From positions 1 to 64,000 of the IMG/VR virus record IMGVR_UViG_3300043427_001127: DNA of 64,000 nucleotides. One strand, written 5' to 3'. Numbering within the stretch: the stretch's first letter is position 1; every line of letters starts with the position of its first letter. The notes beneath the pieces are model-generated. The model made no database searches. It was not told the origin of the DNA and saw only the letters and a list, made by a program, of their open reading frames with translations. Below are positions 1 to 64,000 of this stretch, in pieces. The stretch is from a virus. The position numbers and the translations under genes were made by a program.

Positions 1-15
1 GACCCTGTAGACTAA
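1..15 (+). repeat. Leader repeat, copy 1 (GACCCTGTAGACTAA)
   Basis: This is the first of three exact copies of GACCCTGTAGACTAA (also at 193-207 and 389-403), each upstream of a tiny GC-rich gene. Here the core is followed by CAGCAT instead of GATCAAT, so the TAAGAT -10-like hexamer of the other two copies is altered to TAACAG. The leader resemblance continues further, with CGAAACGAACCGACC just before the start codon at 37. The window edge cuts off whatever lies upstream. Confidence 0.8.
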
Positions 16-36
16 CAGCATCGAAACGAACCGACC

Positions 37-186
37 ATGACCCGCCTGATCTTCCCCCTCGCTTCCCTCGCTCTCTGCCTCTGGGTTGGCGGCAACGCCC
101 TCTCTGCTGGTCTGCAGATCACCAAGGCACACGCCGACCGCCTCGCTGTGACAATGTGCCAAGTGTCCGAGACTGACTGCCGCTGA
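37..186 (+). CDS. Small secreted or membrane-anchored protein, unknown function
   Basis: A 49-aa reading frame that starts at ATG 37, right after a leader repeat, and ends in TGA at 184-186. The first 24 residues look like a signal peptide or single membrane anchor: Arg at position 3, a hydrophobic run rich in Leu, Ala and Trp, then a plausible cleavage site after Ala-Leu-Ser-Ala. The remaining 25 residues are polar with two cysteines (MCQ and DCR), compatible with a periplasmic disulfide. Codons are strongly GC-ended, unlike the phage structural genes downstream. I recognise no family. It was called from the start codon, the matching repeat leader and the even spacing of the cassettes. Confidence 0.5.
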   Translation: MTRLIFPLASLALCLWVGGNALSAGLQITKAHADRLAVTMCQVSETDCR

Positions 187-217
187 CCCCCTGACCCTGT
201 AGACTAAGATCAATCAA
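183..217 (+). promoter_or_regulatory. Repeat copy 2 with candidate sigma70-type promoter
   Basis: Repeat copy 2 (core 193-207, then GATCAATCAA at 208-217). It contains TAAGAT at 205-210 as a candidate -10. CTGACC at 183-188, overlapping the upstream stop codon, is a candidate -35 with a 16-nt spacer. The same TAAGAT -10 follows a perfect TTGACA at 1148-1176, which supports reading the repeat as a promoter and leader module. It lies 13 nt before the start codon at 230. Its promoter role is inferred. Confidence 0.5.
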
Positions 218-229
218 ACGAAACGACCC

Positions 230-382
230 ATGACCGACTTCGACACCTGCTTCACCGAGATCCAAGATGCCCCTGGTGAGATCTTCGACATGGACTTCGA
301 CGACCGCTGGGATGCCGACGACTTCGACCGCCGCCGTATGGAGCGTGACGGTTGGGCGACTGTCTGCTGGGATGGGCGCTGA
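230..382 (+). CDS. Small acidic protein, unknown function
   Basis: A 50-aa protein starting at ATG 230, just downstream of repeat copy 2. It is extremely acidic (13 Asp in 50 residues by hand count), with a basic RRRMER patch at residues 34-39 and an aromatic C-terminus. Forty of its 50 sense codons end in G or C, which supports real coding but also marks a composition foreign to the AT-rich phage genes from 1207 on. Small acidic phage proteins often act on host proteins or mimic DNA, but nothing in the sequence proves such a role here. No family was recognised. Confidence 0.5.
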   Translation: MTDFDTCFTEIQDAPGEIFDMDFDDRWDADDFDRRRMERDGWATVCWDGR

Positions 383-413
383 GGCGCTGACCCTGTAGAC
401 TAAGATCAATCAA
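379..413 (+). promoter_or_regulatory. Repeat copy 3 with candidate sigma70-type promoter
   Basis: Repeat copy 3 (core 389-403, then GATCAATCAA at 404-413). It has TAAGAT at 401-406 and a poor -35 candidate CTGAGG at 379-384 with the same 16-nt spacing as copy 2. A run of 12 C follows at 416-427, directly before the ATG at 432. Its promoter role is inferred. Confidence 0.45.
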
Positions 414-415
414 CA

Positions 416-427
416 CCCCCCCCCCCC
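416..427 (+). repeat. Poly-C tract (12 C) in a gene leader
   Basis: Twelve consecutive C followed by TAC, ending 4 nt before the start codon at 432. A second run of 11 C followed by TAC lies at 627-637, right after the same gene. Long homopolymers in a leader are prone to slippage, and the complementary strand is a G-run. Confidence 0.85.
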
Positions 428-431
428 TACC

Positions 432-626
432 ATGCGCCTCTCCCCTGCTACCCGCCTCGCTGACCGCCAGACCGTCTGGGTCAGCTACCGCAACGATGGC
501 AGCGCCTGGAATCAGAACCCCTCTATGGTCTACCCCGTGGGCATCCCCGCCACCGTATGGGCGGCGCAGTTCGCTGAGGTGCATCATGATGAGGCAATCG
601 CCAAGATCCCCACGTTTGAGCACTGA
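432..626 (+). CDS. Small protein, unknown function
   Basis: A 64-aa frame with GC-ended codons that starts at ATG 432 behind repeat copy 3 and the poly-C tract. The protein has an SYRNDGSAWN-type segment near residues 18-28 and an alanine-rich, His-containing C-terminal half (VHHDEAIAKIPTFEH). There is no signal peptide and no membrane segment. It precedes a HicA-like gene but shows none of the HicB partly-RNase-H features expected of the matching antitoxin, so I do not assign it as HicB. A start from position 496 in another frame is possible but less likely given the repeat leader. Confidence 0.5.
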   Translation: MRLSPATRLADRQTVWVSYRNDGSAWNQNPSMVYPVGIPATVWAAQFAEVHHDEAIAKIPTFEH

Positions 627-645
627 CCCCCCCCCCCTACGGGGG
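627..645 (+). repeat. Poly-C tract with C5/G5 hairpin
   Basis: Eleven C (627-637), then TAC, then GGGGG (641-645). The last five C can pair with the five G around a 3-nt loop. There is no T-tract, so it is not a standard rho-independent terminator. It begins immediately after the stop codon of the 64-aa gene. Confidence 0.6.
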
Positions 646-659
646 CACCCCCTACAGAC

Positions 660-677
660 GACCCATCATCCTAGCAC
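660..677 (+). repeat. 18-bp direct repeat, left copy
   Basis: GACCCAYCATCCTAGCAC with Y=T. It ends 1 nt before the ATG of the HicA-like gene. The right copy (890-907) differs at one base and overlaps that gene's stop codon, so the two copies bracket the gene exactly. Confidence 0.8.
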
Positions 678-678
678 C

Positions 679-891
679 ATGCCATCACCCCTCAAGTGGA
701 AGCAAGCAGAGCGAGATCTGAGAGCGAGCGGCGCTGTGCTCAAGCGCACGACAGCATCGCATCAGATCTGGAATCACCCCGCCTGGCAGACTGATGTGAT
801 CTTGCCGACCCATGGCAGCAAGGGGCGCAGCACCATCAGCCCTGGCATGTCCGCCGTGGTTCGCAAGGCACTGGCCGCGGCGACTGCATGA
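679..891 (+). CDS. HicA-like mRNA-interferase-type small protein
   Basis: A 70-aa protein starting at ATG 679. The arrangement matches HicA family toxins, double-stranded-RNA-binding-fold mRNA interferases that cut mRNA under translation. An N-terminal helix (residues 6-18) leads to a VLKRTTASHQIWNHP strand pair, where the family has an Arg-x-x-Gly-Ser-His core with the catalytic His. Then come ILPTHG and a C-terminal PGMSAVVRKAL helix. Gly of the usual GSH is Ala here, which may weaken activity. No HicB antitoxin is visible on either side. The gene is bracketed by an 18-bp direct repeat. HicA-like assignment is by motif only; a non-toxic dsRBD-fold protein is the alternative. Confidence 0.6.
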   Translation: MPSPLKWKQAERDLRASGAVLKRTTASHQIWNHPAWQTDVILPTHGSKGRSTISPGMSAVVRKALAAATA

Positions 892-907
892 CCCACCATC
901 CTAGCAC
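890..907 (+). repeat. 18-bp direct repeat, right copy
   Basis: GACCCAYCATCCTAGCAC with Y=C, overlapping the TGA of the HicA-like gene. It is the partner of the copy at 660-677. No gene with a matching start follows, so this copy may be a leftover leader of a lost cassette. Confidence 0.8.
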
Positions 908-1147
908 AGTCGCACCTGAGGACAGTCCAACGGTGCGACGCCCGTGCGACGGGCGCGGCCGAGCGAAAACCCATAGATACTATAAACCTACAAAACTTTG
1001 AAAACGCTCGACCGATTACGCTTTCATTTTAAAATTTTTTCCCAGAAAAAAATGCTCAAAAAACCTCACAGGACTCTAACAACTCAAACGACAAAAACAG
1101 AGGAACTCTCATACATTTGGATGACTTTGAAAGAACTCGTTAAGATC
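908..1147. other. Non-coding junction between GC-rich island and AT-rich phage region
   Basis: No convincing gene. The GC-rich side has an inverted repeat TCGCAC (910-915) with GTGCGA (933-938), and a 7-bp hairpin CGCCCGT/ACGGGCG (939-955, 3-nt loop) without a T-tract. From about 965 the sequence becomes AT-rich abruptly. A weak TTGGAT-N18-TAAGAT pair (1117-1146) could be a second promoter just before the strong one at 1148. Confidence 0.6.
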
Positions 1148-1176
1148 TTGACAACTCGCACGTCCCGTGCTAAGAT
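1148..1176 (+). promoter_or_regulatory. Strong sigma70-type (early) promoter
   Basis: TTGACA at 1148-1153, a 17-nt spacer, and TAAGAT at 1171-1176. The -35 is perfect and the spacing ideal. Transcription would begin near 1183 and run into the secreted protein at 1207 and the small genes behind it. The -10 matches the one in the GC-island repeats. This is the expected form of a phage early or middle promoter read by the host polymerase. Confidence 0.75.
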
Positions 1177-1206
1177 TCAACCAGAAAACGACAACACGAT
1201 TTAATC

Positions 1207-1647
1207 ATGAAAACACTCTCAGTACTTTTGAGTTTGGCGACTCTGCTGCCCTCTGCGTCCTTCGCAGGTCTTCTGCATCCTGGATACGAAACCTCCACCA
1301 GACCGAGTGGAGCTGTAATCACCGATAGAAACGGTGGTAAGTACAGAATCTCTCCTGGTGAAGGAAGTCTGCGTCATATCTACAATGCAGAAATGGCAGC
1401 AGGCAAACCCACAAGTCTCAGTTGGATTGAGCAAGAAGCGATTGGAGTCTTTCAGAAAGATCAAAAAATCGCTCAGTATCAGAGCACTGTACAATACCAA
1501 CCACCCTCGTTCTTTCAAGGATCCAGCGGTGCTCCGATCGTAGTTCCACCGACTGTGATTAATACTCCTGGTGCTGTACCCCGTGAATGCCGCAGAAAGA
1601 GCATTAGTCTATTTCTTTTCTTTGATCTGCGAAACGAAGATTGCTGA
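1207..1647 (+). CDS. Exported protein, unknown function
   Basis: A 146-aa protein with a clear Sec signal peptide: Lys at position 2, hydrophobic core LSVLLSLATLLPS, and a predicted cut after Ala-Ser-Phe-Ala (residues 17-20). The mature part is polar with a Pro/Val-rich stretch (about residues 105-125) and two cysteines, at 128 and at the very last residue, that could form a disulfide. The strong promoter ends 30 nt upstream, which supports this start, although no clear Shine-Dalgarno is present. The stop overlaps the next start as TGATG (1645-1649). I recognise no family. Expression from an early promoter and export suggest an action in the host periplasm, which is inference. Confidence 0.7.
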   Translation: MKTLSVLLSLATLLPSASFAGLLHPGYETSTRPSGAVITDRNGGKYRISPGEGSLRHIYNAEMAAGKPTSLSWIEQEAIGVFQKDQKIAQYQSTVQYQPPSFFQGSSGAPIVVPPTVINTPGAVPRECRRKSISLFLFFDLRNEDC

Positions 1648-1814
1648 TGGAAGGACTTAGAGCTGTGGTAGTATACCGACAAGAAGGAAAAATAGAATGC
1701 CACAGTACTCATGGCAGAGTTGTAATGTTATCATTCAGCTCTGTCGTTTTTCCTATGGTGATTAATCACATTCGCCTTAGAGTTTTACCTAGTGACATTT
1801 ACTGGGTTGAATAG
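1647..1814 (+). CDS. Small protein (55 aa), unknown function
   Basis: A short gene beginning in the stop codon of the exported protein (TGATG overlap) and ending in TAG at 1812-1814. The product is beta-rich and compact, with the pattern MEGLRAVVVYRQEGKIECHS near the N-terminus, then alternating hydrophobic residues and a DIYWVE end. Translational coupling and the absence of a gap support it as a real gene. No family was recognised. Confidence 0.6.
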   Translation: MEGLRAVVVYRQEGKIECHSTHGRVVMLSFSSVVFPMVINHIRLRVLPSDIYWVE

Positions 1815-1844
1815 TGATATATAATGTAAACTGATTATATAACA

Positions 1845-2039
1845 ATGACTGCAAACGTTTACGAATCCACCGTAGAATACAACGAAGATTTCGGTGAATA
1901 TTATCTCACCATTCCCGACGAGCTTTTAGAGCATGTTGGTTGGGAAGAAGGTGATGTGCTAGAATGGCACATGAACAAAGATGGCACGGTCTTACTTGAA
2001 CGTGTCGATGAGTTTTTTGATGGAGAAGAAAATGAGTGA
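1845..2039 (+). CDS. AbrB/SpoVT-fold small protein
   Basis: A 64-aa protein with the pattern of a swapped-hairpin AbrB domain: EYYLTIPDELLEHVGWEEGDVLEW (residues about 18-41, split here into the IPDELL and WEEGDVLEW elements), then a Gly-Thr-Val-Leu-Leu-Glu strand. Family members bind DNA as dimers and act as transition-state regulators or antitoxin halves. The unusual acidity of this copy (tail DEFFDGEENE) makes DNA binding uncertain. A TATAAT at 1820-1825 just upstream could serve as a -10, without a good -35. It overlaps the next gene by 8 nt. Confidence 0.65.
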   Translation: MTANVYESTVEYNEDFGEYYLTIPDELLEHVGWEEGDVLEWHMNKDGTVLLERVDEFFDGEENE

Positions 2040-2388
2040 ACCACTGAGAATGCAACAATCAAATACAAATCCATTAGCATATCGTTTAGTCGATAAGAAT
2101 GGTAACGTAGTCGAAGATAAAACTTTCGATAACTTTGATTCTCTTGCAGACTTTATGATGGAGCAAGCAGAAAAGTATTATCAAGGATTAGTCGATCCAG
2201 ACACTACTGTTGAAATGACAGCTTTTGACAATACTGGCAAAGTTTTATATCAAGATCAAGCAAGTTATACAAACAATGACACAGGAACAGGAACAGGAAC
2301 GCATCAAGAACTTGAGTCTATTCTCACAGAACTTGTTAACGAACGAACAGAAGATTCAGATAATGCAGCAGGGTTTGGAGAAACTTAA
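2032..2388 (+). CDS. Hypothetical protein (118 aa)
   Basis: I chose ATG 2032 over the upstream in-frame ATG at 1981 because it has GGAGAAGAAA just before it and only an 8-nt overlap with the AbrB-like gene. The protein has a small beta-alpha front half (YRLVDKNGNVVEDKTFDNF, then a SLADFMMEQAEKYY helix) and a low-complexity Thr/Gly stretch at about residues 83-90. That stretch is encoded by a three-copy ACAGGA hexamer (from 2281). The C-terminus is acidic. No family was recognised. Confidence 0.6.
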   Translation: MSEPLRMQQSNTNPLAYRLVDKNGNVVEDKTFDNFDSLADFMMEQAEKYYQGLVDPDTTVEMTAFDNTGKVLYQDQASYTNNDTGTGTGTHQELESILTELVNERTEDSDNAAGFGET

Positions 2389-2539
2389 AGAGCGTGTTGC
2401 TTATTTGGAAGCAAGAATGGATAAGATTCCCGATCCTTTTGTGATTTATTACAAAGAACCAGGAAAAGAGGGGTATTCTAAGCTTAACGAAGCTTTGGAT
2501 AATCTTTATGCAGATTTAGAAAAGTTGAAAAATCAATGA
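2363..2539 (+). CDS. Small coiled-coil protein (58 aa)
   Basis: Best start is ATG 2363 (MQQGLEKLKERVAYLEARMD), which overlaps the upstream gene by 26 nt. An earlier in-frame ATG at 2276 would force a 113-nt overlap. The front is a heptad-type helix (residues 3-19), followed by a short proline-containing link and a second helix ending in LYADLEKLKNQ. Its stop overlaps the next start (ATGA). The function is unknown. Small coiled-coil proteins in phage structural operons often serve as assembly factors, which is only a guess here. Confidence 0.5.
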   Translation: MQQGLEKLKERVAYLEARMDKIPDPFVIYYKEPGKEGYSKLNEALDNLYADLEKLKNQ

Positions 2540-3852
2540 CTGAAATAAATCCATTTAGGGGTACAAACTTTTTGTGCGCTGTTTATTCCTTTTTCGATTT
2601 TTCGTTGGCTGGTAGAATCTTACCTTTGTATGTTCCGAAAGAGATATTTACTGCGGCGTTTGCAACCTCGTTGAACTGGGCTCGTCTTGCTCTAACGTTT
2701 TTCGTAGATACGAGACAACTGAGACCTTTGGGACCGTTTGATGATTTAGAGAAGTGGTTAGAAAACAGGAAGTACTCCGACAATCCACTCATCCCGTATT
2801 TAAATACATACGACATTTTTGCCATTCCCATCACTTTCAGCCCAGATTTCTTTGAGCAACTTCAAGCAGCACCAAATCCTGCTGAAATATTTTCTGTTCG
2901 ATCCATATTTCTTGGTTGTGAGTTAGAATCTCCGATAAAAGGAAAGGATGATGACAATGCAACTGCATATCGTTATACAGATAGTAGAACTGGAAAATCT
3001 TACAAGAAAAAACCAAAGATAAACTACTCTGATTATTATGATGATGCTAAGTTGCTGTGGAAACCTGCATTATGCCAGGAACCTGCTGTTTTTGGTGTTT
3101 TACCCGTTCCAATGTCGGTTGTTGCCACTCTAGGTGGAGAAGTGATTTATCCGACTGCTCCAGCACCATCTTTGGGTCTGGAGTTTACATATTTCATTAC
3201 AGGTTATTTTACCGAAAGAAACTTTTTTGACCGAGAATGGATTACTGAGTGGGGAGTAATAACAGATGGCACTAGTTTACCGTATAGAATCAAGGTAGAT
3301 TGTTTTGGTGCATATTTCCAAGATCCGAATACTTACACAAATGCTGGAAACAAAGGTACTGATATTGCAGCAACTGAGTTGGAAGATAAACATTGGATTA
3401 AGTTTACCAGTTGGGATGTTGACGATTTTTACGAACCAGACTTCGGTAAAGCTACTTGGATTGATAATTCAAGAATCGAGAGATATGTACGAGGTGCCAC
3501 TAAAGTTTTACAATACAAACCTTCTGAGATCGGTAGTTTAAGATTCTATTTTTATTTCTACGTTGAAGCGGATGTTTACTCTCCCATCAGCATTATGGAT
3601 CATATCTGTCATCTGACAGTAAAATATAATAATAAGATTGCGGAAGAAAGAATAAAATACATGTATGCAGAAGAAGATGCAAATCAAAAGAGATGCCCAT
3701 TCTTAAATGAAGCTACTGTCATGCAGTTAACTGCGGAACATTACGGATTTCCGAACGTTGAGGCGTATCTGGAGTATAAATATGCCATAGGATCTAACTT
3801 TGGTGGCGGTTATCTTAACAATCCGCGCACCAATCCAAACCCAAATGTTTGA
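2536..3852 (+). CDS. Unknown 438-aa protein upstream of the PAAR spike
   Basis: A well-formed 438-aa gene coupled to its neighbour by an ATGA overlap. I do not recognise its family. It is rich in aromatic residues (many FYFYFY-type strands around 335-345). It has a basic SRTGKSYKKKPK segment near 150-162 and a C-terminal Gly/Asn/Pro tail. No signal peptide or helix cluster of a membrane protein is seen. In T4 the genes before the PAAR gene 5.4 encode gp53 and the gp5 hub-lysozyme. This gene occupies that place but shows no lysozyme motif. A baseplate hub or wedge role is inference from position only. Confidence 0.7.
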   Translation: MTEINPFRGTNFLCAVYSFFDFSLAGRILPLYVPKEIFTAAFATSLNWARLALTFFVDTRQLRPLGPFDDLEKWLENRKYSDNPLIPYLNTYDIFAIPITFSPDFFEQLQAAPNPAEIFSVRSIFLGCELESPIKGKDDDNATAYRYTDSRTGKSYKKKPKINYSDYYDDAKLLWKPALCQEPAVFGVLPVPMSVVATLGGEVIYPTAPAPSLGLEFTYFITGYFTERNFFDREWITEWGVITDGTSLPYRIKVDCFGAYFQDPNTYTNAGNKGTDIAATELEDKHWIKFTSWDVDDFYEPDFGKATWIDNSRIERYVRGATKVLQYKPSEIGSLRFYFYFYVEADVYSPISIMDHICHLTVKYNNKIAEERIKYMYAEEDANQKRCPFLNEATVMQLTAEHYGFPNVEAYLEYKYAIGSNFGGGYLNNPRTNPNPNV

Positions 3853-3875
3853 CATTTCAAGCAAAAGGCAGTAAA

Positions 3876-4316
3876 ATGGCAGTACCAGCAAAACTTACTC
3901 CCGCAAACCTCAATAACCACGCATCATTTATGCCAACTGGTCCAGAGTTAGCACCTGGAGTTGGGTATTCTGCGAATGTATTTCTAGAAAATCTACCCGC
4001 TATTCCTGCTGGCAGTCAGTATCTTCCTCACGATATACCTCCCGATATTATTAGTTGTCTCTTGAGACCACCACACAGAGATGAAGTGAGAGAAGGATGC
4101 CCTACTGTATGGGTAAATGGTCAACCAATGGCAAGAGTGGGTGACGGAATACAAGCACCTCTAGCATATCATCCATCTCCTCTTGCTCCTGCAGGGGTTT
4201 TAAGAGTTGGAGCATCAACAATACAAGTTGATAGTGGTCCTCCTATTCCTTATATTGGATGGCCATCTCTTCCTGTTCCTACTCCTCCTGGCAGAAAACC
4301 ACCAAGATTATGTTGA
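3876..4316 (+). CDS. PAAR-type baseplate spike tip protein (gp5.4-like)
   Basis: A 146-aa protein with the PAAR signature: an N-terminal stretch followed by REGCPTVWVNGQPMARVGDGI (residues about 71-91, given as core elements CPTVWVNG and ARVGD), then GVLRVGASTIQVDSGPP and a Pro-rich end. PAAR proteins form a metal-bound conical tip on the central spike that pierces the cell envelope. His and Cys residues such as the two His in PPHRDE and AYHPS could bind the ion. I prefer ATG 3876 (AAGG 7 nt upstream) over a TTG at 3849 that would overlap the previous gene. It is equivalent in place to T4 gene 5.4, ahead of the wedge genes. Confidence 0.8.
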   Translation: MAVPAKLTPANLNNHASFMPTGPELAPGVGYSANVFLENLPAIPAGSQYLPHDIPPDIISCLLRPPHRDEVREGCPTVWVNGQPMARVGDGIQAPLAYHPSPLAPAGVLRVGASTIQVDSGPPIPYIGWPSLPVPTPPGRKPPRLC

Positions 4317-4354
4317 TTTGAAGTTTACATTTCATTTATTAAATAAATAAGATT

Positions 4355-4501
4355 ATGGCAAAAGCACCTAGTTTTAATAAGTCTAGTTATGTTCCTGGCA
4401 AACCCAAGTGTACTCGCCAGGGTCGCTCAAAAAACACAAACCTAGCGGCATCCAGTCGCAACGGTCGCAAAAAACGCTACAGAGGACAAGGAAATGGCTA
4501 A
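4355..4501 (+). CDS. Small basic conserved cyanophage protein (48 aa)
   Basis: A 48-aa, very basic protein (MAKAPSFNKSSYVPGKPK start; KKRYRGQGNG end) with one cysteine. It starts at ATG 4355 behind an A/T-rich leader with TAAATAAATAAG. Its charge suggests nucleic-acid binding or ribosome interaction. I recall similar short proteins in T4-like cyanophages near the baseplate genes, always unnamed. The end overlaps the next gene (ATGGCTAA at 4494-4501), showing translational coupling. Confidence 0.65.
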   Translation: MAKAPSFNKSSYVPGKPKCTRQGRSKNTNLAASSRNGRKKRYRGQGNG

Positions 4502-4679
4502 AAGACGCGCAAGAAACGAAGACGGAACATTCGTTGCTGACGATCCAAATACCCCAGAAAACGAAGCATGGGAAGAAGTACCAGCAGGTGAGGCAGCTCC
4601 TAGGGTTTTTGGATGGGTTGCAGGTAGAAATGCGAACCGTCAGATTCACCCAGACACCAATCCAGAAGTACTAGGATGA
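4494..4679 (+). CDS. Small conserved cyanophage protein (61 aa)
   Basis: A 61-aa protein beginning MAKRRARNEDGTFVADDPNT and overlapping the upstream 48-aa gene by 8 nt. An AGGACAAGGA stretch just upstream serves as ribosome binding site. A basic head is followed by an acidic middle (ENEAWEEVPAGEA) and a QIHPDTNPEVLG tail. Similar RNEDGTF starts are common in short phage and ribosome-associated proteins. I know no function. Confidence 0.65.
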   Translation: MAKRRARNEDGTFVADDPNTPENEAWEEVPAGEAAPRVFGWVAGRNANRQIHPDTNPEVLG

Positions 4680-4689
4680 GATAAGTTGC

Positions 4690-4914
4690 ATGTCTATGCT
4701 CCAACTTGACCCTCAAATACCCGTCTTGACCCCTAAAGGGTCGGGATGGGCATTTTTTTTAATCGATAGAAGTCAAGAACATGACCTAGAATGGGTAGTT
4801 TTCTTGGATGAAGGCGGATTTTGCTGGACTTTTCGCAATTCAGATGTTAGAATACAGAAAAATATGACCTTCGGGCGCGAAAATATTGAAAAATTCGGGA
4901 TAGCAACCCCGTAA
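4690..4914 (+). CDS. Conserved cyanophage hypothetical protein (74 aa)
   Basis: A 74-aa protein with the pattern MLQLDPQIPVLTPKGSGWAF then DRSQEHDLEWVVFLDEGG, CWTFRNSDVR and QKNMTFGR. I recognise this as a small conserved family of T4-like cyanophages without known function. The second Met (4696) is an equally good start. An internal GACCC/GGGTC hairpin and T8 run (4728-4760) lie in the coding region. They are more likely coding coincidence than a terminator. Confidence 0.65.
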   Translation: MSMLQLDPQIPVLTPKGSGWAFFLIDRSQEHDLEWVVFLDEGGFCWTFRNSDVRIQKNMTFGRENIEKFGIATP

Positions 4915-4947
4915 AAAGTTCTGTTTAACCTTTTTAGGAGAAAACAG

Positions 4948-5139
4948 ATGGCAAAATACCAAGTCGATAGAGACATTTCGTATATGAAAGAGAACTGGGG
5001 CACCACAAAGTTGATTACTGACTACGATTCTCTTTCGAAATCAGAAAAAAATAGAAAAAATGACCCCCCAGAGAATAGACTAGGAAAGCATTGTGGTGGC
5101 AAAGAGGGATTTGACGATTACGTGGAGTGGTGGGTATAA
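4948..5139 (+). CDS. Hypothetical protein (63 aa)
   Basis: A 63-aa protein with a clear AGGAG ribosome binding site (4936-4940). It is charged and hydrophilic, with a YDSLSKSEKNRKNDPPENR centre and a WWV end. Its stop codon lies inside the first late promoter box of gp25. No family was recognised. Confidence 0.6.
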   Translation: MAKYQVDRDISYMKENWGTTKLITDYDSLSKSEKNRKNDPPENRLGKHCGGKEGFDDYVEWWV

Positions 5140-5154
5140 ATAATACTATAAATA
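5135..5154 (+). promoter_or_regulatory. Two tandem T4-type late promoter boxes before gp25
   Basis: TATAAATA at 5135-5142 and again at 5147-5154. T4-like phages read late genes from a TATAAATA -10 box using gp55 and gp33. Expected starts lie about 6 nt past each box, near 5148 and 5160. Both give very short gp25 leaders without a Shine-Dalgarno. Confidence 0.75.
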
Positions 5155-5164
5155 CCGTCTTTTT

Positions 5165-5560
5165 ATGCCAATCAGCAGAGGATTCCGAGATATTAATATT
5201 ACTTTCGGTAAGCATCCTGTTACTGATGATTTGCTCGTAGTAAAAGATTTCAATGCTATTAAAAACTCCATTACAAATCTTCTACTTACTGTGAGGGGTG
5301 AACGTTTTTTTAACCCAAACATAGGTAGTAAGATTTATGATTTGTTGTTTGAACCAATGGATTTTATTACGAGCGAATCTTTAAAATCAGAAATAAAGTA
5401 TACTATTCGTGCTTTTGAACCTAGAGTCAATCTAAAAAATGTTTTAGTTAACGAAGATTACGATAATAATGCGTATGACATTGAAATAGAATACTCTGTT
5501 ATTGGATTGCCAGAAAAAACCGATACTATACAGCTTACTCTAGAGAGAACAAGAGCATAA
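5165..5560 (+). CDS. 25: Baseplate wedge subunit gp25
   Basis: A 131-aa protein, close to the 132 aa of T4 gp25. It shows the GPW/gp25 pattern: an N-terminal RGFRDINITFGKHPVTDDLL, then KNSITNLLLTVRGERFFNPNIG and a LLFEPMD helix. This lysozyme-like fold without catalytic role forms part of the wedge core that holds gp6 and the sheath initiator. It heads the baseplate operon with only one base between its stop and the gp6 start. No Shine-Dalgarno is visible before its ATG. Confidence 0.93.
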   Translation: MPISRGFRDINITFGKHPVTDDLLVVKDFNAIKNSITNLLLTVRGERFFNPNIGSKIYDLLFEPMDFITSESLKSEIKYTIRAFEPRVNLKNVLVNEDYDNNAYDIEIEYSVIGLPEKTDTIQLTLERTRA

Positions 5561-5561
5561 A

Positions 5562-7364
5562 ATGCCATACAATCAACTTACAAATCTAGATTATTTTGAA
5601 ATAAAAAGTGCTCTTAAAGATTATTTGAGAGCTAACTCGGATTTTACTGATTATGATTTTGAAGGGTCTGCATTAACGCATATTATTGACTTATTGGCGT
5701 ATAACACTTACTATACGGCATTTAATGCCAATATGGTTGCAAACGAGATGTTTCTCGATTCTGCCACTCTTCGTGATAATGTAGTTTCTCTAGCAAAACA
5801 GTTAGGGTATGTCCCCAGATCTGCTGTTTCATCAGCTTCTGCAGTTGACATCACGCTTTCTATATCAGGCGCAAATATCCCACAAAGCGTGACCTTCAAA
5901 AAAGGTTTAGCATTTCTAACTAATGTAGACGAAACTTTATATCAATACAATATTCTTGAAGATATAACTGCTCCAGTAAATAGTGAAAATAAAGTAGTTT
6001 TTTCGGATGTTAAAATTTACGAAGGTAGTTTAATAACAAACAAGTATCAGGTAGCAGATGAGAATATTACCATAACTTTATCAAACTCAGGAATAGATAT
6101 CAGTAGTTTGAGAGTTAGGGTATTTGAAAGTTCAAACTCAAGTACATTTGAGAAATATGTATTGACAGATAACATTTTAAATGTTTCTCCTACATCAACA
6201 GTCTTCTATGTGAACGAAATAGAAGATGAAAACTATAAAATAGTATTCGGGGATGGTGTGTTTGGCAAGAAACTTACCGTTGGGCAAGTAATCGAAGTTT
6301 CTTATTTGGTTTGTAATGGATCAGCAACAAATAATGCAACTAACTTTACTTTCAATGGTGTATTAGTTAATGCTGTAAATGGTTCTACTGCCTTTAGTTC
6401 TACTGTATCAAGTATTACCACTTTAGTTAAGTCTTTTGGTGGTAGTGACATAGAAAGTATTGATAGCATCAAGGTCAATGCTCCTGCTATGTATGGAACT
6501 CAGAATAGAGCAGTCACATCATCCGATTATACTTCCATTATAAGAAGAATATATCCAGCAGCAGCCGATGTTATTACATATGGAGGAGAAGAAGCGGATC
6601 CTCCAGAATACGGCAAAGTTAAAATAGCAATAAAACCAAAAAATATTTCTTTTCTGTCATCTTACTCAAAAAACATCATTATAAACGAGTTAAAAAAATA
6701 TTCAGTTGGTTCAGTTACTCCTGAAATAGTGGATCCTTCGATTATTTTCATTGAGTTAAATAGTAGAGTGTTTTATTCACCAAATGAAACTACTTTAACT
6801 CTAGACGATATAAAAACTAAAGTAATACAAAATATTTCTAGTTATAGTCTCTCTAGTGATACCGAAAAATTTGGAGGTAAGTTCAGATATAGTAGATTTT
6901 CCTCTGTTATCGATAACTCTGATAGATCTATCAAATCTAACCTAACTAGTATCAAAATGAGGAAGGATTTTTATCCATCATTAAATAATTCTACATATTA
7001 TGAACTGTGTTTCAGTAATCAGTTTGAATATGATCCAGAAACGCCAAGTATAGTCACTACTGGGTTTGTTGTGCAAAAATATCCATCATACATCTGTTAT
7101 TTGGAGGATAGAGACGGTGTTATTGTTCTATATCGATTAGATACCCAGACAAATAATAAAATAGTGCTGAACAGCAATCAAGGATCCGTTAACTATGTAA
7201 AAGGTGAAGTGAAAATAAACGATTTAACTATAATCCAAGGTTCTTTCCCAGATAATAAAATAGAGTTAAGAGTGATTCCTAAGTTTAATGATATCATAGC
7301 AAAAAGAGAAATCTTTTTAGATGTTGATATTGATAAAAGTACCATCACGGCTATTCAAGAGTAA
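5562..7364 (+). CDS. 6: Baseplate wedge subunit gp6
   Basis: A 600-aa protein (T4 gp6 is 660). The N-terminus NQLTNLDYFEIKSALKDYLR with FEGSALTHIIDLLAYNTYYTA (read as elements DYFEIK, GSALTHIIDLLAYNTYY) and AKQLGYVPRSA is typical of the gp6/baseplate-J family. The central part carries YKIVFGDGVFGKKLTVGQVIEVSY (elements VFGDGVFG and LTVGQ), also hallmark. gp6 dimers form the inner ring of the wedges and clamp gp25 and gp7. It is followed by the gp7-position gene after 4 nt. Confidence 0.92.
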   Translation: MPYNQLTNLDYFEIKSALKDYLRANSDFTDYDFEGSALTHIIDLLAYNTYYTAFNANMVANEMFLDSATLRDNVVSLAKQLGYVPRSAVSSASAVDITLSISGANIPQSVTFKKGLAFLTNVDETLYQYNILEDITAPVNSENKVVFSDVKIYEGSLITNKYQVADENITITLSNSGIDISSLRVRVFESSNSSTFEKYVLTDNILNVSPTSTVFYVNEIEDENYKIVFGDGVFGKKLTVGQVIEVSYLVCNGSATNNATNFTFNGVLVNAVNGSTAFSSTVSSITTLVKSFGGSDIESIDSIKVNAPAMYGTQNRAVTSSDYTSIIRRIYPAAADVITYGGEEADPPEYGKVKIAIKPKNISFLSSYSKNIIINELKKYSVGSVTPEIVDPSIIFIELNSRVFYSPNETTLTLDDIKTKVIQNISSYSLSSDTEKFGGKFRYSRFSSVIDNSDRSIKSNLTSIKMRKDFYPSLNNSTYYELCFSNQFEYDPETPSIVTTGFVVQKYPSYICYLEDRDGVIVLYRLDTQTNNKIVLNSNQGSVNYVKGEVKINDLTIIQGSFPDNKIELRVIPKFNDIIAKREIFLDVDIDKSTITAIQE

Positions 7365-7368
7365 GTAA

Positions 7369-10300
7369 ATGAAATCAAAAGTACGCGGATTCTCGTATTT
7401 GGTAGATAATCAGCTACCATCTTTTATCAAAGACGAATATCCAAAATTTTCCAGTTTTCTTGAGAAATACTACGAATATCTTGATCTGCCAGGCAATCCT
7501 ATTGATATAATCAATAACTTGGCGAAGTATCGTGATGTTGATTCGTATGATCGCAACAGTTTAACTGAAGAAACTACTTTCGTATCATTATCTACTACAA
7601 ATAATAGCATAAGTATTACTGTAGAAGATGCATCTTCGTTTCCTAATGCAAATGGATATATTTTAATACAAGGAGAAGCAGTTTTTTACAAAGAAAGAGA
7701 AGGAAACGTATTTAAAGATTGTTACAGAAATATAAATGCAACCACAAAGTTAGGTGATCTTTACGAACCATCTACAACAACCAATATTTCTCCAGAAGAC
7801 TCTGGATCTAGTGACAGGGTGTTTACTGTTGGATCAGTTGTAAAAAATATTAGCAATCTATTTTTATTTGCTTTAGTTAAAAACTTTGAAAAGGAGTATC
7901 TCGGATCTTTTCCTGAATCTAGTTTAAAAAACACAGTAAATAAGAATATTTTAATCAAAAATATCAAAGATTTTTATAGAGTAAAAGGAACTGAAAAGTC
8001 TATTCAGTTTATTTTTAACTCTATTATTTCTCAGTCAGATTCTGACGTACCTAATGTATACTATCCAAAAGACTTTACATTTAAATCGTCAAATGGAACT
8101 TGGATAACAAAATACGGATTGAAGGTAAAATTAATCTCAGGAAATCCAGAAAATATTGTAGGTTCTAGATTAGTACAAAAATCCCCAGATAATAAGAAAA
8201 CGATAGCTTTTGGTGTTATCGATAACGTTATTGATATTGGAGAAACCTTTTACGAAATAATCTTATCCACTTCAACTATAGTTGGGGAGTTTGAGGTTGC
8301 TGCTCAAACTAAGTTAACAAAGGAACTATTAAGTACAGACACACAAATAGTTGATGTTTATTCAACTCTAGGATGGAATAACTTCGGCAGGTTTTATGTA
8401 AACGGGGAAGAAGTATCTTTTGATTCTAAAAACGTCAATCAGTTTACAGATATTGTAAGACAATCACCAGTTTATCATTCTGAAGGTAGTGAAGTATACA
8501 ATGAGGTAATAGTAACTGCTGAGTATGAAGGTGTTTCTGGCAATATCGAAACTTTAACTGCGATTCCACTAGGAGTTGTATACAACTTAAATGTTGGGAA
8601 AAATGTTCCATATTTAAAAGAAAATGATTTCATATCTGTTACAGAATCTGGTAGAAACATTTCAGATATTCAAATCATTGATAAAGAAACAAATTCTATT
8701 AGATGGAGATTGAACGAAAGTTTAGATAATCCATACTCAACTAATCCAAGTATCAATCAAGATTTAAATAGAGTATTGTCTGATGTTTCTGCTATTTTTG
8801 AAGATTCTCAGTATTTTTACATTACTTCTTCTGGTTATCCTTCTCATACTTTTGGAAAAGTTTCTTGGGACGTAGAACTATCAGATCAAAAACACCTAAA
8901 AATCATAAAAAGATCTCCTTCCGTTAGCACAAATGTAACCCAGATACAAGATAACGAAGTTGGAGTTTTATTAAATGGCGTAACAGTAAGAAGTCACAAA
9001 GACGACGAAAAAATTGTTTTTGGTGAGATACAAGAAATCACTGTAACTAGTCAGGGAAGAGGTTACTTAGATCCACCATATGTTCTAGTTGAGGACAGCA
9101 CAGGAGTTGGAGTAGCTAGTGCTGTTTCTGTTTTATCTGGAGAAGTAGTAGAAAGAGTAGAAGTACTGGAATCTGGATCTGCATTCTTTCCTCCAGTACC
9201 AACAGTAACTATTACTTCAGGTAGAAATGCCACTGCCTCGCCAGTTATCACAAATGGCAAAATAACATCAATAAGAATAGATAATCCTGGTGAATACTAT
9301 TCAACTCCCCCCAAAGTCATTATCAGAGATTTTTCTGGAAAAGGAAAAAATGCCGAATACATTTCGGAAATTTCTGATGATGGTAAAGTAATCAATCTAA
9401 AGCAAATCAAAGAAGGTAAAGATTATTCGCAAGAAGAAACTACTGTAACTTTAGAGGCGGTTGGATCTGGAGCAACGGGAGTTTCTAATGTTAGAACTTG
9501 GACAAGAAATAGATACTTAAAGTTTCAAAATAATCTAGACACTAGCAATGGGCATTATTTTTTAAACAATGCTGAAGGGATTGGATATGGATATTCTTAT
9601 CTAGCAAATCCAAAAGGATTGAGAGTTCAACTACAAGATAATCTAGACTCAAATTATGTCACTCCTACTATATTATCACATTCTCCTATCATAGGTTATG
9701 CTTATGATGGATATCCTATCTACGGACCATATGGATACTCAAATCCATTAGATCAGGAATCTTCTATACAAAGAATGACTAGTAGTTATTCTTTGAAAAA
9801 TTCAAGACCTCTTGGACCATCAACTATTGAGTATCCTTTGGGGTATTTTATTGAAGATTATCAATATATTCATAGATCTGGTTCATTAGATGAAAATAAT
9901 GGTAGATATTGCGTAACACCAGAATATCCACAAGGAACTTATGCATATTTTATTACTATTGATGCCCAGCAAAACCCATTATATCCATATATTCTTGGTG
10001 AAAATTTTTATGGTATACCTGTAGATTCAAACTACAAAAAAATAACCCAAAATGATATCCCAAGAAATATTAATAGAATAAAAACTGGAGAAACGCCAGA
10101 AAACGGCACGCCAATAATAGCCAAAGTAGAAGAAATCAACTCGGGATCTGTAGGTGGGATTACAGTAAAAGAATCTAATAACATTTTTAGTAATGGCAAT
10201 ACATTATATTTTGATTATCAAAATCAACCATATACTAAAGAAGTTTTTGCGTCAGTTAATGAGGTAGAAGGTAAAGATGTATTGTCTTTACATTCGGTTG

Positions 10301-13300
10301 AAAACAAGTGCTTACAAATATCGACAAAAAACACAGCGTATCTTTTTAAGAACAATCTACTTTATCAAGAAAACACAAATGCATATGGCACCATATTAGG
10401 TGATGTAACAAATGACACCAATATAGTATTAACTGATGTTTCTGGATCTTTTGATGACACTAATAAACTTTATAGTAATATAGTAGTTGCATCACTACTT
10501 TTAAATACCTCTTCGTTCTTTACTTCGGGTTCTGTAGTTACTTTATCTAATGGGAAGCAAGCTGGAGTAGAAAAGGTAGAAAACAATGCAATATTTTTGC
10601 CACAAAATCCTTTTGAGAATGGCGAAAGGATCATTTTCACCAAATCTTTCAGTAATGTCTTACAAGATACTCCATATTTTGTTATAAATGCAGAAGCGAC
10701 ATCTTTTAAAGTTTCTACTACACAGAATGGTGCGGCAGTAACTTTAACGCCGCTCAGTACTCCACCAGGATCTCTGGTTTTAAGTGAACAAGCAAAAGGA
10801 GAAGTTTTACAATCATTGCAGGGAGGAAACACTCTAATCGTTAAGGTGATACGCGGTGAGTTTATTGTTGATGATGAATATTTGATCAGAAGTTCTAATA
10901 TTTTTGATACTTCAAACTCGCAAGTATCCACTATTAGATATTTACACAATAATATAGAAATAACATTTTTGAATGACAAAATTGCAGTAGCAACAACAGA
11001 TGAAAATCATTTACTTACAGAGGGTGATCAAGTAAATGTTGACATAAATCCAGATGATAGCGAGAAAACAACGGAATATTATGTTAGAAGAAGAATATAC
11101 CAGAAAGTTAAGCTTCCTTCGTTAGTTATCGAAAAACAGTTAAAAGACAATGGCGTTGGTTCATTGAAGATCTTAAATGGCGGTGGATACTATGTTTATG
11201 ATCAACAAGGTAACGTATCGAATGTTGAGGGAGATTATGCAAATGGTGGAGATGCAACTTATAACAATATAGAACTTATTTTTGCAGATCAGAATCTATG
11301 TAGAAAACTGGATGGAAATATTATTATTGGCAATCCAAATAACCCAAATAATGCGAAAGCAACTATTAATGTCACTAATGGTATTGTAACATCATTTGCT
11401 ATTACTAGTAAAGGTAAGTTCTATAAAAAAGGTGATATACTAACAGTTAATGCATCTTCAATCGGAAGACAAGTCAACTCTAGTAATACTAGATCATTTT
11501 TAGCAGAGGTCGAGCACGTAGGATTCCACACTACAAATACTAAACTATTTTTAGACAATCTAGAATCGTTATCACAAAACAACTTACTTAAGATAAACGA
11601 TGAACTTGTGAAGATTACATCTATCAATGCAAATGAAGGATATGTGACGGTATCCAGAGCTCAAGAAAATACTATTGCCCAAAATCATTTTGATTTGGCA
11701 AAAGTAGTTGTTTATCAGTCTGGATTTTTACTACAAAAAGATTTTAAGATAGGAAATCAAACAGGATCTCCATATGTAAATGAATATGATAGAGAAAATG
11801 AAACTTTAGAAGTTTATTTTGATGTTGATTCGTCTCTCTTCAGCATAAAAAAACTGATGAGCAACATGACCTTTTTTGACCAAAGTTCTCCAGCAAAAGT
11901 TGTTACTGTTTCTGACATATTAGAGGATCCAAACTACAAGTTTGAGTTTTCTTTGGATAATCAAAATTGGTCAAAAAATCCAATCATAGATATACAAAGT
12001 TTTTACAAATACAAGTTTAATACTAATCACTACTCAATGATTGGTTCTTTTATAGATTTTTCGCCAAGTGGAAACTATAATATTATACCAAATAATGTAA
12101 CAAAGAATGATATTCTTCCTGGTTATCCTGGATCTTATATTGATATTAAAACTGGTTATGGAGAGCAGACTGAACCGTTGAATACTACCATAAAAAAACC
12201 TATTGAGTATGGAAACTATTTTTATTATGATAAATCGGGTCAGACTTCTCCTGATGGTGGTTATTTGAAAATAGTCTCAGATCCTTTACAGGGATCTAAA
12301 ACTATTTCATATGTCACTGACACCAGTTTTGTTTACAATGTAGATTCTTTGCCATTGTATGATGGATCTGGTGATATATCTTATACAACTACATCAAAGT
12401 CCGCTATTGGCAAAATAAAATCCGTTAATATAACAAATTCAGGATCTGGTTTTGTTGAGTTACCTTTAATAAAAGGTATTTCTCCAAATAAAGAGTATGA
12501 ATGTATAGTTGATGTTAACTGGAGTTCTGTAGGAAAAAATATAGCTTCTTTAATAATACTAAATGCTGGACAAAACTACATTCATCCAATCGCAATCGTT
12601 ACTGACGGTGATGGAAGATTTGCAGAATTTGATGTTAAGACTGATCAAAATGGATCTATTGTTTCAATCACTGTGATCAATAAAGGATCTGGTTACACAT
12701 ATAAACCAACTGTTAAGATTATTGAAACTGGTGTAGAACTTTATCCCTATAGTGATACCATAGGCACATTAAAATCGATTAAACTGATAGATAATGGAAA
12801 AGGTTATAACAATGATTTATCTATCTCAAGATCTTTTTACACTCCCACATTTCTAATATTAGAAGATTTTACTGGCGACTTTTTAGAAGGAGAAATAATC
12901 TCTCAGTATGTTGGAGATATAGAAGTTGCTAAAGGAAAAGTATTAAAGTATGGGTGGAGAGAAAGGTCAAATATTCTAAAGATTGATGTTATTTCTGGAG
13001 TTTTTAATGAAAATCAAACTATTGTTGGTTCTATTAAAAAAAGTGAAGGATCTGTAAAATCGGTGTTGAGAGGATTTTTATATCCTAATATAAAATCATA
13101 TTATGATAATCTAGGATATTATTCTTCTGATAGGTCTAAACTCGGGTCTTTATCTCAAAGATTGGCAGATTCTTATTTCTATCAAGACTATTCTTATGTT
13201 ATTGAGTCGGACACCCAAGTTAATGATTGGCGAAATGTAATAAAAGAAACTACTCATCCAGCTGGATTTGTGTCATTCGGTGAAGTTAATATTCGCTCAA

Positions 13301-16300
13301 TCGCCAGTGTAGAATCCCCCCAAAAATCAACATTCAGCACAGTTAGACTACTTCAACTATGGGATGATGAATCTAGCGATAGAATAGTAACAGTACAAAG
13401 TACAACTGTTAAAATAACCGAAACTATCGCAATAACTAGGGATTCAAATGTTATGCGAGGAAAGGGGTCGATATTACCCTTAGAATATGATAGTGCAGAA
13501 ACTATATCATATGATTTTTACCTGGATCCCCCATTCAACGGTTATTTTGACAGCAATGGAAATCGAGCTGGTACAAAAACTTTTACTATGAAATTGAAGA
13601 GTTCTAATCTTCCATTGAATGTATCAAATGTCAATAACTTGATTATAACTTTAGATGGTATTTTACAGGAACCAAATATTGCTTATACAGTTTCTGGAAC
13701 ACAAATAATATTCTCACAAGCTCCGCTTGGCAATAGAAGTGTTTTTGGTGATCCTATATCATCAGCGGAATATGTTGAAGGAGTTGATACAAAAGCTCAA
13801 TCTTTCATAGGAAGATATGTTGGATTTAAGGATACAACATTAAATACAGAATATTTCAGAAAAATAAAAAACATCAACGATCAATTTGATGGCGTAAAAT
13901 ATGAGTTTGAGTTGTATTACGAAGATGATACTCCCGTGGTACTAAGTTCAAATGATAATCTTTTTGTTTCTCTAGATGGTGTTCTTCAAGTTCCAGGATT
14001 AACTCCATTAATACCTTTATATAAATCATATTATATTAATAGAACTGTCACACCAAACACTTTAGTATTCACAGAAGCTCCAAAAATAGAAGAAGAAATA
14101 CCACAATCATTTTTTGCATATAGAGTTAGTAGTTACATTTCTTTAGATATTGATAGATATCTAATACCAATCAAAAAAACTGGACCTTTCATTTTAAGAT
14201 CCGTTTTAAATCGAAAGAGTGTTTTTATAGACGACGAAAGAAGTCTATTCGTATTTGTAGACAATGTTTTACAGAGAAGAAACAAATCATATTTTATAAA
14301 TGGTTCTTCTATAACATTTTCAGAGGATTTGCAAGAAAATGCTAAAATAGATATTTTCTATCTTTACGGTAGAGATTATGCAAAGTTTGCAACTGCTTTT
14401 GGATTTGAAGATACACCATTTTTAAACAGATATAACATAACAGTAAGTCAGTTTCAAATAAACCTGAACTACGGTTATGGAGAATATGTGAACTGCGTTG
14501 TAGATGCGGTTGACGATTCGTTTAATGTTTTAGCAAGTGCTAGATTAATAAAAGTTAGCAAAGAAAACACGAACTATGTTTTAACAGTAGAATCTGCTAT
14601 AAACAGAAAAATAAAGTTTGGTGATAATCTAATAGTTAGACAAATCAGAACTAACTTCGGAAATACTGATGTTTATATAGCTGATTTTAAAGTATTGTCA
14701 GTAGAAGATTTCAAGGAAAATGACGATACTATTGATATTATTAATAAAATCAAACCAGGGTGGTTAATAGGTACTTCTCGCAACCAAATTTATGATGACA
14801 ACATTGAACTGAATGATTTGATTAAAATAGATGGTGAAGAAGAATATCGCACTATTCGTTCGATACCGACTGAAGCTTTCAAAACTCAATATAGAGATTT
14901 TGATGATGTAAACAATAACTATTATGCCAAGTTTGAAGTATCTTCTTATAATAATCCTCAGAAAGGGGAAGGTTTGTTAGTAATAGCAAATGTAAATACT
15001 GACGAAGATTCTGATACCTATGGACAAATAACATCTTTAACTTGGAATAAAAAAGATTATGATGAATATGTACAAACCGATATTTTTCCACAACCAAATG
15101 CGTATGGATATGAAGATTGTCCAGAGATTGTTTTCATTCCACAACCAGTAAAAGATGATGGTGGTAGTATAATATCTCCAGCTCAAGGTGGTGGTGCTAA
15201 GGCATATGCTATTATGCATAATGGAGAAATAATTGATATTGTCTTACTATCGGGAGGAAGTGATTATTTAACTTCGCCAAAAACTTACATATCATATGGA
15301 TATGACATAGTAAAATCTAGTGAAAATTTGACAAATACATATACCAGTCTTTCCATAAGTCCCTTTGTTTCCACTGGTATAAATCTATTCCAACAAATAA
15401 CGGTAAATATTCCTACATTAACGGTAAACAAATACAACACATCTATTCCATTTGTATCTCCATTATCTTCTGACTACCAACATATAGAATATATTTTCCC
15501 AGAAACAAAGAGTGCTGGTGATGATTTTGGTTGGAAAGAAACCAAAATAAACATTATCATGAATCTCAGTGCCAATATGTCTTCATTTAGTGATATAAAA
15601 TCTATAATCAGAATACATTTAGAAACGCCATTACAAAATGTAGAATCTATTTCTACATTAGAACATTCTTCTGTAAAAACTGCTTATGTGGAAAGTGGAG
15701 TTGTAGATTCTTATGGAGATGAAGATTATTTTGGAAGATATGGGCAACAACAACTTGGATCTCCTCTCGGATATTATGATTTTAATGGACTGCAGTTTGC
15801 AGACGTTGGGTTTAACAATGCATCTGCTTTGACAATAGAAATGTTATCTAATTTTTATCCTAATCTAACAATCGGTGATTTTGAAATAAAATCAGAATCA
15901 AACTATACTCAATCTAAAGATTATTGGAACATTGGAAGAAATAGTGTTACGGAATATGGAGCATTGTTGGATATTGGAATCGATTCTGATGATGATGTTA
16001 TTTACATTTCTGGGGATGTTACAGCGGAGCATTGGCCAACCAAACCCTTCGCATCAAGTGGAGTTTTGTTAATAGGAGATGAGTTGGTTTATTATTCCAG
16101 CAAGTTAACCGATCGTTTTCTTGATGTTATACGTGGAATAAATGGTACAGCAGCACAAACACACGATGCGGGATCTTATTTGAGAACAACAACTGTTCCT
16201 ATTGATGTATTGTTCCCAGTTGTGATTGATTCTGTTCTATATAATGTATATTCTTATGTTTATGTCAATCCTGGAAGATTTTTGGACATAGAAGAACCAA

Positions 16301-16338
16301 TAGTATTGACAAGAACAGGAACTTTTACATTAGAATAG
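7369..16338 (+). CDS. 7: Giant baseplate wedge protein in gp7 position (gp7-like)
   Basis: A 2989-aa protein, nearly three times T4 gp7 (1032 aa). Position between gp6 and gp8 and the N-terminus (RGFSYLVDNQLPSFIKDEYP, then a KDFYRVKGTEKSIQFIF motif at about 200-220) identify it as the cyanophage wedge protein. Visible modules: GxGYxxPP beta repeats at about 555-710, 1685-1790 and 2577-2643. A YHYH-type domain lies at about 735-885 (IGYAYDGYPIYGPYGYS, then a CVTPEYPQGTYAYF element). LDGVLQ-type modules lie near 2095, 2202 and 2297. ILIxDE...RGxNGTxAxxH elements occur at several places, including the C-terminus. The wedge backbone seems to have grown by inserting surface modules. Confidence 0.82.
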   Translation: MKSKVRGFSYLVDNQLPSFIKDEYPKFSSFLEKYYEYLDLPGNPIDIINNLAKYRDVDSYDRNSLTEETTFVSLSTTNNSISITVEDASSFPNANGYILIQGEAVFYKEREGNVFKDCYRNINATTKLGDLYEPSTTTNISPEDSGSSDRVFTVGSVVKNISNLFLFALVKNFEKEYLGSFPESSLKNTVNKNILIKNIKDFYRVKGTEKSIQFIFNSIISQSDSDVPNVYYPKDFTFKSSNGTWITKYGLKVKLISGNPENIVGSRLVQKSPDNKKTIAFGVIDNVIDIGETFYEIILSTSTIVGEFEVAAQTKLTKELLSTDTQIVDVYSTLGWNNFGRFYVNGEEVSFDSKNVNQFTDIVRQSPVYHSEGSEVYNEVIVTAEYEGVSGNIETLTAIPLGVVYNLNVGKNVPYLKENDFISVTESGRNISDIQIIDKETNSIRWRLNESLDNPYSTNPSINQDLNRVLSDVSAIFEDSQYFYITSSGYPSHTFGKVSWDVELSDQKHLKIIKRSPSVSTNVTQIQDNEVGVLLNGVTVRSHKDDEKIVFGEIQEITVTSQGRGYLDPPYVLVEDSTGVGVASAVSVLSGEVVERVEVLESGSAFFPPVPTVTITSGRNATASPVITNGKITSIRIDNPGEYYSTPPKVIIRDFSGKGKNAEYISEISDDGKVINLKQIKEGKDYSQEETTVTLEAVGSGATGVSNVRTWTRNRYLKFQNNLDTSNGHYFLNNAEGIGYGYSYLANPKGLRVQLQDNLDSNYVTPTILSHSPIIGYAYDGYPIYGPYGYSNPLDQESSIQRMTSSYSLKNSRPLGPSTIEYPLGYFIEDYQYIHRSGSLDENNGRYCVTPEYPQGTYAYFITIDAQQNPLYPYILGENFYGIPVDSNYKKITQNDIPRNINRIKTGETPENGTPIIAKVEEINSGSVGGITVKESNNIFSNGNTLYFDYQNQPYTKEVFASVNEVEGKDVLSLHSVENKCLQISTKNTAYLFKNNLLYQENTNAYGTILGDVTNDTNIVLTDVSGSFDDTNKLYSNIVVASLLLNTSSFFTSGSVVTLSNGKQAGVEKVENNAIFLPQNPFENGERIIFTKSFSNVLQDTPYFVINAEATSFKVSTTQNGAAVTLTPLSTPPGSLVLSEQAKGEVLQSLQGGNTLIVKVIRGEFIVDDEYLIRSSNIFDTSNSQVSTIRYLHNNIEITFLNDKIAVATTDENHLLTEGDQVNVDINPDDSEKTTEYYVRRRIYQKVKLPSLVIEKQLKDNGVGSLKILNGGGYYVYDQQGNVSNVEGDYANGGDATYNNIELIFADQNLCRKLDGNIIIGNPNNPNNAKATINVTNGIVTSFAITSKGKFYKKGDILTVNASSIGRQVNSSNTRSFLAEVEHVGFHTTNTKLFLDNLESLSQNNLLKINDELVKITSINANEGYVTVSRAQENTIAQNHFDLAKVVVYQSGFLLQKDFKIGNQTGSPYVNEYDRENETLEVYFDVDSSLFSIKKLMSNMTFFDQSSPAKVVTVSDILEDPNYKFEFSLDNQNWSKNPIIDIQSFYKYKFNTNHYSMIGSFIDFSPSGNYNIIPNNVTKNDILPGYPGSYIDIKTGYGEQTEPLNTTIKKPIEYGNYFYYDKSGQTSPDGGYLKIVSDPLQGSKTISYVTDTSFVYNVDSLPLYDGSGDISYTTTSKSAIGKIKSVNITNSGSGFVELPLIKGISPNKEYECIVDVNWSSVGKNIASLIILNAGQNYIHPIAIVTDGDGRFAEFDVKTDQNGSIVSITVINKGSGYTYKPTVKIIETGVELYPYSDTIGTLKSIKLIDNGKGYNNDLSISRSFYTPTFLILEDFTGDFLEGEIISQYVGDIEVAKGKVLKYGWRERSNILKIDVISGVFNENQTIVGSIKKSEGSVKSVLRGFLYPNIKSYYDNLGYYSSDRSKLGSLSQRLADSYFYQDYSYVIESDTQVNDWRNVIKETTHPAGFVSFGEVNIRSIASVESPQKSTFSTVRLLQLWDDESSDRIVTVQSTTVKITETIAITRDSNVMRGKGSILPLEYDSAETISYDFYLDPPFNGYFDSNGNRAGTKTFTMKLKSSNLPLNVSNVNNLIITLDGILQEPNIAYTVSGTQIIFSQAPLGNRSVFGDPISSAEYVEGVDTKAQSFIGRYVGFKDTTLNTEYFRKIKNINDQFDGVKYEFELYYEDDTPVVLSSNDNLFVSLDGVLQVPGLTPLIPLYKSYYINRTVTPNTLVFTEAPKIEEEIPQSFFAYRVSSYISLDIDRYLIPIKKTGPFILRSVLNRKSVFIDDERSLFVFVDNVLQRRNKSYFINGSSITFSEDLQENAKIDIFYLYGRDYAKFATAFGFEDTPFLNRYNITVSQFQINLNYGYGEYVNCVVDAVDDSFNVLASARLIKVSKENTNYVLTVESAINRKIKFGDNLIVRQIRTNFGNTDVYIADFKVLSVEDFKENDDTIDIINKIKPGWLIGTSRNQIYDDNIELNDLIKIDGEEEYRTIRSIPTEAFKTQYRDFDDVNNNYYAKFEVSSYNNPQKGEGLLVIANVNTDEDSDTYGQITSLTWNKKDYDEYVQTDIFPQPNAYGYEDCPEIVFIPQPVKDDGGSIISPAQGGGAKAYAIMHNGEIIDIVLLSGGSDYLTSPKTYISYGYDIVKSSENLTNTYTSLSISPFVSTGINLFQQITVNIPTLTVNKYNTSIPFVSPLSSDYQHIEYIFPETKSAGDDFGWKETKINIIMNLSANMSSFSDIKSIIRIHLETPLQNVESISTLEHSSVKTAYVESGVVDSYGDEDYFGRYGQQQLGSPLGYYDFNGLQFADVGFNNASALTIEMLSNFYPNLTIGDFEIKSESNYTQSKDYWNIGRNSVTEYGALLDIGIDSDDDVIYISGDVTAEHWPTKPFASSGVLLIGDELVYYSSKLTDRFLDVIRGINGTAAQTHDAGSYLRTTTVPIDVLFPVVIDSVLYNVYSYVYVNPGRFLDIEEPIVLTRTGTFTLE

Positions 16339-16341
16339 TGG

Positions 16342-16355
16342 TATAAATATAAATA
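16342..16355 (+). promoter_or_regulatory. Overlapping tandem late promoter boxes before gp8
   Basis: TATAAATA at 16342-16349 and again at 16348-16355, sharing two bases. Either would start transcripts near 16355-16361, about 30 nt before the gp8 ATG. Confidence 0.75.
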
Positions 16356-16390
16356 TACCGAATCTAACAACCTACGGGATCTAGTAACAA

Positions 16391-18157
16391 ATGGCACCTA
16401 TTATTTCTGATAAGTTTAGAATATTTAACGCAAAACAATTTTTAGAATCTTTATCAGAAGGATCTACAGATTCATCTTCTGACCGTTCTAAGATGTATTT
16501 CTTTTTGGGTAGACCAGAAAGATGGTATTCTTACTTAGAAATCTATTCTCAAAACTCTTCTGCTTTTCAGGTAAATGAGTTTGTTTATGTCCAAGGAGTT
16601 ACTCCTGGATTATCTAATGCAGTATTTAAGGCAAGAGTCGCTGCAGTTTATGATAATAGCTTGTTACTCTATAACGTAGGACCAACGGTTAATGCTGTTC
16701 CAGTAAACGGTGCTACTTTGATTGGTGACACTTCTGGCGCTCAATGCAAAACTGGCGTATATCGTTTTGCAACTGATGAGATTCCAGTTGTTCCATACGA
16801 CAACCAAGAAGACAAATATACGGTATATGACGATATGATTGCTATGAAGAGGATTACTTCTTCATACGGCAGACCTGTGATCAGAAGATACGATTGGGAT
16901 CCCATCGTAAATCCTGTTTTTGACATTTGGAGACCAGATTATTCGGTAAGAACTCCATCTTCTACTGGAGTTACTGCACTAAAAGATGCAAAATATTTCT
17001 GCAGAAACAGACATTATGAAGTCTTTATTTGTTTAAAAAATGGCAATGGTGCTAACGTAACTTACGAACCCAAAACAAATAGTTTCCTACAAACAGGAGA
17101 AGGAACATATAGCACTTCTACTGGCGTATATACAGAACCAAACGGTAACTATTCTTGGAAATATCTATACACTATTCCCACTGATGATGTTATTCGCTTC
17201 CTTTCAACTGATTTCATGCCAATCGTTGATTATGCAGGACCAGCAGCAGTAGATGGATCTATCTTTACAGTTTTAATCAGAGATCCTGGATCTGCTTGGC
17301 CTCCTTCATCTGTTTTCTACTCACCTATTAGAGGTGATGGATCAGGTGGCAAAGTAAAAATCACAACAAATGGATCTGGTTCGATTTCTGCAGTTGATGT
17401 AGTCGCTGCTGGAAGTGATTACTCCTATGCAAGTGTAATCATTGACCCAGCGTTTATCTATACCTCCCAAGATCTCTCTACGTTAGCTACTGGTGTTACA
17501 AACGTTCAAGGAGATTTAGATGTTATTATTCCACCTCAAGGCGGTCATGGTGCCGATTTAATCAATGAGTTAAACTCCAAGAGAGTAATGCTCAATGTTC
17601 GTTTAACATATGCAGAAGGACAGGGAGATTTCCCTGTTGACAATGACTTCAGAAGAATCGGTATTGTTGCAGATCCAAAGGTCTATCAGTCATCTTCTGC
17701 TCTATTGGCAGATACTGCACAATGTCTTTACGCCGTCAAGTTGCAGAATGTTTCTGGAAACTTCGTTCAGGATGAAGTCATTCAACAAACAGTAAGCGGT
17801 GGAACTGCATACGGTACAGTCGTTTCTTGGACCACCGACGAGAATAGCACTACATCTGGTGTGTTAAAATACTTCCAGAGTTCTGATTACCACAGAGATT
17901 CAACTGGTGTGGTGAGAAAATTTGCCTCTAATGGGTCAAATGCTGTTTCTGCTCCCGTAGAACTAGGTGGATCTGGCATTTCAGGAACGGTTGACACATC
18001 ATTTGATACTGATGTGTTGGGAATAAACTTTGAGAATGGTCTTGCTCTGCCAGAGGTTCAACCTCGTTCAGGTGAGATTCTATATCTAGAAAACAGAAGA
18101 ACTATTTCTAGAGCCCCAGATCAGATTGAAGACATTAAGTTAGTAATTGAGTTTTGA
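16391..18157 (+). CDS. 8: Baseplate wedge subunit gp8
   Basis: A 588-aa protein versus 334 in T4, the longer form seen in cyanophages. The N-terminal pattern SDKFRIFNAKQFLESLSEGS, then YFFLGRPERW and a YTVYDDMIAMKRITSS element (about 138-153), fits gp8. So do NGNYSWKYLYTIPTDDVIRF elements at about 255-275. gp8 dimers join the wedge arms to the outer parts of the baseplate. A GSGSISAVDVVAAGSDYSYA repeat element around residue 325-345 belongs to the same beta-module class as in its giant neighbours. Confidence 0.9.
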   Translation: MAPIISDKFRIFNAKQFLESLSEGSTDSSSDRSKMYFFLGRPERWYSYLEIYSQNSSAFQVNEFVYVQGVTPGLSNAVFKARVAAVYDNSLLLYNVGPTVNAVPVNGATLIGDTSGAQCKTGVYRFATDEIPVVPYDNQEDKYTVYDDMIAMKRITSSYGRPVIRRYDWDPIVNPVFDIWRPDYSVRTPSSTGVTALKDAKYFCRNRHYEVFICLKNGNGANVTYEPKTNSFLQTGEGTYSTSTGVYTEPNGNYSWKYLYTIPTDDVIRFLSTDFMPIVDYAGPAAVDGSIFTVLIRDPGSAWPPSSVFYSPIRGDGSGGKVKITTNGSGSISAVDVVAAGSDYSYASVIIDPAFIYTSQDLSTLATGVTNVQGDLDVIIPPQGGHGADLINELNSKRVMLNVRLTYAEGQGDFPVDNDFRRIGIVADPKVYQSSSALLADTAQCLYAVKLQNVSGNFVQDEVIQQTVSGGTAYGTVVSWTTDENSTTSGVLKYFQSSDYHRDSTGVVRKFASNGSNAVSAPVELGGSGISGTVDTSFDTDVLGINFENGLALPEVQPRSGEILYLENRRTISRAPDQIEDIKLVIEF

Positions 18158-18199
18158 TTTATCATTTTACATATAACATAATCAGTAGAAGTTTGTACA

Positions 18200-21100
18200 A
18201 TGCTCCAAAATATTAATCTCAACAATAAAGTATATAATGACGATTTTGATCCAGAAAAGGGTTTTTATAGAGTCTTGTTTAGACCAGGATACTCTATTCA
18301 AACCAGAGAGTTAAATAATCTACAATCCATATTACAAAATCAAATTGAAAGTTTTGGTAGACATATTTTCAAACAAGGAGATCTCGTAGTACCAGGAGAA
18401 GTATCGTATAATAACAGATTAAACTATGTTAAGTTGTCTTCTGTTTCTGAAGTAGCTGTTAATGTAAATGGAGTTATTTCATTTCAAAAATATGATATTT
18501 CTCTACTACGAAACTTTACTCTCACTGGAACAACATCTGGAGTACAAGCTACAGTTATTGCTACGGGGTATGGCAATGATTTGGAATCGGATATTCTTTA
18601 TGTGAAATATTTAAATAGTGGTAATAGTAGAAACGAAGAAACTTTCAGACAAGGAGAAACTCTGGAAGTTGTCGGATTATCTGACAGTCCTACTTTGGTC
18701 GTTGGAACAGATGGAAGTGCATTACCAAATCGTATTAGTATTTTAGACTATGATACCAAAAAAACTACAGAGATAGATAGTCCTGCTATGGGATTTGCAT
18801 CTGCTGTACAAGTGCAACAAGGTGTTTATTTTGTAAATGGTTTTTTTGTCACTAACTCAGAACAATTAGTCGTAGTAGATAAGTATTACAACTCTCCATC
18901 TGTAAAAGTTGGATTTATTATTGAAGAATCTGTCATAACTCCAAATGAAGATCCATCTTTATATGATAATGCTCGTGGATTCTCAAACGAATCCGCTCCT
19001 GGAGCTCATCGTGTAAAAATAGATTTAGTTCTCAAAACATATGATTATGATTCAGATTTAGATTCTAACTTTATTCAGTTAGTTTCTATTAAAAATGGCA
19101 ATATTGAAAGGTTAGTAAAACCCGCAGATTACAGTCTAATCGAAGAAACTTTAGCAAGAAGAACTTTTGACGAATCTGGAGATTATGTCGTAGAAAATTT
19201 TCCAGTTGATTTAAGAGAGTATTACAAGAAAGATAATAACGATGGTATCTATCCATTAAACTCTGAGACTGGATTAGTTAATGGTCCAACCGATCCAGAA
19301 ACTAATGAAGAAATAACTAGAACAGTAGATGAGGCTTCTAGATTAATGGTTGCTGGCATTGGGGCTGGAAAAGCATATGTTAAAGGATATGAAATCGTAA
19401 ATAAAAATACAAAATATATTGAAGTTAGTAAAGCAAGAGATACCTTAAAAAAAGAAGACAATAGAATAAAAATCAATCCATTATCTTCGTATAAGATTAC
19501 TAACGTTTACAATAGCATACCTCTAAACTCTGAGGGGGAAGATTTAACTGGATACCCAACAATTTATCTAAACTCAGTTTTTAATGATGGTAGTCTAGGA
19601 TTTAACTCAACCGAGTCCATAACAGACGGCGAAGAAGAAAAGCAAACTTTAATCCGCAGAGGAAAATACTTTACTCCAGATAAAGGAGTAATGACAGTAT
19701 ATCTAAAAAAAGAGCACCCTGTTGTAGGATTTCCAAACAACGGTGATTTTGGTCTTGTTGGAGGCAATTTTGAAAAGTTTTGGTATATCCAATCAAAGCA
19801 AACAACTGCTACAGATACTTTAGTTGGTAGCGTAGAACTTTTATCATATGCGATTGTAGCAAGACCAGATATTGCTGATTCAGTTGATGAAAATGGAGAA
19901 TACAATCAGTTATTCCTTGAGTTGACTATTGCTGGAAACAAGAGTGATCTACAACTATTGATCAAGGAATATGACGAATCTGACACCACTAAAAGAAGAA
20001 GATTTTTCTTAACAGAGTCTGAGGCAAGGCAATATTCTTTCCAAACCACAACTCCACAAACTATATTTGCATATGGATATGTAGTTGATTACAATCCAGT
20101 TATTACTCCTGTCATTGGTGTAGCTAAGCCAAAAGATTTTAAATTTGTTAAAAGTGGAGTTGGATTCAATCCAGATAGTGATATTATTCTTTCTAAAGGA
20201 AGATCATCCGCTAATGGTGGATTAACATCAATCCTAGTAACCAATGGTGGCAACAACTATTCATCTTCAAATCCACCAACCGTAGTGTTTACTGGTGGTG
20301 GTGGAGTCAATGCACAAGGAACTCCTATTATTGTTGATGGCAAAATAATATCCATAAACATAACAAATCCTGGATCTGGATATATCACTGCTCCCACAAT
20401 ATCATTCACGGGAACAACAGGATCTGGAGCTACTGCAGTCGCGCTATTGTCGCAACCTACTTATAATACTACTTTCCAGTTATCTTACTTCAATCCAGTA
20501 TTTTTTACAAAAATAGTAGTTGATACTCCTATAACACCAACAGTTTTCATTCCAGGAAAATATGTAACTGGATTGAGTAGTAATGCATATGGTATTATCG
20601 AAGGATCTTCTTCGTATGGATTATCCTCTGTAAATACTTTATTTGTGAGGACATTATCTGGGCAGTTTGTTCCTGGAGAAACTATAACTGATGAAATAGG
20701 AAACTCCAGAAGAATCGCCAGAGAAAATACTCTTTCGCATATTATTGTCAATGAAAGAGGCGGCGGATATTCTACAACATCAACTGTTTTGCTAAATGGA
20801 GTTTCATACAGTGATTCTGCTATTAAAATCAATGTTCTAGGTAGTAGCATTTATAAAATCGATATTTTAGACAGAAATCTCGTTTCGGAAACCTTTAATG
20901 CTCCACCAACAATAAGTGTTAACTCTGCGACATCACCAACTACTTTTGCCAGACTAACACCAGTTTTATACAGAAATACTGTTGTAAACTATTCCGCAGA
21001 AAATGTAAAATCGATTCATTCTACGTTTGGCGTAGGAAATAGTAATATTTTTACATGTGATGTTGTTAATCAAGATTCAGAATATTTTACTTCAAAAATC

Positions 21101-24100
21101 TTAACAGATTTTACATTCTTTGGAAGTAAAGGATTACAATATCTAGAATGTTCTGGTTTTTCTGGAGATCCATCAAAAGATTTGATTCAAGGTGATATTA
21201 TTCAATACACAGATTCAAATAATAAACTAGTACGTTCTATTGTTCAATACGTAACTAATCCAGGAAGTTTGGTTAGATCTAGAGTATATTTGGATGGTGT
21301 TCTGTTAGATAATGTCACTGCTTCAAATGTCATAAGAATCAGACCAAAAATCGTAAACGCTACAGATTCTTCGCTAATCATACCAACAGGATCAAAGAAT
21401 CTAAAGTCTATTGAAGAAACTTCTGCAGACTCCAAAATTAAATATTATTTCAGAAGAGATTTTGTCACAACTGCTTCTACTTCTGGCGGTGGTATTACAT
21501 TTGCTGCTCAGTTACCATTTGGAACCCAAAGATTTGTATCTTTTTCTCCCGAAGCATTTATCATAACAGTATTAGATAAAAAAGGTGCAACTACAGTAGA
21601 AACTGGAGATATCATTTATCTAACTAGTAGTCAGGTAACTATTGCAAACTCAACTGACGATAGTACAGGATTGACTGCTGGTAGCGTTACTATTACGTTG
21701 CCATTAAACTTTTTTGGCACCACTACAAACTTCCCCAAACTAAAGTTAACTGCTACCATAGAAGTTTCAAAAGCAAGAGCGAGATTAAAAACTGCGATCA
21801 AAAATAAGAGAGTTGTTATAGCTACTCCTGGCGATAAAGTTATACCAATAAGAGGATATGATTATGATTCCGACAGCAACGATATTCTCAGTTATTCTGA
21901 TGTTTACAAGTTAAGCAAGATATTTGAAGGATCTATTGCTTCTCCACCATCTGTAGATTCTGCAGGAAATCTAGTTTCTGGAACTGATGTTACTGAAAGA
22001 TATATTTTTGATGACGGACAAAGAGATACTTTCTATGATGTTTCCAGAATAATCTTAAAATCTGGATTTGAAGCTCCTTCTGGGCAGTTATTAGTAACCT
22101 TTGATTATTTTGAGCATTCCCAAGGAGATTTCTGTACGATTGATTCTTATTCTCATGAATCTGGTTTGCCATTAGATGAGATTCCATACTTCAACTCATC
22201 TGTATATGGAAGAGTAGCACTAAGGGATATTATTGATTTTAGACCTAAAGTTGATAGTACTGCTATTATATCTGGTTATCAAGATACTTCTCTATTATCT
22301 GTTCAAGATGCCACGAGTTTTATTCAATCGGGTGGGATTATTTCTAGCACTCCTGCTATAGATTCCAATATTGAATACACCATATCGTTCAATACAAATC
22401 AGTATCTCGATAGAATCGATGGTGTCTTCTTGAACAAAAAAGGATCTTTCTTCGTGAAAGAAGGAAACTCGTCTTTAAATCCATCAAAACCATCGGATGT
22501 GGAAGATTCGATTCCTTTATACTATGTTTATATTCCTGCTTATACATTATCACCAAAAGACGTTCGCATTATTCCAGTAGATAATCGTCGCTATACGATG
22601 AGAGATATTGGGAAGTTAGAGAAAAGAATCGAAAGATTAGAAGAATACACCCTTCTCAGTATGCTTGAACAACAAGCATTAAACATGCAAATCAAAGATG
22701 ATTTAGGATTAGATAGATTTAAGAGTGGATTTGCAGTAGATAATTTCCAAAATCACTCTTTTGGAAATGTTTCTTCTTCATCATACAAATGTTCTATTGA
22801 TACTCAACAATCTGTTTTAAGACCAACTTCAAGAGAAGTTTCGTTGAAGTTAGGAGAAGTGTTCACCAGAGAAGATCAGAGAAAAACAAACGGTTACAAA
22901 AAATCTGGCAACATTTTAACTTTAGATTATAGTGAACTTTCGTTTATATCAAACTCATTTGCAACTACAACTACAAACATCAATCCATTTGTAGTTCTTC
23001 AATATGTTGGAGATGCTTTCATTTCTCCATCTGTTGATCAATGGTACGATGAAAGATCCAAACCAATCATTTTAGACAATGATTCAAAAATATTCTCGGT
23101 ATTTTATTCTAAATCTGATCCTAGATTTGGATATGAAAGTATATACAACAACTTTATAGTCAACTGGATTGGTGCTCAAAGAGTATTCTTCACCACAAGT
23201 GCTTTGTCTTCTTTGAGTAGCGAGACATCTTTAGCAAATACAGTATCTGCTACGATTGCAACTTCATCAAATATCAGTCCACAAAACAATGAATCTGGCA
23301 GAGGAACTGGAAGCACTTATATACAACCTATCTGCAGATCAAATGCAGTGTATTTTGTTCTACAAAGAATGAAACCCAATACACAGTTCTATGTTTTCAT
23401 GGATAACAAAAACATAGACAGATGGGTAGCGCAAGATTACACTTTCACTGGAATAGCTGGAAATAGTGTAGGACCATTTACGAACTTAAATACCTCTAGC
23501 ATTACTACAGACGAAAACGGAAATGCTAGTGGATTAATCGTAATACCAAATGGATTACCACCACAACCATTATCTTTATGGGGAGGTTCATTAGATAGCA
23601 TTACTTATGATACATCTGAGCAATCTGGAGTCTTAAACTCCCTGAAGTTTACAACAGGAATAAAAACAATCAGATTCACAACTAATCAGCAAGGGAAAAA
23701 TGATACTTCAGTAGATTCCTACACTGAAGTAAACTACTATGCTACTGGTTCTTTACCTCAACAGCCATCATCCATCGTTTCGACATATCCTGCCAAGTTT
23801 AGATCAGATGAAGGAGTGCAAACTATAGATGGAGCATCAGTAAAACCAAATCCTATTTCTCAGTCATTTAAGATTGAAAATACTCCTGGTGGAGTATTTG
23901 TTACTGGAATTGATTTGTTCTTTAATAAAAAAAGTAACAACATTCCAGTAAAAGTTTATTTAACTAATATTGAATCTGGAAAACCAGGAAACTATATCAT
24001 TCCTGGCACAGAATCTGTACTTCTACCAGATACATACATTAAAATATACACTAATGGTGTATTAAAACTGACGAAGGATGAAAACGCTGTTGGATCCGAA

Positions 24101-26641
24101 TCTGGTGCTTCTGGTCCTCTAAAAACAATCATCGATAGAAATGGAGCTGAACTTCCAGTAGATACACAAAATAGATTCACACTAAGCAATGATCAGGTTT
24201 ATACGCTGGTTCTATCAAATCATAACGGTACTGAATATAAGCAAAACGAAAAACTAACTTTTGCTTCTTTGAGTGCTTTCAATGCCGCATCTAACACAGA
24301 TTTAAATGTTACTATCGCAAAAGATTCTGGAAGAATAACTGGTCTTTATATTAAAAATATGGGTTCTGGTTATGAAACTGCAAACATAACTATTGAAAGT
24401 CCTCAGTTGCCTGGAGAATCTGTATCCACTGGATCCGTCAAAGTTTACTCAGGAAATATTTTTGATGCTTCATTGATCGTAAATGGATCTGGATATACCG
24501 AAGCACCTTCAGTTATCATCACAGGAAGCGGGACATCGCCCAGTGGGGCGGTGATAGAATCTATTTTGACAATAGATACCCCCGCTATTCGCATGGGTGT
24601 TGCTACCGATCCTGGATCTTCTGTGGCAACAGATTCAACCACTCCAACTAGATTTAAATTTGAAAATCCAGTTTACTTGCAAAATAACACGGAATATGCT
24701 TTTGTTGTAGAAAGTGATTCCATCGAATATTCGATATGGACTTCTGAGTTGGGTGGAATAGAAGTTTCAACAAATTCAGCAGTTACATCACAACCATTGC
24801 TAGGATCAGTATTCCGTTCTCAAAATATTGATAGTTGGGTGGAAGATATTTTTGAAGATATTAAGTTTACTTTGTATAGAGCTCAGTTTGATACTTCAAA
24901 GAGTGGCATTATCGAACTCACAAATGAAGATTTGGGTTATGAGTTATTAGATTCAAGTCCTATAGAAACAGACTCTTCTGCATCTACAAATGCAACTTCG
25001 CAACTGTTTAAAAATAATAAATCAATAGTCAAGATTAATCATAGACATAATGGTTTTGAAGGTAGTGGAAAATCTTATGTATCATTTAAAAATGCTTCCA
25101 CTATTGCTGGCATTTCCGATGATTACTTAAATAATAGTTATTTCCAAGTTTATAACAGTGGTGTAAACTTCTATAATATTAAATCTGAAATACCTGCCAC
25201 ATCTTCATTAGTTGGTGGTGGTTCGGTAGTAAAATGTACTCATAATAAAAAGTTTGAGAAGGCATATCCTCAAGTTGGATTCTTGTCTTTTGATAACACA
25301 GAAATAGTATCAAAGATAAAAACAACAAATATTGTTCCTGTCGATTCTTCTTCTGTAACCTATACCACATATTCTCAATCACCAGAAGATGATGGATATG
25401 AAAAGACTTTCTTGAATGAAGAGCATTACTTTGACAATCAAAAAGTTGTCATGTCTAGATTAAATGAGTTGAAGAATAGTTCTGTGGAAGATAGATCTTT
25501 ATCATATAAGATCGAAATGTCTTCTGAATCTTCTTTCTTATCCCCTGTAATCGATCTTCGTCTATGTTCTGTAAAACTTGTAAATAACATTATTGAAAAT
25601 CCAACTGGTTATGAAGATAGATATGGCAGAAGAGATCAAGTTTTAAAGTTCTATCCTGTATATAGATTCCAAGTTGTTTCTAGCGACCCCATTTCTATAG
25701 ATGTCGGAAATCCATCAGTCCCAGCGATTGTTACTGGATTTACTAGCAAAGCTGTTGGTACTATTGTCAAATATGATGCTGGTCAGTTGTATGTAAAAAT
25801 GTCAACCGACACATTGTTCCAACCATCAGAAACATTGATCTTCAGAAATGATCCAAACAATACATCAATTTTAGTAGGATCTTCTTCCCCCATCGAAGTT
25901 TCCCCAACTTTTGTTGTAGATACTGATATTGTTGTTATTGAAAAAACTGATGTATCGAAAAAATATTCTGGATTAATCCAAGGAAAAATCATTAGATGGG
26001 ATGCATCGAAAAAAGAACTAACTGTAGCAAACAATAAAAAACCATTAAATAATAACTATACTGCATCTGCTACATTTGGCACTATTTACGCAAGAAAAGA
26101 TACGGCAATAGCAACTCAAGAAGCAGATATTTTTAGAGTAGGAGATTTAATCTCATACCAAGGAATAGTTTCTGGAACTGAAGCATATTATGAAATAAAA
26201 GAAGTTTCTTACACACCTGGCGTTCTATTTGTACCAGATACTTCCAGTAGCAACACATCGTCACTGGCAGAATACACTACTAAAGAAATAGTAATCGAAA
26301 ATGCTTCTACATCAGTAGATGTAAGATTAACTGCAAATGTATTCAACTCCGATGATATTTTAGTCTTCTATAAGACAAAAGATATATCTTCCCAATATAA
26401 CTTTGATGATCTAGATTGGATTCCATTCAATCAAACTGGAAAACCAGATGTTCCTGTTTTAGCTTCTTCGGAAAACACAACTGCTCCTTACTTAGAATCT
26501 CAATCTTCCTATAAAGAATATAAGTATAGTGTATCTGCATTAAATGAGTTTTCTTCTTATGGTATAAAAATTGTAATGAGAAGTTCTCAACCAGTTTTTG
26601 TGCCAAAGATTCAAGATATAAGAATCGTTGCTTCGTACTAA
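18200..26641 (+). CDS. Giant DUF4815-type structural protein (baseplate/tail)
   Basis: A 2813-aa protein. The first about 430 residues (NDDFDPEKGFYRVLFRPGYS, RELNNLQSILQNQIESFGRH elements, GAGKAYVKGYEI near 390) match the DUF4815 family of phage tail proteins. Then come NGGNNYSSSNPPTV / NPGSGYITAPT beta repeats at about 680-745. A coiled coil (RDIGKLEKRIERLEEYTLLS, about 1467-1490) is followed by a NAVYFVLQRMKPNTQFYVF segment near 1715. The size and repeats suggest a peripheral baseplate or short-fibre part filling the role of T4 gp9/gp10. This equivalence is inferred from order. The 42-nt gap upstream holds no clear promoter. Confidence 0.78.
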   Translation: MLQNINLNNKVYNDDFDPEKGFYRVLFRPGYSIQTRELNNLQSILQNQIESFGRHIFKQGDLVVPGEVSYNNRLNYVKLSSVSEVAVNVNGVISFQKYDISLLRNFTLTGTTSGVQATVIATGYGNDLESDILYVKYLNSGNSRNEETFRQGETLEVVGLSDSPTLVVGTDGSALPNRISILDYDTKKTTEIDSPAMGFASAVQVQQGVYFVNGFFVTNSEQLVVVDKYYNSPSVKVGFIIEESVITPNEDPSLYDNARGFSNESAPGAHRVKIDLVLKTYDYDSDLDSNFIQLVSIKNGNIERLVKPADYSLIEETLARRTFDESGDYVVENFPVDLREYYKKDNNDGIYPLNSETGLVNGPTDPETNEEITRTVDEASRLMVAGIGAGKAYVKGYEIVNKNTKYIEVSKARDTLKKEDNRIKINPLSSYKITNVYNSIPLNSEGEDLTGYPTIYLNSVFNDGSLGFNSTESITDGEEEKQTLIRRGKYFTPDKGVMTVYLKKEHPVVGFPNNGDFGLVGGNFEKFWYIQSKQTTATDTLVGSVELLSYAIVARPDIADSVDENGEYNQLFLELTIAGNKSDLQLLIKEYDESDTTKRRRFFLTESEARQYSFQTTTPQTIFAYGYVVDYNPVITPVIGVAKPKDFKFVKSGVGFNPDSDIILSKGRSSANGGLTSILVTNGGNNYSSSNPPTVVFTGGGGVNAQGTPIIVDGKIISINITNPGSGYITAPTISFTGTTGSGATAVALLSQPTYNTTFQLSYFNPVFFTKIVVDTPITPTVFIPGKYVTGLSSNAYGIIEGSSSYGLSSVNTLFVRTLSGQFVPGETITDEIGNSRRIARENTLSHIIVNERGGGYSTTSTVLLNGVSYSDSAIKINVLGSSIYKIDILDRNLVSETFNAPPTISVNSATSPTTFARLTPVLYRNTVVNYSAENVKSIHSTFGVGNSNIFTCDVVNQDSEYFTSKILTDFTFFGSKGLQYLECSGFSGDPSKDLIQGDIIQYTDSNNKLVRSIVQYVTNPGSLVRSRVYLDGVLLDNVTASNVIRIRPKIVNATDSSLIIPTGSKNLKSIEETSADSKIKYYFRRDFVTTASTSGGGITFAAQLPFGTQRFVSFSPEAFIITVLDKKGATTVETGDIIYLTSSQVTIANSTDDSTGLTAGSVTITLPLNFFGTTTNFPKLKLTATIEVSKARARLKTAIKNKRVVIATPGDKVIPIRGYDYDSDSNDILSYSDVYKLSKIFEGSIASPPSVDSAGNLVSGTDVTERYIFDDGQRDTFYDVSRIILKSGFEAPSGQLLVTFDYFEHSQGDFCTIDSYSHESGLPLDEIPYFNSSVYGRVALRDIIDFRPKVDSTAIISGYQDTSLLSVQDATSFIQSGGIISSTPAIDSNIEYTISFNTNQYLDRIDGVFLNKKGSFFVKEGNSSLNPSKPSDVEDSIPLYYVYIPAYTLSPKDVRIIPVDNRRYTMRDIGKLEKRIERLEEYTLLSMLEQQALNMQIKDDLGLDRFKSGFAVDNFQNHSFGNVSSSSYKCSIDTQQSVLRPTSREVSLKLGEVFTREDQRKTNGYKKSGNILTLDYSELSFISNSFATTTTNINPFVVLQYVGDAFISPSVDQWYDERSKPIILDNDSKIFSVFYSKSDPRFGYESIYNNFIVNWIGAQRVFFTTSALSSLSSETSLANTVSATIATSSNISPQNNESGRGTGSTYIQPICRSNAVYFVLQRMKPNTQFYVFMDNKNIDRWVAQDYTFTGIAGNSVGPFTNLNTSSITTDENGNASGLIVIPNGLPPQPLSLWGGSLDSITYDTSEQSGVLNSLKFTTGIKTIRFTTNQQGKNDTSVDSYTEVNYYATGSLPQQPSSIVSTYPAKFRSDEGVQTIDGASVKPNPISQSFKIENTPGGVFVTGIDLFFNKKSNNIPVKVYLTNIESGKPGNYIIPGTESVLLPDTYIKIYTNGVLKLTKDENAVGSESGASGPLKTIIDRNGAELPVDTQNRFTLSNDQVYTLVLSNHNGTEYKQNEKLTFASLSAFNAASNTDLNVTIAKDSGRITGLYIKNMGSGYETANITIESPQLPGESVSTGSVKVYSGNIFDASLIVNGSGYTEAPSVIITGSGTSPSGAVIESILTIDTPAIRMGVATDPGSSVATDSTTPTRFKFENPVYLQNNTEYAFVVESDSIEYSIWTSELGGIEVSTNSAVTSQPLLGSVFRSQNIDSWVEDIFEDIKFTLYRAQFDTSKSGIIELTNEDLGYELLDSSPIETDSSASTNATSQLFKNNKSIVKINHRHNGFEGSGKSYVSFKNASTIAGISDDYLNNSYFQVYNSGVNFYNIKSEIPATSSLVGGGSVVKCTHNKKFEKAYPQVGFLSFDNTEIVSKIKTTNIVPVDSSSVTYTTYSQSPEDDGYEKTFLNEEHYFDNQKVVMSRLNELKNSSVEDRSLSYKIEMSSESSFLSPVIDLRLCSVKLVNNIIENPTGYEDRYGRRDQVLKFYPVYRFQVVSSDPISIDVGNPSVPAIVTGFTSKAVGTIVKYDAGQLYVKMSTDTLFQPSETLIFRNDPNNTSILVGSSSPIEVSPTFVVDTDIVVIEKTDVSKKYSGLIQGKIIRWDASKKELTVANNKKPLNNNYTASATFGTIYARKDTAIATQEADIFRVGDLISYQGIVSGTEAYYEIKEVSYTPGVLFVPDTSSSNTSSLAEYTTKEIVIENASTSVDVRLTANVFNSDDILVFYKTKDISSQYNFDDLDWIPFNQTGKPDVPVLASSENTTAPYLESQSSYKEYKYSVSALNEFSSYGIKIVMRSSQPVFVPKIQDIRIVASY

Positions 26642-26643
26642 AA

Positions 26644-26865
26644 ATGAAAGATTATATTCCTGTAGAGGGTTATGACAACCTTTATCGTGACAGGCATACA
26701 GGAGCGATTATAAATACTGATAAAGAAGTATTTGAACAGTCTAGACGTATCAGAAGAAATAATCTGAATCTTTCTCAGATGAACTCTGATATTGAGGTAT
26801 TGAAAAATGAAATGCTAGAAATAAAATCCCTTCTACGAGAGTTTATAAAAGAACATGGCACTTAG
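26644..26865 (+). CDS. Small coiled-coil protein (73 aa)
   Basis: A 73-aa protein 2 nt after the giant gene, overlapping the next gene by 11 nt. The first 30 residues (YIPVEGYDNLYRDRHTGAII) resemble the NUMOD4-type peptide found in homing endonucleases and small phage proteins. There is no nuclease domain. The rest is a coiled coil (NLNLSQMNSDIEVLKNEMLE). Position suggests an assembly helper for the fibre gene behind it, which is inference. Confidence 0.65.
   Translation: MKDYIPVEGYDNLYRDRHTGAIINTDKEVFEQSRRIRRNNLNLSQMNSDIEVLKNEMLEIKSLLREFIKEHGT
26709..26716 (+). promoter_or_regulatory. Possible intragenic late promoter box
   Basis: A TATAAATA inside the 73-aa gene, 139 nt before the 1694-aa fibre gene. 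It could give the fibre its own late transcript. Being within codons for an Ile-Ile-Asn-Thr stretch, it may be chance. Confidence 0.3.
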
Positions 26866-29800
26866 AGAAGTCTTAAAAAACTATACGTTTGAGCAGCAAC
26901 GTCAAGTAATCAATGATATAGGTGGAGATATTGGTGATCTCAGTTTACTAACTACTGCTCAAACTGATATAGTATCGGCTATCAACGCCATTGGAAATTC
27001 TCTCGATCCTACATCGGGATTATTTTTGAATGGACCAACCGATCCAGAAAATACAACTGGAACTAATGGTGACTTTTATTTAAATATTGTAACTGAAGAA
27101 CTATTTGGTCCAAAAGAAAATAATGTTTGGCCAACAGAACCAATAAACTTTAAAGGTCTTTTATTCGGAGAAACAAATCCAACTCCTTCGGATGGTGTTC
27201 TGGGTAGTTTTTACATCAAAACAACTACACAGGATTTGTTTGGTCCTAAGACAGAAACTGGTTGGGATCTAGCTGCTATTTCATTATCACCCCAACTTCT
27301 TTCTGGATCAGGAGAACCAAGTTCTTCTTTAGGCAAAAACAACGACTATTATCTTGATTTAACTTCAAGAGATTTATACGGTCCAAAAACAGAAGGTGAT
27401 TGGGCAGAACCTATTTCATTGTCGGAACAGTTCTTATCTGGATCAGGAGCTCCTCTTAGCACTGTAGGAAAAATAAACGATTTCTATATCGATACTACAT
27501 CTAGAAATCTTTACGGACCAAAAACCTCTGGTGGGTGGGGCATTCCTATTCCCCTTAGTGAAGAAGAAGTTGGCACAGTTATTTTTGTAAACAGAAATGG
27601 TAGTGATGATAGAAATGGATTATCGGTAAGAAACTCAGTAAAAACTTTAAAAAAGGCATGTGAGATCGCTAGAAATACTAATGGTAACGTTACTATTAGA
27701 ATGTTCTCTGGAGAGTATTATGAAGATAATCCTATCTATGTTCCCAAAGGTACATCTATAGTTGGAGATAACCTAAGAGAAACTATTGTTAGACCTCTAA
27801 ATGATGGGGAAGATTTTCTTTGGGTAACGAGTGGATCTTATATCAACTACCTTGTTTTTAGAGATAACTATGGTGATGTTTCAAATCCATCAGACGCATC
27901 AAGAGGTGTTGGTGTTTTAAACACAGGAGCTGATAGAGAAATAAGTCCCACAGAAACAGTAATCAACTTATTTCCAGGTCACACACTTAAAAGAGTTGAT
28001 GGCATATTTAAAGATGGAGCAAATATTTTAACTTTCCGTCGTCAAGAAATCATTGATTATGCTTTCAATCAAATGGTTTTGGAATATCCAGATCTAGTTA
28101 TTCCAGATGGTATAGATCAAGGTGGAGACGCAACATGTAAAAGAGATATTGGTTATTTTATTGATGGATTGATCAACGATCTAAAATATGGTGGTAACAT
28201 GCATTCGATCGATGTTGGTCAGTCTTATTTCGATGCTTTAGGAAATTTAGATCACATTGTCGGTGAGTTTGAAGAAACTAAATATGCTTTCAATAGAGCT
28301 TCGTTTGCTGCCAAAGCATATGTTCAGGACGCCGCAACAGTTAATAATAATCCAGAGTTTGTGGAAGATTATGGTACTATTATTGAAGGAGATTGCTCCA
28401 ATGTTGTAACTAATATTGATAACTTAACTTCTATAGTCATATCTATTCTTGACGGAAATGATGCACCCAGAATCAATCCTGGTCCAGGATATGTTCTAGT
28501 GAATCAAGAATGGATGGAAGTTGACGATCTAGATGGAAATGTTCTTACCATCAAAACAAGAAACATAAACAACCCGATTACAGGCGAACAAGCACTTGTA
28601 GAACCTGCTAGACACATTAGTGGTTCTGTTATTACACAGGGCGCAAGAACATGGAGATATGCTGTAGCATATCCAGATCAAGATGGTATTGTTTGTAAAG
28701 GCAGAGTTTCTTTGCAAACCAGCACGCCTATTGTAACGGGAACTAATACTAAGTTCACCGAACAATGTTTTGCTGGCGGTTTCATTAGATTTGATGATCT
28801 AGATTCTAATCCATCAAATGATACTACATATAAAATTTTATCGGTAACGAATGACACTCAACTAGTATTGGTAACCACACCCACAGCAAACTTAAGTGCC
28901 AGAAAGTTTAGATTTATTCCACCAAAAGAAAGAATTTTCTTATCTCCATACACCCAAAACTGCTCTGCTATTTCTGTTTTAGGAGACAGTTATAGTGAAG
29001 TCATCAATGGCGTAGAAACTTATGATGCTAGCAAAACTAGAGCTGGCGGCATATTAGTCGATGGAGATCAACTAGAACCAAATACTCCCATCAAATCTAT
29101 GGTGTGTGATGCTTTCACACAAGTTGTTTCTGGTGGCATCGGTTTCCACTTAAAAAATGATGGATATGCACAGTTGGTTTCGGTGTTTGAAGTTTTTGAA
29201 GATGTTGGTGTACTTTGTGAAAGTGGAGCATACACATCTATCACAAACTCAGCAACTAACTTCGGTAATGAAGGTCTAAAAGCTATTGGATATAGTAACA
29301 ATCCATATCCATTCTTTATTGGTAACGTTTCTGAGATCAATAATCTTACCAAGACAAACTTTAACTCTGTTCCTTCTAATATTATTACATCAACTTTTGA
29401 AGAAGAAAACACAAAAGTTAGAATGTTTGTTAAAGTGTCTTCTGTAGATATTGGTAAGTTTGAGCCCAATCAATCATTAAACATTGATTCGCATATACTC
29501 CCCAATCCAGCAAGCAGTGCCGCTATAACATCACTGCAATCATATATCAATGGAACTACTCTAGAAGTTAACAGAATAGTATTATCTGATAATATTGTAG
29601 AAATATTATTAGACATTTCATGGAACTCTGCATATGAGACTTTAAATGGAAGTCAAACAGGGGAAGTAACAGTTACTGGCGGCGCAACTTACACAGAAAT
29701 AGAAATAACTGGATTTGACGCAAAAGCACTTCCAAACTATGTCATTAAGTTTCCTACCATAAATCTACCACCACACCCAAGTGGTGTCGAATATGTCGTA

Positions 29801-31939
29801 GATATTGTAAGTAGATTTGAGGAAGATACAGATATTACTGTTCTCACCACCCAACCTAAAATACCAGATTCTGATTTAGGTTTGATTGTAAGTAATACTG
29901 CTATTCAACTACGAGCTCCATCCACAGTAAACAGTTCGGGGCACACATTTGAATATGTTGGTGCTGGTATCAACTATACTGCTTTACCTCAAAACGGTGG
30001 CAGATCTAGAGCAGAGTTCCAATCGGTAGAATCTTCTAGTGGAAAATCGTATGTAAGTGCCACTGATCAAGATGGTAACTTCTTTGTTGGACCTTTCTTC
30101 CGAGTAGATTTAAGAACTGGTAAAGCTACTTTTAGCGGAGCAGTTGCTCTTGGCGTTCTTGATGAACTACAGTTAAAAGCATCCCCAGGTGTTCCAATCT
30201 ATGAGTTCTCTACAGATGACACTTTAGGTGGTGGAACTGGTTCAAAAAATACTGCTCTACCAACACAGAAAGCAGTAAGAGATTACATCAACAAACCTTC
30301 GGTATTAGGAAATCTTATTGGATTAAATAAAACAACCAGTCGTGCTCCTGGTCAACTTGTTCTCCTGGATAGCAACGGAAGAATCAACTCAGAGTTGTTA
30401 CCACCTGCAAATCCAGTAAACGTTTTTACAGTAGCAAACGAAGCAGAAAGACTAGCATTAACAATCGCAATACCTGGAGATGTTGCATATCAGACCGACA
30501 CAGAAATAGCTTATATTCTTCTTGATGAACCAGCAAACAATCCAGATAACTGGAATGTATTCAGTGGTACTAACATTAATGCCAACAATATTGTTTCTGG
30601 CATTATTTCTCCAGCAAGACTTGGAACTGGCATTGCAAACGAGTCGGTATTTTTATCTGGTATCAGTAAGTATTCTCCAGTAACACAGGGTCTTATTCCA
30701 TCAACTAACTCCCCAGTTCTTATAAGTGGAAACAGATTAAATGTTTTAAAAACAGGAAGTACAAAAAATGTCAGTTCCGCTACGTGGAATGGCACCACAT
30801 TAAAAGCAACAGTAACTACAACCACTGCACATGGATTGACAAATAATCAATGGGTGGAAGTGGAAGCTATCTTCCCATATGGTTATAATGGATTTTTCCA
30901 AGTTACTGTAACAACACCAACTTCATTTACATATGATTTAGCATCAGATCCAGGAGAATATGTCTCAGAAGGATTTGTGACATCTGGCGTTAGATATGAT
31001 GCTGGTTTTACAGAACTTGATGTAAGAAGATCTAGTTTCTTTAGTGGGCAGACATCTGGAAGCAGTGATGTAGGTGTAGTTAAATATGATTGGAGGACGT
31101 TTGAGATTGATCCTGCATCAGTCTTAGCACTACGAGAAAAAGGTGTCACTCTAGGAAAACTAGAAAATATTAAGAGAAGAACATTACTTGGAAATAATGA
31201 GTTCCCAACTTTATCAAACGACGAAGGAAACGTTCTTGAACTAGGATTAGGTGAAGATGTAGAACAAGTTACAGTTTTTAATGTATCCTTATTAAACGGT
31301 CAGTATAGAATAGTTGATAGAATCATTGATAAAGATCTAGGAACGTTACCGACCTTACAGTTAGTTCCTGGAAAATCTTATAAGTTAAATCTGTCTGTTG
31401 CAGGTGAACCATTCTTTATTACAACCGAACCCAAAGATATTTTAGAACCCCTAGAAACTGCACCATCATCAAACTACACAGATGGGGTAAGAGTAACTAA
31501 CAGGGAATCTGGTATTTTATATTTTACTGTTCCGTTTGATGCTCCAAGCATTCTATATTATCAGTCTGGAAATACTGCAGATAACTACGGTATTATTGTT
31601 GTTAGTTCATACGAAGAGCCTGGACTTTCTTTTGTTTCTTCTTTTGCTCCATATGCTATTGATTCTTTTGAAAAGAATAAAACTAATACCTGCAAATATT
31701 TGATTCAAGTTACAGAAAATGAAGGCACTACTATTAGAGTGCATTCAACAGAAATCATGTTAGTTCATGATAATATTGATGTTCTTTTAACTGAGTATGC
31801 AACTCTAGTTAGTGATGTTTATCTTGGTTCTTTCAGTGCCGAAATAAATAATAATGATGTTAGATTATTGTTCACTGCAAATAATCTACTATCAAATCCA
31901 AACCTCAAGATTAAAGTTATAAAAACACAAATGTTTTGA
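26855..31939 (+). CDS. Tail fibre-like protein with GPK repeats and beta-helix
   Basis: A 1694-aa protein. The N-terminus (about 1-50) is an attachment segment. About 59-235 holds four copies of a roughly 45-residue unit with the pattern NDFYIDTTSRNLYGPKTxGxW, common in trimeric phage fibres. A right-handed beta-helix (pectate-lyase-like) begins at about 242 (VIFVNRNGSDDRNG; ISYVPKGTSIVGDN-type turn elements) and continues with IGFHLKNDGYAQLVSVFE. Near 1075 is DQDGNFFVGPFFRVD, and near 1135 LPTQKAVRDYI, both shared with the 1771-aa protein. A fibre tip follows. It is likely a host-contact fibre or tailspike. No catalytic residues could be assigned to the helix. Confidence 0.8.
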   Translation: MALREVLKNYTFEQQRQVINDIGGDIGDLSLLTTAQTDIVSAINAIGNSLDPTSGLFLNGPTDPENTTGTNGDFYLNIVTEELFGPKENNVWPTEPINFKGLLFGETNPTPSDGVLGSFYIKTTTQDLFGPKTETGWDLAAISLSPQLLSGSGEPSSSLGKNNDYYLDLTSRDLYGPKTEGDWAEPISLSEQFLSGSGAPLSTVGKINDFYIDTTSRNLYGPKTSGGWGIPIPLSEEEVGTVIFVNRNGSDDRNGLSVRNSVKTLKKACEIARNTNGNVTIRMFSGEYYEDNPIYVPKGTSIVGDNLRETIVRPLNDGEDFLWVTSGSYINYLVFRDNYGDVSNPSDASRGVGVLNTGADREISPTETVINLFPGHTLKRVDGIFKDGANILTFRRQEIIDYAFNQMVLEYPDLVIPDGIDQGGDATCKRDIGYFIDGLINDLKYGGNMHSIDVGQSYFDALGNLDHIVGEFEETKYAFNRASFAAKAYVQDAATVNNNPEFVEDYGTIIEGDCSNVVTNIDNLTSIVISILDGNDAPRINPGPGYVLVNQEWMEVDDLDGNVLTIKTRNINNPITGEQALVEPARHISGSVITQGARTWRYAVAYPDQDGIVCKGRVSLQTSTPIVTGTNTKFTEQCFAGGFIRFDDLDSNPSNDTTYKILSVTNDTQLVLVTTPTANLSARKFRFIPPKERIFLSPYTQNCSAISVLGDSYSEVINGVETYDASKTRAGGILVDGDQLEPNTPIKSMVCDAFTQVVSGGIGFHLKNDGYAQLVSVFEVFEDVGVLCESGAYTSITNSATNFGNEGLKAIGYSNNPYPFFIGNVSEINNLTKTNFNSVPSNIITSTFEEENTKVRMFVKVSSVDIGKFEPNQSLNIDSHILPNPASSAAITSLQSYINGTTLEVNRIVLSDNIVEILLDISWNSAYETLNGSQTGEVTVTGGATYTEIEITGFDAKALPNYVIKFPTINLPPHPSGVEYVVDIVSRFEEDTDITVLTTQPKIPDSDLGLIVSNTAIQLRAPSTVNSSGHTFEYVGAGINYTALPQNGGRSRAEFQSVESSSGKSYVSATDQDGNFFVGPFFRVDLRTGKATFSGAVALGVLDELQLKASPGVPIYEFSTDDTLGGGTGSKNTALPTQKAVRDYINKPSVLGNLIGLNKTTSRAPGQLVLLDSNGRINSELLPPANPVNVFTVANEAERLALTIAIPGDVAYQTDTEIAYILLDEPANNPDNWNVFSGTNINANNIVSGIISPARLGTGIANESVFLSGISKYSPVTQGLIPSTNSPVLISGNRLNVLKTGSTKNVSSATWNGTTLKATVTTTTAHGLTNNQWVEVEAIFPYGYNGFFQVTVTTPTSFTYDLASDPGEYVSEGFVTSGVRYDAGFTELDVRRSSFFSGQTSGSSDVGVVKYDWRTFEIDPASVLALREKGVTLGKLENIKRRTLLGNNEFPTLSNDEGNVLELGLGEDVEQVTVFNVSLLNGQYRIVDRIIDKDLGTLPTLQLVPGKSYKLNLSVAGEPFFITTEPKDILEPLETAPSSNYTDGVRVTNRESGILYFTVPFDAPSILYYQSGNTADNYGIIVVSSYEEPGLSFVSSFAPYAIDSFEKNKTNTCKYLIQVTENEGTTIRVHSTEIMLVHDNIDVLLTEYATLVSDVYLGSFSAEINNNDVRLLFTANNLLSNPNLKIKVIKTQMF

Positions 31940-31947
31940 TTAGATTT

Positions 31948-32142
31948 ATGGAAAACGTTATTATTAGTACAAAACAAAACTTTGAAAATCAGATTAAAGA
32001 AGTTGACGAAAAAATTGAAACTCTTCAATCTGATTTAGAAAAACTCAAAGAGTATAAACTCAAACTGCAAGGCGGATTGGAAACCTTAGAGATTATTATT
32101 AAAGAAACCACAAATACAGAGGAAACAACCTCAGAGGATTAA
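31948..32142 (+). CDS. Small coiled-coil protein (64 aa)
   Basis: Start chosen at ATG 31948 (MENVIISTKQNF); a TTG at 31936 in frame is less likely. Nearly the whole chain is a heptad helix (IKEVDEKIETLQSDLEKLKE), ending in an acidic Thr/Glu-rich tail. Its stop overlaps the next ATG (TAATG at 32140-32144). Likely an assembly or trimerisation helper of the fibre; this is inferred from order and shape. Confidence 0.6.
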   Translation: MENVIISTKQNFENQIKEVDEKIETLQSDLEKLKEYKLKLQGGLETLEIIIKETTNTEETTSED

Positions 32143-32477
32143 TGTCTGCATATTCTATTAATCTACCCGTAGAAAAAAACGCAAACTTCGACACCACATT
32201 AACTATTGCCGATGAAGACAATGGATTGCCTTTAAATCTTACTGGATTTACTGCGGAGGCAAAGATGAAACGTTCTTTTGCGTCCACCACATCTCATGCC
32301 ATGAGTGTAGAGTTTGTTGATAGATTATCTGGTGTTATTAGATTATCTTTGACCCCGCAACAGTCATCAGTCCTGACCGCAAAAAGATATGTTTATGATG
32401 TTGTAATAACTTCTCCTTCTGGAGTTAAAACTAGAGTTGTTGAAGGCATTGTAGAAGTTTCTCCAGGAGTAACCTAA
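32142..32477 (+). CDS. Ig-like / BppU-type structural protein (111 aa)
   Basis: A 111-aa all-beta protein with the pattern FDTTLTIADEDNGLPLNLTGFT ... VIRLSLTPQQSS ... RYVYDVVITSPSG (given as separated elements). It resembles the N-terminal beta-sandwich of BppU-like baseplate proteins and related neck or baseplate Ig-like domains of phages. It is coupled on both sides by overlaps (TAATG). Function: a small accessory structural part, inferred. Confidence 0.6.
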   Translation: MSAYSINLPVEKNANFDTTLTIADEDNGLPLNLTGFTAEAKMKRSFASTTSHAMSVEFVDRLSGVIRLSLTPQQSSVLTAKRYVYDVVITSPSGVKTRVVEGIVEVSPGVT

Positions 32478-33169
32478 TGGCAGACTATAGAGTTACGGTA
32501 GGGGGAAGAAAACAATATAAGGTAGGAATCAGTTATCAGATTCCTTCTAAATCATTACAATATCTAAATGAGATACTAGACGATTTTAGTGGAGAGTTTG
32601 ATGATAACAATACCTCCTTCTTATTAAAGTTAGAAGGCGAACCCTACTACCCTATAAATGAACAACAAATTTTAGTATCATTGAATAATATTATTTTAGA
32701 ACCAAAAGTTGATTATCAAATCACTGGAAATACTATTGTCTTTACTACACCACCACCACAAGGTTCCGAGTTTTTCTGTGTTGCTATGGCAACTACAGCA
32801 GATTTAACCAGAACTATTAACTTTATTATCGAAGCTGGTTCTGGTGATATGACTCCTGGAATAAAAGGTCAAGTTACATTAGATATTACTGGTACTATAG
32901 ATTCTTGGACAGTCATTGCCGACCAACCTGGATATGCTTTATTGGACATAAAAAAATGTTCATATCAAAACTATCCGTTAATGACATCCATAACAGGTAC
33001 AGAAAAACCATACATAGGAAGTCCTAATAATCCAACAGAAACAAAGAGAAAAGACGAAGATTTATCTACCTGGGACCGCTTATTAAATGCTGGAGATATT
33101 TTACAATATGAGATTGTTGCTGCTTCAAATGTTAAACGATTATTAGTTGCATTAAAGGTTCATTTGTGA
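32477..33169 (+). CDS. Structural protein with LDGVLQ-type beta module (230 aa)
   Basis: A 230-aa protein. Residues about 58-95 (QQILVSLNNIILEPKVDYQI then NTIVFTTPPPQGSEF) form the same beta module seen three times in the gp7-position protein. A GSGDMTPGIKGQVTLDITGTI segment (about 118-138, read as separate strands) and a C-terminal DILQYEIVAASNVKRLLVAL end follow. Probably an adaptor between baseplate and fibre. The family is cyanophage-specific in my memory; the role is not proven. Confidence 0.6.
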   Translation: MADYRVTVGGRKQYKVGISYQIPSKSLQYLNEILDDFSGEFDDNNTSFLLKLEGEPYYPINEQQILVSLNNIILEPKVDYQITGNTIVFTTPPPQGSEFFCVAMATTADLTRTINFIIEAGSGDMTPGIKGQVTLDITGTIDSWTVIADQPGYALLDIKKCSYQNYPLMTSITGTEKPYIGSPNNPTETKRKDEDLSTWDRLLNAGDILQYEIVAASNVKRLLVALKVHL

Positions 33170-33198
33170 TAAATACATGTATGCAACTTTGCTATTCT

Positions 33199-33239
33199 TA
33201 TAAATAAAAGAAAAAGAGAAATCCCTGGAGGAAATTTAA
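33199..33239 (+). promoter_or_regulatory. Late promoter box and strong ribosome binding site
   Basis: TATAAATA at 33199-33206, with expected start near 33212. A perfect GGAGG at 33227-33231 lies 8 nt before the ATG at 33240. It is among the strongest Shine-Dalgarno matches I noted in the window and is paired with a strong terminator after the gene. Confidence 0.78.
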
Positions 33240-34319
33240 ATGGCACTTCTAGTTCCAAATATTGGTGAATTAGACTCACTACGTTATCTCATCAACCAAA
33301 GCAATCACGTTGCTGATAGAGAAGATACCGCACCTAGAGATCTTGTTTTAAAACTATTTTCATCGGACACAACTCCTGCTGAGAATGATGTACCTTCTCA
33401 GTCTGCCTATTACGAGCCTTATCAGAATGATGGCAGCTTTGGTTACGGTTCAGCTATTGAGACTGGTTACCCAACTTGCGTCAACAACCGCACAGAAGCT
33501 CGTTACGATTACGATTCGCAGTATGGTATTCTTCTAAACGGTTCACGTTGGGGAATCACCCAATCAGGCGGAACTACAACTGCTACCTATCCCGAGCAAA
33601 CCTTTACTTTCACTGGTGCTGCTGGTAACGTTTATGGTTACTACATCACCCGCGCCAACAACATGCCACTAGCACTTCAAGGTGTTCTTGATGCTGCTAC
33701 TGCTTCAGCTGGCACTACAATCACTAAGGGTGAAGCAGGTGCTGCTGGCACTAAGGATTGTATCGGTCTGATCAACACCAACTTCATCACCGTTCCTACC
33801 ACTGCTAACAGTGCTTCATTCGGTGGTGTAGATGACCTAACTATCGGCATGATTGCTGGTGGTAACGCTGCTATCCCAGCAAACACTAAGGTTATCGGTA
33901 TTGAGAGAACCACTACAACTGATTCTCCTTACAACGGTCACAGAGTATACCTAAGCGCAAACCTAACCGCTAACATTCAGGACGCTACCGATCCTACTGT
34001 TGAGTTTTCATTCGGTAAGGTTGTAACTGATGTTGCACACCAACTACAGCCTGGTGACGTAATCTATATTGCTGGTGGTACTTCAACTACTGGCGGTACT
34101 GTTGCTGCTAACACATATACTGTTTACAAAGTAAACTCAACAACTGAGTTCACAACTACACCAGCACTTCTAACCTCGGGTGGCACTGCTTTCACTGGCA
34201 ACAGTGACGTAACTCTCTACAGCGCAATCATGTACGCTGAGAGATTCACAAACGGTCCTTACGAGATTCAGAACAACGGTGACCAGATTAAGATCACCCT
34301 CAACATCAGCCTCGACTGA
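33240..34319 (+). CDS. Abundant virion structural protein (359 aa)
   Basis: A 359-aa protein starting MALLVPNIGELDSLRYLINQ, a start I recognise from unnamed structural proteins of T4-like cyanophages. The chain is Gly/Thr/Ala-rich and beta-type, with GAAGNVYGYYITRANNMPLALQ (read GAAGNVYGYY, NMPLALQ) near the middle. It stands alone between its own late promoter and terminator, has a perfect ribosome binding site, and uses C-ended codons (AAC, TAC, ATC) more than its neighbours. These are signs of high expression. It is likely a repeated surface part of tail or head. No T4 homologue is assigned. Confidence 0.72.
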   Translation: MALLVPNIGELDSLRYLINQSNHVADREDTAPRDLVLKLFSSDTTPAENDVPSQSAYYEPYQNDGSFGYGSAIETGYPTCVNNRTEARYDYDSQYGILLNGSRWGITQSGGTTTATYPEQTFTFTGAAGNVYGYYITRANNMPLALQGVLDAATASAGTTITKGEAGAAGTKDCIGLINTNFITVPTTANSASFGGVDDLTIGMIAGGNAAIPANTKVIGIERTTTTDSPYNGHRVYLSANLTANIQDATDPTVEFSFGKVVTDVAHQLQPGDVIYIAGGTSTTGGTVAANTYTVYKVNSTTEFTTTPALLTSGGTAFTGNSDVTLYSAIMYAERFTNGPYEIQNNGDQIKITLNISLD

Positions 34320-34354
34320 TATCTCCTAGAAAAGAATACTTTTCTATATTATTT

Positions 34355-34385
34355 GGGGATTGCTGCCTTGGCAATCCCCTTTTTT
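34355..34385 (+). terminator. Rho-independent terminator
   Basis: Stem GGGGATTGC (34355-34363) and GCAATCCCC (34371-34379) with a 7-nt loop, followed by T6 (34380-34385). A 9-bp perfect stem closes the 359-aa gene unit. Confidence 0.92.
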
Positions 34386-34408
34386 ACTAAAAGAGGGCTT
34401 GGTAATAC

Positions 34409-37400
34409 ATGGCGTCATACGTTTACGATAGTAACGACAGTTATCCTTTTTCCTCAGTAGATAATGGGTTTGTCTACGTCAGACCCGCGACATCTACTGA
34501 GGATTTTGGTGCTATTAACGTATCTGCCACTTCACAAGAATCATATGCAGAAATAACAGTAAAGCAAAACAACGATACTGCGTTTGGTTTTGCTACTGTA
34601 AATGGTACTGCAAAGTACTATAAACCTAAAAAATATTCTTACTCATCATCTTCTGATAATCTCTTCGCTGAAGAAGATAATGGGTTAATAACTAATGCAA
34701 AGACTTCAACGGATGATTACGGTACTCTAACAGCTGAAGATGGCATAAGCGTTAGAGAAGACAGGTATCGTATTGATGTAAGTCAAACCATCTTGGCAAT
34801 GGAGCCAGGATACACATATTCATCAGCATCTGCTCTAGTAGCGTTTGTAGAAAAAACAGATGCTTCTACTTTGTTATTATCAATCTATGGCGGTTCTTCG
34901 TTAACTGGAGTTACTGCTGCTATTTCTAAAGTTGCTATTGCTTGGGTTGGTAATGGAACTCCATTTGAGATTGGTGGGTCTGCTAATGAGATTGTAAAAG
35001 CATTCTCAACAGTCGGAACTTCTGGTCCGCTCCGATTGGATGTCGCCTCAACAGAGGCGCATATCAGAAGCTATGACTTTGAAAATGTACTGCCATTCAA
35101 CATAGTTGATTATGGTTCTCTTGGTTTAGTATCAAACCCTGATATTGATTTTGGGTTTGTGTCTCAACCAAATGCTGGGGGGGAAAAGGATTACGGGCTG
35201 ATCGTAAATGATTCTGAAGAAACGCCATTTGGTCTCTACGAAACAAATGGTATAGGTTTAGAATCTTTCAGCAAGCAAACACCAGCAGAAACAGTACCAT
35301 TTACATTAAGTGGCGAAGTTGTTCTACCTCTTGCTGTAAGCATCAAAGGTGTTGGATCTGTAAACCTCAGTGGTGCAGCAGTTGAGAAGAATACCGAAGA
35401 TTATGTAGGAACAGGTAACCTATTCAATACCTCTGGTGCTGCCGAAGTATTTGGCGCAAACCCACCAGAAGACTTCTCGCTATTTGATATTACTGGTAGT
35501 GCAGCAGAAAAGAATACTGAAAGATATATTGGAAATAGTATCGTTTCTATTACATTATCGACTTCTTCTAATAAAATAAACACTAATAGTTTTATTGGTG
35601 TATCTATATCAGGTTCTGGTACTGGTGTAGGCGCTAACGGTGGATTTAATATTGGCAGTCACTTTAAATTTGATGGAGTTGGTGCGAGAAGATTAGATTT
35701 ACAACCTTTGAATGTTGGATCATATAACACTATCCAGTTCACTGCCATTCGTGGAAATGACAATAACGGGGGAGAAGATCCCGATACATCCACAGAAAGT
35801 TTAGTTCTTCAGTATAGTATTAATAATGGTAATACATTTACAAATGTTGGAAATATTGTTACATATAACGATGCGTCATTCAACAACTTAAAAAGTGTAT
35901 CTTTAGTAATACCAAATGATGCCAAAACATCTTCAACAATTTTTAGGATTTCTCAGTCTTCTTCTAGTGGTACTGGATTTGATAACTACGGCATAACCGA
36001 AATATCATTATTATCATCTCCACCAACAAGTATAGTATTCTCCAATGGATATACTAACCTGAAGTTCACCAGTGGTGCTGGAGAAACCACGCAACTCTTC
36101 GCTCTAAGCGGTTCTGGGGTGGAGAAGAACACCGAAGACTATGTAGGTACTGGAAGCACCTCAATCAGCGTTGTGAGCGTTGAGAAGAACACTGAGACGT
36201 ATGTAGCAGAACTAGCAGGAAATGTCACAGATCTATTCGCTTCCTACGGCGATCTGACGGCAGTAACAGAGTCTGAAGATTATGGTCTCATCACGCAGTC
36301 TGCAACTAATGTAGATTATCGCTATCTCTCTAGTGATTACTATGATATTAACGGTGCTGCCGTTGAGAAGTTTATTGCACAAACACCAGAAAATACCCAG
36401 CTCTTTACATTCTCTGGTGCTGGCGTAGAGAAGTTCACAAGTCAAGGTGGAGAGACAACTCAACTATTCCAGTTCACTGGAGCAGCGATAGAGAAGAATA
36501 CTGAAGACTATGTTGCTTCTGGTACATTCTCTACATTCTCTGGTGCTGCAGAGTCTGTAACTTACCGCTACAGCTTTGATTCGTTCATCCCATTCACCGA
36601 GTTTGACTACGGCAGTGTTACTCAATCACCAACAAACGACATTGATCTTGGTAGTGTCAGTGCTCCTAATACAGGTGGCGAAAAAGATTATGGTTCAATC
36701 ACATTTATTAATGAAGTAGTCCCTTATGGATTGTGGACTACATCTGGATTTGCTATTGAACTGTTTAGCAAGAATATTGTTGACAATGGCGGTACAATCA
36801 CCCTCAGTGGCGAAGTTGTTCTACCTCTCGCAGTAAGTATTATCGGTGTTGGATCTGTAAATCTCACTGGATCTGCTGTAGAGAAGAATACAGAATCTTA
36901 TGTAGGTATTGGTAATCTCTTTAACACTTCTGGTGCAGCTGAAGCATTTGGTGCTAATCCGTCCGAAGACTTCTCGCTATATGACATTAGCGGAACAGCA
37001 ACAGAGAAGTTCAGAGCAAATCCACCAGAAGACTTTGCTCAGTTTACTCTTTCTGGTGCGTACAGCAACCTCAAGTTCACCACTCAAGGTGGGGAAACAA
37101 CTCAACTCTTTAGTATTTCTGGTGCAGCTGTAGAGAAGAACAGAGAGTCTTATGTTGGTACTGGTAGCACTTCTATTGATGTTACTAAGGTTGAGAAGAA
37201 CACTGAGTCTTACACAGTTGCTCAAGCATCTATTCATGTTCTCTCTGATTATGGTGATCTCAGAGAGTCTGCTGGATCTACAGAAGACTTTGGATTAATC
37301 ACATCTGCTGCTACTGAGTTTGAGACTGCTGGTAGCGTAGTAAGAGATTACCTCAAGCTATTTGGTTATGCGGTAGAAAAACTTGTTGCTCAGACACCAG

Positions 37401-40400
37401 AGAATACACAACTATTTGATACTAATGGTACTGCGGTTGAGAAGTTTGTTGCTCAAACACCAGAACAAACAGTAACCTTTACATATACTGGCAGCAGTGT
37501 AGAGAAGAATACTGAGTCTTATGTTGGTACTGGTCAGGCAACATTAGATGTATTCTCAGAACTCAGAAAACTCATACCAGCATATGTTGGATTTGGTTTC
37601 GCTTTCACAACCAATGGTTCTGCAGAAGCGTTTGGTGCAAACCCACCAGAGAATACACAACTATTCCAAGTATCTGGTGCTGCTATAGTCAAGGTCAATC
37701 CAAAATGGAATGGTTCGGGTACTATCAATATTGATATTACATCGGTTGAGAAGCACACCGAATCCTATGTTGGCACAGGTACTCTATTTGAGTTCATTGA
37801 TTCGGATGAAAGCAGAACCTATGTCTATGATCTAAACGACGTAGTACCGTTCCTAGATGTTGATTATGGTTCTATCAGTGCTGCCGCATTTATAGAGATT
37901 GATTATGGTACTGTTGCTGGTGCATTCTCTGGTGGCGAAGTAGATTATGGCACAGTAATCTTCACCGAATCTGTACTACCATTCGGTTCAATCAACCTAA
38001 GTGGTGCTGCGATTGAAGCATTCTCTCCAAATACCCCAGAGAATACTCAGATCTTTGTTATCTCGGGCGCAGCTGTTGAGAAGAATACGGAATCTTACGT
38101 TGGTGTTGGAACTGAATCTATTACTGGTAGTGCAGTTGAGAAGAACACCGAAGATTATATTGGTGTTGGCAATCTCTTCAATGCTTCTGGTGCAGCAGAA
38201 TCTACTGGTGCCAACCCACCAGAAAATATCCAACTCTTCGCTACTAGTGGCAATGCAGTTGAGAAGTTCAGAGCGAACCCACCAGAAGATTTTGCACAGT
38301 TTATATTCTCTGGTGTTGCGGTAGAGAAGTTTACTACTCAAGGTGGCGAAGATACTCAGCTCTTTACTCTCAGTGGATCTGCAGTTGAAAGGAATACTGA
38401 ATCTTATGTTGGTACTGGAACTCTATTTGAGATTGTTGATAAGATTGAAAGTAGAACGTATGACTACACTGTATCTCAATCCAATCTACTAAGTGTAGAT
38501 GATTATGGATTGATTACTGATGCCATTACTTCTTCCGAAGATTATGGCACTGTTGACATAGCATTCACACAAACTGAATCATATGGTGCAGTAGACTTTG
38601 ATTTCTTATTCCTAAGAGGAACTGCCTCAGAATCTTTTGGAGAAGGATTATATACTGCTTCTGGTACTATTACTATCAGTGGTTTTGGCAAGGTACGCGA
38701 GATTCCACGTTGGGTCAGCAAGGATGGCACAATCACTATCAGTGGCACTGGTACAGTACCTGTATCCGTTGCTGAAATCGGATCTGGTAATCTATTTACA
38801 TCATCTGGTGCTGCTGAAGTATTTGGTGCGAACCCACCAGAAAATATTCAGCTATTCCAAACAAGCGGAACAGCAACAGAGAAGTTCAGAGCAAACCCAC
38901 CAGAAGACTTTGCTCAGTTTACATTCTCTGGTGTTGCTATCGAGTCTGCTGGATTCAATCCACCAGAGAATACACAAAATATTTCCGTAACTGGTGTTGC
39001 TGTTGATGTAACTTCTGTATCTGAGATTGGCACTGGATCTCTATTCACTGCATTTGGTGCTGCTGAAGTATTTGGTGCAAATCCACCAGAATCCACACAA
39101 CTCTTTGTCTACTCAGGTGTTGCTACCGAGAAGAACACAGAGTCTTATATTGGCGCAGGAACAACTGAGATTGACGTTACACACACAATGCGTTTCGTTC
39201 CAAACTGGATCGGTAATGGAACAATCAATATTGATGTCGAATCTACTGAAAAGAATACCGAATCTTATGTTGGTTCTGGTAACGCATTCACATTTATTGA
39301 TTCTGAAGAGAGAAGAACTTACGATTACACAGTTGAAACTGTCGAAGTTGTCAATGAGTATAGAAATCTTATTAAGGATGCTACAACATCCACAGAAGAT
39401 TATGGTCTGATTTCTTCTATTGCCAGTGAGTTTATTGATAACGGCACTACAGTAAGAAACTACATTGAGATTATTCCAACTTCTATTGTTCGCTCAACTC
39501 CCAGAGAGATTGCTTCTGGTTCTCTATTTGCAACATCTGGTGCTGCAGAAGTCTTTGGAGTCAACCCACCAGAGAATACACAGCTATTCACATACACTGG
39601 TGCTGCTTCTGACATCAAGCACACTGAGTCCTGGGTCGGTACTGGATCTCAAACTCTCACAGGTGAAGGTGACGAAGATCTCGTCAAGTCCTTCGTTGGA
39701 TCTGGTGTTCTCGTTAGCATCAGTGGATCAATCTTCTTCATTGGTTACTTCCCATATACTGATTATATTACATTCTTCACATCTGGTGCTGCTTCTTATA
39801 AGGAAGTCAACGCCTTCAATGGAACTGGCACAACAACCACATCTGGTTCTGCTGTAGTTACAAACACAGAATCTTATGTCGGTACTGGATCTCTATTCGG
39901 ATTTAGTGGTGCTGCTGAGTCTGTAACTTATGTTTACAATATTGATGTTGTTATCGGATTTAATGAAGTTGATTATGAGTTTGTTACTGAGATTCCATCT
40001 ATTGACATTGATTATGGATCTGTCGCTCTACCACCAACTAGCGGCATATTTGATTATGGATATATTCGTTACGAAGAAACTATTATTGGTGCGACAGGTC
40101 AGTTTACTTTCGGTGGTTCTGCAGTTGAAAGCAACACAGAAAGATACATTGGTACTGGCAGCACTTCTATTGATGTATTCTCAACCGAAAGAAACACAGA
40201 AAGCTTCAACGGTTCTGGTAACCTATTCACCGCATCTGGATCTGCTGAAGTATTCGGCGCTAATCCCCCAGAAAACACTCAACTCTTCTCTGTATCTGGC
40301 GTTGGCAATACTAGAGAGATTGCAGTCTACACAGCATCTGCATCTGGCACAACCACTCTCAGTGGAGCAGCGGTTGAGAGAAATACCGAAGATTATGTTG

Positions 40401-43400
40401 GTGATAATCCAATCTTTACGATTGATGTATTCTCCACAGAGAAGAACACTGAAGCATTTGCTGGCACAGGAACAGAGACACTCAGCGGTGTTGGCGCAGA
40501 GAAGAACACCGAGTCCTACGTTGGAACTGGCACCTTCTCTGTTCTGTCTGGCGCAGTGGAAGCATTTGGTGCTAATCCACCAGAGAACACTCAACTATTC
40601 ACTTACACTGGAGCTGCTACAGAGAAGAACACTGAGTCTTATGTTGGTGTTGGAACTGAATCTATTACTGGAACAGCAGTTGAAAAGAACACCGAAGCAT
40701 TCGTTGGTTCTGGCACAGAGACTTTAAGTGGTGCTGGTATTTACAATACCACCGAAGTTTACATCGGTACTGGTGTTGTTTCTACAATCTCTGGTGCTGC
40801 TGAAGCATTTGGTGCCAACCCACCAGAAGATATTACACTATTCACCTACACTGGAGCTGCGGTAGAGAAGAACACCGAGTCCTACGTTGGCACAGGATCC
40901 ACAACTGCAAGCGGTGTCTGTGTAGAGAAGAATACGGAAGCGTTTGTTGGATCTGGTTCCTTATCCACTGTTTCTGGTGCGGCAGAATCTTTCACTGTCA
41001 ATCCACCAGAAAATACACACCTCTTCGTCTCTTCTGGTGTCGCAGAAACTAGAGTTATCTATCTCTACAGATTTGAAACAGACGGTCAAGGAACATACAC
41101 AATCTCCGTATCTCATGTTGAGAGAAATACAGAAGCATATGTTGGTACTGGTTCTACCACTGCTTCTGGTGTTGCCATTGAGAAGAACACAGAGACATTC
41201 ACTGGATCTGGCGAACTCTTCACATTCAATGGTGCTGCAGAAAGCAGAACAATCAACCCAGAAGAAGACGTTGTTCTCTACACCTTTGTTGGTACAGCAA
41301 CCGAGAAGAACACAGAATCTTGGGTTGGTACTGGAACAGAGACACTATCTGGTACTGCAAAAGAAAAGAATACAGAAGTATATGTTGGCACTGGAACTAC
41401 CACTGCTTCTGGTATTGCTGCGGAGAAGAACACCGAAGTTTACATCGGTACTGGTTCTGTTTCTACTCTATCTGGGGCTGCAGAAGCATTCGGTGTCAAT
41501 CCACCAGAGAATACACATCTATTCGTTTACTCTGGTGCTGCCACAGAAAGAAATACAGAGGCATATGTCGGTACGGGCACAGAGACACTCAGCGGCACAG
41601 CAGTAGAGAAGAATACAGAGTCCTATGTTGGCACTGGATTTATCACTGCTCTATCTGGTGCAGCGGAAGCATTCTCCGCTCAGACACCAGAGAATACGAT
41701 TCTCTTCACATTCTCTAGCTCTGCTGCTGAAGCATTCGTTGCTCAACCACCAGAAGACTTTGCTCAACTTACATTCTCTGGTTTCATCACAGAGAGAAAT
41801 ACAGAAGCACACTTTGGTACTGGCACTGCAACTCTCAGCGGCACGGCAGTTGAGAAGAACACTGAAGCATACAACGGCACAGGAACTCTCACTGCTTCTG
41901 GTGTTGGACTCGAAGCATTTGCGTGGGCAAACTACAACGGAACTGGCTCTCTATTTGCTATCAGTGGTGCTGCAGAGGCATTTGGTGCAAACCCACCAGA
42001 AGATACCTCACTCTTCACCTTCACTGGATTCTCTGTTGTTCTCAATACATACAGCGAAGTTGGCACTGGCACAGAGTTTGTTACTGGCACTGCGATTGAG
42101 AAGAATACAGAATCCTACGTTGGCACTGGTCAACTCTTCAACTACGATGGTTCCGCAGAAAGCAGAACAATCAACCCAGAAGAAAATACTATACTGTACA
42201 CATTTGTCGGATCAGCAGAAGAATCCTTCACCACTCAAGTCGATGAAACGACGCAAATCTTTACTATTAGTGGATCAGCTGTCGAAAGAAACACAGAAAC
42301 ATATTATGGATATGAACAGTATATTACTGGCGGATCTGCTGTTGTTATAGCATACAGATCATATATTGCATCTGGTTCTCTATTTGCAACATCTGGTGCC
42401 GCAGAAGTATTTGGTGTAAATCCACCAGAAAACACACAGATCTTTACTTACAGTGGTGTTGGATTTGAAAGCACAACTAATGTTTACTATCCAGAAGGAT
42501 ACATTTATATCGATATTGATTCTGTTGTCACGGAGACAAAAACATATACTGGTTCTGGTTCTATCTCCAACTTCAGTGGTGCTGCCGAATCTACTGGAGC
42601 AAATCCACCAGAAAATATCCAGCTATTTGTTTACTCTGGTTCTGCTACCGAGAAGAACACCGAATCTTATGTCGGTCTATGTGACATCTCTGTTGATGTA
42701 TTCTCTGTTGAGAGAAATACCGAAACATACGATGCGACTGGAACAGCAACCCTCACTGGCACTGCAGACCAGAGCAATACAGAATCTTATGTAGCATCTG
42801 GCTCGCTATTTGCTATCAGTGGTGCTGCCGAGGCATTCGGTGTCAACCCACCAGAAGATACAGTTCTTTACACATTCACTGGTGCTGCAACAGAGAAGAA
42901 TACAGAATCCTACGAGGGTTCTGGTTCACTTTACAATGTAGGAAGTGGTGCTATCACCAGAGCAGTTGCTATCAACAACACCATTTACGTTACTATCACT
43001 GGTGATTCTGGTGATGCGAGAGCAAGAGTATTTGTTGCTTCTGGCACAGCAACTCTATCTGGCACTGGTGCAGAAAGTTACACTCGTGCTACTTACATTG
43101 CTACTGGCACAGAAACTATTTCTGGAGCAGCAACAGAAAGAAACACAGAATCTTATGTTGGTTCTGGTTCTCTATTTGGTTTCAGTGGTGCTGCAGAATC
43201 CACGGCAGTCGTTCCAACCAGCAATATCTTTGCAACATTCTCTGGTTCTGCTGGTATTGTCAGAACAAATATTGTCATTGGAGATGGCACACTATTCGCG
43301 TTTGATGGTGCTGCTGAGTCTGTTGGAAGAAGACCAGAAAATGATACTGTTCTATTTACAACTAGTGGAGAATCTCAGATTCTATGGAATCCTTTCCGCC

Positions 43401-43429
43401 CACCAAGAAGTTACGTCACCATTATCTAA
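34409..43429 (+). CDS. Giant repeat protein, probable fibre or surface protein
   Basis: A 3006-aa protein made of two alternating degenerate units of about 20 residues. One has the core SGAAEAFGANPPENTQLF (about 19 NPPE cores by hand count). The other has EKNTESYVGTG with a following TLSG (about 40 NTE cores). A larger unit with DYGxI motifs (such as EDYGLI, EVDYGSI) recurs about six times up to roughly residue 1900 and mixes with the short units. The composition is Gly/Ser/Thr/Ala with almost no Cys and few Trp. An extended beta-solenoid or filament is likely. AGAGGG at 34391-34396 serves as ribosome binding site, but no late box is visible. Function is unknown; surface display or long-fibre shaft is inferred. 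Confidence 0.75.
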   Translation: MASYVYDSNDSYPFSSVDNGFVYVRPATSTEDFGAINVSATSQESYAEITVKQNNDTAFGFATVNGTAKYYKPKKYSYSSSSDNLFAEEDNGLITNAKTSTDDYGTLTAEDGISVREDRYRIDVSQTILAMEPGYTYSSASALVAFVEKTDASTLLLSIYGGSSLTGVTAAISKVAIAWVGNGTPFEIGGSANEIVKAFSTVGTSGPLRLDVASTEAHIRSYDFENVLPFNIVDYGSLGLVSNPDIDFGFVSQPNAGGEKDYGLIVNDSEETPFGLYETNGIGLESFSKQTPAETVPFTLSGEVVLPLAVSIKGVGSVNLSGAAVEKNTEDYVGTGNLFNTSGAAEVFGANPPEDFSLFDITGSAAEKNTERYIGNSIVSITLSTSSNKINTNSFIGVSISGSGTGVGANGGFNIGSHFKFDGVGARRLDLQPLNVGSYNTIQFTAIRGNDNNGGEDPDTSTESLVLQYSINNGNTFTNVGNIVTYNDASFNNLKSVSLVIPNDAKTSSTIFRISQSSSSGTGFDNYGITEISLLSSPPTSIVFSNGYTNLKFTSGAGETTQLFALSGSGVEKNTEDYVGTGSTSISVVSVEKNTETYVAELAGNVTDLFASYGDLTAVTESEDYGLITQSATNVDYRYLSSDYYDINGAAVEKFIAQTPENTQLFTFSGAGVEKFTSQGGETTQLFQFTGAAIEKNTEDYVASGTFSTFSGAAESVTYRYSFDSFIPFTEFDYGSVTQSPTNDIDLGSVSAPNTGGEKDYGSITFINEVVPYGLWTTSGFAIELFSKNIVDNGGTITLSGEVVLPLAVSIIGVGSVNLTGSAVEKNTESYVGIGNLFNTSGAAEAFGANPSEDFSLYDISGTATEKFRANPPEDFAQFTLSGAYSNLKFTTQGGETTQLFSISGAAVEKNRESYVGTGSTSIDVTKVEKNTESYTVAQASIHVLSDYGDLRESAGSTEDFGLITSAATEFETAGSVVRDYLKLFGYAVEKLVAQTPENTQLFDTNGTAVEKFVAQTPEQTVTFTYTGSSVEKNTESYVGTGQATLDVFSELRKLIPAYVGFGFAFTTNGSAEAFGANPPENTQLFQVSGAAIVKVNPKWNGSGTINIDITSVEKHTESYVGTGTLFEFIDSDESRTYVYDLNDVVPFLDVDYGSISAAAFIEIDYGTVAGAFSGGEVDYGTVIFTESVLPFGSINLSGAAIEAFSPNTPENTQIFVISGAAVEKNTESYVGVGTESITGSAVEKNTEDYIGVGNLFNASGAAESTGANPPENIQLFATSGNAVEKFRANPPEDFAQFIFSGVAVEKFTTQGGEDTQLFTLSGSAVERNTESYVGTGTLFEIVDKIESRTYDYTVSQSNLLSVDDYGLITDAITSSEDYGTVDIAFTQTESYGAVDFDFLFLRGTASESFGEGLYTASGTITISGFGKVREIPRWVSKDGTITISGTGTVPVSVAEIGSGNLFTSSGAAEVFGANPPENIQLFQTSGTATEKFRANPPEDFAQFTFSGVAIESAGFNPPENTQNISVTGVAVDVTSVSEIGTGSLFTAFGAAEVFGANPPESTQLFVYSGVATEKNTESYIGAGTTEIDVTHTMRFVPNWIGNGTINIDVESTEKNTESYVGSGNAFTFIDSEERRTYDYTVETVEVVNEYRNLIKDATTSTEDYGLISSIASEFIDNGTTVRNYIEIIPTSIVRSTPREIASGSLFATSGAAEVFGVNPPENTQLFTYTGAASDIKHTESWVGTGSQTLTGEGDEDLVKSFVGSGVLVSISGSIFFIGYFPYTDYITFFTSGAASYKEVNAFNGTGTTTTSGSAVVTNTESYVGTGSLFGFSGAAESVTYVYNIDVVIGFNEVDYEFVTEIPSIDIDYGSVALPPTSGIFDYGYIRYEETIIGATGQFTFGGSAVESNTERYIGTGSTSIDVFSTERNTESFNGSGNLFTASGSAEVFGANPPENTQLFSVSGVGNTREIAVYTASASGTTTLSGAAVERNTEDYVGDNPIFTIDVFSTEKNTEAFAGTGTETLSGVGAEKNTESYVGTGTFSVLSGAVEAFGANPPENTQLFTYTGAATEKNTESYVGVGTESITGTAVEKNTEAFVGSGTETLSGAGIYNTTEVYIGTGVVSTISGAAEAFGANPPEDITLFTYTGAAVEKNTESYVGTGSTTASGVCVEKNTEAFVGSGSLSTVSGAAESFTVNPPENTHLFVSSGVAETRVIYLYRFETDGQGTYTISVSHVERNTEAYVGTGSTTASGVAIEKNTETFTGSGELFTFNGAAESRTINPEEDVVLYTFVGTATEKNTESWVGTGTETLSGTAKEKNTEVYVGTGTTTASGIAAEKNTEVYIGTGSVSTLSGAAEAFGVNPPENTHLFVYSGAATERNTEAYVGTGTETLSGTAVEKNTESYVGTGFITALSGAAEAFSAQTPENTILFTFSSSAAEAFVAQPPEDFAQLTFSGFITERNTEAHFGTGTATLSGTAVEKNTEAYNGTGTLTASGVGLEAFAWANYNGTGSLFAISGAAEAFGANPPEDTSLFTFTGFSVVLNTYSEVGTGTEFVTGTAIEKNTESYVGTGQLFNYDGSAESRTINPEENTILYTFVGSAEESFTTQVDETTQIFTISGSAVERNTETYYGYEQYITGGSAVVIAYRSYIASGSLFATSGAAEVFGVNPPENTQIFTYSGVGFESTTNVYYPEGYIYIDIDSVVTETKTYTGSGSISNFSGAAESTGANPPENIQLFVYSGSATEKNTESYVGLCDISVDVFSVERNTETYDATGTATLTGTADQSNTESYVASGSLFAISGAAEAFGVNPPEDTVLYTFTGAATEKNTESYEGSGSLYNVGSGAITRAVAINNTIYVTITGDSGDARARVFVASGTATLSGTGAESYTRATYIATGTETISGAATERNTESYVGSGSLFGFSGAAESTAVVPTSNIFATFSGSAGIVRTNIVIGDGTLFAFDGAAESVGRRPENDTVLFTTSGESQILWNPFRPPRSYVTII

Positions 43430-43432
43430 TCT

Positions 43433-43440
43433 TATAAATA
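43433..43440 (+). promoter_or_regulatory. T4-type late promoter box
   Basis: TATAAATA right after the stop of the 3006-aa gene, with expected start near 43446. It drives the 62-aa Mtd_N-like gene (ATG 43471) and the 2194-aa fibre. Confidence 0.75.
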
Positions 43441-43470
43441 AGAAAAGAAAGCACTAGGATAGGTATCTCC

Positions 43471-43659
43471 ATGACTACTAGAGTCAAACTAAGAAGAGGA
43501 ACTACCGCTGAGCACGCTGCTTTTACTGGAGCGGAAGCGGAAATCACATTTGATACGGATAAAAGTACTGTAATCATGCACGATGGAGTAACTCAAGGAG
43601 GATTTGAAGTAGCAAAGCAGAGTACCTCACTTGCCCTGTCAATCGCCCTAGGTGGTTAA
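43471..43659 (+). CDS. Stand-alone Mtd_N-like domain protein (62 aa)
   Basis: A 62-aa protein consisting almost only of the small beta-prism head seen at the N-terminus of phage tropism fibres (Mtd_N type): VKLRRGTTAEHAAFTGA, then EITFDTDKSTVIMHDGVTQGG. The same head starts the 540-aa fibre at 50306 (VQFRRGTTTQHSTFTGA and VHDGVTAGG). Here the chain ends about 15 residues after the head, so it is either a stand-alone cap or adaptor or a relic of a fibre whose body was replaced. It stands right behind a late promoter. Confidence 0.8.
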   Translation: MTTRVKLRRGTTAEHAAFTGAEAEITFDTDKSTVIMHDGVTQGGFEVAKQSTSLALSIALGG

Positions 43660-43688
43660 TCAGTAAAAAATATTCAGAGATATAAAAA

Positions 43689-46600
43689 ATGGCAAAACGT
43701 TTAGTATTTAAATCTACATTTTCCCCTTCAACCAATGAAGTAACTATTGAGGGAAATATTCGTAGAAGAAGACTTCTTCTCATCACTAATGTAAGTAAAA
43801 ATATTATTATCTACAACTTTGCTGAACCAACCCTAGGTGCAACAACATTTAGTTTTGATCCAGTAGAAGAAGAGACAACAATCACTCTGGTGAAAGATTG
43901 TTCTGCTATGGATGAAGATGACACTCTTCAGATCTTCTACGAAGAAGATGCCGTAGCATTTGAACCAGACGAAGCATATACTGACCCTGTATCAAAGTTC
44001 AGAATCTCTGAAGCTCAGACTCTGATTGACACGGACTTTGAATATGGTCTTCAGTCAACCAAGTGGGAAACGATTGAAATGTTAAACAACATTCCATCGT
44101 TCTTTAGTAGAAGTGGCGACACTCCATTGGTTGTGACAGAAGTTGCTGTAACTAACGATAACGATACGATTATCGTAACAGCTCCTTCACATGGTCTTTC
44201 TGTAGGTACTCCACTTGACGTTCGTGGTCTTAGTGTAACTACACTAGAAGGTAGCTACATTATCAAAAACGTACTAGACACAGATAGATTCACATTTGTT
44301 GCCAGAGAGAAAGCAACATTTACTGGATCTGTTTTTGGTTCATATACAACTATTACTCCTGGACAGTTTTATCAAGGTTCTCAAGTTCCTTATAAATCTA
44401 TTTTTACTGATGCGGTAAACCCATCAACCATTACGATTGAAACTCCATATCCATCTGGGTTTGTTAATGGAGCTGCATTCTATCTAACTAACACCATTGC
44501 TCTCAGTAACATTTCATTTGATGCTACTCTGGTCGATATCACTGATACCTTGACAACAACTGCAACTGTTAACCCAACAGGAACACAGTCTATTGGAACA
44601 TTAGATTCTTATAATGTAACTATTTGGGATAAGCAAGGATTATCTGGTGTTTCAAATACCAAAGCATTTACTAGTGACGCTGTTGATGCAACAACAAATA
44701 ATATTACACTAACTGCACACGGATTCTCTGATAACCAAGCAGTAGTTATTTTTCCTGCGTCTGGTGCTACAATGCCTGGCGGTGTAACAGGTGGTCGTGC
44801 ATATGTTCTCAGAACTATTGACGCCAATACTTTCTATCTAACAAGATACTGGAGTTCAACAACTAAAGTAGATATTACTTCTCAAGGTAGTGGACAGTTT
44901 GCTATTGTTAGAGCGCATGGTGTAAGAAGCATCAACTATAGCAACGATCAAATCAAGTTCTTTGATAATCCTGGATGGGCTAGTTCACAGAGATTTGTTT
45001 ACTACAGAGGTGATCAAAGCCCTGCTCTCATTCAGCAATCATCTGCTGGTACTACTGGTCCTGCTGATGCTGTTGGCACTATCGCAGACTGGTATACTGC
45101 GGATTCAGCAAACTTAACCAGTACATATTTTGTTACTGGTGGTGCTTCTGCAGATTGGACCATCAACTCAACTTCAACTGGTGCATATAATGTTACTGAA
45201 GGTCCACTTCTAGCAATCAACTCACTCAGAAAAGAGTTTGGTTCATTTAGTGGAACTGGAAGTATTAGCGGAACAACACTAACTATTTCTTCTGTTACTG
45301 ATGGTCGCTTAGCTATTGGAAGCGTTCTATTTGGCGGTACTCCTGCGATTACAGCTAGCACCAGAATCACTGCTTTCGGAACTGGAACTGGTGGGATTGG
45401 AACATACACCGTCAACAACAGTCAAACTACTTCTGGCACGATTACTGGCAACTTACAGTATGAACCAGATTCTCTTGGCGTTACTATTTTAAATGCAACT
45501 TCTCGCAAGGGAACTCAACATGGTGGATCAAACAGTGGCATTGCCCTTGTAACACCAAACATGATTTCTGGTAACTTTATTAACTTTGGCTCTGGTACTT
45601 CTGTATTTACCGATGGTACTGGTGTCGCAGTTATTCCTCTTCCAGGAACAACTCTACCTACTGGTCTAGTTGCTGGCAGAGCATATGCCATCAGAACCAC
45701 TGGAGTTGCTAGTGCTACACCAGCAGCTCCTGCTCTTACATTAGTACAAAACGGAACAACTGCACAAACACTATCTGGTTTCAGTGGACCTGGATTCCTA
45801 CTCGTTGCTGGTATGGTTATTAACTCAGTTGCATCTGGTAGTGCTACCATTACCATGCAAGGTACTGATGTTAACAACAACAACGCTGGTAGAGGATTCT
45901 TAATTAACGGAAACCTTGACCAAAAGTTTGTTTACTATAGAGGTCCATCACTAAACGTTCTATCTTCAACTGGTAACGTATTCCAAGGTGCGGAAGCAAA
46001 CACTGCTCAATGGTATAATAGTGCTGTAAGTAGTACATTTATTGGATCTGTAAGTACAACAAACGCAAGTGCTACAATCACAGTTAGTGGATCACCAACT
46101 GCAATCACAGGAACTTTAGAAATCGGTTCTGCTATTTCTGGTCCTGGTATTCCTAATGGAGCATTTATTCTTGCCTTCGGAACTGGTACTGGTGGTGCTG
46201 GAACATATACAATGAGTGCAGCAGCTACTTCTACAACCAGTGGTGTAATCACTGCAGTAAATACTACCTTAGGAACTACTTATTTCTCCAGGTCTTATCC
46301 AGCTGCTACTACAATGACTCTTGCGACGACAAGAGGTGGTACAGCATTTACATTCAGTGCTGCTTACACATTTGCAGCTGGTGGTCAGATTCACCTACTT
46401 GTTCCTTATCGTTCACTTGAAACTGCTTCCACTATTTTCCACGCAAATCATGGATACAGTGATAACGATGTTGTAAGATACGATGCCAATGGAAACACTG
46501 CTATTCCTGGTCTCACAACAAATACTGATTACTTCGTAAGACGCTATGATGCCAACAGATATGGTCTATCACTAGCATCTAATGGTGTTAGAATAAACCT

Positions 46601-49600
46601 GACCGATTTTGGAGCACAAAACGTTAATACTCACAGCTTCTCACAAACAAGTGGTATTCATGCGTTTGTTCCATACGCAGAATATGCAGCAAGAAACCTC
46701 ATCAACTTCTCGTCAGCACATGGATTTGTTGACAATGATATTGTCACATATTCAAATGGTGGCGGAACATCTATTCAAGGTCTAACTCAGTTCTCTGGCA
46801 TTAACATCAGCGCGATCTCATCTACATCATCTAACTTTACTGTAACCACAAGTGCTTCAACTTGGGCAGTTGGTGAAGGTATTGTAATCTCTGGTGTAAC
46901 TCCATCCGCATATAACGGAAGCTGGACGATTGCCTCAACTAACGGGACTACATCATTTACAGTTACATCAACAGCAAACCCTGGAACTGGTTCGGCATTT
47001 GGAACTGCAACTAAGGGTTACTATGTTGACTTGAGTTCCCCAACTAAGTTTGGTCTCAAAACAACTTCTATTGGCAACCGTTTAGACCTTGAAAGTTTTG
47101 GTACTGGTTCTGCTCATGTCTTCACTAAGACTATTACCAACCCAACTGCCGATACTATCTTCAAGGCAAACCACGGTCTAGTACCTGGCACAGAACTTGT
47201 TTATGATGACGGTGGCAATACCACAATCGGCGGTTTAACTGACCTTCAAACGTATTATGTAAAGGAAGTTATTGGATTAGATAGATTTACTCTATCAGCA
47301 TCTTCAGGTGGAACTAGAATCAACTTATCTTCCACTGGTACTGGAACACAATCATTAAATATTCAGACTGCTGGATCTTTTGACGGCGCTTACACTGTAT
47401 CTAACGTTGTTTCACCAACTCAATATACATTTGGTGTTTCTGCTCAGATTCCAAAGATTCAAAGATCTTTAAATCCAACAACTCAGTTGAACACAACCAC
47501 TGATGTATTTACTATTACCAACCACCGTTTTGCAACTGGTACTGCTATTGAGTATAGCAATAATGGAAATACATCCATCGGAAACTTAACAAATAATGAT
47601 ACTTATTATATCATTAGACTTGATAAAGATACATTCAAGTTAGCAGATACTTACGAGAATGCTCTTGCTGGTTCAGCAAGAGACATTACTGGTGTTGGTA
47701 CTGGAACTTCACATGTCTTCACCTCATTTAGTGTTGTAGGTGAAGTTGCTGGTGCTGGTACTGTAGATATTAGTAGTGGTCTGGCAACTGTTACTGGAAC
47801 AAATACCACATTCCTATCAACATTCCGTGTTGGTGATACTATCATCATCAATCTAGGAACAGGTTCTGTACTTGCTTCTGAGATTATTGCTATCAAGTCC
47901 AACACATCTCTAACGATTGCAGATGCTGCTGCTTCTACTTTAACTGGATTAACATATCTGATTCCTTCTGGTCTCTATGTGCGTCCTGGTTGCTTCAGCC
48001 TACACAGACCATTTGACGGTGGTGTTGAAATCAACGCTGGATACGGTGCTGACTCACAAATCATTCGTCAGACACGTAGATACTTCCGTTACCAGTCAGG
48101 TAAAGGTTTAGCATGTCAGTTCGCTATTAACTTCAACCCATCTATTGAGATTCAGTCAATCACAGCAAGTGGTAGCGTTGCTACGGTAACTACACTTCTT
48201 CCACACGGTCTGATTGCCAACAAGGCATTCACTGTTGCCGAAGCAGAAGTTAGCTCGGGTGTAAACTACTACAACGGAACTTTCCCAGTTCAGAGTGTTC
48301 CTTCTTTGACCACATTTACTTACGTTATGGATGGAGAACCATCTGACACTTCGGCAAACGGATTCCCCAAACTACAAGTTAGAAACTGGAATGGTTCTGC
48401 TATTCGTTGTGGTATGTTTGACACCCAGAATGGTATGTTCTGGGAGTATGATGGCACAACTCTATATGCAGTAAGAAGAAATAGCACTCAGCAGATTGCT
48501 GGTACTATCAATGCCACCAAAAACAGTCCAGTTATTTCAGGTCAAGGTACTCGTTTCCTTGAGCAGTTATCTCCTGGTGACTACGTTGTAATCAGAGGTC
48601 AATCATATAAGATTACCAATATTGCTTCAAACAGTACAATGTATGTTTCCCCTTCTTATAAGGGAGTTACAACAACTCGTGCGATTATCACAAAAACTAT
48701 TGACGTTAAAGTTCCTCAGAATCAGTTTAGCATTGATCCTTGCGATGGCACTGGTCCAACAGGATATCTTTTAGACATCGGTAGGATTCAGATGGCCTAC
48801 ATTGACTACTCATGGTATGGTGCAGGTAAGATTCGTTTCGGATTCAAGGATCAGAACGGTCATGTTAAGTACATGCACGAGTTCAAGCACAACAACAAAG
48901 AGTATGAAGCGTACCTACGTTCAGGTAACATGCCAGCTCGTTATGAGGTTATTAACACTGGTGTTCCCGCTTTCGCTCCTTCTCTAGCACACTGGGGTAC
49001 TACCATTCAAATGGATGGTAAGTATGACGATGATGGTTCATACCTCTTTACTGGTTCTTCATCACTACTATCGTTCTCTGGTAGTTCAACAACTACAACT
49101 GGTACTGCTGGAAACTATACTTATGTAAACACTGATGGTTCTACTACATCCATCCCAACAACTTCAACTAGCACATCTACCATCCCCACAACCAGTGTTG
49201 ACCTTGTTAACAACAGGATCACTTTAGCAAATGCTTCGTCATTATTCTCCAACGGTTCTATTATTCAATACCAAAACGGTGGTGGTGCAAATATTGGCGG
49301 ATTAACTTCTGGTTCTTATTATTTTGTAAGGAACGTAACGTCAACCAACTTCCAGCTCTCATTAACATCAACTGGTTCTATTATTGACTTGAATACAACA
49401 CAAGGAAACAACGCTCAGTTCTTCCGCTACAACTTCCGTTATAACGTAACTCTGACATCTGTTCCTGGTTATGGAAGCAGAATCATTCACCGATTCAGAA
49501 CTGATGCTTCTGGTTTCGCTGCGATTGGTTCGGTTTCATTCGGTACTCAAATCAGTTCAACCGCTATTGCGGCAGTAACTGCTTTAGCTGGCGGGCAAGC

Positions 49601-50273
49601 AAGGATTTTCCGTGTTCTCAACACTGGTGGTGGTAGTGCTGATATTGACTTCTTCTTCACTGCTACAGCAGCTGCACAGAATACCAACCCACCAGGAACA
49701 ACTGGTTTCATCGCTGCTTCTACATCATCGGCACTAGCGCATACAGTTGGTACGGATACTCCGATTCCTTCATTGATTCCGATGATTTCTGTTCGTCTTG
49801 CTCCTTCTGTTGATAGTGGTCTCATTGGTAACGTTGGTGTGAGAGATATCATCAACCGAATGCAACTTGCTCTACAAACAGTTGGTACACTCACAACCCA
49901 CGATATTGAGATTCGCCTCATTCTAAATGGCGCATTGAGTCAATACAACTGGCAGAATGTAGGAAGACCTTCATTGTGTCAATATATTTCACACCAAAAC
50001 GATGATACTGTGGTTGGTGGTACGACCGTGTTTACCTTCCGTGCTTCTGGTGGTTCTACTGAGGCAAGTGGTAAGAAACTATCTAACGTGTTTAACCAAG
50101 ATATTGATAACCTACTATCGCTAGGTAACTCAGTCCTCGGCGGTGATGGTGTATTCCCTGACGGACCAGACGTTCTAACGGTTGCCGTTGCTCCTCTGAA
50201 CGTCTCTGGTATTACGGTTAACTCACCACTATCCCTATCGTCAAGAATCACTTGGTCTGAATCACAGGCATAA
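43689..50273 (+). CDS. Giant tail fibre-like protein (2194 aa) with repeated modules
   Basis: A 2194-aa all-beta protein. After a distinct head ([20 protein letters not shown]) it has at least six copies of a module of the type H-G-F/L-x-D-N-x-V-x-Y...G-N-T-x-I-x-G-L-T...Y-Y-V-R. They begin near 333, 912, 1002, 1155, 1271 and 1840. There are also two [12 protein letters not shown] elements. The last third (from about 1435) contains [24 protein letters not shown] (about 1683) and a [16 protein letters not shown] strand pair that match the 464-aa protein at 61991. Probably a host-contact fibre. Confidence 0.75.
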
Positions 50274-50274
50274 T

Positions 50275-50282
50275 CATAAATA
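50275..50282 (+). promoter_or_regulatory. Variant late promoter box
   Basis: CATAAATA, one base from consensus, directly after the 2194-aa gene. Expected start near 50288, ahead of the 540-aa fibre (ATG 50306, AGG at 50291-50293). Confidence 0.5.
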
Positions 50283-50305
50283 TCTAATAAAGGTAACACA
50301 GAAAA

Positions 50306-51928
50306 ATGACGAAAGAAGTTCAGTTTAGAAGGGGGACTACAACTCAGCATAGCACCTTTACGGGTGCTCTTGCTGAGGTAACTGTTGATACTGATAAAAA
50401 GGTTGTCGTAGTACACGATGGCGTGACTGCTGGTGGGCAGGAAATGGTTGGTAGAACCGCTACACAAACCCTAACAAATAAAACACTCACCTCACCCGCC
50501 ATCAATGGTGGAACAATCAATAATGCTTCTGTTGGAGCTACCACCAGAAGCAGCGGTGCTTTCACCACCCTAGATGCAAATGGCAACGTTATCCTCGGAA
50601 GCGATTCTTCGGATACTGTTACTATTAACGGCATTGTAAATAGTAACCTCGTTCTCGGAACTGGAGTTCAGATTCAGGGACCAGGAACACTTGTTATTGA
50701 TCCAGCTACAGTTGGAGATGACACTGGTACAGTTCAAATCAAAGGTAACCTAGAAGTTCTCGGAACTACTACTACCATTGACTCAACTACAGTAACATTC
50801 AATGATCCTTTGATTGTTTTGGGTGATGGTCAGACAACTTCCGCTACTGTTGATACTGGCGGTTTTACTTTAGGAACTACTGGTATTAGTATTCAATATA
50901 ATCATGCTAACAGTAGATTTAACTGTACCGAAGATTTTCATCTTGCTAATGGAAAGGCTTATGAAATCAATGGCACTGTAGTTCTTTCTTCATCTGCAGT
51001 TTTAGGCAAAACAATCGGCGGTACGAACACAGGTGATATTGTTTCTATTGATGGCACTCAAACACTGTCTGGCAAAACCTTAACTGCACCTAGATTTGTT
51101 GATACTGGATTCATTGCAGATAGTAATGGCAATGAACTTTTAGAGTTTGGTGTAACTGCCAATGCTGTTAATGAAGTTAAGATTACCAACGCTGCAACTG
51201 GAACTACTGGTCCACTGATTCAATCTTTTGGAGAAACTAACGTTGATTTGAGATTGTCTGGTAATGGAACAGGTGATATTGTTATCGTCAATGATAGTGC
51301 TTTAAAACCACTGGCAGGTACAACATCTAAAGCTCCAATCCAGTTTACTGTAGGTTCTTTGTTGACAACCGCAACAGCGGGTGCGTTTGAGTATGACGGC
51401 ACACAGTTTTATTTGACGAATGCAGATACTGCTAACGGCAAAAAGTATGTAGAGACATTAAATAGATATCAAGTAACAGCAAACAATACTGCTATTACTG
51501 GTACTGCTATTATTGATGCATTCCCTGCAACAAGTAGTTTTCCTTTCCTTGCTGGTGCATACTATGAGATTGAATATCACATGTATTGGATTCGCACCAC
51601 TACTGCTGGTACACATACATACACATTAGTCAGCACACAAAACTGGCAATATGCTGCATTAAGTTCTCAAGGTTTACAAAACGCTGGTGTGGTTGGTCAA
51701 CATGTCAGTTCTTCCAACGCAGCTTCATTAGCACTTCCAGCATCTGCTTCAATGGCGATTGGTAACCATTACCATGTTGTGAAGTCTTATTTCTTAGCAA
51801 ACGCAACTACTGCTGGAAATATTCGCTTGCGTGTCACTTCTTCTGCTAACGGTATTACACTGCAGAGAGGCAGTTTCTACACTGTAAGAAGATTGCCTGC
51901 TGGAAGTATTGGAACTTTTGTTGCGTGA
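50306..51928 (+). CDS. Mtd_N-headed tail fibre protein (540 aa)
   Basis: A 540-aa fibre. Residues 1-50 form an Mtd_N-like head (RRGTTTQHSTFTGALAEVTV, VVVHDGVTAGG). Then come fibre-shaft repeats typical of phage fibres: TQTLTNKTLTSPAINGG, GTQTLSGKTLTAPRF, and a GNLEVLGTTTTIDSTTVTF beta-helix part. From about 340 a beta-rich tip (APIQFTVGSLLTTATAGAFEY, then YEIEYHMYWIRTTTAGTHTY) is shared with the 1771-aa protein. This is the best candidate for a receptor-binding fibre of simple build. A terminator follows the stop. Confidence 0.83.
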   Translation: MTKEVQFRRGTTTQHSTFTGALAEVTVDTDKKVVVVHDGVTAGGQEMVGRTATQTLTNKTLTSPAINGGTINNASVGATTRSSGAFTTLDANGNVILGSDSSDTVTINGIVNSNLVLGTGVQIQGPGTLVIDPATVGDDTGTVQIKGNLEVLGTTTTIDSTTVTFNDPLIVLGDGQTTSATVDTGGFTLGTTGISIQYNHANSRFNCTEDFHLANGKAYEINGTVVLSSSAVLGKTIGGTNTGDIVSIDGTQTLSGKTLTAPRFVDTGFIADSNGNELLEFGVTANAVNEVKITNAATGTTGPLIQSFGETNVDLRLSGNGTGDIVIVNDSALKPLAGTTSKAPIQFTVGSLLTTATAGAFEYDGTQFYLTNADTANGKKYVETLNRYQVTANNTAITGTAIIDAFPATSSFPFLAGAYYEIEYHMYWIRTTTAGTHTYTLVSTQNWQYAALSSQGLQNAGVVGQHVSSSNAASLALPASASMAIGNHYHVVKSYFLANATTAGNIRLRVTSSANGITLQRGSFYTVRRLPAGSIGTFVA

Positions 51929-51947
51929 TATTTTTCACATATTTTTC

Positions 51948-51975
51948 AATCCCTCCTCGCGGAGGGATTTTTTTT
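51948..51975 (+). terminator. Rho-independent terminator
   Basis: Stem AATCCCTCC (51948-51956) and GGAGGGATT (51961-51969) with loop TCGC, then a run of T (51968-51975). The next late box begins at the last T of the run. Confidence 0.92.
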
Positions 51976-51982
51976 ATAAATA
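51975..51982 (+). promoter_or_regulatory. T4-type late promoter box
   Basis: TATAAATA immediately after the terminator T-run, expected start near 51988. It drives the gene at 52020; its leader holds a seven-G run shortly before the ATG. Confidence 0.75.
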
Positions 51983-52019
51983 TCTATGAAACCTTATGTG
52001 GGGGGGAAAGTGAACCTTC

Positions 52020-52709
52020 ATGACGCTAGAAAATAAAAATTTTTCGGTTAAAAATGGTTTATCCATTATCAATACTGAGGTTATCAGTATTGACCGAAAG
52101 CTAAGAAATCTCACATTTGATAGCGCAGATTCTAATACGTTAAAGTTAAGTGGCAATCAACTTGTCGCTACTGCTGGTTCTGCAACCATTACCATACCAA
52201 ACTCTACTGATACTTTAGTAGCAAGAAATACCACGGATACTCTAAAGAATAAAACTTTAGACGATTTTTATGCCATTGGCACAATGATCGTAAACGGTTC
52301 TGGTGGTAACGAGGGACAAATCCTGAAAGCTACTGGCGATGGGATGACGTGGGCAGACACATTTAATGGTCTTCCTAGATATGTTCCATATGATTCTGAT
52401 TTTAATGCAGAATCACAAGGATTATATTTGGTAGATACATCAGATAATACTATAGAAATAACTTTACCAGATACTAGTGCAATTGATCCTTCTACAGGAT
52501 TGCCTGTGGTAGAAGATGGAGAAGGTATTGAGTTTATTGATGCTAAAGGAACTTGGGGTATAAATTTTGTAAGATTGATTCCCGCAAATAGTTCTGCTTC
52601 TTTTATTAACTTAGCAAACATTGAAGATAATGAATATGTTTTTGATTTATCTAACGCTATTGTTAGAGTAGTTTGGGATGGTCAATATTGGAGAGTATTC
52701 CCAAGATAG
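52020..52709 (+). CDS. Fibre-like structural protein (229 aa)
   Basis: A 229-aa protein with a TLKLSGNQLVATAGSATITIP strand series, then RNTTDTLKNKTLDDF, which is the shaft-to-head motif (LxNKTL) of phage fibres. A GGNEGQILKATGDGMTWAD segment near 100 is common in fibre tips. The C-terminal part (about 120-229) is beta-rich and ends VRVVWDGQYWRVFPR. Probably a small tail-fibre or adaptor. Its stop lies 11 nt before the next ATG. Confidence 0.7.
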   Translation: MTLENKNFSVKNGLSIINTEVISIDRKLRNLTFDSADSNTLKLSGNQLVATAGSATITIPNSTDTLVARNTTDTLKNKTLDDFYAIGTMIVNGSGGNEGQILKATGDGMTWADTFNGLPRYVPYDSDFNAESQGLYLVDTSDNTIEITLPDTSAIDPSTGLPVVEDGEGIEFIDAKGTWGINFVRLIPANSSASFINLANIEDNEYVFDLSNAIVRVVWDGQYWRVFPR

Positions 52710-52720
52710 GAGAAAAATAA

Positions 52721-53380
52721 ATGGCACTATATTTAAGTAGTGATTTATCTGGTTCTGGTAGTAGCAGCGGCGGTGGTGGAAGTGGAGATATTAGTAGTGT
52801 AATAAGAACCACTACTAGTTGGTATTTTCATGCACTTAGAAGAGATTCTGAAGGTATGTTGTATTACAATACACTAAGACCCACAGATGAAGGAACCATT
52901 GATGTTTTCAACGAAGAAAACACACAGTTGTCTGATTTACTTGATGGAGTAGATAATGTTGACGCAAAAGCACCTGTTCTTAGACTGAAACTTATTACAG
53001 GAGGAACTAAGTTAGCGTCAGAAGCAAATGAAACATATGTAGTTAATGGATTAGTATCCAATAAAAAAGGAAAAAATTTATCAGTTTCTATAACAAGAGA
53101 TTCTGATGGGGTTATTAGTGACATTAATGTAACTAATGGTGGCGAAGATTTTGGCGTGGGTGATGAGATTATTGTTTCTTCCACTTTTATAAAAGAAGAA
53201 TCATCTCAATCAGATTTACATTTATATGTTGATGAGTTGGTAAAAACATATTCAAACTCCCCATCTGATAAATATCAACAGTATAGATTTGATGCGAGAA
53301 AAATCTCTTACTATATCGATGATCAAGGTTATTTGGTTGCCAAGTTCGGAAACCATGATTATTCACAATCACCACGTTAA
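52721..53380 (+). CDS. Structural protein with Gly/Ser-rich head (219 aa)
   Basis: A 219-aa protein with AGGAG (52708-52712) upstream. Residues 8-22 are a Gly/Ser linker (GSGSSSGGGGSG). A beta domain (about 25-95) precedes a NVTNGGEDFGVGDEIIVSST element near 135-155. This is the same GG-x-Y/F-x-x-G-D module class as in the baseplate giants. It ends with a YYIDDQGYLVAKFGNHDYS stretch. Role unknown; it lies between two fibre genes. Confidence 0.6.
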   Translation: MALYLSSDLSGSGSSSGGGGSGDISSVIRTTTSWYFHALRRDSEGMLYYNTLRPTDEGTIDVFNEENTQLSDLLDGVDNVDAKAPVLRLKLITGGTKLASEANETYVVNGLVSNKKGKNLSVSITRDSDGVISDINVTNGGEDFGVGDEIIVSSTFIKEESSQSDLHLYVDELVKTYSNSPSDKYQQYRFDARKISYYIDDQGYLVAKFGNHDYSQSPR

Positions 53381-53397
53381 TCTCAGGAAGTATAAAA

Positions 53398-56300
53398 ATG
53401 GCTGAATTTAGATTAGGTAGACTAAAGTTCAACTGGACTGGCGAATGGCAACCAAACCGCGCCTATGTTCTGGACGATATTATCTCATTCAGAGGTAATA
53501 CTTACGTTTGTGTGGTTAACCACACTTCTACTGGTTCAGTAGAGCAATGGGAAGATGTTGATCTCAACGCAAGTACACCAAGATGGGAACTATATGTTCC
53601 TGGTATTAGAAATGCTGGTTCTTGGCAACCAAATACTTTCTACGCTAAAAATGATCTTGTGCGTTATGGTGGCAATATTTACATTTGTAAAGACAACCAC
53701 ACTTCACCATCCGACCAAAATCTTTTTTACCTAACAAACTTTGCTGGTAACTGGGATCTTTTTTATAACGGCACAGAAAACAAAGGAACTTGGCAGCAAA
53801 ACACTTGGTATAAAGTCAATGATCTTGTTAAGTATGGAAACAATATTTACCTATGCAATCTAGGTCATACTTCAACGACAGCATTTGATATTACTAAGTT
53901 TACTCTTTACTTAGAATCAGTAAAGTTTGAAGATAGTTGGGATTCGAGTACGGAATATCAACCTGGGGACATCGTTCTTTTTGGTGGTTATTCATATACC
54001 GCAAAAACTATTAATACTGACAAACAACCAAACAACTATGTTAGCACCGATTGGGAAGTAATCAGTATTGGTTTTGATTCAAAAGGTGTTTATAATCCAG
54101 CAACCATTTACGTTCCTGGGGATGTAGTTCGTTTTGGTGGAAACACATTCGTTAAAATGCTTACGAGTGTAGCGGGGATTGCTCCAAATGAATCAGGAGA
54201 TGGTGCGTTAAAATGGAGTTTAATCTCGGAAGGTTTATCTTATAAAGGTGATTGGGATGACCAAACAACATATCAAAAGAACGATGTAATCACCCTAGCT
54301 TCTAGTACTTATGTAAGCATTGCTTACAATAACTTAGGAAGAGATCCTGGAACCAATGATGCAGATGGATTCTGGTCTGTAGTTGCGAGGGGCGATGAAG
54401 AAAGTACAATCACAACAAAAGGTGATCTTCTCTACAGAGCGAATGCTACCAACGCAAGATTGCCCATAGGAGATCCTGGTCAGATTCTCTATGCTACAGA
54501 AAATGGTATTCCTGGGTGGGGTAATGCAAAAACCAGAAAAGTTTATTTTGTAAACTTAGATGGCGTTGATGATTTTTCTGATGGTTATGGCGGTTCTATT
54601 GGAAGAGCTTTTAGAACAGTTAAGTACGCCACTCAGATTGCTGCACAAGAAGGTTGTGACGAACAGAACCCAGCAACGATTTATGTAAAAGCTGGTGTAT
54701 ACGACGAAGAGTGTCCTATTACGGTTCCACCATATTGTTCTGTTGTTGGTGACGACAGTAGAGGAACTATTATCGAGCCAGGTCCAGGTTTAAGTAAGAT
54801 TCAAAGATTAATCATTGATTCAACATGTTTATTAAAGCCAGGAGATACACTGACTGTTGATACATTAGCAGGGGCAACCAGAACTGCAAGAGTTCTTCAC
54901 TTTGCTGATACTGACGCTACCCCCGTGGGCAGCGGAGAATCAAATCGCAAAAAAATGGTTTATGTTGAAACCATTGCTGGTGGTCCTATTATCGATACAG
55001 ATACTTTCTTAAACGGTACTGATTTAGGAACAGCACCTGAAGTAAATATCATTTCTGTTGAAAATCTAAATAACACCAAAGCAACTCTATTCTTCCTTTC
55101 GGAAGGTGTGATGCTCAAGGATCTTGTATTCAACAACCCAGACCCCGATGCTGGTTTTGTTATGCCAGATACAACTGGATTGACAATCGAGGAAGAAATA
55201 ACAAACAAACTTGCTGATATCACACAATGTCAGGTTGGGTTCGTTTTCTGGAGAATCAATCCATTCCTGGTATCACAGAATATTATTAAGAGTCCTTATA
55301 TTTACAGTTGTGCGGCATACTCATTTAAAGGTGTTGGCGCTATTGTAGATGGTTCTGTCAATGAAGGAAAAGATCACCCATCTCACTTTGCTTCTGGTCA
55401 CCAAAGCTTACTATTTGGCAACGTAACACAGTTCCCAGAAATGGGTGTTGCGATTTGGTGTAAGGACAATGGAAACTCAGAAATTGTTTCTTGCTTTACT
55501 TACTACGCTCATATTGGTTATGCTTGCTCTGGTGGTGCTCGTATGCGCTCTCTCGGTGGAAACAACTCTTGGGGTAACTATGGTTGTTCTGCAAGAGGAT
55601 TTGACCCAACCGAGATTCCACTTGAAGCAACTATTCGTGGCACAGAATTAAACTTCTATAATGATGCCACAACAGCAGTTGCGACAGCGACTGTTAATGG
55701 TAACTTAGTACTAGGAACTATTGCTCAATCTGGAAAGATTAATGGAGATTTCCAAGTAGGTTCTATTATTTCTAACGAAGGATCGGCAAATAATACTAGT
55801 ATTACTGGTGTTGTAGGAAATGGAACAACTGCCACTGTTTCATTTGCCACTAAACCATTTAATCCTTATGTAGTTGGTAAGCAAATTACAATCAGTGGTG
55901 TATCCAATAGTGCTTTTAATGGCACATTTACTGTTACTGGTATTGTTGGCACAGATGGTGTTATTACTGGTGTGCAGTTTGCATCCACTACTACTGCTAC
56001 TTTAGGTGCTGGTGGTACTGTTAGACCTGCATTGGGTAAGGCAAGAGTTCTTTATGTTCTCGCTGGAAATGATTATACTAAAGTTCTTATCGAACCAATC
56101 ACAGGATTTATCGGTGACGGTCAAAGATGTGCTCAGATTACAGGATCAGATCCAAACAATCCACCTCCAGTAAATATTCCAGAAGCATCTACTGTTATTG
56201 AAAATAGCGAGTTCCCATCCACATCTCCAAGTGAAAGTGCTGCAAACAGAGCAACAAGAGGTGCTAAGTTTGCTGTTATTAATCTACCAGAAAAACCAAA

Positions 56301-58713
56301 GATTACTAGTGCAGTAACATTTTCTGATAGTGTTGATGGTATTAACTATGTTATTCAAGAAATTGAAAACTACAGTGATGGTCCATCAGCTACATTTAAA
56401 GTTCTTGACGTAACAAGAACAGCAAGTTTAGAAAATACTGTAGTAACTATTCCTATTGCCAAAACTGGAACATTTCCAACTGGTGTTAATAGACCCGCTG
56501 AAACACATGTAGGTGGAACTGATATTACACTGTATAGTTTATTGACAGGAACAAATAATCAAGTTCTTATTGATAATCCTGGTCAGTTATTAACTTCAAC
56601 TTCAGCAACTAACATTAATATTTTAAATCCAGAAAGAGTAACAGCAGCTCTTGCTACATACAATACTGCATCAACAACTCTTTATCTACTAGTAGGTAAT
56701 GAGTTAATGCTACCAACAGCAGTTGTAGATGATCAGTTTAATAGCTATGTAACTGTTGTAAGAGCACAAGAGGGAACTATTGCCCAAGAGCACGCCGACC
56801 AAGACTCACCAAACTTTCCACAAAACGCTGTAGTTAGATTTGTAGTTAAATACACTCCAGTAACTACATTAAGACAAGACTCAACAAATCTTTCTAACGT
56901 TCTTTCATACAGTTCTTTAACTGGAAATGGTGGTCTTCCTGTATTCTCATTCACAGACCAAGAAGGAGTAGCAACGAAAACAATTAATGAAAATGATTTT
57001 ATTAAGATCGACAATGAGTTTTTCAGAGTAGATCTGAAGACTTCAACTAATCCTGGAACCGCAATCTTAACATTCTTCCCCGTTAAGTCTGTGTCGGAAG
57101 GAAGTGGCAATCGTCTTCAGATTCGTTATCGTTACAGTCAGATTCGTCTAACTGGTCACGACATGCTTGAGATTGGCACTGGTGGTATTGCTACAACCAA
57201 CTTCCCAGATGAACCTACTATCAGACCAGATGAAACCAAAGAAACCAACTTCATCGCTCCAGCTAGAATTTATTATGTAACTACCAACCAAGATGGTAAC
57301 TTCAAGGTAGGACAGTTCTTCAAGATTGACCAGGCAACTGGTAGATCTACAATCGATGCATCCGCTTTTGACTTGACTGGACTATCAAACCTACAGTTTG
57401 CTTTAGCCGATGGAACTAAGGTTGGCGTTGAAGTCACCAAGTTTGATGCTGATGCCACTTTAGGTGGTTCTGAAAGTAGCGATTCTTTCGTTCCCACGCA
57501 AAAAGCAGTTAAAACATATGTTGACAGTAACTTTATTAGTTCAAACCAAGATATTACAGTTGGTTCTGAAGCCGTAAATAAAAACTTAACAGTAAATGGA
57601 AACAGTACTGTTAGTGGTGATATGATTATTGGTGGAAGTTTACAAGTTAGCGGAACGACAACCAGTATCAACACCACTGAACTAATCGTGGAAGATGTAA
57701 ACGTCATTCTTGCTGGTGGAAACGTCACTGGTGATTCTGCTATTCAGGGTGCTGGTTTGACTATCAAAGGAACCACAGATAAAACTATATCATATGATGG
57801 TTCTTCAACTACTGGTAGATTTAATATTAGTGAAAACCTTTTACTTGCTCCTGGAAAATATATTGCTTCGAAACCAGCAGCTACCGATGGAACAGGTGCT
57901 CTAGCAACTGAAGAAATCATGATCGATACTAATGTCAGTGGTTCCACTGGTATTGGTTTAGTATTCCCAACCATTTCCCAGTTGGATATCGGCAACGCAT
58001 CAACTGCTTTAACTATCGGTGCTACAACAGGAACGACTACAGTAAGAAATAGTTTGATTGTCCCTGCTGGTACTACCACATTAGCTCCTCTTAGATTCAC
58101 ACCAACAGCAGCAGCACTATTAACACTTCCACTTCAAGGTGGTTTTGAATATAACCAGATTGCTTTCTATGCTTCTGCGACTACTGAAGGTGGAAGAGGT
58201 ATTATCCTCGCGCCACAAATCTTAAGAGCTGCTGCTGACTTCGCTCAGACTGGAACCACAAACACAGTCAGAAACGTATTCTCAGGAACAACTCAGGATG
58301 CCGCTCCATTAAGAGCAAATACATTATACAGATTTAGAGGTTGTTATTATTTTGCTAAATCAACTACCACAAGTGGTACTTGGAACCTGCTGTTTACATT
58401 CTCAAATGCTCCAACCAACTTTAGATATAACTCAATAGGAGCAAATGGACCTTCTACAACTGCATTGTTCTTCCAAAATACAACTGCAACTGGATCAACT
58501 GCTGTTACTCAAGCAGTAACTGTCACAACTGATTGTGCGATAAGATTTGAAGGTTACTTCGTATCAAACGCAACAACTGGCGGAACATTAACTCCTCAGT
58601 TTAACAAGAGTGATACTGCTAACGCAACTGTAAATACTCGCACCAACTCATACTTTGAGATTCAAGCTATGGGTCCAGCTAACCCATCGATTATTGCTGG
58701 TACTTGGAGTTGA
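53398..58713 (+). CDS. Giant fibre with six CBM5/12-like modules and beta-helix (1771 aa)
   Basis: A 1771-aa protein. The first about 320 residues hold six tandem units of about 50 residues that begin near 14, 75, 131, 178, 229 and 283. Each has the pattern W-x-x-x-x-x-Y-x-x-x-D-x-V-x-x-x-G-x-x-Y of carbohydrate-binding modules 5/12 (for example GSWQPNTFYAKNDLVRYGG). From about 381 a beta-helix with the YFVNLDGVDD start resembles that of the 1694-aa fibre. Near 1300 stands DGNFKVGQFFKID with FVPTQKAVKTYV (about 1362), and the last 190 residues match the tip of the 540-aa fibre. It is likely a polysaccharide-binding tailspike or fibre. A terminator follows. Confidence 0.82.
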   Translation: MAEFRLGRLKFNWTGEWQPNRAYVLDDIISFRGNTYVCVVNHTSTGSVEQWEDVDLNASTPRWELYVPGIRNAGSWQPNTFYAKNDLVRYGGNIYICKDNHTSPSDQNLFYLTNFAGNWDLFYNGTENKGTWQQNTWYKVNDLVKYGNNIYLCNLGHTSTTAFDITKFTLYLESVKFEDSWDSSTEYQPGDIVLFGGYSYTAKTINTDKQPNNYVSTDWEVISIGFDSKGVYNPATIYVPGDVVRFGGNTFVKMLTSVAGIAPNESGDGALKWSLISEGLSYKGDWDDQTTYQKNDVITLASSTYVSIAYNNLGRDPGTNDADGFWSVVARGDEESTITTKGDLLYRANATNARLPIGDPGQILYATENGIPGWGNAKTRKVYFVNLDGVDDFSDGYGGSIGRAFRTVKYATQIAAQEGCDEQNPATIYVKAGVYDEECPITVPPYCSVVGDDSRGTIIEPGPGLSKIQRLIIDSTCLLKPGDTLTVDTLAGATRTARVLHFADTDATPVGSGESNRKKMVYVETIAGGPIIDTDTFLNGTDLGTAPEVNIISVENLNNTKATLFFLSEGVMLKDLVFNNPDPDAGFVMPDTTGLTIEEEITNKLADITQCQVGFVFWRINPFLVSQNIIKSPYIYSCAAYSFKGVGAIVDGSVNEGKDHPSHFASGHQSLLFGNVTQFPEMGVAIWCKDNGNSEIVSCFTYYAHIGYACSGGARMRSLGGNNSWGNYGCSARGFDPTEIPLEATIRGTELNFYNDATTAVATATVNGNLVLGTIAQSGKINGDFQVGSIISNEGSANNTSITGVVGNGTTATVSFATKPFNPYVVGKQITISGVSNSAFNGTFTVTGIVGTDGVITGVQFASTTTATLGAGGTVRPALGKARVLYVLAGNDYTKVLIEPITGFIGDGQRCAQITGSDPNNPPPVNIPEASTVIENSEFPSTSPSESAANRATRGAKFAVINLPEKPKITSAVTFSDSVDGINYVIQEIENYSDGPSATFKVLDVTRTASLENTVVTIPIAKTGTFPTGVNRPAETHVGGTDITLYSLLTGTNNQVLIDNPGQLLTSTSATNINILNPERVTAALATYNTASTTLYLLVGNELMLPTAVVDDQFNSYVTVVRAQEGTIAQEHADQDSPNFPQNAVVRFVVKYTPVTTLRQDSTNLSNVLSYSSLTGNGGLPVFSFTDQEGVATKTINENDFIKIDNEFFRVDLKTSTNPGTAILTFFPVKSVSEGSGNRLQIRYRYSQIRLTGHDMLEIGTGGIATTNFPDEPTIRPDETKETNFIAPARIYYVTTNQDGNFKVGQFFKIDQATGRSTIDASAFDLTGLSNLQFALADGTKVGVEVTKFDADATLGGSESSDSFVPTQKAVKTYVDSNFISSNQDITVGSEAVNKNLTVNGNSTVSGDMIIGGSLQVSGTTTSINTTELIVEDVNVILAGGNVTGDSAIQGAGLTIKGTTDKTISYDGSSTTGRFNISENLLLAPGKYIASKPAATDGTGALATEEIMIDTNVSGSTGIGLVFPTISQLDIGNASTALTIGATTGTTTVRNSLIVPAGTTTLAPLRFTPTAAALLTLPLQGGFEYNQIAFYASATTEGGRGIILAPQILRAAADFAQTGTTNTVRNVFSGTTQDAAPLRANTLYRFRGCYYFAKSTTTSGTWNLLFTFSNAPTNFRYNSIGANGPSTTALFFQNTTATGSTAVTQAVTVTTDCAIRFEGYFVSNATTGGTLTPQFNKSDTANATVNTRTNSYFEIQAMGPANPSIIAGTWS

Positions 58714-58731
58714 TAAATAAATAACATGATT

Positions 58732-58739
58732 TATAAATA
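58732..58739 (+). promoter_or_regulatory. Late promoter box nested in a terminator hairpin
   Basis: TATAAATA overlapping the 5' arm of the hairpin at 58735-58762. A start near 58745 would lie at the end of that arm, so the late RNA would lack most of it. Confidence 0.7.
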
Positions 58740-58766
58740 CCTCTAGGAAACTAGAGGTATTTTTTT
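58735..58766 (+). terminator. Rho-independent terminator at the gp13 start
   Basis: Stem AAATACCTCTAG (58735-58746) and CTAGAGGTATTT (58751-58762) around loop GAAA, then T through 58766; the gp13 ATG is the next base. The 3' arm contains AGAGG (58753-58757), 9 nt before the ATG, which would serve as the gp13 ribosome binding site. Confidence 0.85.
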
Positions 58767-59591
58767 ATGGCTAAACCAGCCACAAGAGAAGAGTTAAAAG
58801 AGTATTGCCTCAGAAAACTTGGTGCTCCTATATTAGAAATCAACGTAGATGATGATCAACTAGAAGATCTAATCGATGATGCTTTGCAGTATTTTAATGA
58901 ACGTCATTTTGACGGCATGGAAAAACTTTATCTAAAACATAAGTTTACTGCAGAAGAACTGGAAAGATTTAGAGAAGGCAATACTATTCACACATCAGAA
59001 GATGGCAGTGAGTGGGAAGAGAGAAATAACTATATTGAACTTCCAGATCATATCATTGGAATCGAGAGAGTATTTTCTTTATCAATGACAGCTCTTCGTT
59101 CTGACTTTTTTGGTTTTGGAAACCAATATTTTCTAATGGACATGTTTTCTTTGAACTCTGGATATTCTCTGGGTAATGTTGACCTAGTTAACTATTACAT
59201 GTTTAAACAATATTTTGAAACTTTGGACATGGTTTTAAACAGTGGGGCGATTATTCAATGTCGTTTCACAAAAAGAAACGGAAAACTTTTTATTGATTAC
59301 AATCCAAAAGTTTTACAAGAAGATAACTATTTCATTGTTGAATGTCATCGTCTTTTAAATCCAACTGATTCTCCAAAGATATGGAATGATTGGTTTTTGA
59401 AAAGATATGTCACTGCACTATTCAAGAAACAGTGGGGGCAAAATCTAATCAAGTTTAACAATGTTCAACTTCCTGGTGGCGTTCAAATCAACGGTCGTCA
59501 AATTTTTGAAGATGCTATCAGAGAAATAGATGAAATCGAATCTAAGATGATTAGCGACTACGAACTTCCACCTCTCGATGCAATAGGATAA
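58767..59591 (+). CDS. 13: Neck protein gp13 (head completion)
   Basis: A 274-aa protein (T4: 309 aa). The N-terminus ATREELKEYCLRKLGAPILE with NVDDDQLEDLIDDALQYFNE, and later KRYVTALFKKQWGQNLIKF (about 212-230) with the QLPGGVQINGRQIFEDA element, is typical of gp13 in cyanophages. gp13 joins the portal to gp14 after packaging and closes the head. Translation start depends on the GAGG in the terminator's 3' arm. One base separates it from gp14. Confidence 0.93.
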   Translation: MAKPATREELKEYCLRKLGAPILEINVDDDQLEDLIDDALQYFNERHFDGMEKLYLKHKFTAEELERFREGNTIHTSEDGSEWEERNNYIELPDHIIGIERVFSLSMTALRSDFFGFGNQYFLMDMFSLNSGYSLGNVDLVNYYMFKQYFETLDMVLNSGAIIQCRFTKRNGKLFIDYNPKVLQEDNYFIVECHRLLNPTDSPKIWNDWFLKRYVTALFKKQWGQNLIKFNNVQLPGGVQINGRQIFEDAIREIDEIESKMISDYELPPLDAIG

Positions 59592-59592
59592 T

Positions 59593-60492
59593 ATGTCTAA
59601 GAGCGTATATTTTCCACAATACGGTGGTGTAAATACCGAACAGAATCTGGTACAAGATTTGGTAGACGAACAAATACACCTGTTTGGTATGGATATTTTT
59701 TATGTTCCAAAAGAAATGTTGATTGATAGATCACTTAATGATGTTATTTTAAATGAGTTTAAAGAAGCTCATCTGATAGAAATGATGCTAATCAATGTAG
59801 AAGGTTTTGGTGGATCTGGTGCTGTTGCCATGAGCAAGTTTGGATTGAAACTTTCGGATGAAGTTACATTTGCTGTATCAAAAAGAAAGTGGTCTCTTAA
59901 ACCAGATTTAATGAGTTCCACCAGTGTTCCTGGTAGACCTAATGAAGGTGATTTATTGTATGTTCCAATGACTAAAAACATCTATGAAATCAAGTTTGTA
60001 GAAAGAGAAGTTCCTTTTTATCAGTTAGGTAAAAACTATATCTTTGCCCTAACTTGTGAGTTGTTAGAAAATGCCGACAACATGTTTGATACTGGCAACC
60101 CAGAAATAGATGATCCAAAAAAAGAAAACTATGTATTTCCAGTTTATTTAAAAACTGGTGGTGTTGGCAACTACACGATTGGCGAAGAAGTTGAACAAAC
60201 ATACATAGTAGATGGTACTGCTGTTATGGTAAAAGCAACAGTTGCTGCATGGAATGCGCCATCTAGAAAACTAGATTTAACTTATGTTAATGGTGTGTTC
60301 AGACAAAATGAAGAACTCATAGGAGTAGATAGTGGTGCATCTTGGGAAGTAGATACATTCTCTACGATTGATTTTGAGATTGATGATTTTGATAATGCAC
60401 AGAATAAATATTACGAAGACAAAGCCGATGAGATTCTTGACTTTAGTGAAGGAAATCCATTTGGTGAATTTGGAGATATGGGAGTATTCTAA
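59593..60492 (+). CDS. 14: Neck protein gp14
   Basis: A 299-aa protein (T4: 256 aa). Head-to-tail joining protein that forms a ring below gp13. Typical features: an N-terminal QYGGVNTEQNLVQDLVDEQI, then DIFYVPKEMLIDRSLNDVIL (both near residues 8-55) and a YQLGKNYIFALTCEL element around 142-156. The C-terminal region (about 190-245) has an IGEEVEQTYIVDGTAVMVKA strand pair that cyanophage gp14 forms carry. Its stop overlaps the gp15 start (TAATG). Confidence 0.9.
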   Translation: MSKSVYFPQYGGVNTEQNLVQDLVDEQIHLFGMDIFYVPKEMLIDRSLNDVILNEFKEAHLIEMMLINVEGFGGSGAVAMSKFGLKLSDEVTFAVSKRKWSLKPDLMSSTSVPGRPNEGDLLYVPMTKNIYEIKFVEREVPFYQLGKNYIFALTCELLENADNMFDTGNPEIDDPKKENYVFPVYLKTGGVGNYTIGEEVEQTYIVDGTAVMVKATVAAWNAPSRKLDLTYVNGVFRQNEELIGVDSGASWEVDTFSTIDFEIDDFDNAQNKYYEDKADEILDFSEGNPFGEFGDMGVF

Positions 60493-61289
60493 TGTTAGGT
60501 CAGTATTATTATCACGAGATTATAAAGAAAAACGTCAAAGCATTTGGCACACTTTTTAATAATATTCAAATTGTTAAACGTGATCCAGATACAGGAGAAG
60601 TTATACGTCAAGAAAAAGTTCCTCTCGCGTATGGTCCTAAGAGTAAGTTTCTAGCTCGTTTAGAACAGGATCCAAACACAGAAAGAAAAGTCAGCGTTAC
60701 TATGCCTCGCATCTCATTTGAGATGACTGACATTACATATGACGCCCAAAGAAAAACTTCACCTATTCAAAAATATAAAGTAAATGATGATGGAGAGAAT
60801 GTAAAAGTTCAGTTTATGCCTGTTCCATATAATCTTCGTTTTGAACTAGGTATTCTATCAAAAACTCAGGATGATGCTCTACAGATTCTAGAGCAGATTC
60901 TACCATTTTTTCAACCATCATTCAACGTTACTGTTATGATGATTCCAGAAATGGAAGAGAAAAAAGATTTACCAGTTATTTTAAATGGCATTTCATATGA
61001 AGATGACTATGAAGATGATATGATGAGAAGAAGAAGTATAACATATACTTTAGATTTCACATTAAAAACTTACATGTACGGTCCAGTTACTGATGCCGCT
61101 ATCATCAGAAAAGCAACGGTATTTGAAAGTCTCGGTGATTACCAAGAGCATAGAAGGATTCTTCGTTATGACGTGGAAGCGTCAGCACTAGAAGATAAAA
61201 ATAATGATGGTGTTGTTGATAACTTAGATGATCAACTATTAATGCCAGACGATGACTTTGGATTTAATGAAGGTATTGAACTACTATGA
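60492..61289 (+). CDS. 15: Tail completion / sheath stabiliser gp15
   Basis: A 265-aa protein (T4: 272 aa). It starts MLGQYYYHEIIKKNVKAFGT and has VSVTMPRISFEMTDITYDAQ near 75-95, with ETLPVILNGI-type strand elements (DLPVILNGISYEDDY near 158-172). gp15 forms the hexamer that ends the tail tube and sheath and binds the neck. It overlaps gp16 by ATGA. Complete in length. Confidence 0.93.
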   Translation: MLGQYYYHEIIKKNVKAFGTLFNNIQIVKRDPDTGEVIRQEKVPLAYGPKSKFLARLEQDPNTERKVSVTMPRISFEMTDITYDAQRKTSPIQKYKVNDDGENVKVQFMPVPYNLRFELGILSKTQDDALQILEQILPFFQPSFNVTVMMIPEMEEKKDLPVILNGISYEDDYEDDMMRRRSITYTLDFTLKTYMYGPVTDAAIIRKATVFESLGDYQEHRRILRYDVEASALEDKNNDGVVDNLDDQLLMPDDDFGFNEGIELL

Positions 61290-61693
61290 GCAAGTTTGAA
61301 GATAACATGGAAGAGATTTTTGATATAGCACCGATTGAACAAACAACTGAAATGATTACACAAGCAAACAGTGAAGTCAGTGTTGATGCCAACAAGGATT
61401 ATGAATACACCAGGGGTGAGCTGTATAGACTCATATCACAGGGTCAGGAGGCGGTGCAAGGTGCCTTAGAGGTCGCGCAGGAGTCGGGGCACCCTAGAGC
61501 GTATGAGGTCGCTGTGAACGCTATGAAGCAGGTCTCAGACATGACTGATAAGTTGATCGACCTCCAACACAAGATGAAAAATCTAGGTAAAGAAGATAAA
61601 AAATCAACACCAACCACAGTCAATAACACAATGTTTATTGGCACCACGGCAGATCTTCAAAAGATGATTAAAGATGCTGCCAAGAATAAATAG
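61286..61693 (+). CDS. 16: Terminase small subunit gp16
   Basis: A 135-aa protein (T4: 164 aa). The central helices YEYTRGELYRLISQGQEAVQ and ALEVAQESGHPRAYEVAVNA, followed by SDMTDKLIDLQHKMKNLGK, are the coiled-coil core of T4-type small terminases. These form rings that regulate the gp17 motor and help recognise concatemer DNA. The gp17 gene does not follow at once: two structural genes and a partial gene stand between. Codons within 61441-61500 are GC-rich unlike the rest of the gene (see separate entry). Confidence 0.88.
   Translation: MSKFEDNMEEIFDIAPIEQTTEMITQANSEVSVDANKDYEYTRGELYRLISQGQEAVQGALEVAQESGHPRAYEVAVNAMKQVSDMTDKLIDLQHKMKNLGKEDKKSTPTTVNNTMFIGTTADLQKMIKDAAKNK
61441..61500. other. 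GC-rich patch inside the gp16 gene
   Basis: 41 of 60 bases are G or C (68 percent by hand count) inside an AT-rich region. It codes for QGQEAVQGALEVAQESGHP. Codons GCG, GCC, GAG, GTC and GGG replace the usual A/T-ended ones. A nucleotide-level function such as a packaging initiation site in the small-terminase gene, or local transfer, may explain it. Confidence 0.6.
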
Positions 61694-61712
61694 AAAATAA
61701 ACGGTAAATAAG

Positions 61713-61991
61713 ATGAGGATTAAGATTCTTGCTGAAGCGGAAACGCTTACAACAACTCCAAGTGATATTAGTAAAGCAACCGATGTGTATCTTTACAACA
61801 CACATTCAGATTTAACCGCAGAAGCTTCAACCAGAACAGTTTCTCTATATGAATCAGATGGCACTACGGTGGTTGGTAGTTTTGCTTTAACTGTTGGCAT
61901 TCCTGTTATTATTAATAAAGATGCTGCTCAAAAGATTAAAGTTGACAGCACTGATAATGTCTCAGCTACTAAAGTTGCGTACCTAGGATAA
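61713..61991 (+). CDS. Small structural protein (92 aa)
   Basis: A 92-aa all-beta protein (MRIKILAEAETLTTTPSDIS start; SLYESDGTTVVGSFALTVG centre; VSATKVAYLG end). I know it as a common small virion protein of cyanophages without T4 counterpart. It is coupled to the next gene by an ATAATGG overlap (stop 61989-61991, ATG 61991). The leader has AATAAATA at 61684-61691, a degenerate late box. Confidence 0.65.
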   Translation: MRIKILAEAETLTTTPSDISKATDVYLYNTHSDLTAEASTRTVSLYESDGTTVVGSFALTVGIPVIINKDAAQKIKVDSTDNVSATKVAYLG

Positions 61992-63385
61992 TGGCACAGT
62001 ATAGTAAGCATTACGAAGATTTTCTACCACAGGAAAAAACAAATTTTGAAGTAGTTATGCTTGCCGATAACTTCGGCAATCTTACTGCTGGTACTGGTTC
62101 TACAGCTTCCGATGCTTTCGGTAGATCGAGGACTTCTAGTTTATTTACTCTCGGTGATTACAAGCACATCTATGCTGTTGATCCAAACTTCTTAGATAAG
62201 TTGGAGAATGGTGGCACTATTACGTTCCCAACAAATCAAGCAATGGGAACATTGGCAACATCTTCAAACCCTGCTTCTCGTGCTGTTCATCAATCAAAAT
62301 TTTACCACCATTATCAGCCAGGTAAATCTCAACTGATTTTTAGTTCCATTACTTTCGGTTACGCTCAGCAGAATGTAACTAAAAGAACTGGATACTTTGA
62401 TGACAGAGATGGTATCTACTTTGAGCAAGTTGGTGGTCCTACTTCTAACGGCACAGATAATGGCACACTAAACTTCGTGATTCGTTCTTATGTTAGTGGT
62501 AGTGTTAGTGAAGCGAATGTAGGGGATTACAAGAGAAGAGTTCCACAATCAGAATGGAACATTGATCCTTGTGATGGAACTGGTCCTTCCAAGTTTAATA
62601 TCAATACTTCAAAAACTCAACTCATTTATATTGACTTTCAGTGGCTTGGAGTTGGTAGGGTTCGTTGTGGATTTGTTCATAATGGACAAATTGTTTTGGC
62701 ACACGAATATTACCACTCAAACGTACTTGACGAAGTTTATATTTCAAGTCCCAATCTACCTGTAAGATGTGAGATTAAAAATACTGGATCTACATCAGGT
62801 GGTTCAATGAAGCAAGTTTGTGCCACTGTAATGTCTGAAGGTGGATATATTGAAAGTGGTATTGACTGGTCAACAAACTCTGGTTCTGCTAGAACTACAT
62901 CTACTACTGCTGGAACAAGATTACCTCTTTTGGCAATCCGTTTAAAAAATACTTTCCAAGGTTATCCAAATAGAATCACAGTAAGACCAAACAATATTAG
63001 CATGTATGTGTCTACTAGTGATGTTTATTATGAGTTAATTAAAGTACCTAATGTTTCTGCGTTGGCAACAACAGATGTTGGTGGTCTTGTATGGACTCCT
63101 GTTGATGATAGTAGCGGTGTTGAGTATTGTAGAAATGCCACGTCATTTGCTGTTGGAGCTAACTTAGATGTCTTTGCTTCTGGTATTGTTGTAGCAGGAA
63201 ACTCACAAAACTCATTATCCCCAGTTAATTCTGGTGAACTTACATCAGCAAAGAAAAATACTATTGTTCAAAATTTTGATTCAACTGATTCAGAGATATT
63301 CATTGTATCTATACGAACAATTGTTTCTACTGGCAATAACACTGCTAGTGCTGCTGCTACTCTACAATGGAGGGAGATTTACTAA
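61991..63385 (+). CDS. Fibre-like structural protein (464 aa)
   Basis: A 464-aa protein. Elements AFGRSRTSSLFTLGDYKHIY (near 42-62), KSQLIFSSITFGYAQQNVTK (near 110-130) and [16 protein letters not shown] (near 188-203) with YIDFQWLGVGRVRCGFVHNG (elements YIDFQWLGVG, VRCGF) are shared in order with the last third of the 2194-aa fibre. It lacks the repeat modules in front. Likely a shorter member of the same fibre or decoration family. It sits between packaging and later head genes, so a head or tail surface role is possible. Complete; stop overlaps the next ATG. Confidence 0.75.
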   Translation: MAQYSKHYEDFLPQEKTNFEVVMLADNFGNLTAGTGSTASDAFGRSRTSSLFTLGDYKHIYAVDPNFLDKLENGGTITFPTNQAMGTLATSSNPASRAVHQSKFYHHYQPGKSQLIFSSITFGYAQQNVTKRTGYFDDRDGIYFEQVGGPTSNGTDNGTLNFVIRSYVSGSVSEANVGDYKRRVPQSEWNIDPCDGTGPSKFNINTSKTQLIYIDFQWLGVGRVRCGFVHNGQIVLAHEYYHSNVLDEVYISSPNLPVRCEIKNTGSTSGGSMKQVCATVMSEGGYIESGIDWSTNSGSARTTSTTAGTRLPLLAIRLKNTFQGYPNRITVRPNNISMYVSTSDVYYELIKVPNVSALATTDVGGLVWTPVDDSSGVEYCRNATSFAVGANLDVFASGIVVAGNSQNSLSPVNSGELTSAKKNTIVQNFDSTDSEIFIVSIRTIVSTGNNTASAAATLQWREIY

Positions 63386-64000
63386 TGAAAAAGAAAGTTC
63401 CTACAGAAAAAAAAATCGCTAAGAAGCATGGCGTGTCTGTTGAAACTATTATCAAACAGGCAGAAGTTGGTTCAACTGTAGAACGCGAGCATGTGACTAC
63501 CCACGAGGAAGCATATGGTATTGCACTTCAGCATTTAGATGAGTTCCCAGATTACTATACTCACTTACTTAAGATGGAAAAAGAACTAAAGGCACAACAC
63601 AAAAAGAAAAGAACCGTTAAGGAGATGCGAGAGATTTGCGAAAATCATATCGCTATCGCTATGGGTAAAGAGATGGATGATGAAGGTAACATGATTCTAT
63701 CTCAACTAGATCAACTTGAGATGCATTGCAAGAGACTTAGAGAAGTTATCAAGTCTCCAACCATGCAAGTCCCAGCATGGGTTCAATCTAAGGTGACTCT
63801 TGCTACAGACTACATGGATGCAGCTGCAAACTATATGTCCAGCAAGAATGAGGAAACTGAAAAAAAGTCTCTAGGCGAGTCGGCATGGACTCGCAAGGAA
63901 GGTCAAAATAAAAACGGTGGACTCAACGAGAAAGGACGTAAATCCTATGAACGTGAGAATCCTGGAAGCGACCTTAAAGCACCTTCAAAGAAGGTTGGAA
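63385..64000 (+). CDS. DUF5661/DUF6321-type protein, partial at window end
   Basis: Frame open from ATG 63385 (one-base overlap with the upstream stop, TAATG) to the window edge, 205 residues seen. Residues 1-70 (KKVPTEKKIAKKHGVSVETI, EHVTTHEEAYGIALQHLDEF, then PDYYTHLLKMEKE) match the DUF5661 pattern. The last 40 (LGESAWTRKEGQNKNGGLNE, then GRKSYERENPGSDLKAPSKK) match DUF6321. Both are conserved in cyanophage and other marine phage proteins without proven role. A head or packaging-linked part is inferred from order. Confidence 0.75.
   Translation, partial: MKKKVPTEKKIAKKHGVSVETIIKQAEVGSTVEREHVTTHEEAYGIALQHLDEFPDYYTHLLKMEKELKAQHKKKRTVKEMREICENHIAIAMGKEMDDEGNMILSQLDQLEMHCKRLREVIKSPTMQVPAWVQSKVTLATDYMDAAANYMSSKNEETEKKSLGESAWTRKEGQNKNGGLNEKGRKSYERENPGSDLKAPSKKVG

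Follow-up and report, generated by a model that had tools for sequence, protein, structure and literature searches.

In bacteriophage T4, leaders have been reported in which a hairpin that hides the SD sequence contains a late promoter, and their regulation has been described (PMC3014915, PMC2988022). When the classifier used in this work was applied to T4, genes e, 49, I-TevI, I-TevII and segB were recovered, the last three being named from sequence and length. In all five the late box NATAAATA overlaps or abuts the 5' arm of the hairpin, the SD sequence lies in the 3' arm, and a late start removes the 5' arm. The late promoters of the cyanomyoviruses S-PM2 and Syn9 share with the phage studied here, which has a gp55 homologue, the NATAAATA box and the sigma-factor family (PMC2984593); in the accessible parts of that paper and of PMC3037559 there is no mention of an overlap of these promoters with a hairpin or terminator.

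The window analysed here comprises bases 1-64000 of a 171,625-base record; the phage is T4-like and stands near the marine cyanophages. The genome encodes a gp55 homologue (tblastn 3e-17), and between its gp13 and the closest such proteins of Synechococcus phages identity is 48-60%. Positions 58732-58766, 35 bp in all, read TATAAATACCTCTAGGAAACTAGAGGTATTTTTTT, and the ATG of gp13 follows directly at 58767. Computation resolved this stretch into the parts listed in Table 1, with the same layout as the five T4 leaders and strikingly close to T4 e (TATAAATACCTTC..TTAGGAGGTATTATG, also TATAAATACCT..AGGAGGTATTATG) and 49 (AATAAATACCCTTA..TAAGGGTTTATTATG). The overlap of late box and 5' arm claimed in an earlier note on this DNA was confirmed, AAATA (58735-58739) being common to both. 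The hairpin with its SD sequence in front of gp13 was also as described there, except that the end given, 58767, is the first base of gp13 and lies outside the hairpin. We consider it about 75% probable that 58732-58766 is a late promoter fused to a hairpin that hides the ribosome binding site (RBS) and to an intrinsic terminator, placed where one transcription unit gives way to the next.

Table 1. Features of the gp13 element, its gene neighbourhood and the second copy (window coordinates unless given as record).
Feature	Coordinates	Strand	Evidence
Apparent start of the late unit before this one: terminator at 51948-51969 and, past its T-run, box TATAAATA at 51975-51982	51948-51982	+	terminator and box scans
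Gene upstream of gp13 (1771 aa), probably structural, with three CBM5/12 stretches	53398-58713	+	family search
T4-type late promoter box TATAAATA	58732-58739	+	sequence; predicted +1 ~58745
Hairpin 5' arm AAATACCTCTAG	58735-58746	+	terminator scan, folding, covariation
GAAA loop	58747-58750	+	sequence, folding
Hairpin 3' arm CTAGAGGTATTT	58751-58762	+	terminator scan, folding, covariation
SD-like AGAGG within the 3' arm, 9 nt from the ATG	58753-58757	+	sequence
T7 run (terminator U-tract and SD-to-AUG spacer)	58760-58766	+	sequence, terminator scan
gp13 (neck; head-tail adaptor), opens the downstream unit	58767-59591	+	phrog_211, E 5.5e-42
gp14 neck protein	59593-60492	+	PF11649, phrog_460
gp15 tail sheath stabiliser	60492-61289	+	PF16724, phrog_227
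gp16 terminase small subunit	61286-61693	+	phrog_445, PF11053
Second copy GATAAATACCTCCATCATGGAGGTTTTTTATT, before the ATG of the RusA-like Holliday junction resolvase (phrog_244)	record 105854-105885 (L209 ~4854-4885)		

The hairpin (58735-58762) has a 12-bp stem with four G-C pairs, followed by the T7 run (E -16.3). The fold of 58725-58780 reached -19.4 kcal/mol, against -6.95 +/- 2.75 for shuffled sequences (z -4.5), and none of 200 shuffles folded as well. With its G+C-containing stem and T-run, 58735-58766 has the sequence of an intrinsic (Rho-independent) terminator, and a scan of 44-64 kb gave just one other strong terminator-like site. The phage encodes a gp55 homologue and the NATAAATA box stands 5' of a late gene, as expected of a T4-type late promoter. 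A search of 58500-59000 against Rfam gave no match above the gathering score.

The +1 position was placed at 58745 because T4 late boxes occupy positions -13 to -6 (PMC1524935). An RNA starting there would retain just 2 nt of the 5' arm, and the predicted openness of the SD sequence rises from 0.03 in read-through RNA to 0.69 in the RNA from 58745. These predictions agree with the earlier note, which had proposed that a late start at about 58745 loses the 5' arm and frees an SD sequence that is hidden in RNA from upstream. As in the T4 e and 49 type of leader, read-through RNA is thus predicted to keep the SD sequence closed and late RNA to leave it open. Two further box matches, at 58712 (GATAAATA) and 58716 (AATAAATA), were weighed as candidates for the true gp13 promoter and rejected: RNA from either includes the entire hairpin, with an SD openness of 0.02. 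Both are contained in 58712-58723 (GATAAATAAATAA), at the stop codon of the upstream gene, a stretch that is kept in relative L001.

From these features we infer the following course of events. A polymerase coming from the upstream gene, whose RNA is what the terminator would stop, would make the whole hairpin and the U7 tract and stop just 5' of the gp13 AUG. In any RNA that reads through, the SD sequence of gp13 would be locked in the 3' arm and translation would be poor. The gp55-RNA polymerase, acting at TATAAATA, would initiate at about 58745, within the 5' arm. Because the hairpin cannot form without that arm, the late RNA would neither terminate nor hide the SD sequence, and gp13-gp16 would be translated from it with a leader of about 22 nt.

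A search of phage records at the DNA level with a 3.5-kb query gave no match, and gp13 relatives were therefore taken from protein searches. Seventy-eight were selected by protein similarity alone and their leaders were then classified for box, hairpin and T-run. The complete arrangement was present in 22 leaders; 9 had the box and hairpin without T-run, 14 the box only and 33 neither. With the box fixed and the rest of the leader shuffled, hairpin and T-run appeared in 0.1% of cases (22/78 observed) and a hairpin without T-run in 5.1% (9/78 observed), which shows that the arrangement of box, hairpin and T-run is not due to chance. In a comparison of 11 phage genomes, the start predicted from NATAAATA fell inside a terminator hairpin in 12 of 537 cases, against 17 of 5769 for permuted 7-mers, a 7.6-fold difference.

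The stem is maintained by covariation. Among 30 distinct gp13 elements, 93.1% of cells were paired, compared with 34-58% in slid registers; 5 of the 12 stem pairs, and 17 cells, were changed on both sides, against 1.3 and 1.8 in shuffles (0/500). Matched changes of the two arms include CCTCTAG/CTAGAGG, CCCCTAG/CTAGGGG and CCCATAG/CTATGGG, and matched insertions occur in L459 (CCTCTTAG/CTAAGGGG, an added pair) and L472 (CCTCTAAG/CTTAGAGG). Some of the pattern-scan sets were picked for ACC..GGTA, so that unconditioned covariation is limited to the inner pairs of the stem. On a tree of 197 gp13 proteins about 21 changes of state were counted for the trait, of which 14 or more fall on well-supported branches, which indicates that it has been gained and lost often and is not simply inherited. 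The arm-box overlap, whose conservation in relatives the earlier note had proposed as a check, is conserved with covariation; one of the signs that the note had named as refuting, loss of the hairpin with retention of the box, occurs in part (14/78 relatives, e.g. L011, L016, L019 and L039). In S-CAM1 and S-CAM3, the named phages nearest to this one by gp13, both box and hairpin are absent from this gene.

It might be thought that an A+T-rich box and an ordinary terminator overlap here by chance, as the TATAAATA box alone is not over-represented in the window (10 copies where 5.9 are expected, a number reached in 9 of 100 shuffles). The covariation, the recurrence on the tree, the 22 of 78 leaders against 0.1% of shuffles and the presence of a second copy at another gene contradict this explanation, which we regard as highly improbable.

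The distribution of the T-run bears on whether the element acts on translation only. It might be a switch like that of T4 gene e, with a hairpin that silences read-through RNA of the early or middle period and thereby confines the production of gp13-gp16 to late times, the T-run being a mere spacer. The same layout without T-run in T4 e, 49 and I-TevI (PMC3014915) is consistent with this, as is the retention of box and stem without T-run in L006, L008, L012 and others, which also means that termination is not universal. However, the T-run is present in 22 of the 31 protein-selected gp13 hairpin elements although it is not needed for hiding the SD sequence, and most of the RNA from upstream is probably late, as described below. 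A switch of translation only is therefore possible but doubtful.

It could be argued, conversely, that a plain terminator and a plain late promoter have been packed together to save space, with no control of translation; the SD sequence would then fall in the 3' arm because any GG-rich SD sequence pairs with the CC that follows the box. At gp13 of S-PM2, Syn1 and S-RIM32 the box lies in the terminator loop and the SD sequence outside the stem, so that these phages share the terminator-promoter overlap and not the SD hiding; the spacing is likewise tight where a late box follows a terminator. Against this, in many relatives the box is covered by an SD-hiding hairpin that has no T-run, in some cases of unrelated sequence (L219, L233, L301, L305, L321), and control at the level of translation has been described for the T4 genes that share this layout (PMC3014915). 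This explanation is, in our judgement, unlikely. A partition-function comparison of all relatives gave a weak signal outside the T-run class, and for this reason SD hiding is not claimed for every box-bearing gp13 leader.

The fused promoter, hairpin and terminator that we favour has next to be placed among the transcription units. The gene upstream of gp13 appears to be part of a unit that has a late box of its own (51975), preceded by a terminator (51948), and the RNA arriving at the hairpin is therefore probably late as well. For this reason the gp13 copy is likelier to be a boundary between two late units than a guard against early expression. The earlier note's proposal that gp13-gp16 translation is coupled to late transcription only is not supported as it stands, given a probably structural upstream gene in what seems to be a unit with its own late box; its mechanism is otherwise largely supported, including the T4 gene e type of logic. 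A terminator with a late box soon after its T-run was also seen at record positions 98578, 150339, 123088 and 73878, and in other T4-like phages.

The second copy lies directly downstream of nrdA and nrdB, and its resolvase gene is followed by two endolysin genes. The element was found in most of 63 distinct upstream sequences of the resolvase gene from IMG/VR. Its stem is paired in 94.3% of cells and has 7 double-changed cells against 2.1 in shuffles; counted by pairs changed on both sides, the covariation is weaker (84/500 shuffles). For this copy, behind nrdAB, a T4-like guard against early expression appears to be the better reading, on the basis of the T4 comparison and the gene order. 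In the resolvase set (L542, L558, L600 and others) the box often reads NCTAAATA, as has been reported of the late promoters of Aeh1 (PMC1524935). According to a review in which S-PM2 was examined, this phage has no apparent gene e (PMC3014915); S-PM2 nevertheless carries the element (S-PM2 115169-115199) 5' of its resolvase-lysin genes.

The pattern was also searched for in IMG/VR, where the make-up of the matches listed was used and not their frequencies. Among these matches, TAAATACC..GG..TTTTT..ATG opened an ORF of at least 60 aa in 104 of 128 cases, compared with 14 of 104 for a non-complementary control, and it preceded several other gene families too. Among 220 box-bearing genes of 11 genomes, a hairpin with T-run was found six times, in cyanophages only (about zero in shuffles), and a hairpin without T-run in 9.5% (4.4% in shuffles). 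Marine T4-like phages may possess a recurrent, mobile or convergent, 35-bp "reset" module of promoter, terminator and RBS, which would separate late units and keep late genes, among them those for resolvase, endolysin and neck proteins, in check; a single hairpin would both terminate and silence, and late initiation would escape both. We give this generalization an even chance.

Other arrangements of box and stem were observed. A gene of 533-567 aa starting with MSQLFGF (putative portal gp20) has a late box in a hairpin in five named cyanophages (S-PM2 75700, Syn9 113914, Syn1 114241, S-RSM4 73082 on the minus strand, S-CAM3 136349); the hairpin sequences differ among them and there is no T-run. 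In the leader of the tail tube gene (record 133710-133744), TATAAATA on both strands gives a 9-bp A+U stem (TATAAATAC..GTATTTATA) just 5' of the ATG. At record 108897-108931 (AATAAATATTGGGGAGTGCTGCAGAACTCCCCTTTATG) the box adjoins a 7-bp G+C stem directly 5' of an ATG, and the 3' arm is without SD sequence.

No description of a fused promoter-terminator-RBS form was found in the literature searched, the coverage of which was incomplete, and priority is uncertain. The findings extend the well-described control of T4 e and 49 to abundant marine phages and to core virion genes, and the module offers a sequence rule for locating unit boundaries in marine phage genomes. With the resolvase-endolysin copy, two T4 functions, lysozyme and Holliday resolvase, would come under the same logic, although the resolvase here is annotated as RusA-like and that of T4 is endonuclease VII. 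The boundaries at 51948/51975 of this phage and at 87187 and 155837 of T4 resemble the gp13 element in combining the terminator of one unit with the late box of the next. Unlike in the gp13 element, their box follows the T-run, so that the promoter stays outside the RNA hairpin. At gp13 of T4 there is no element of the kind described here. The T4 copies stand on e, 49 and homing endonuclease genes carried by early or middle RNA, whereas here a neck-protein operon lies behind a gene that apparently belongs to a late unit. The T4 copies also lack a T-run of at least five and are not terminator-like; with its T7 run, the same hairpin at gp13 gains a likely terminator function relative to the T4 version.
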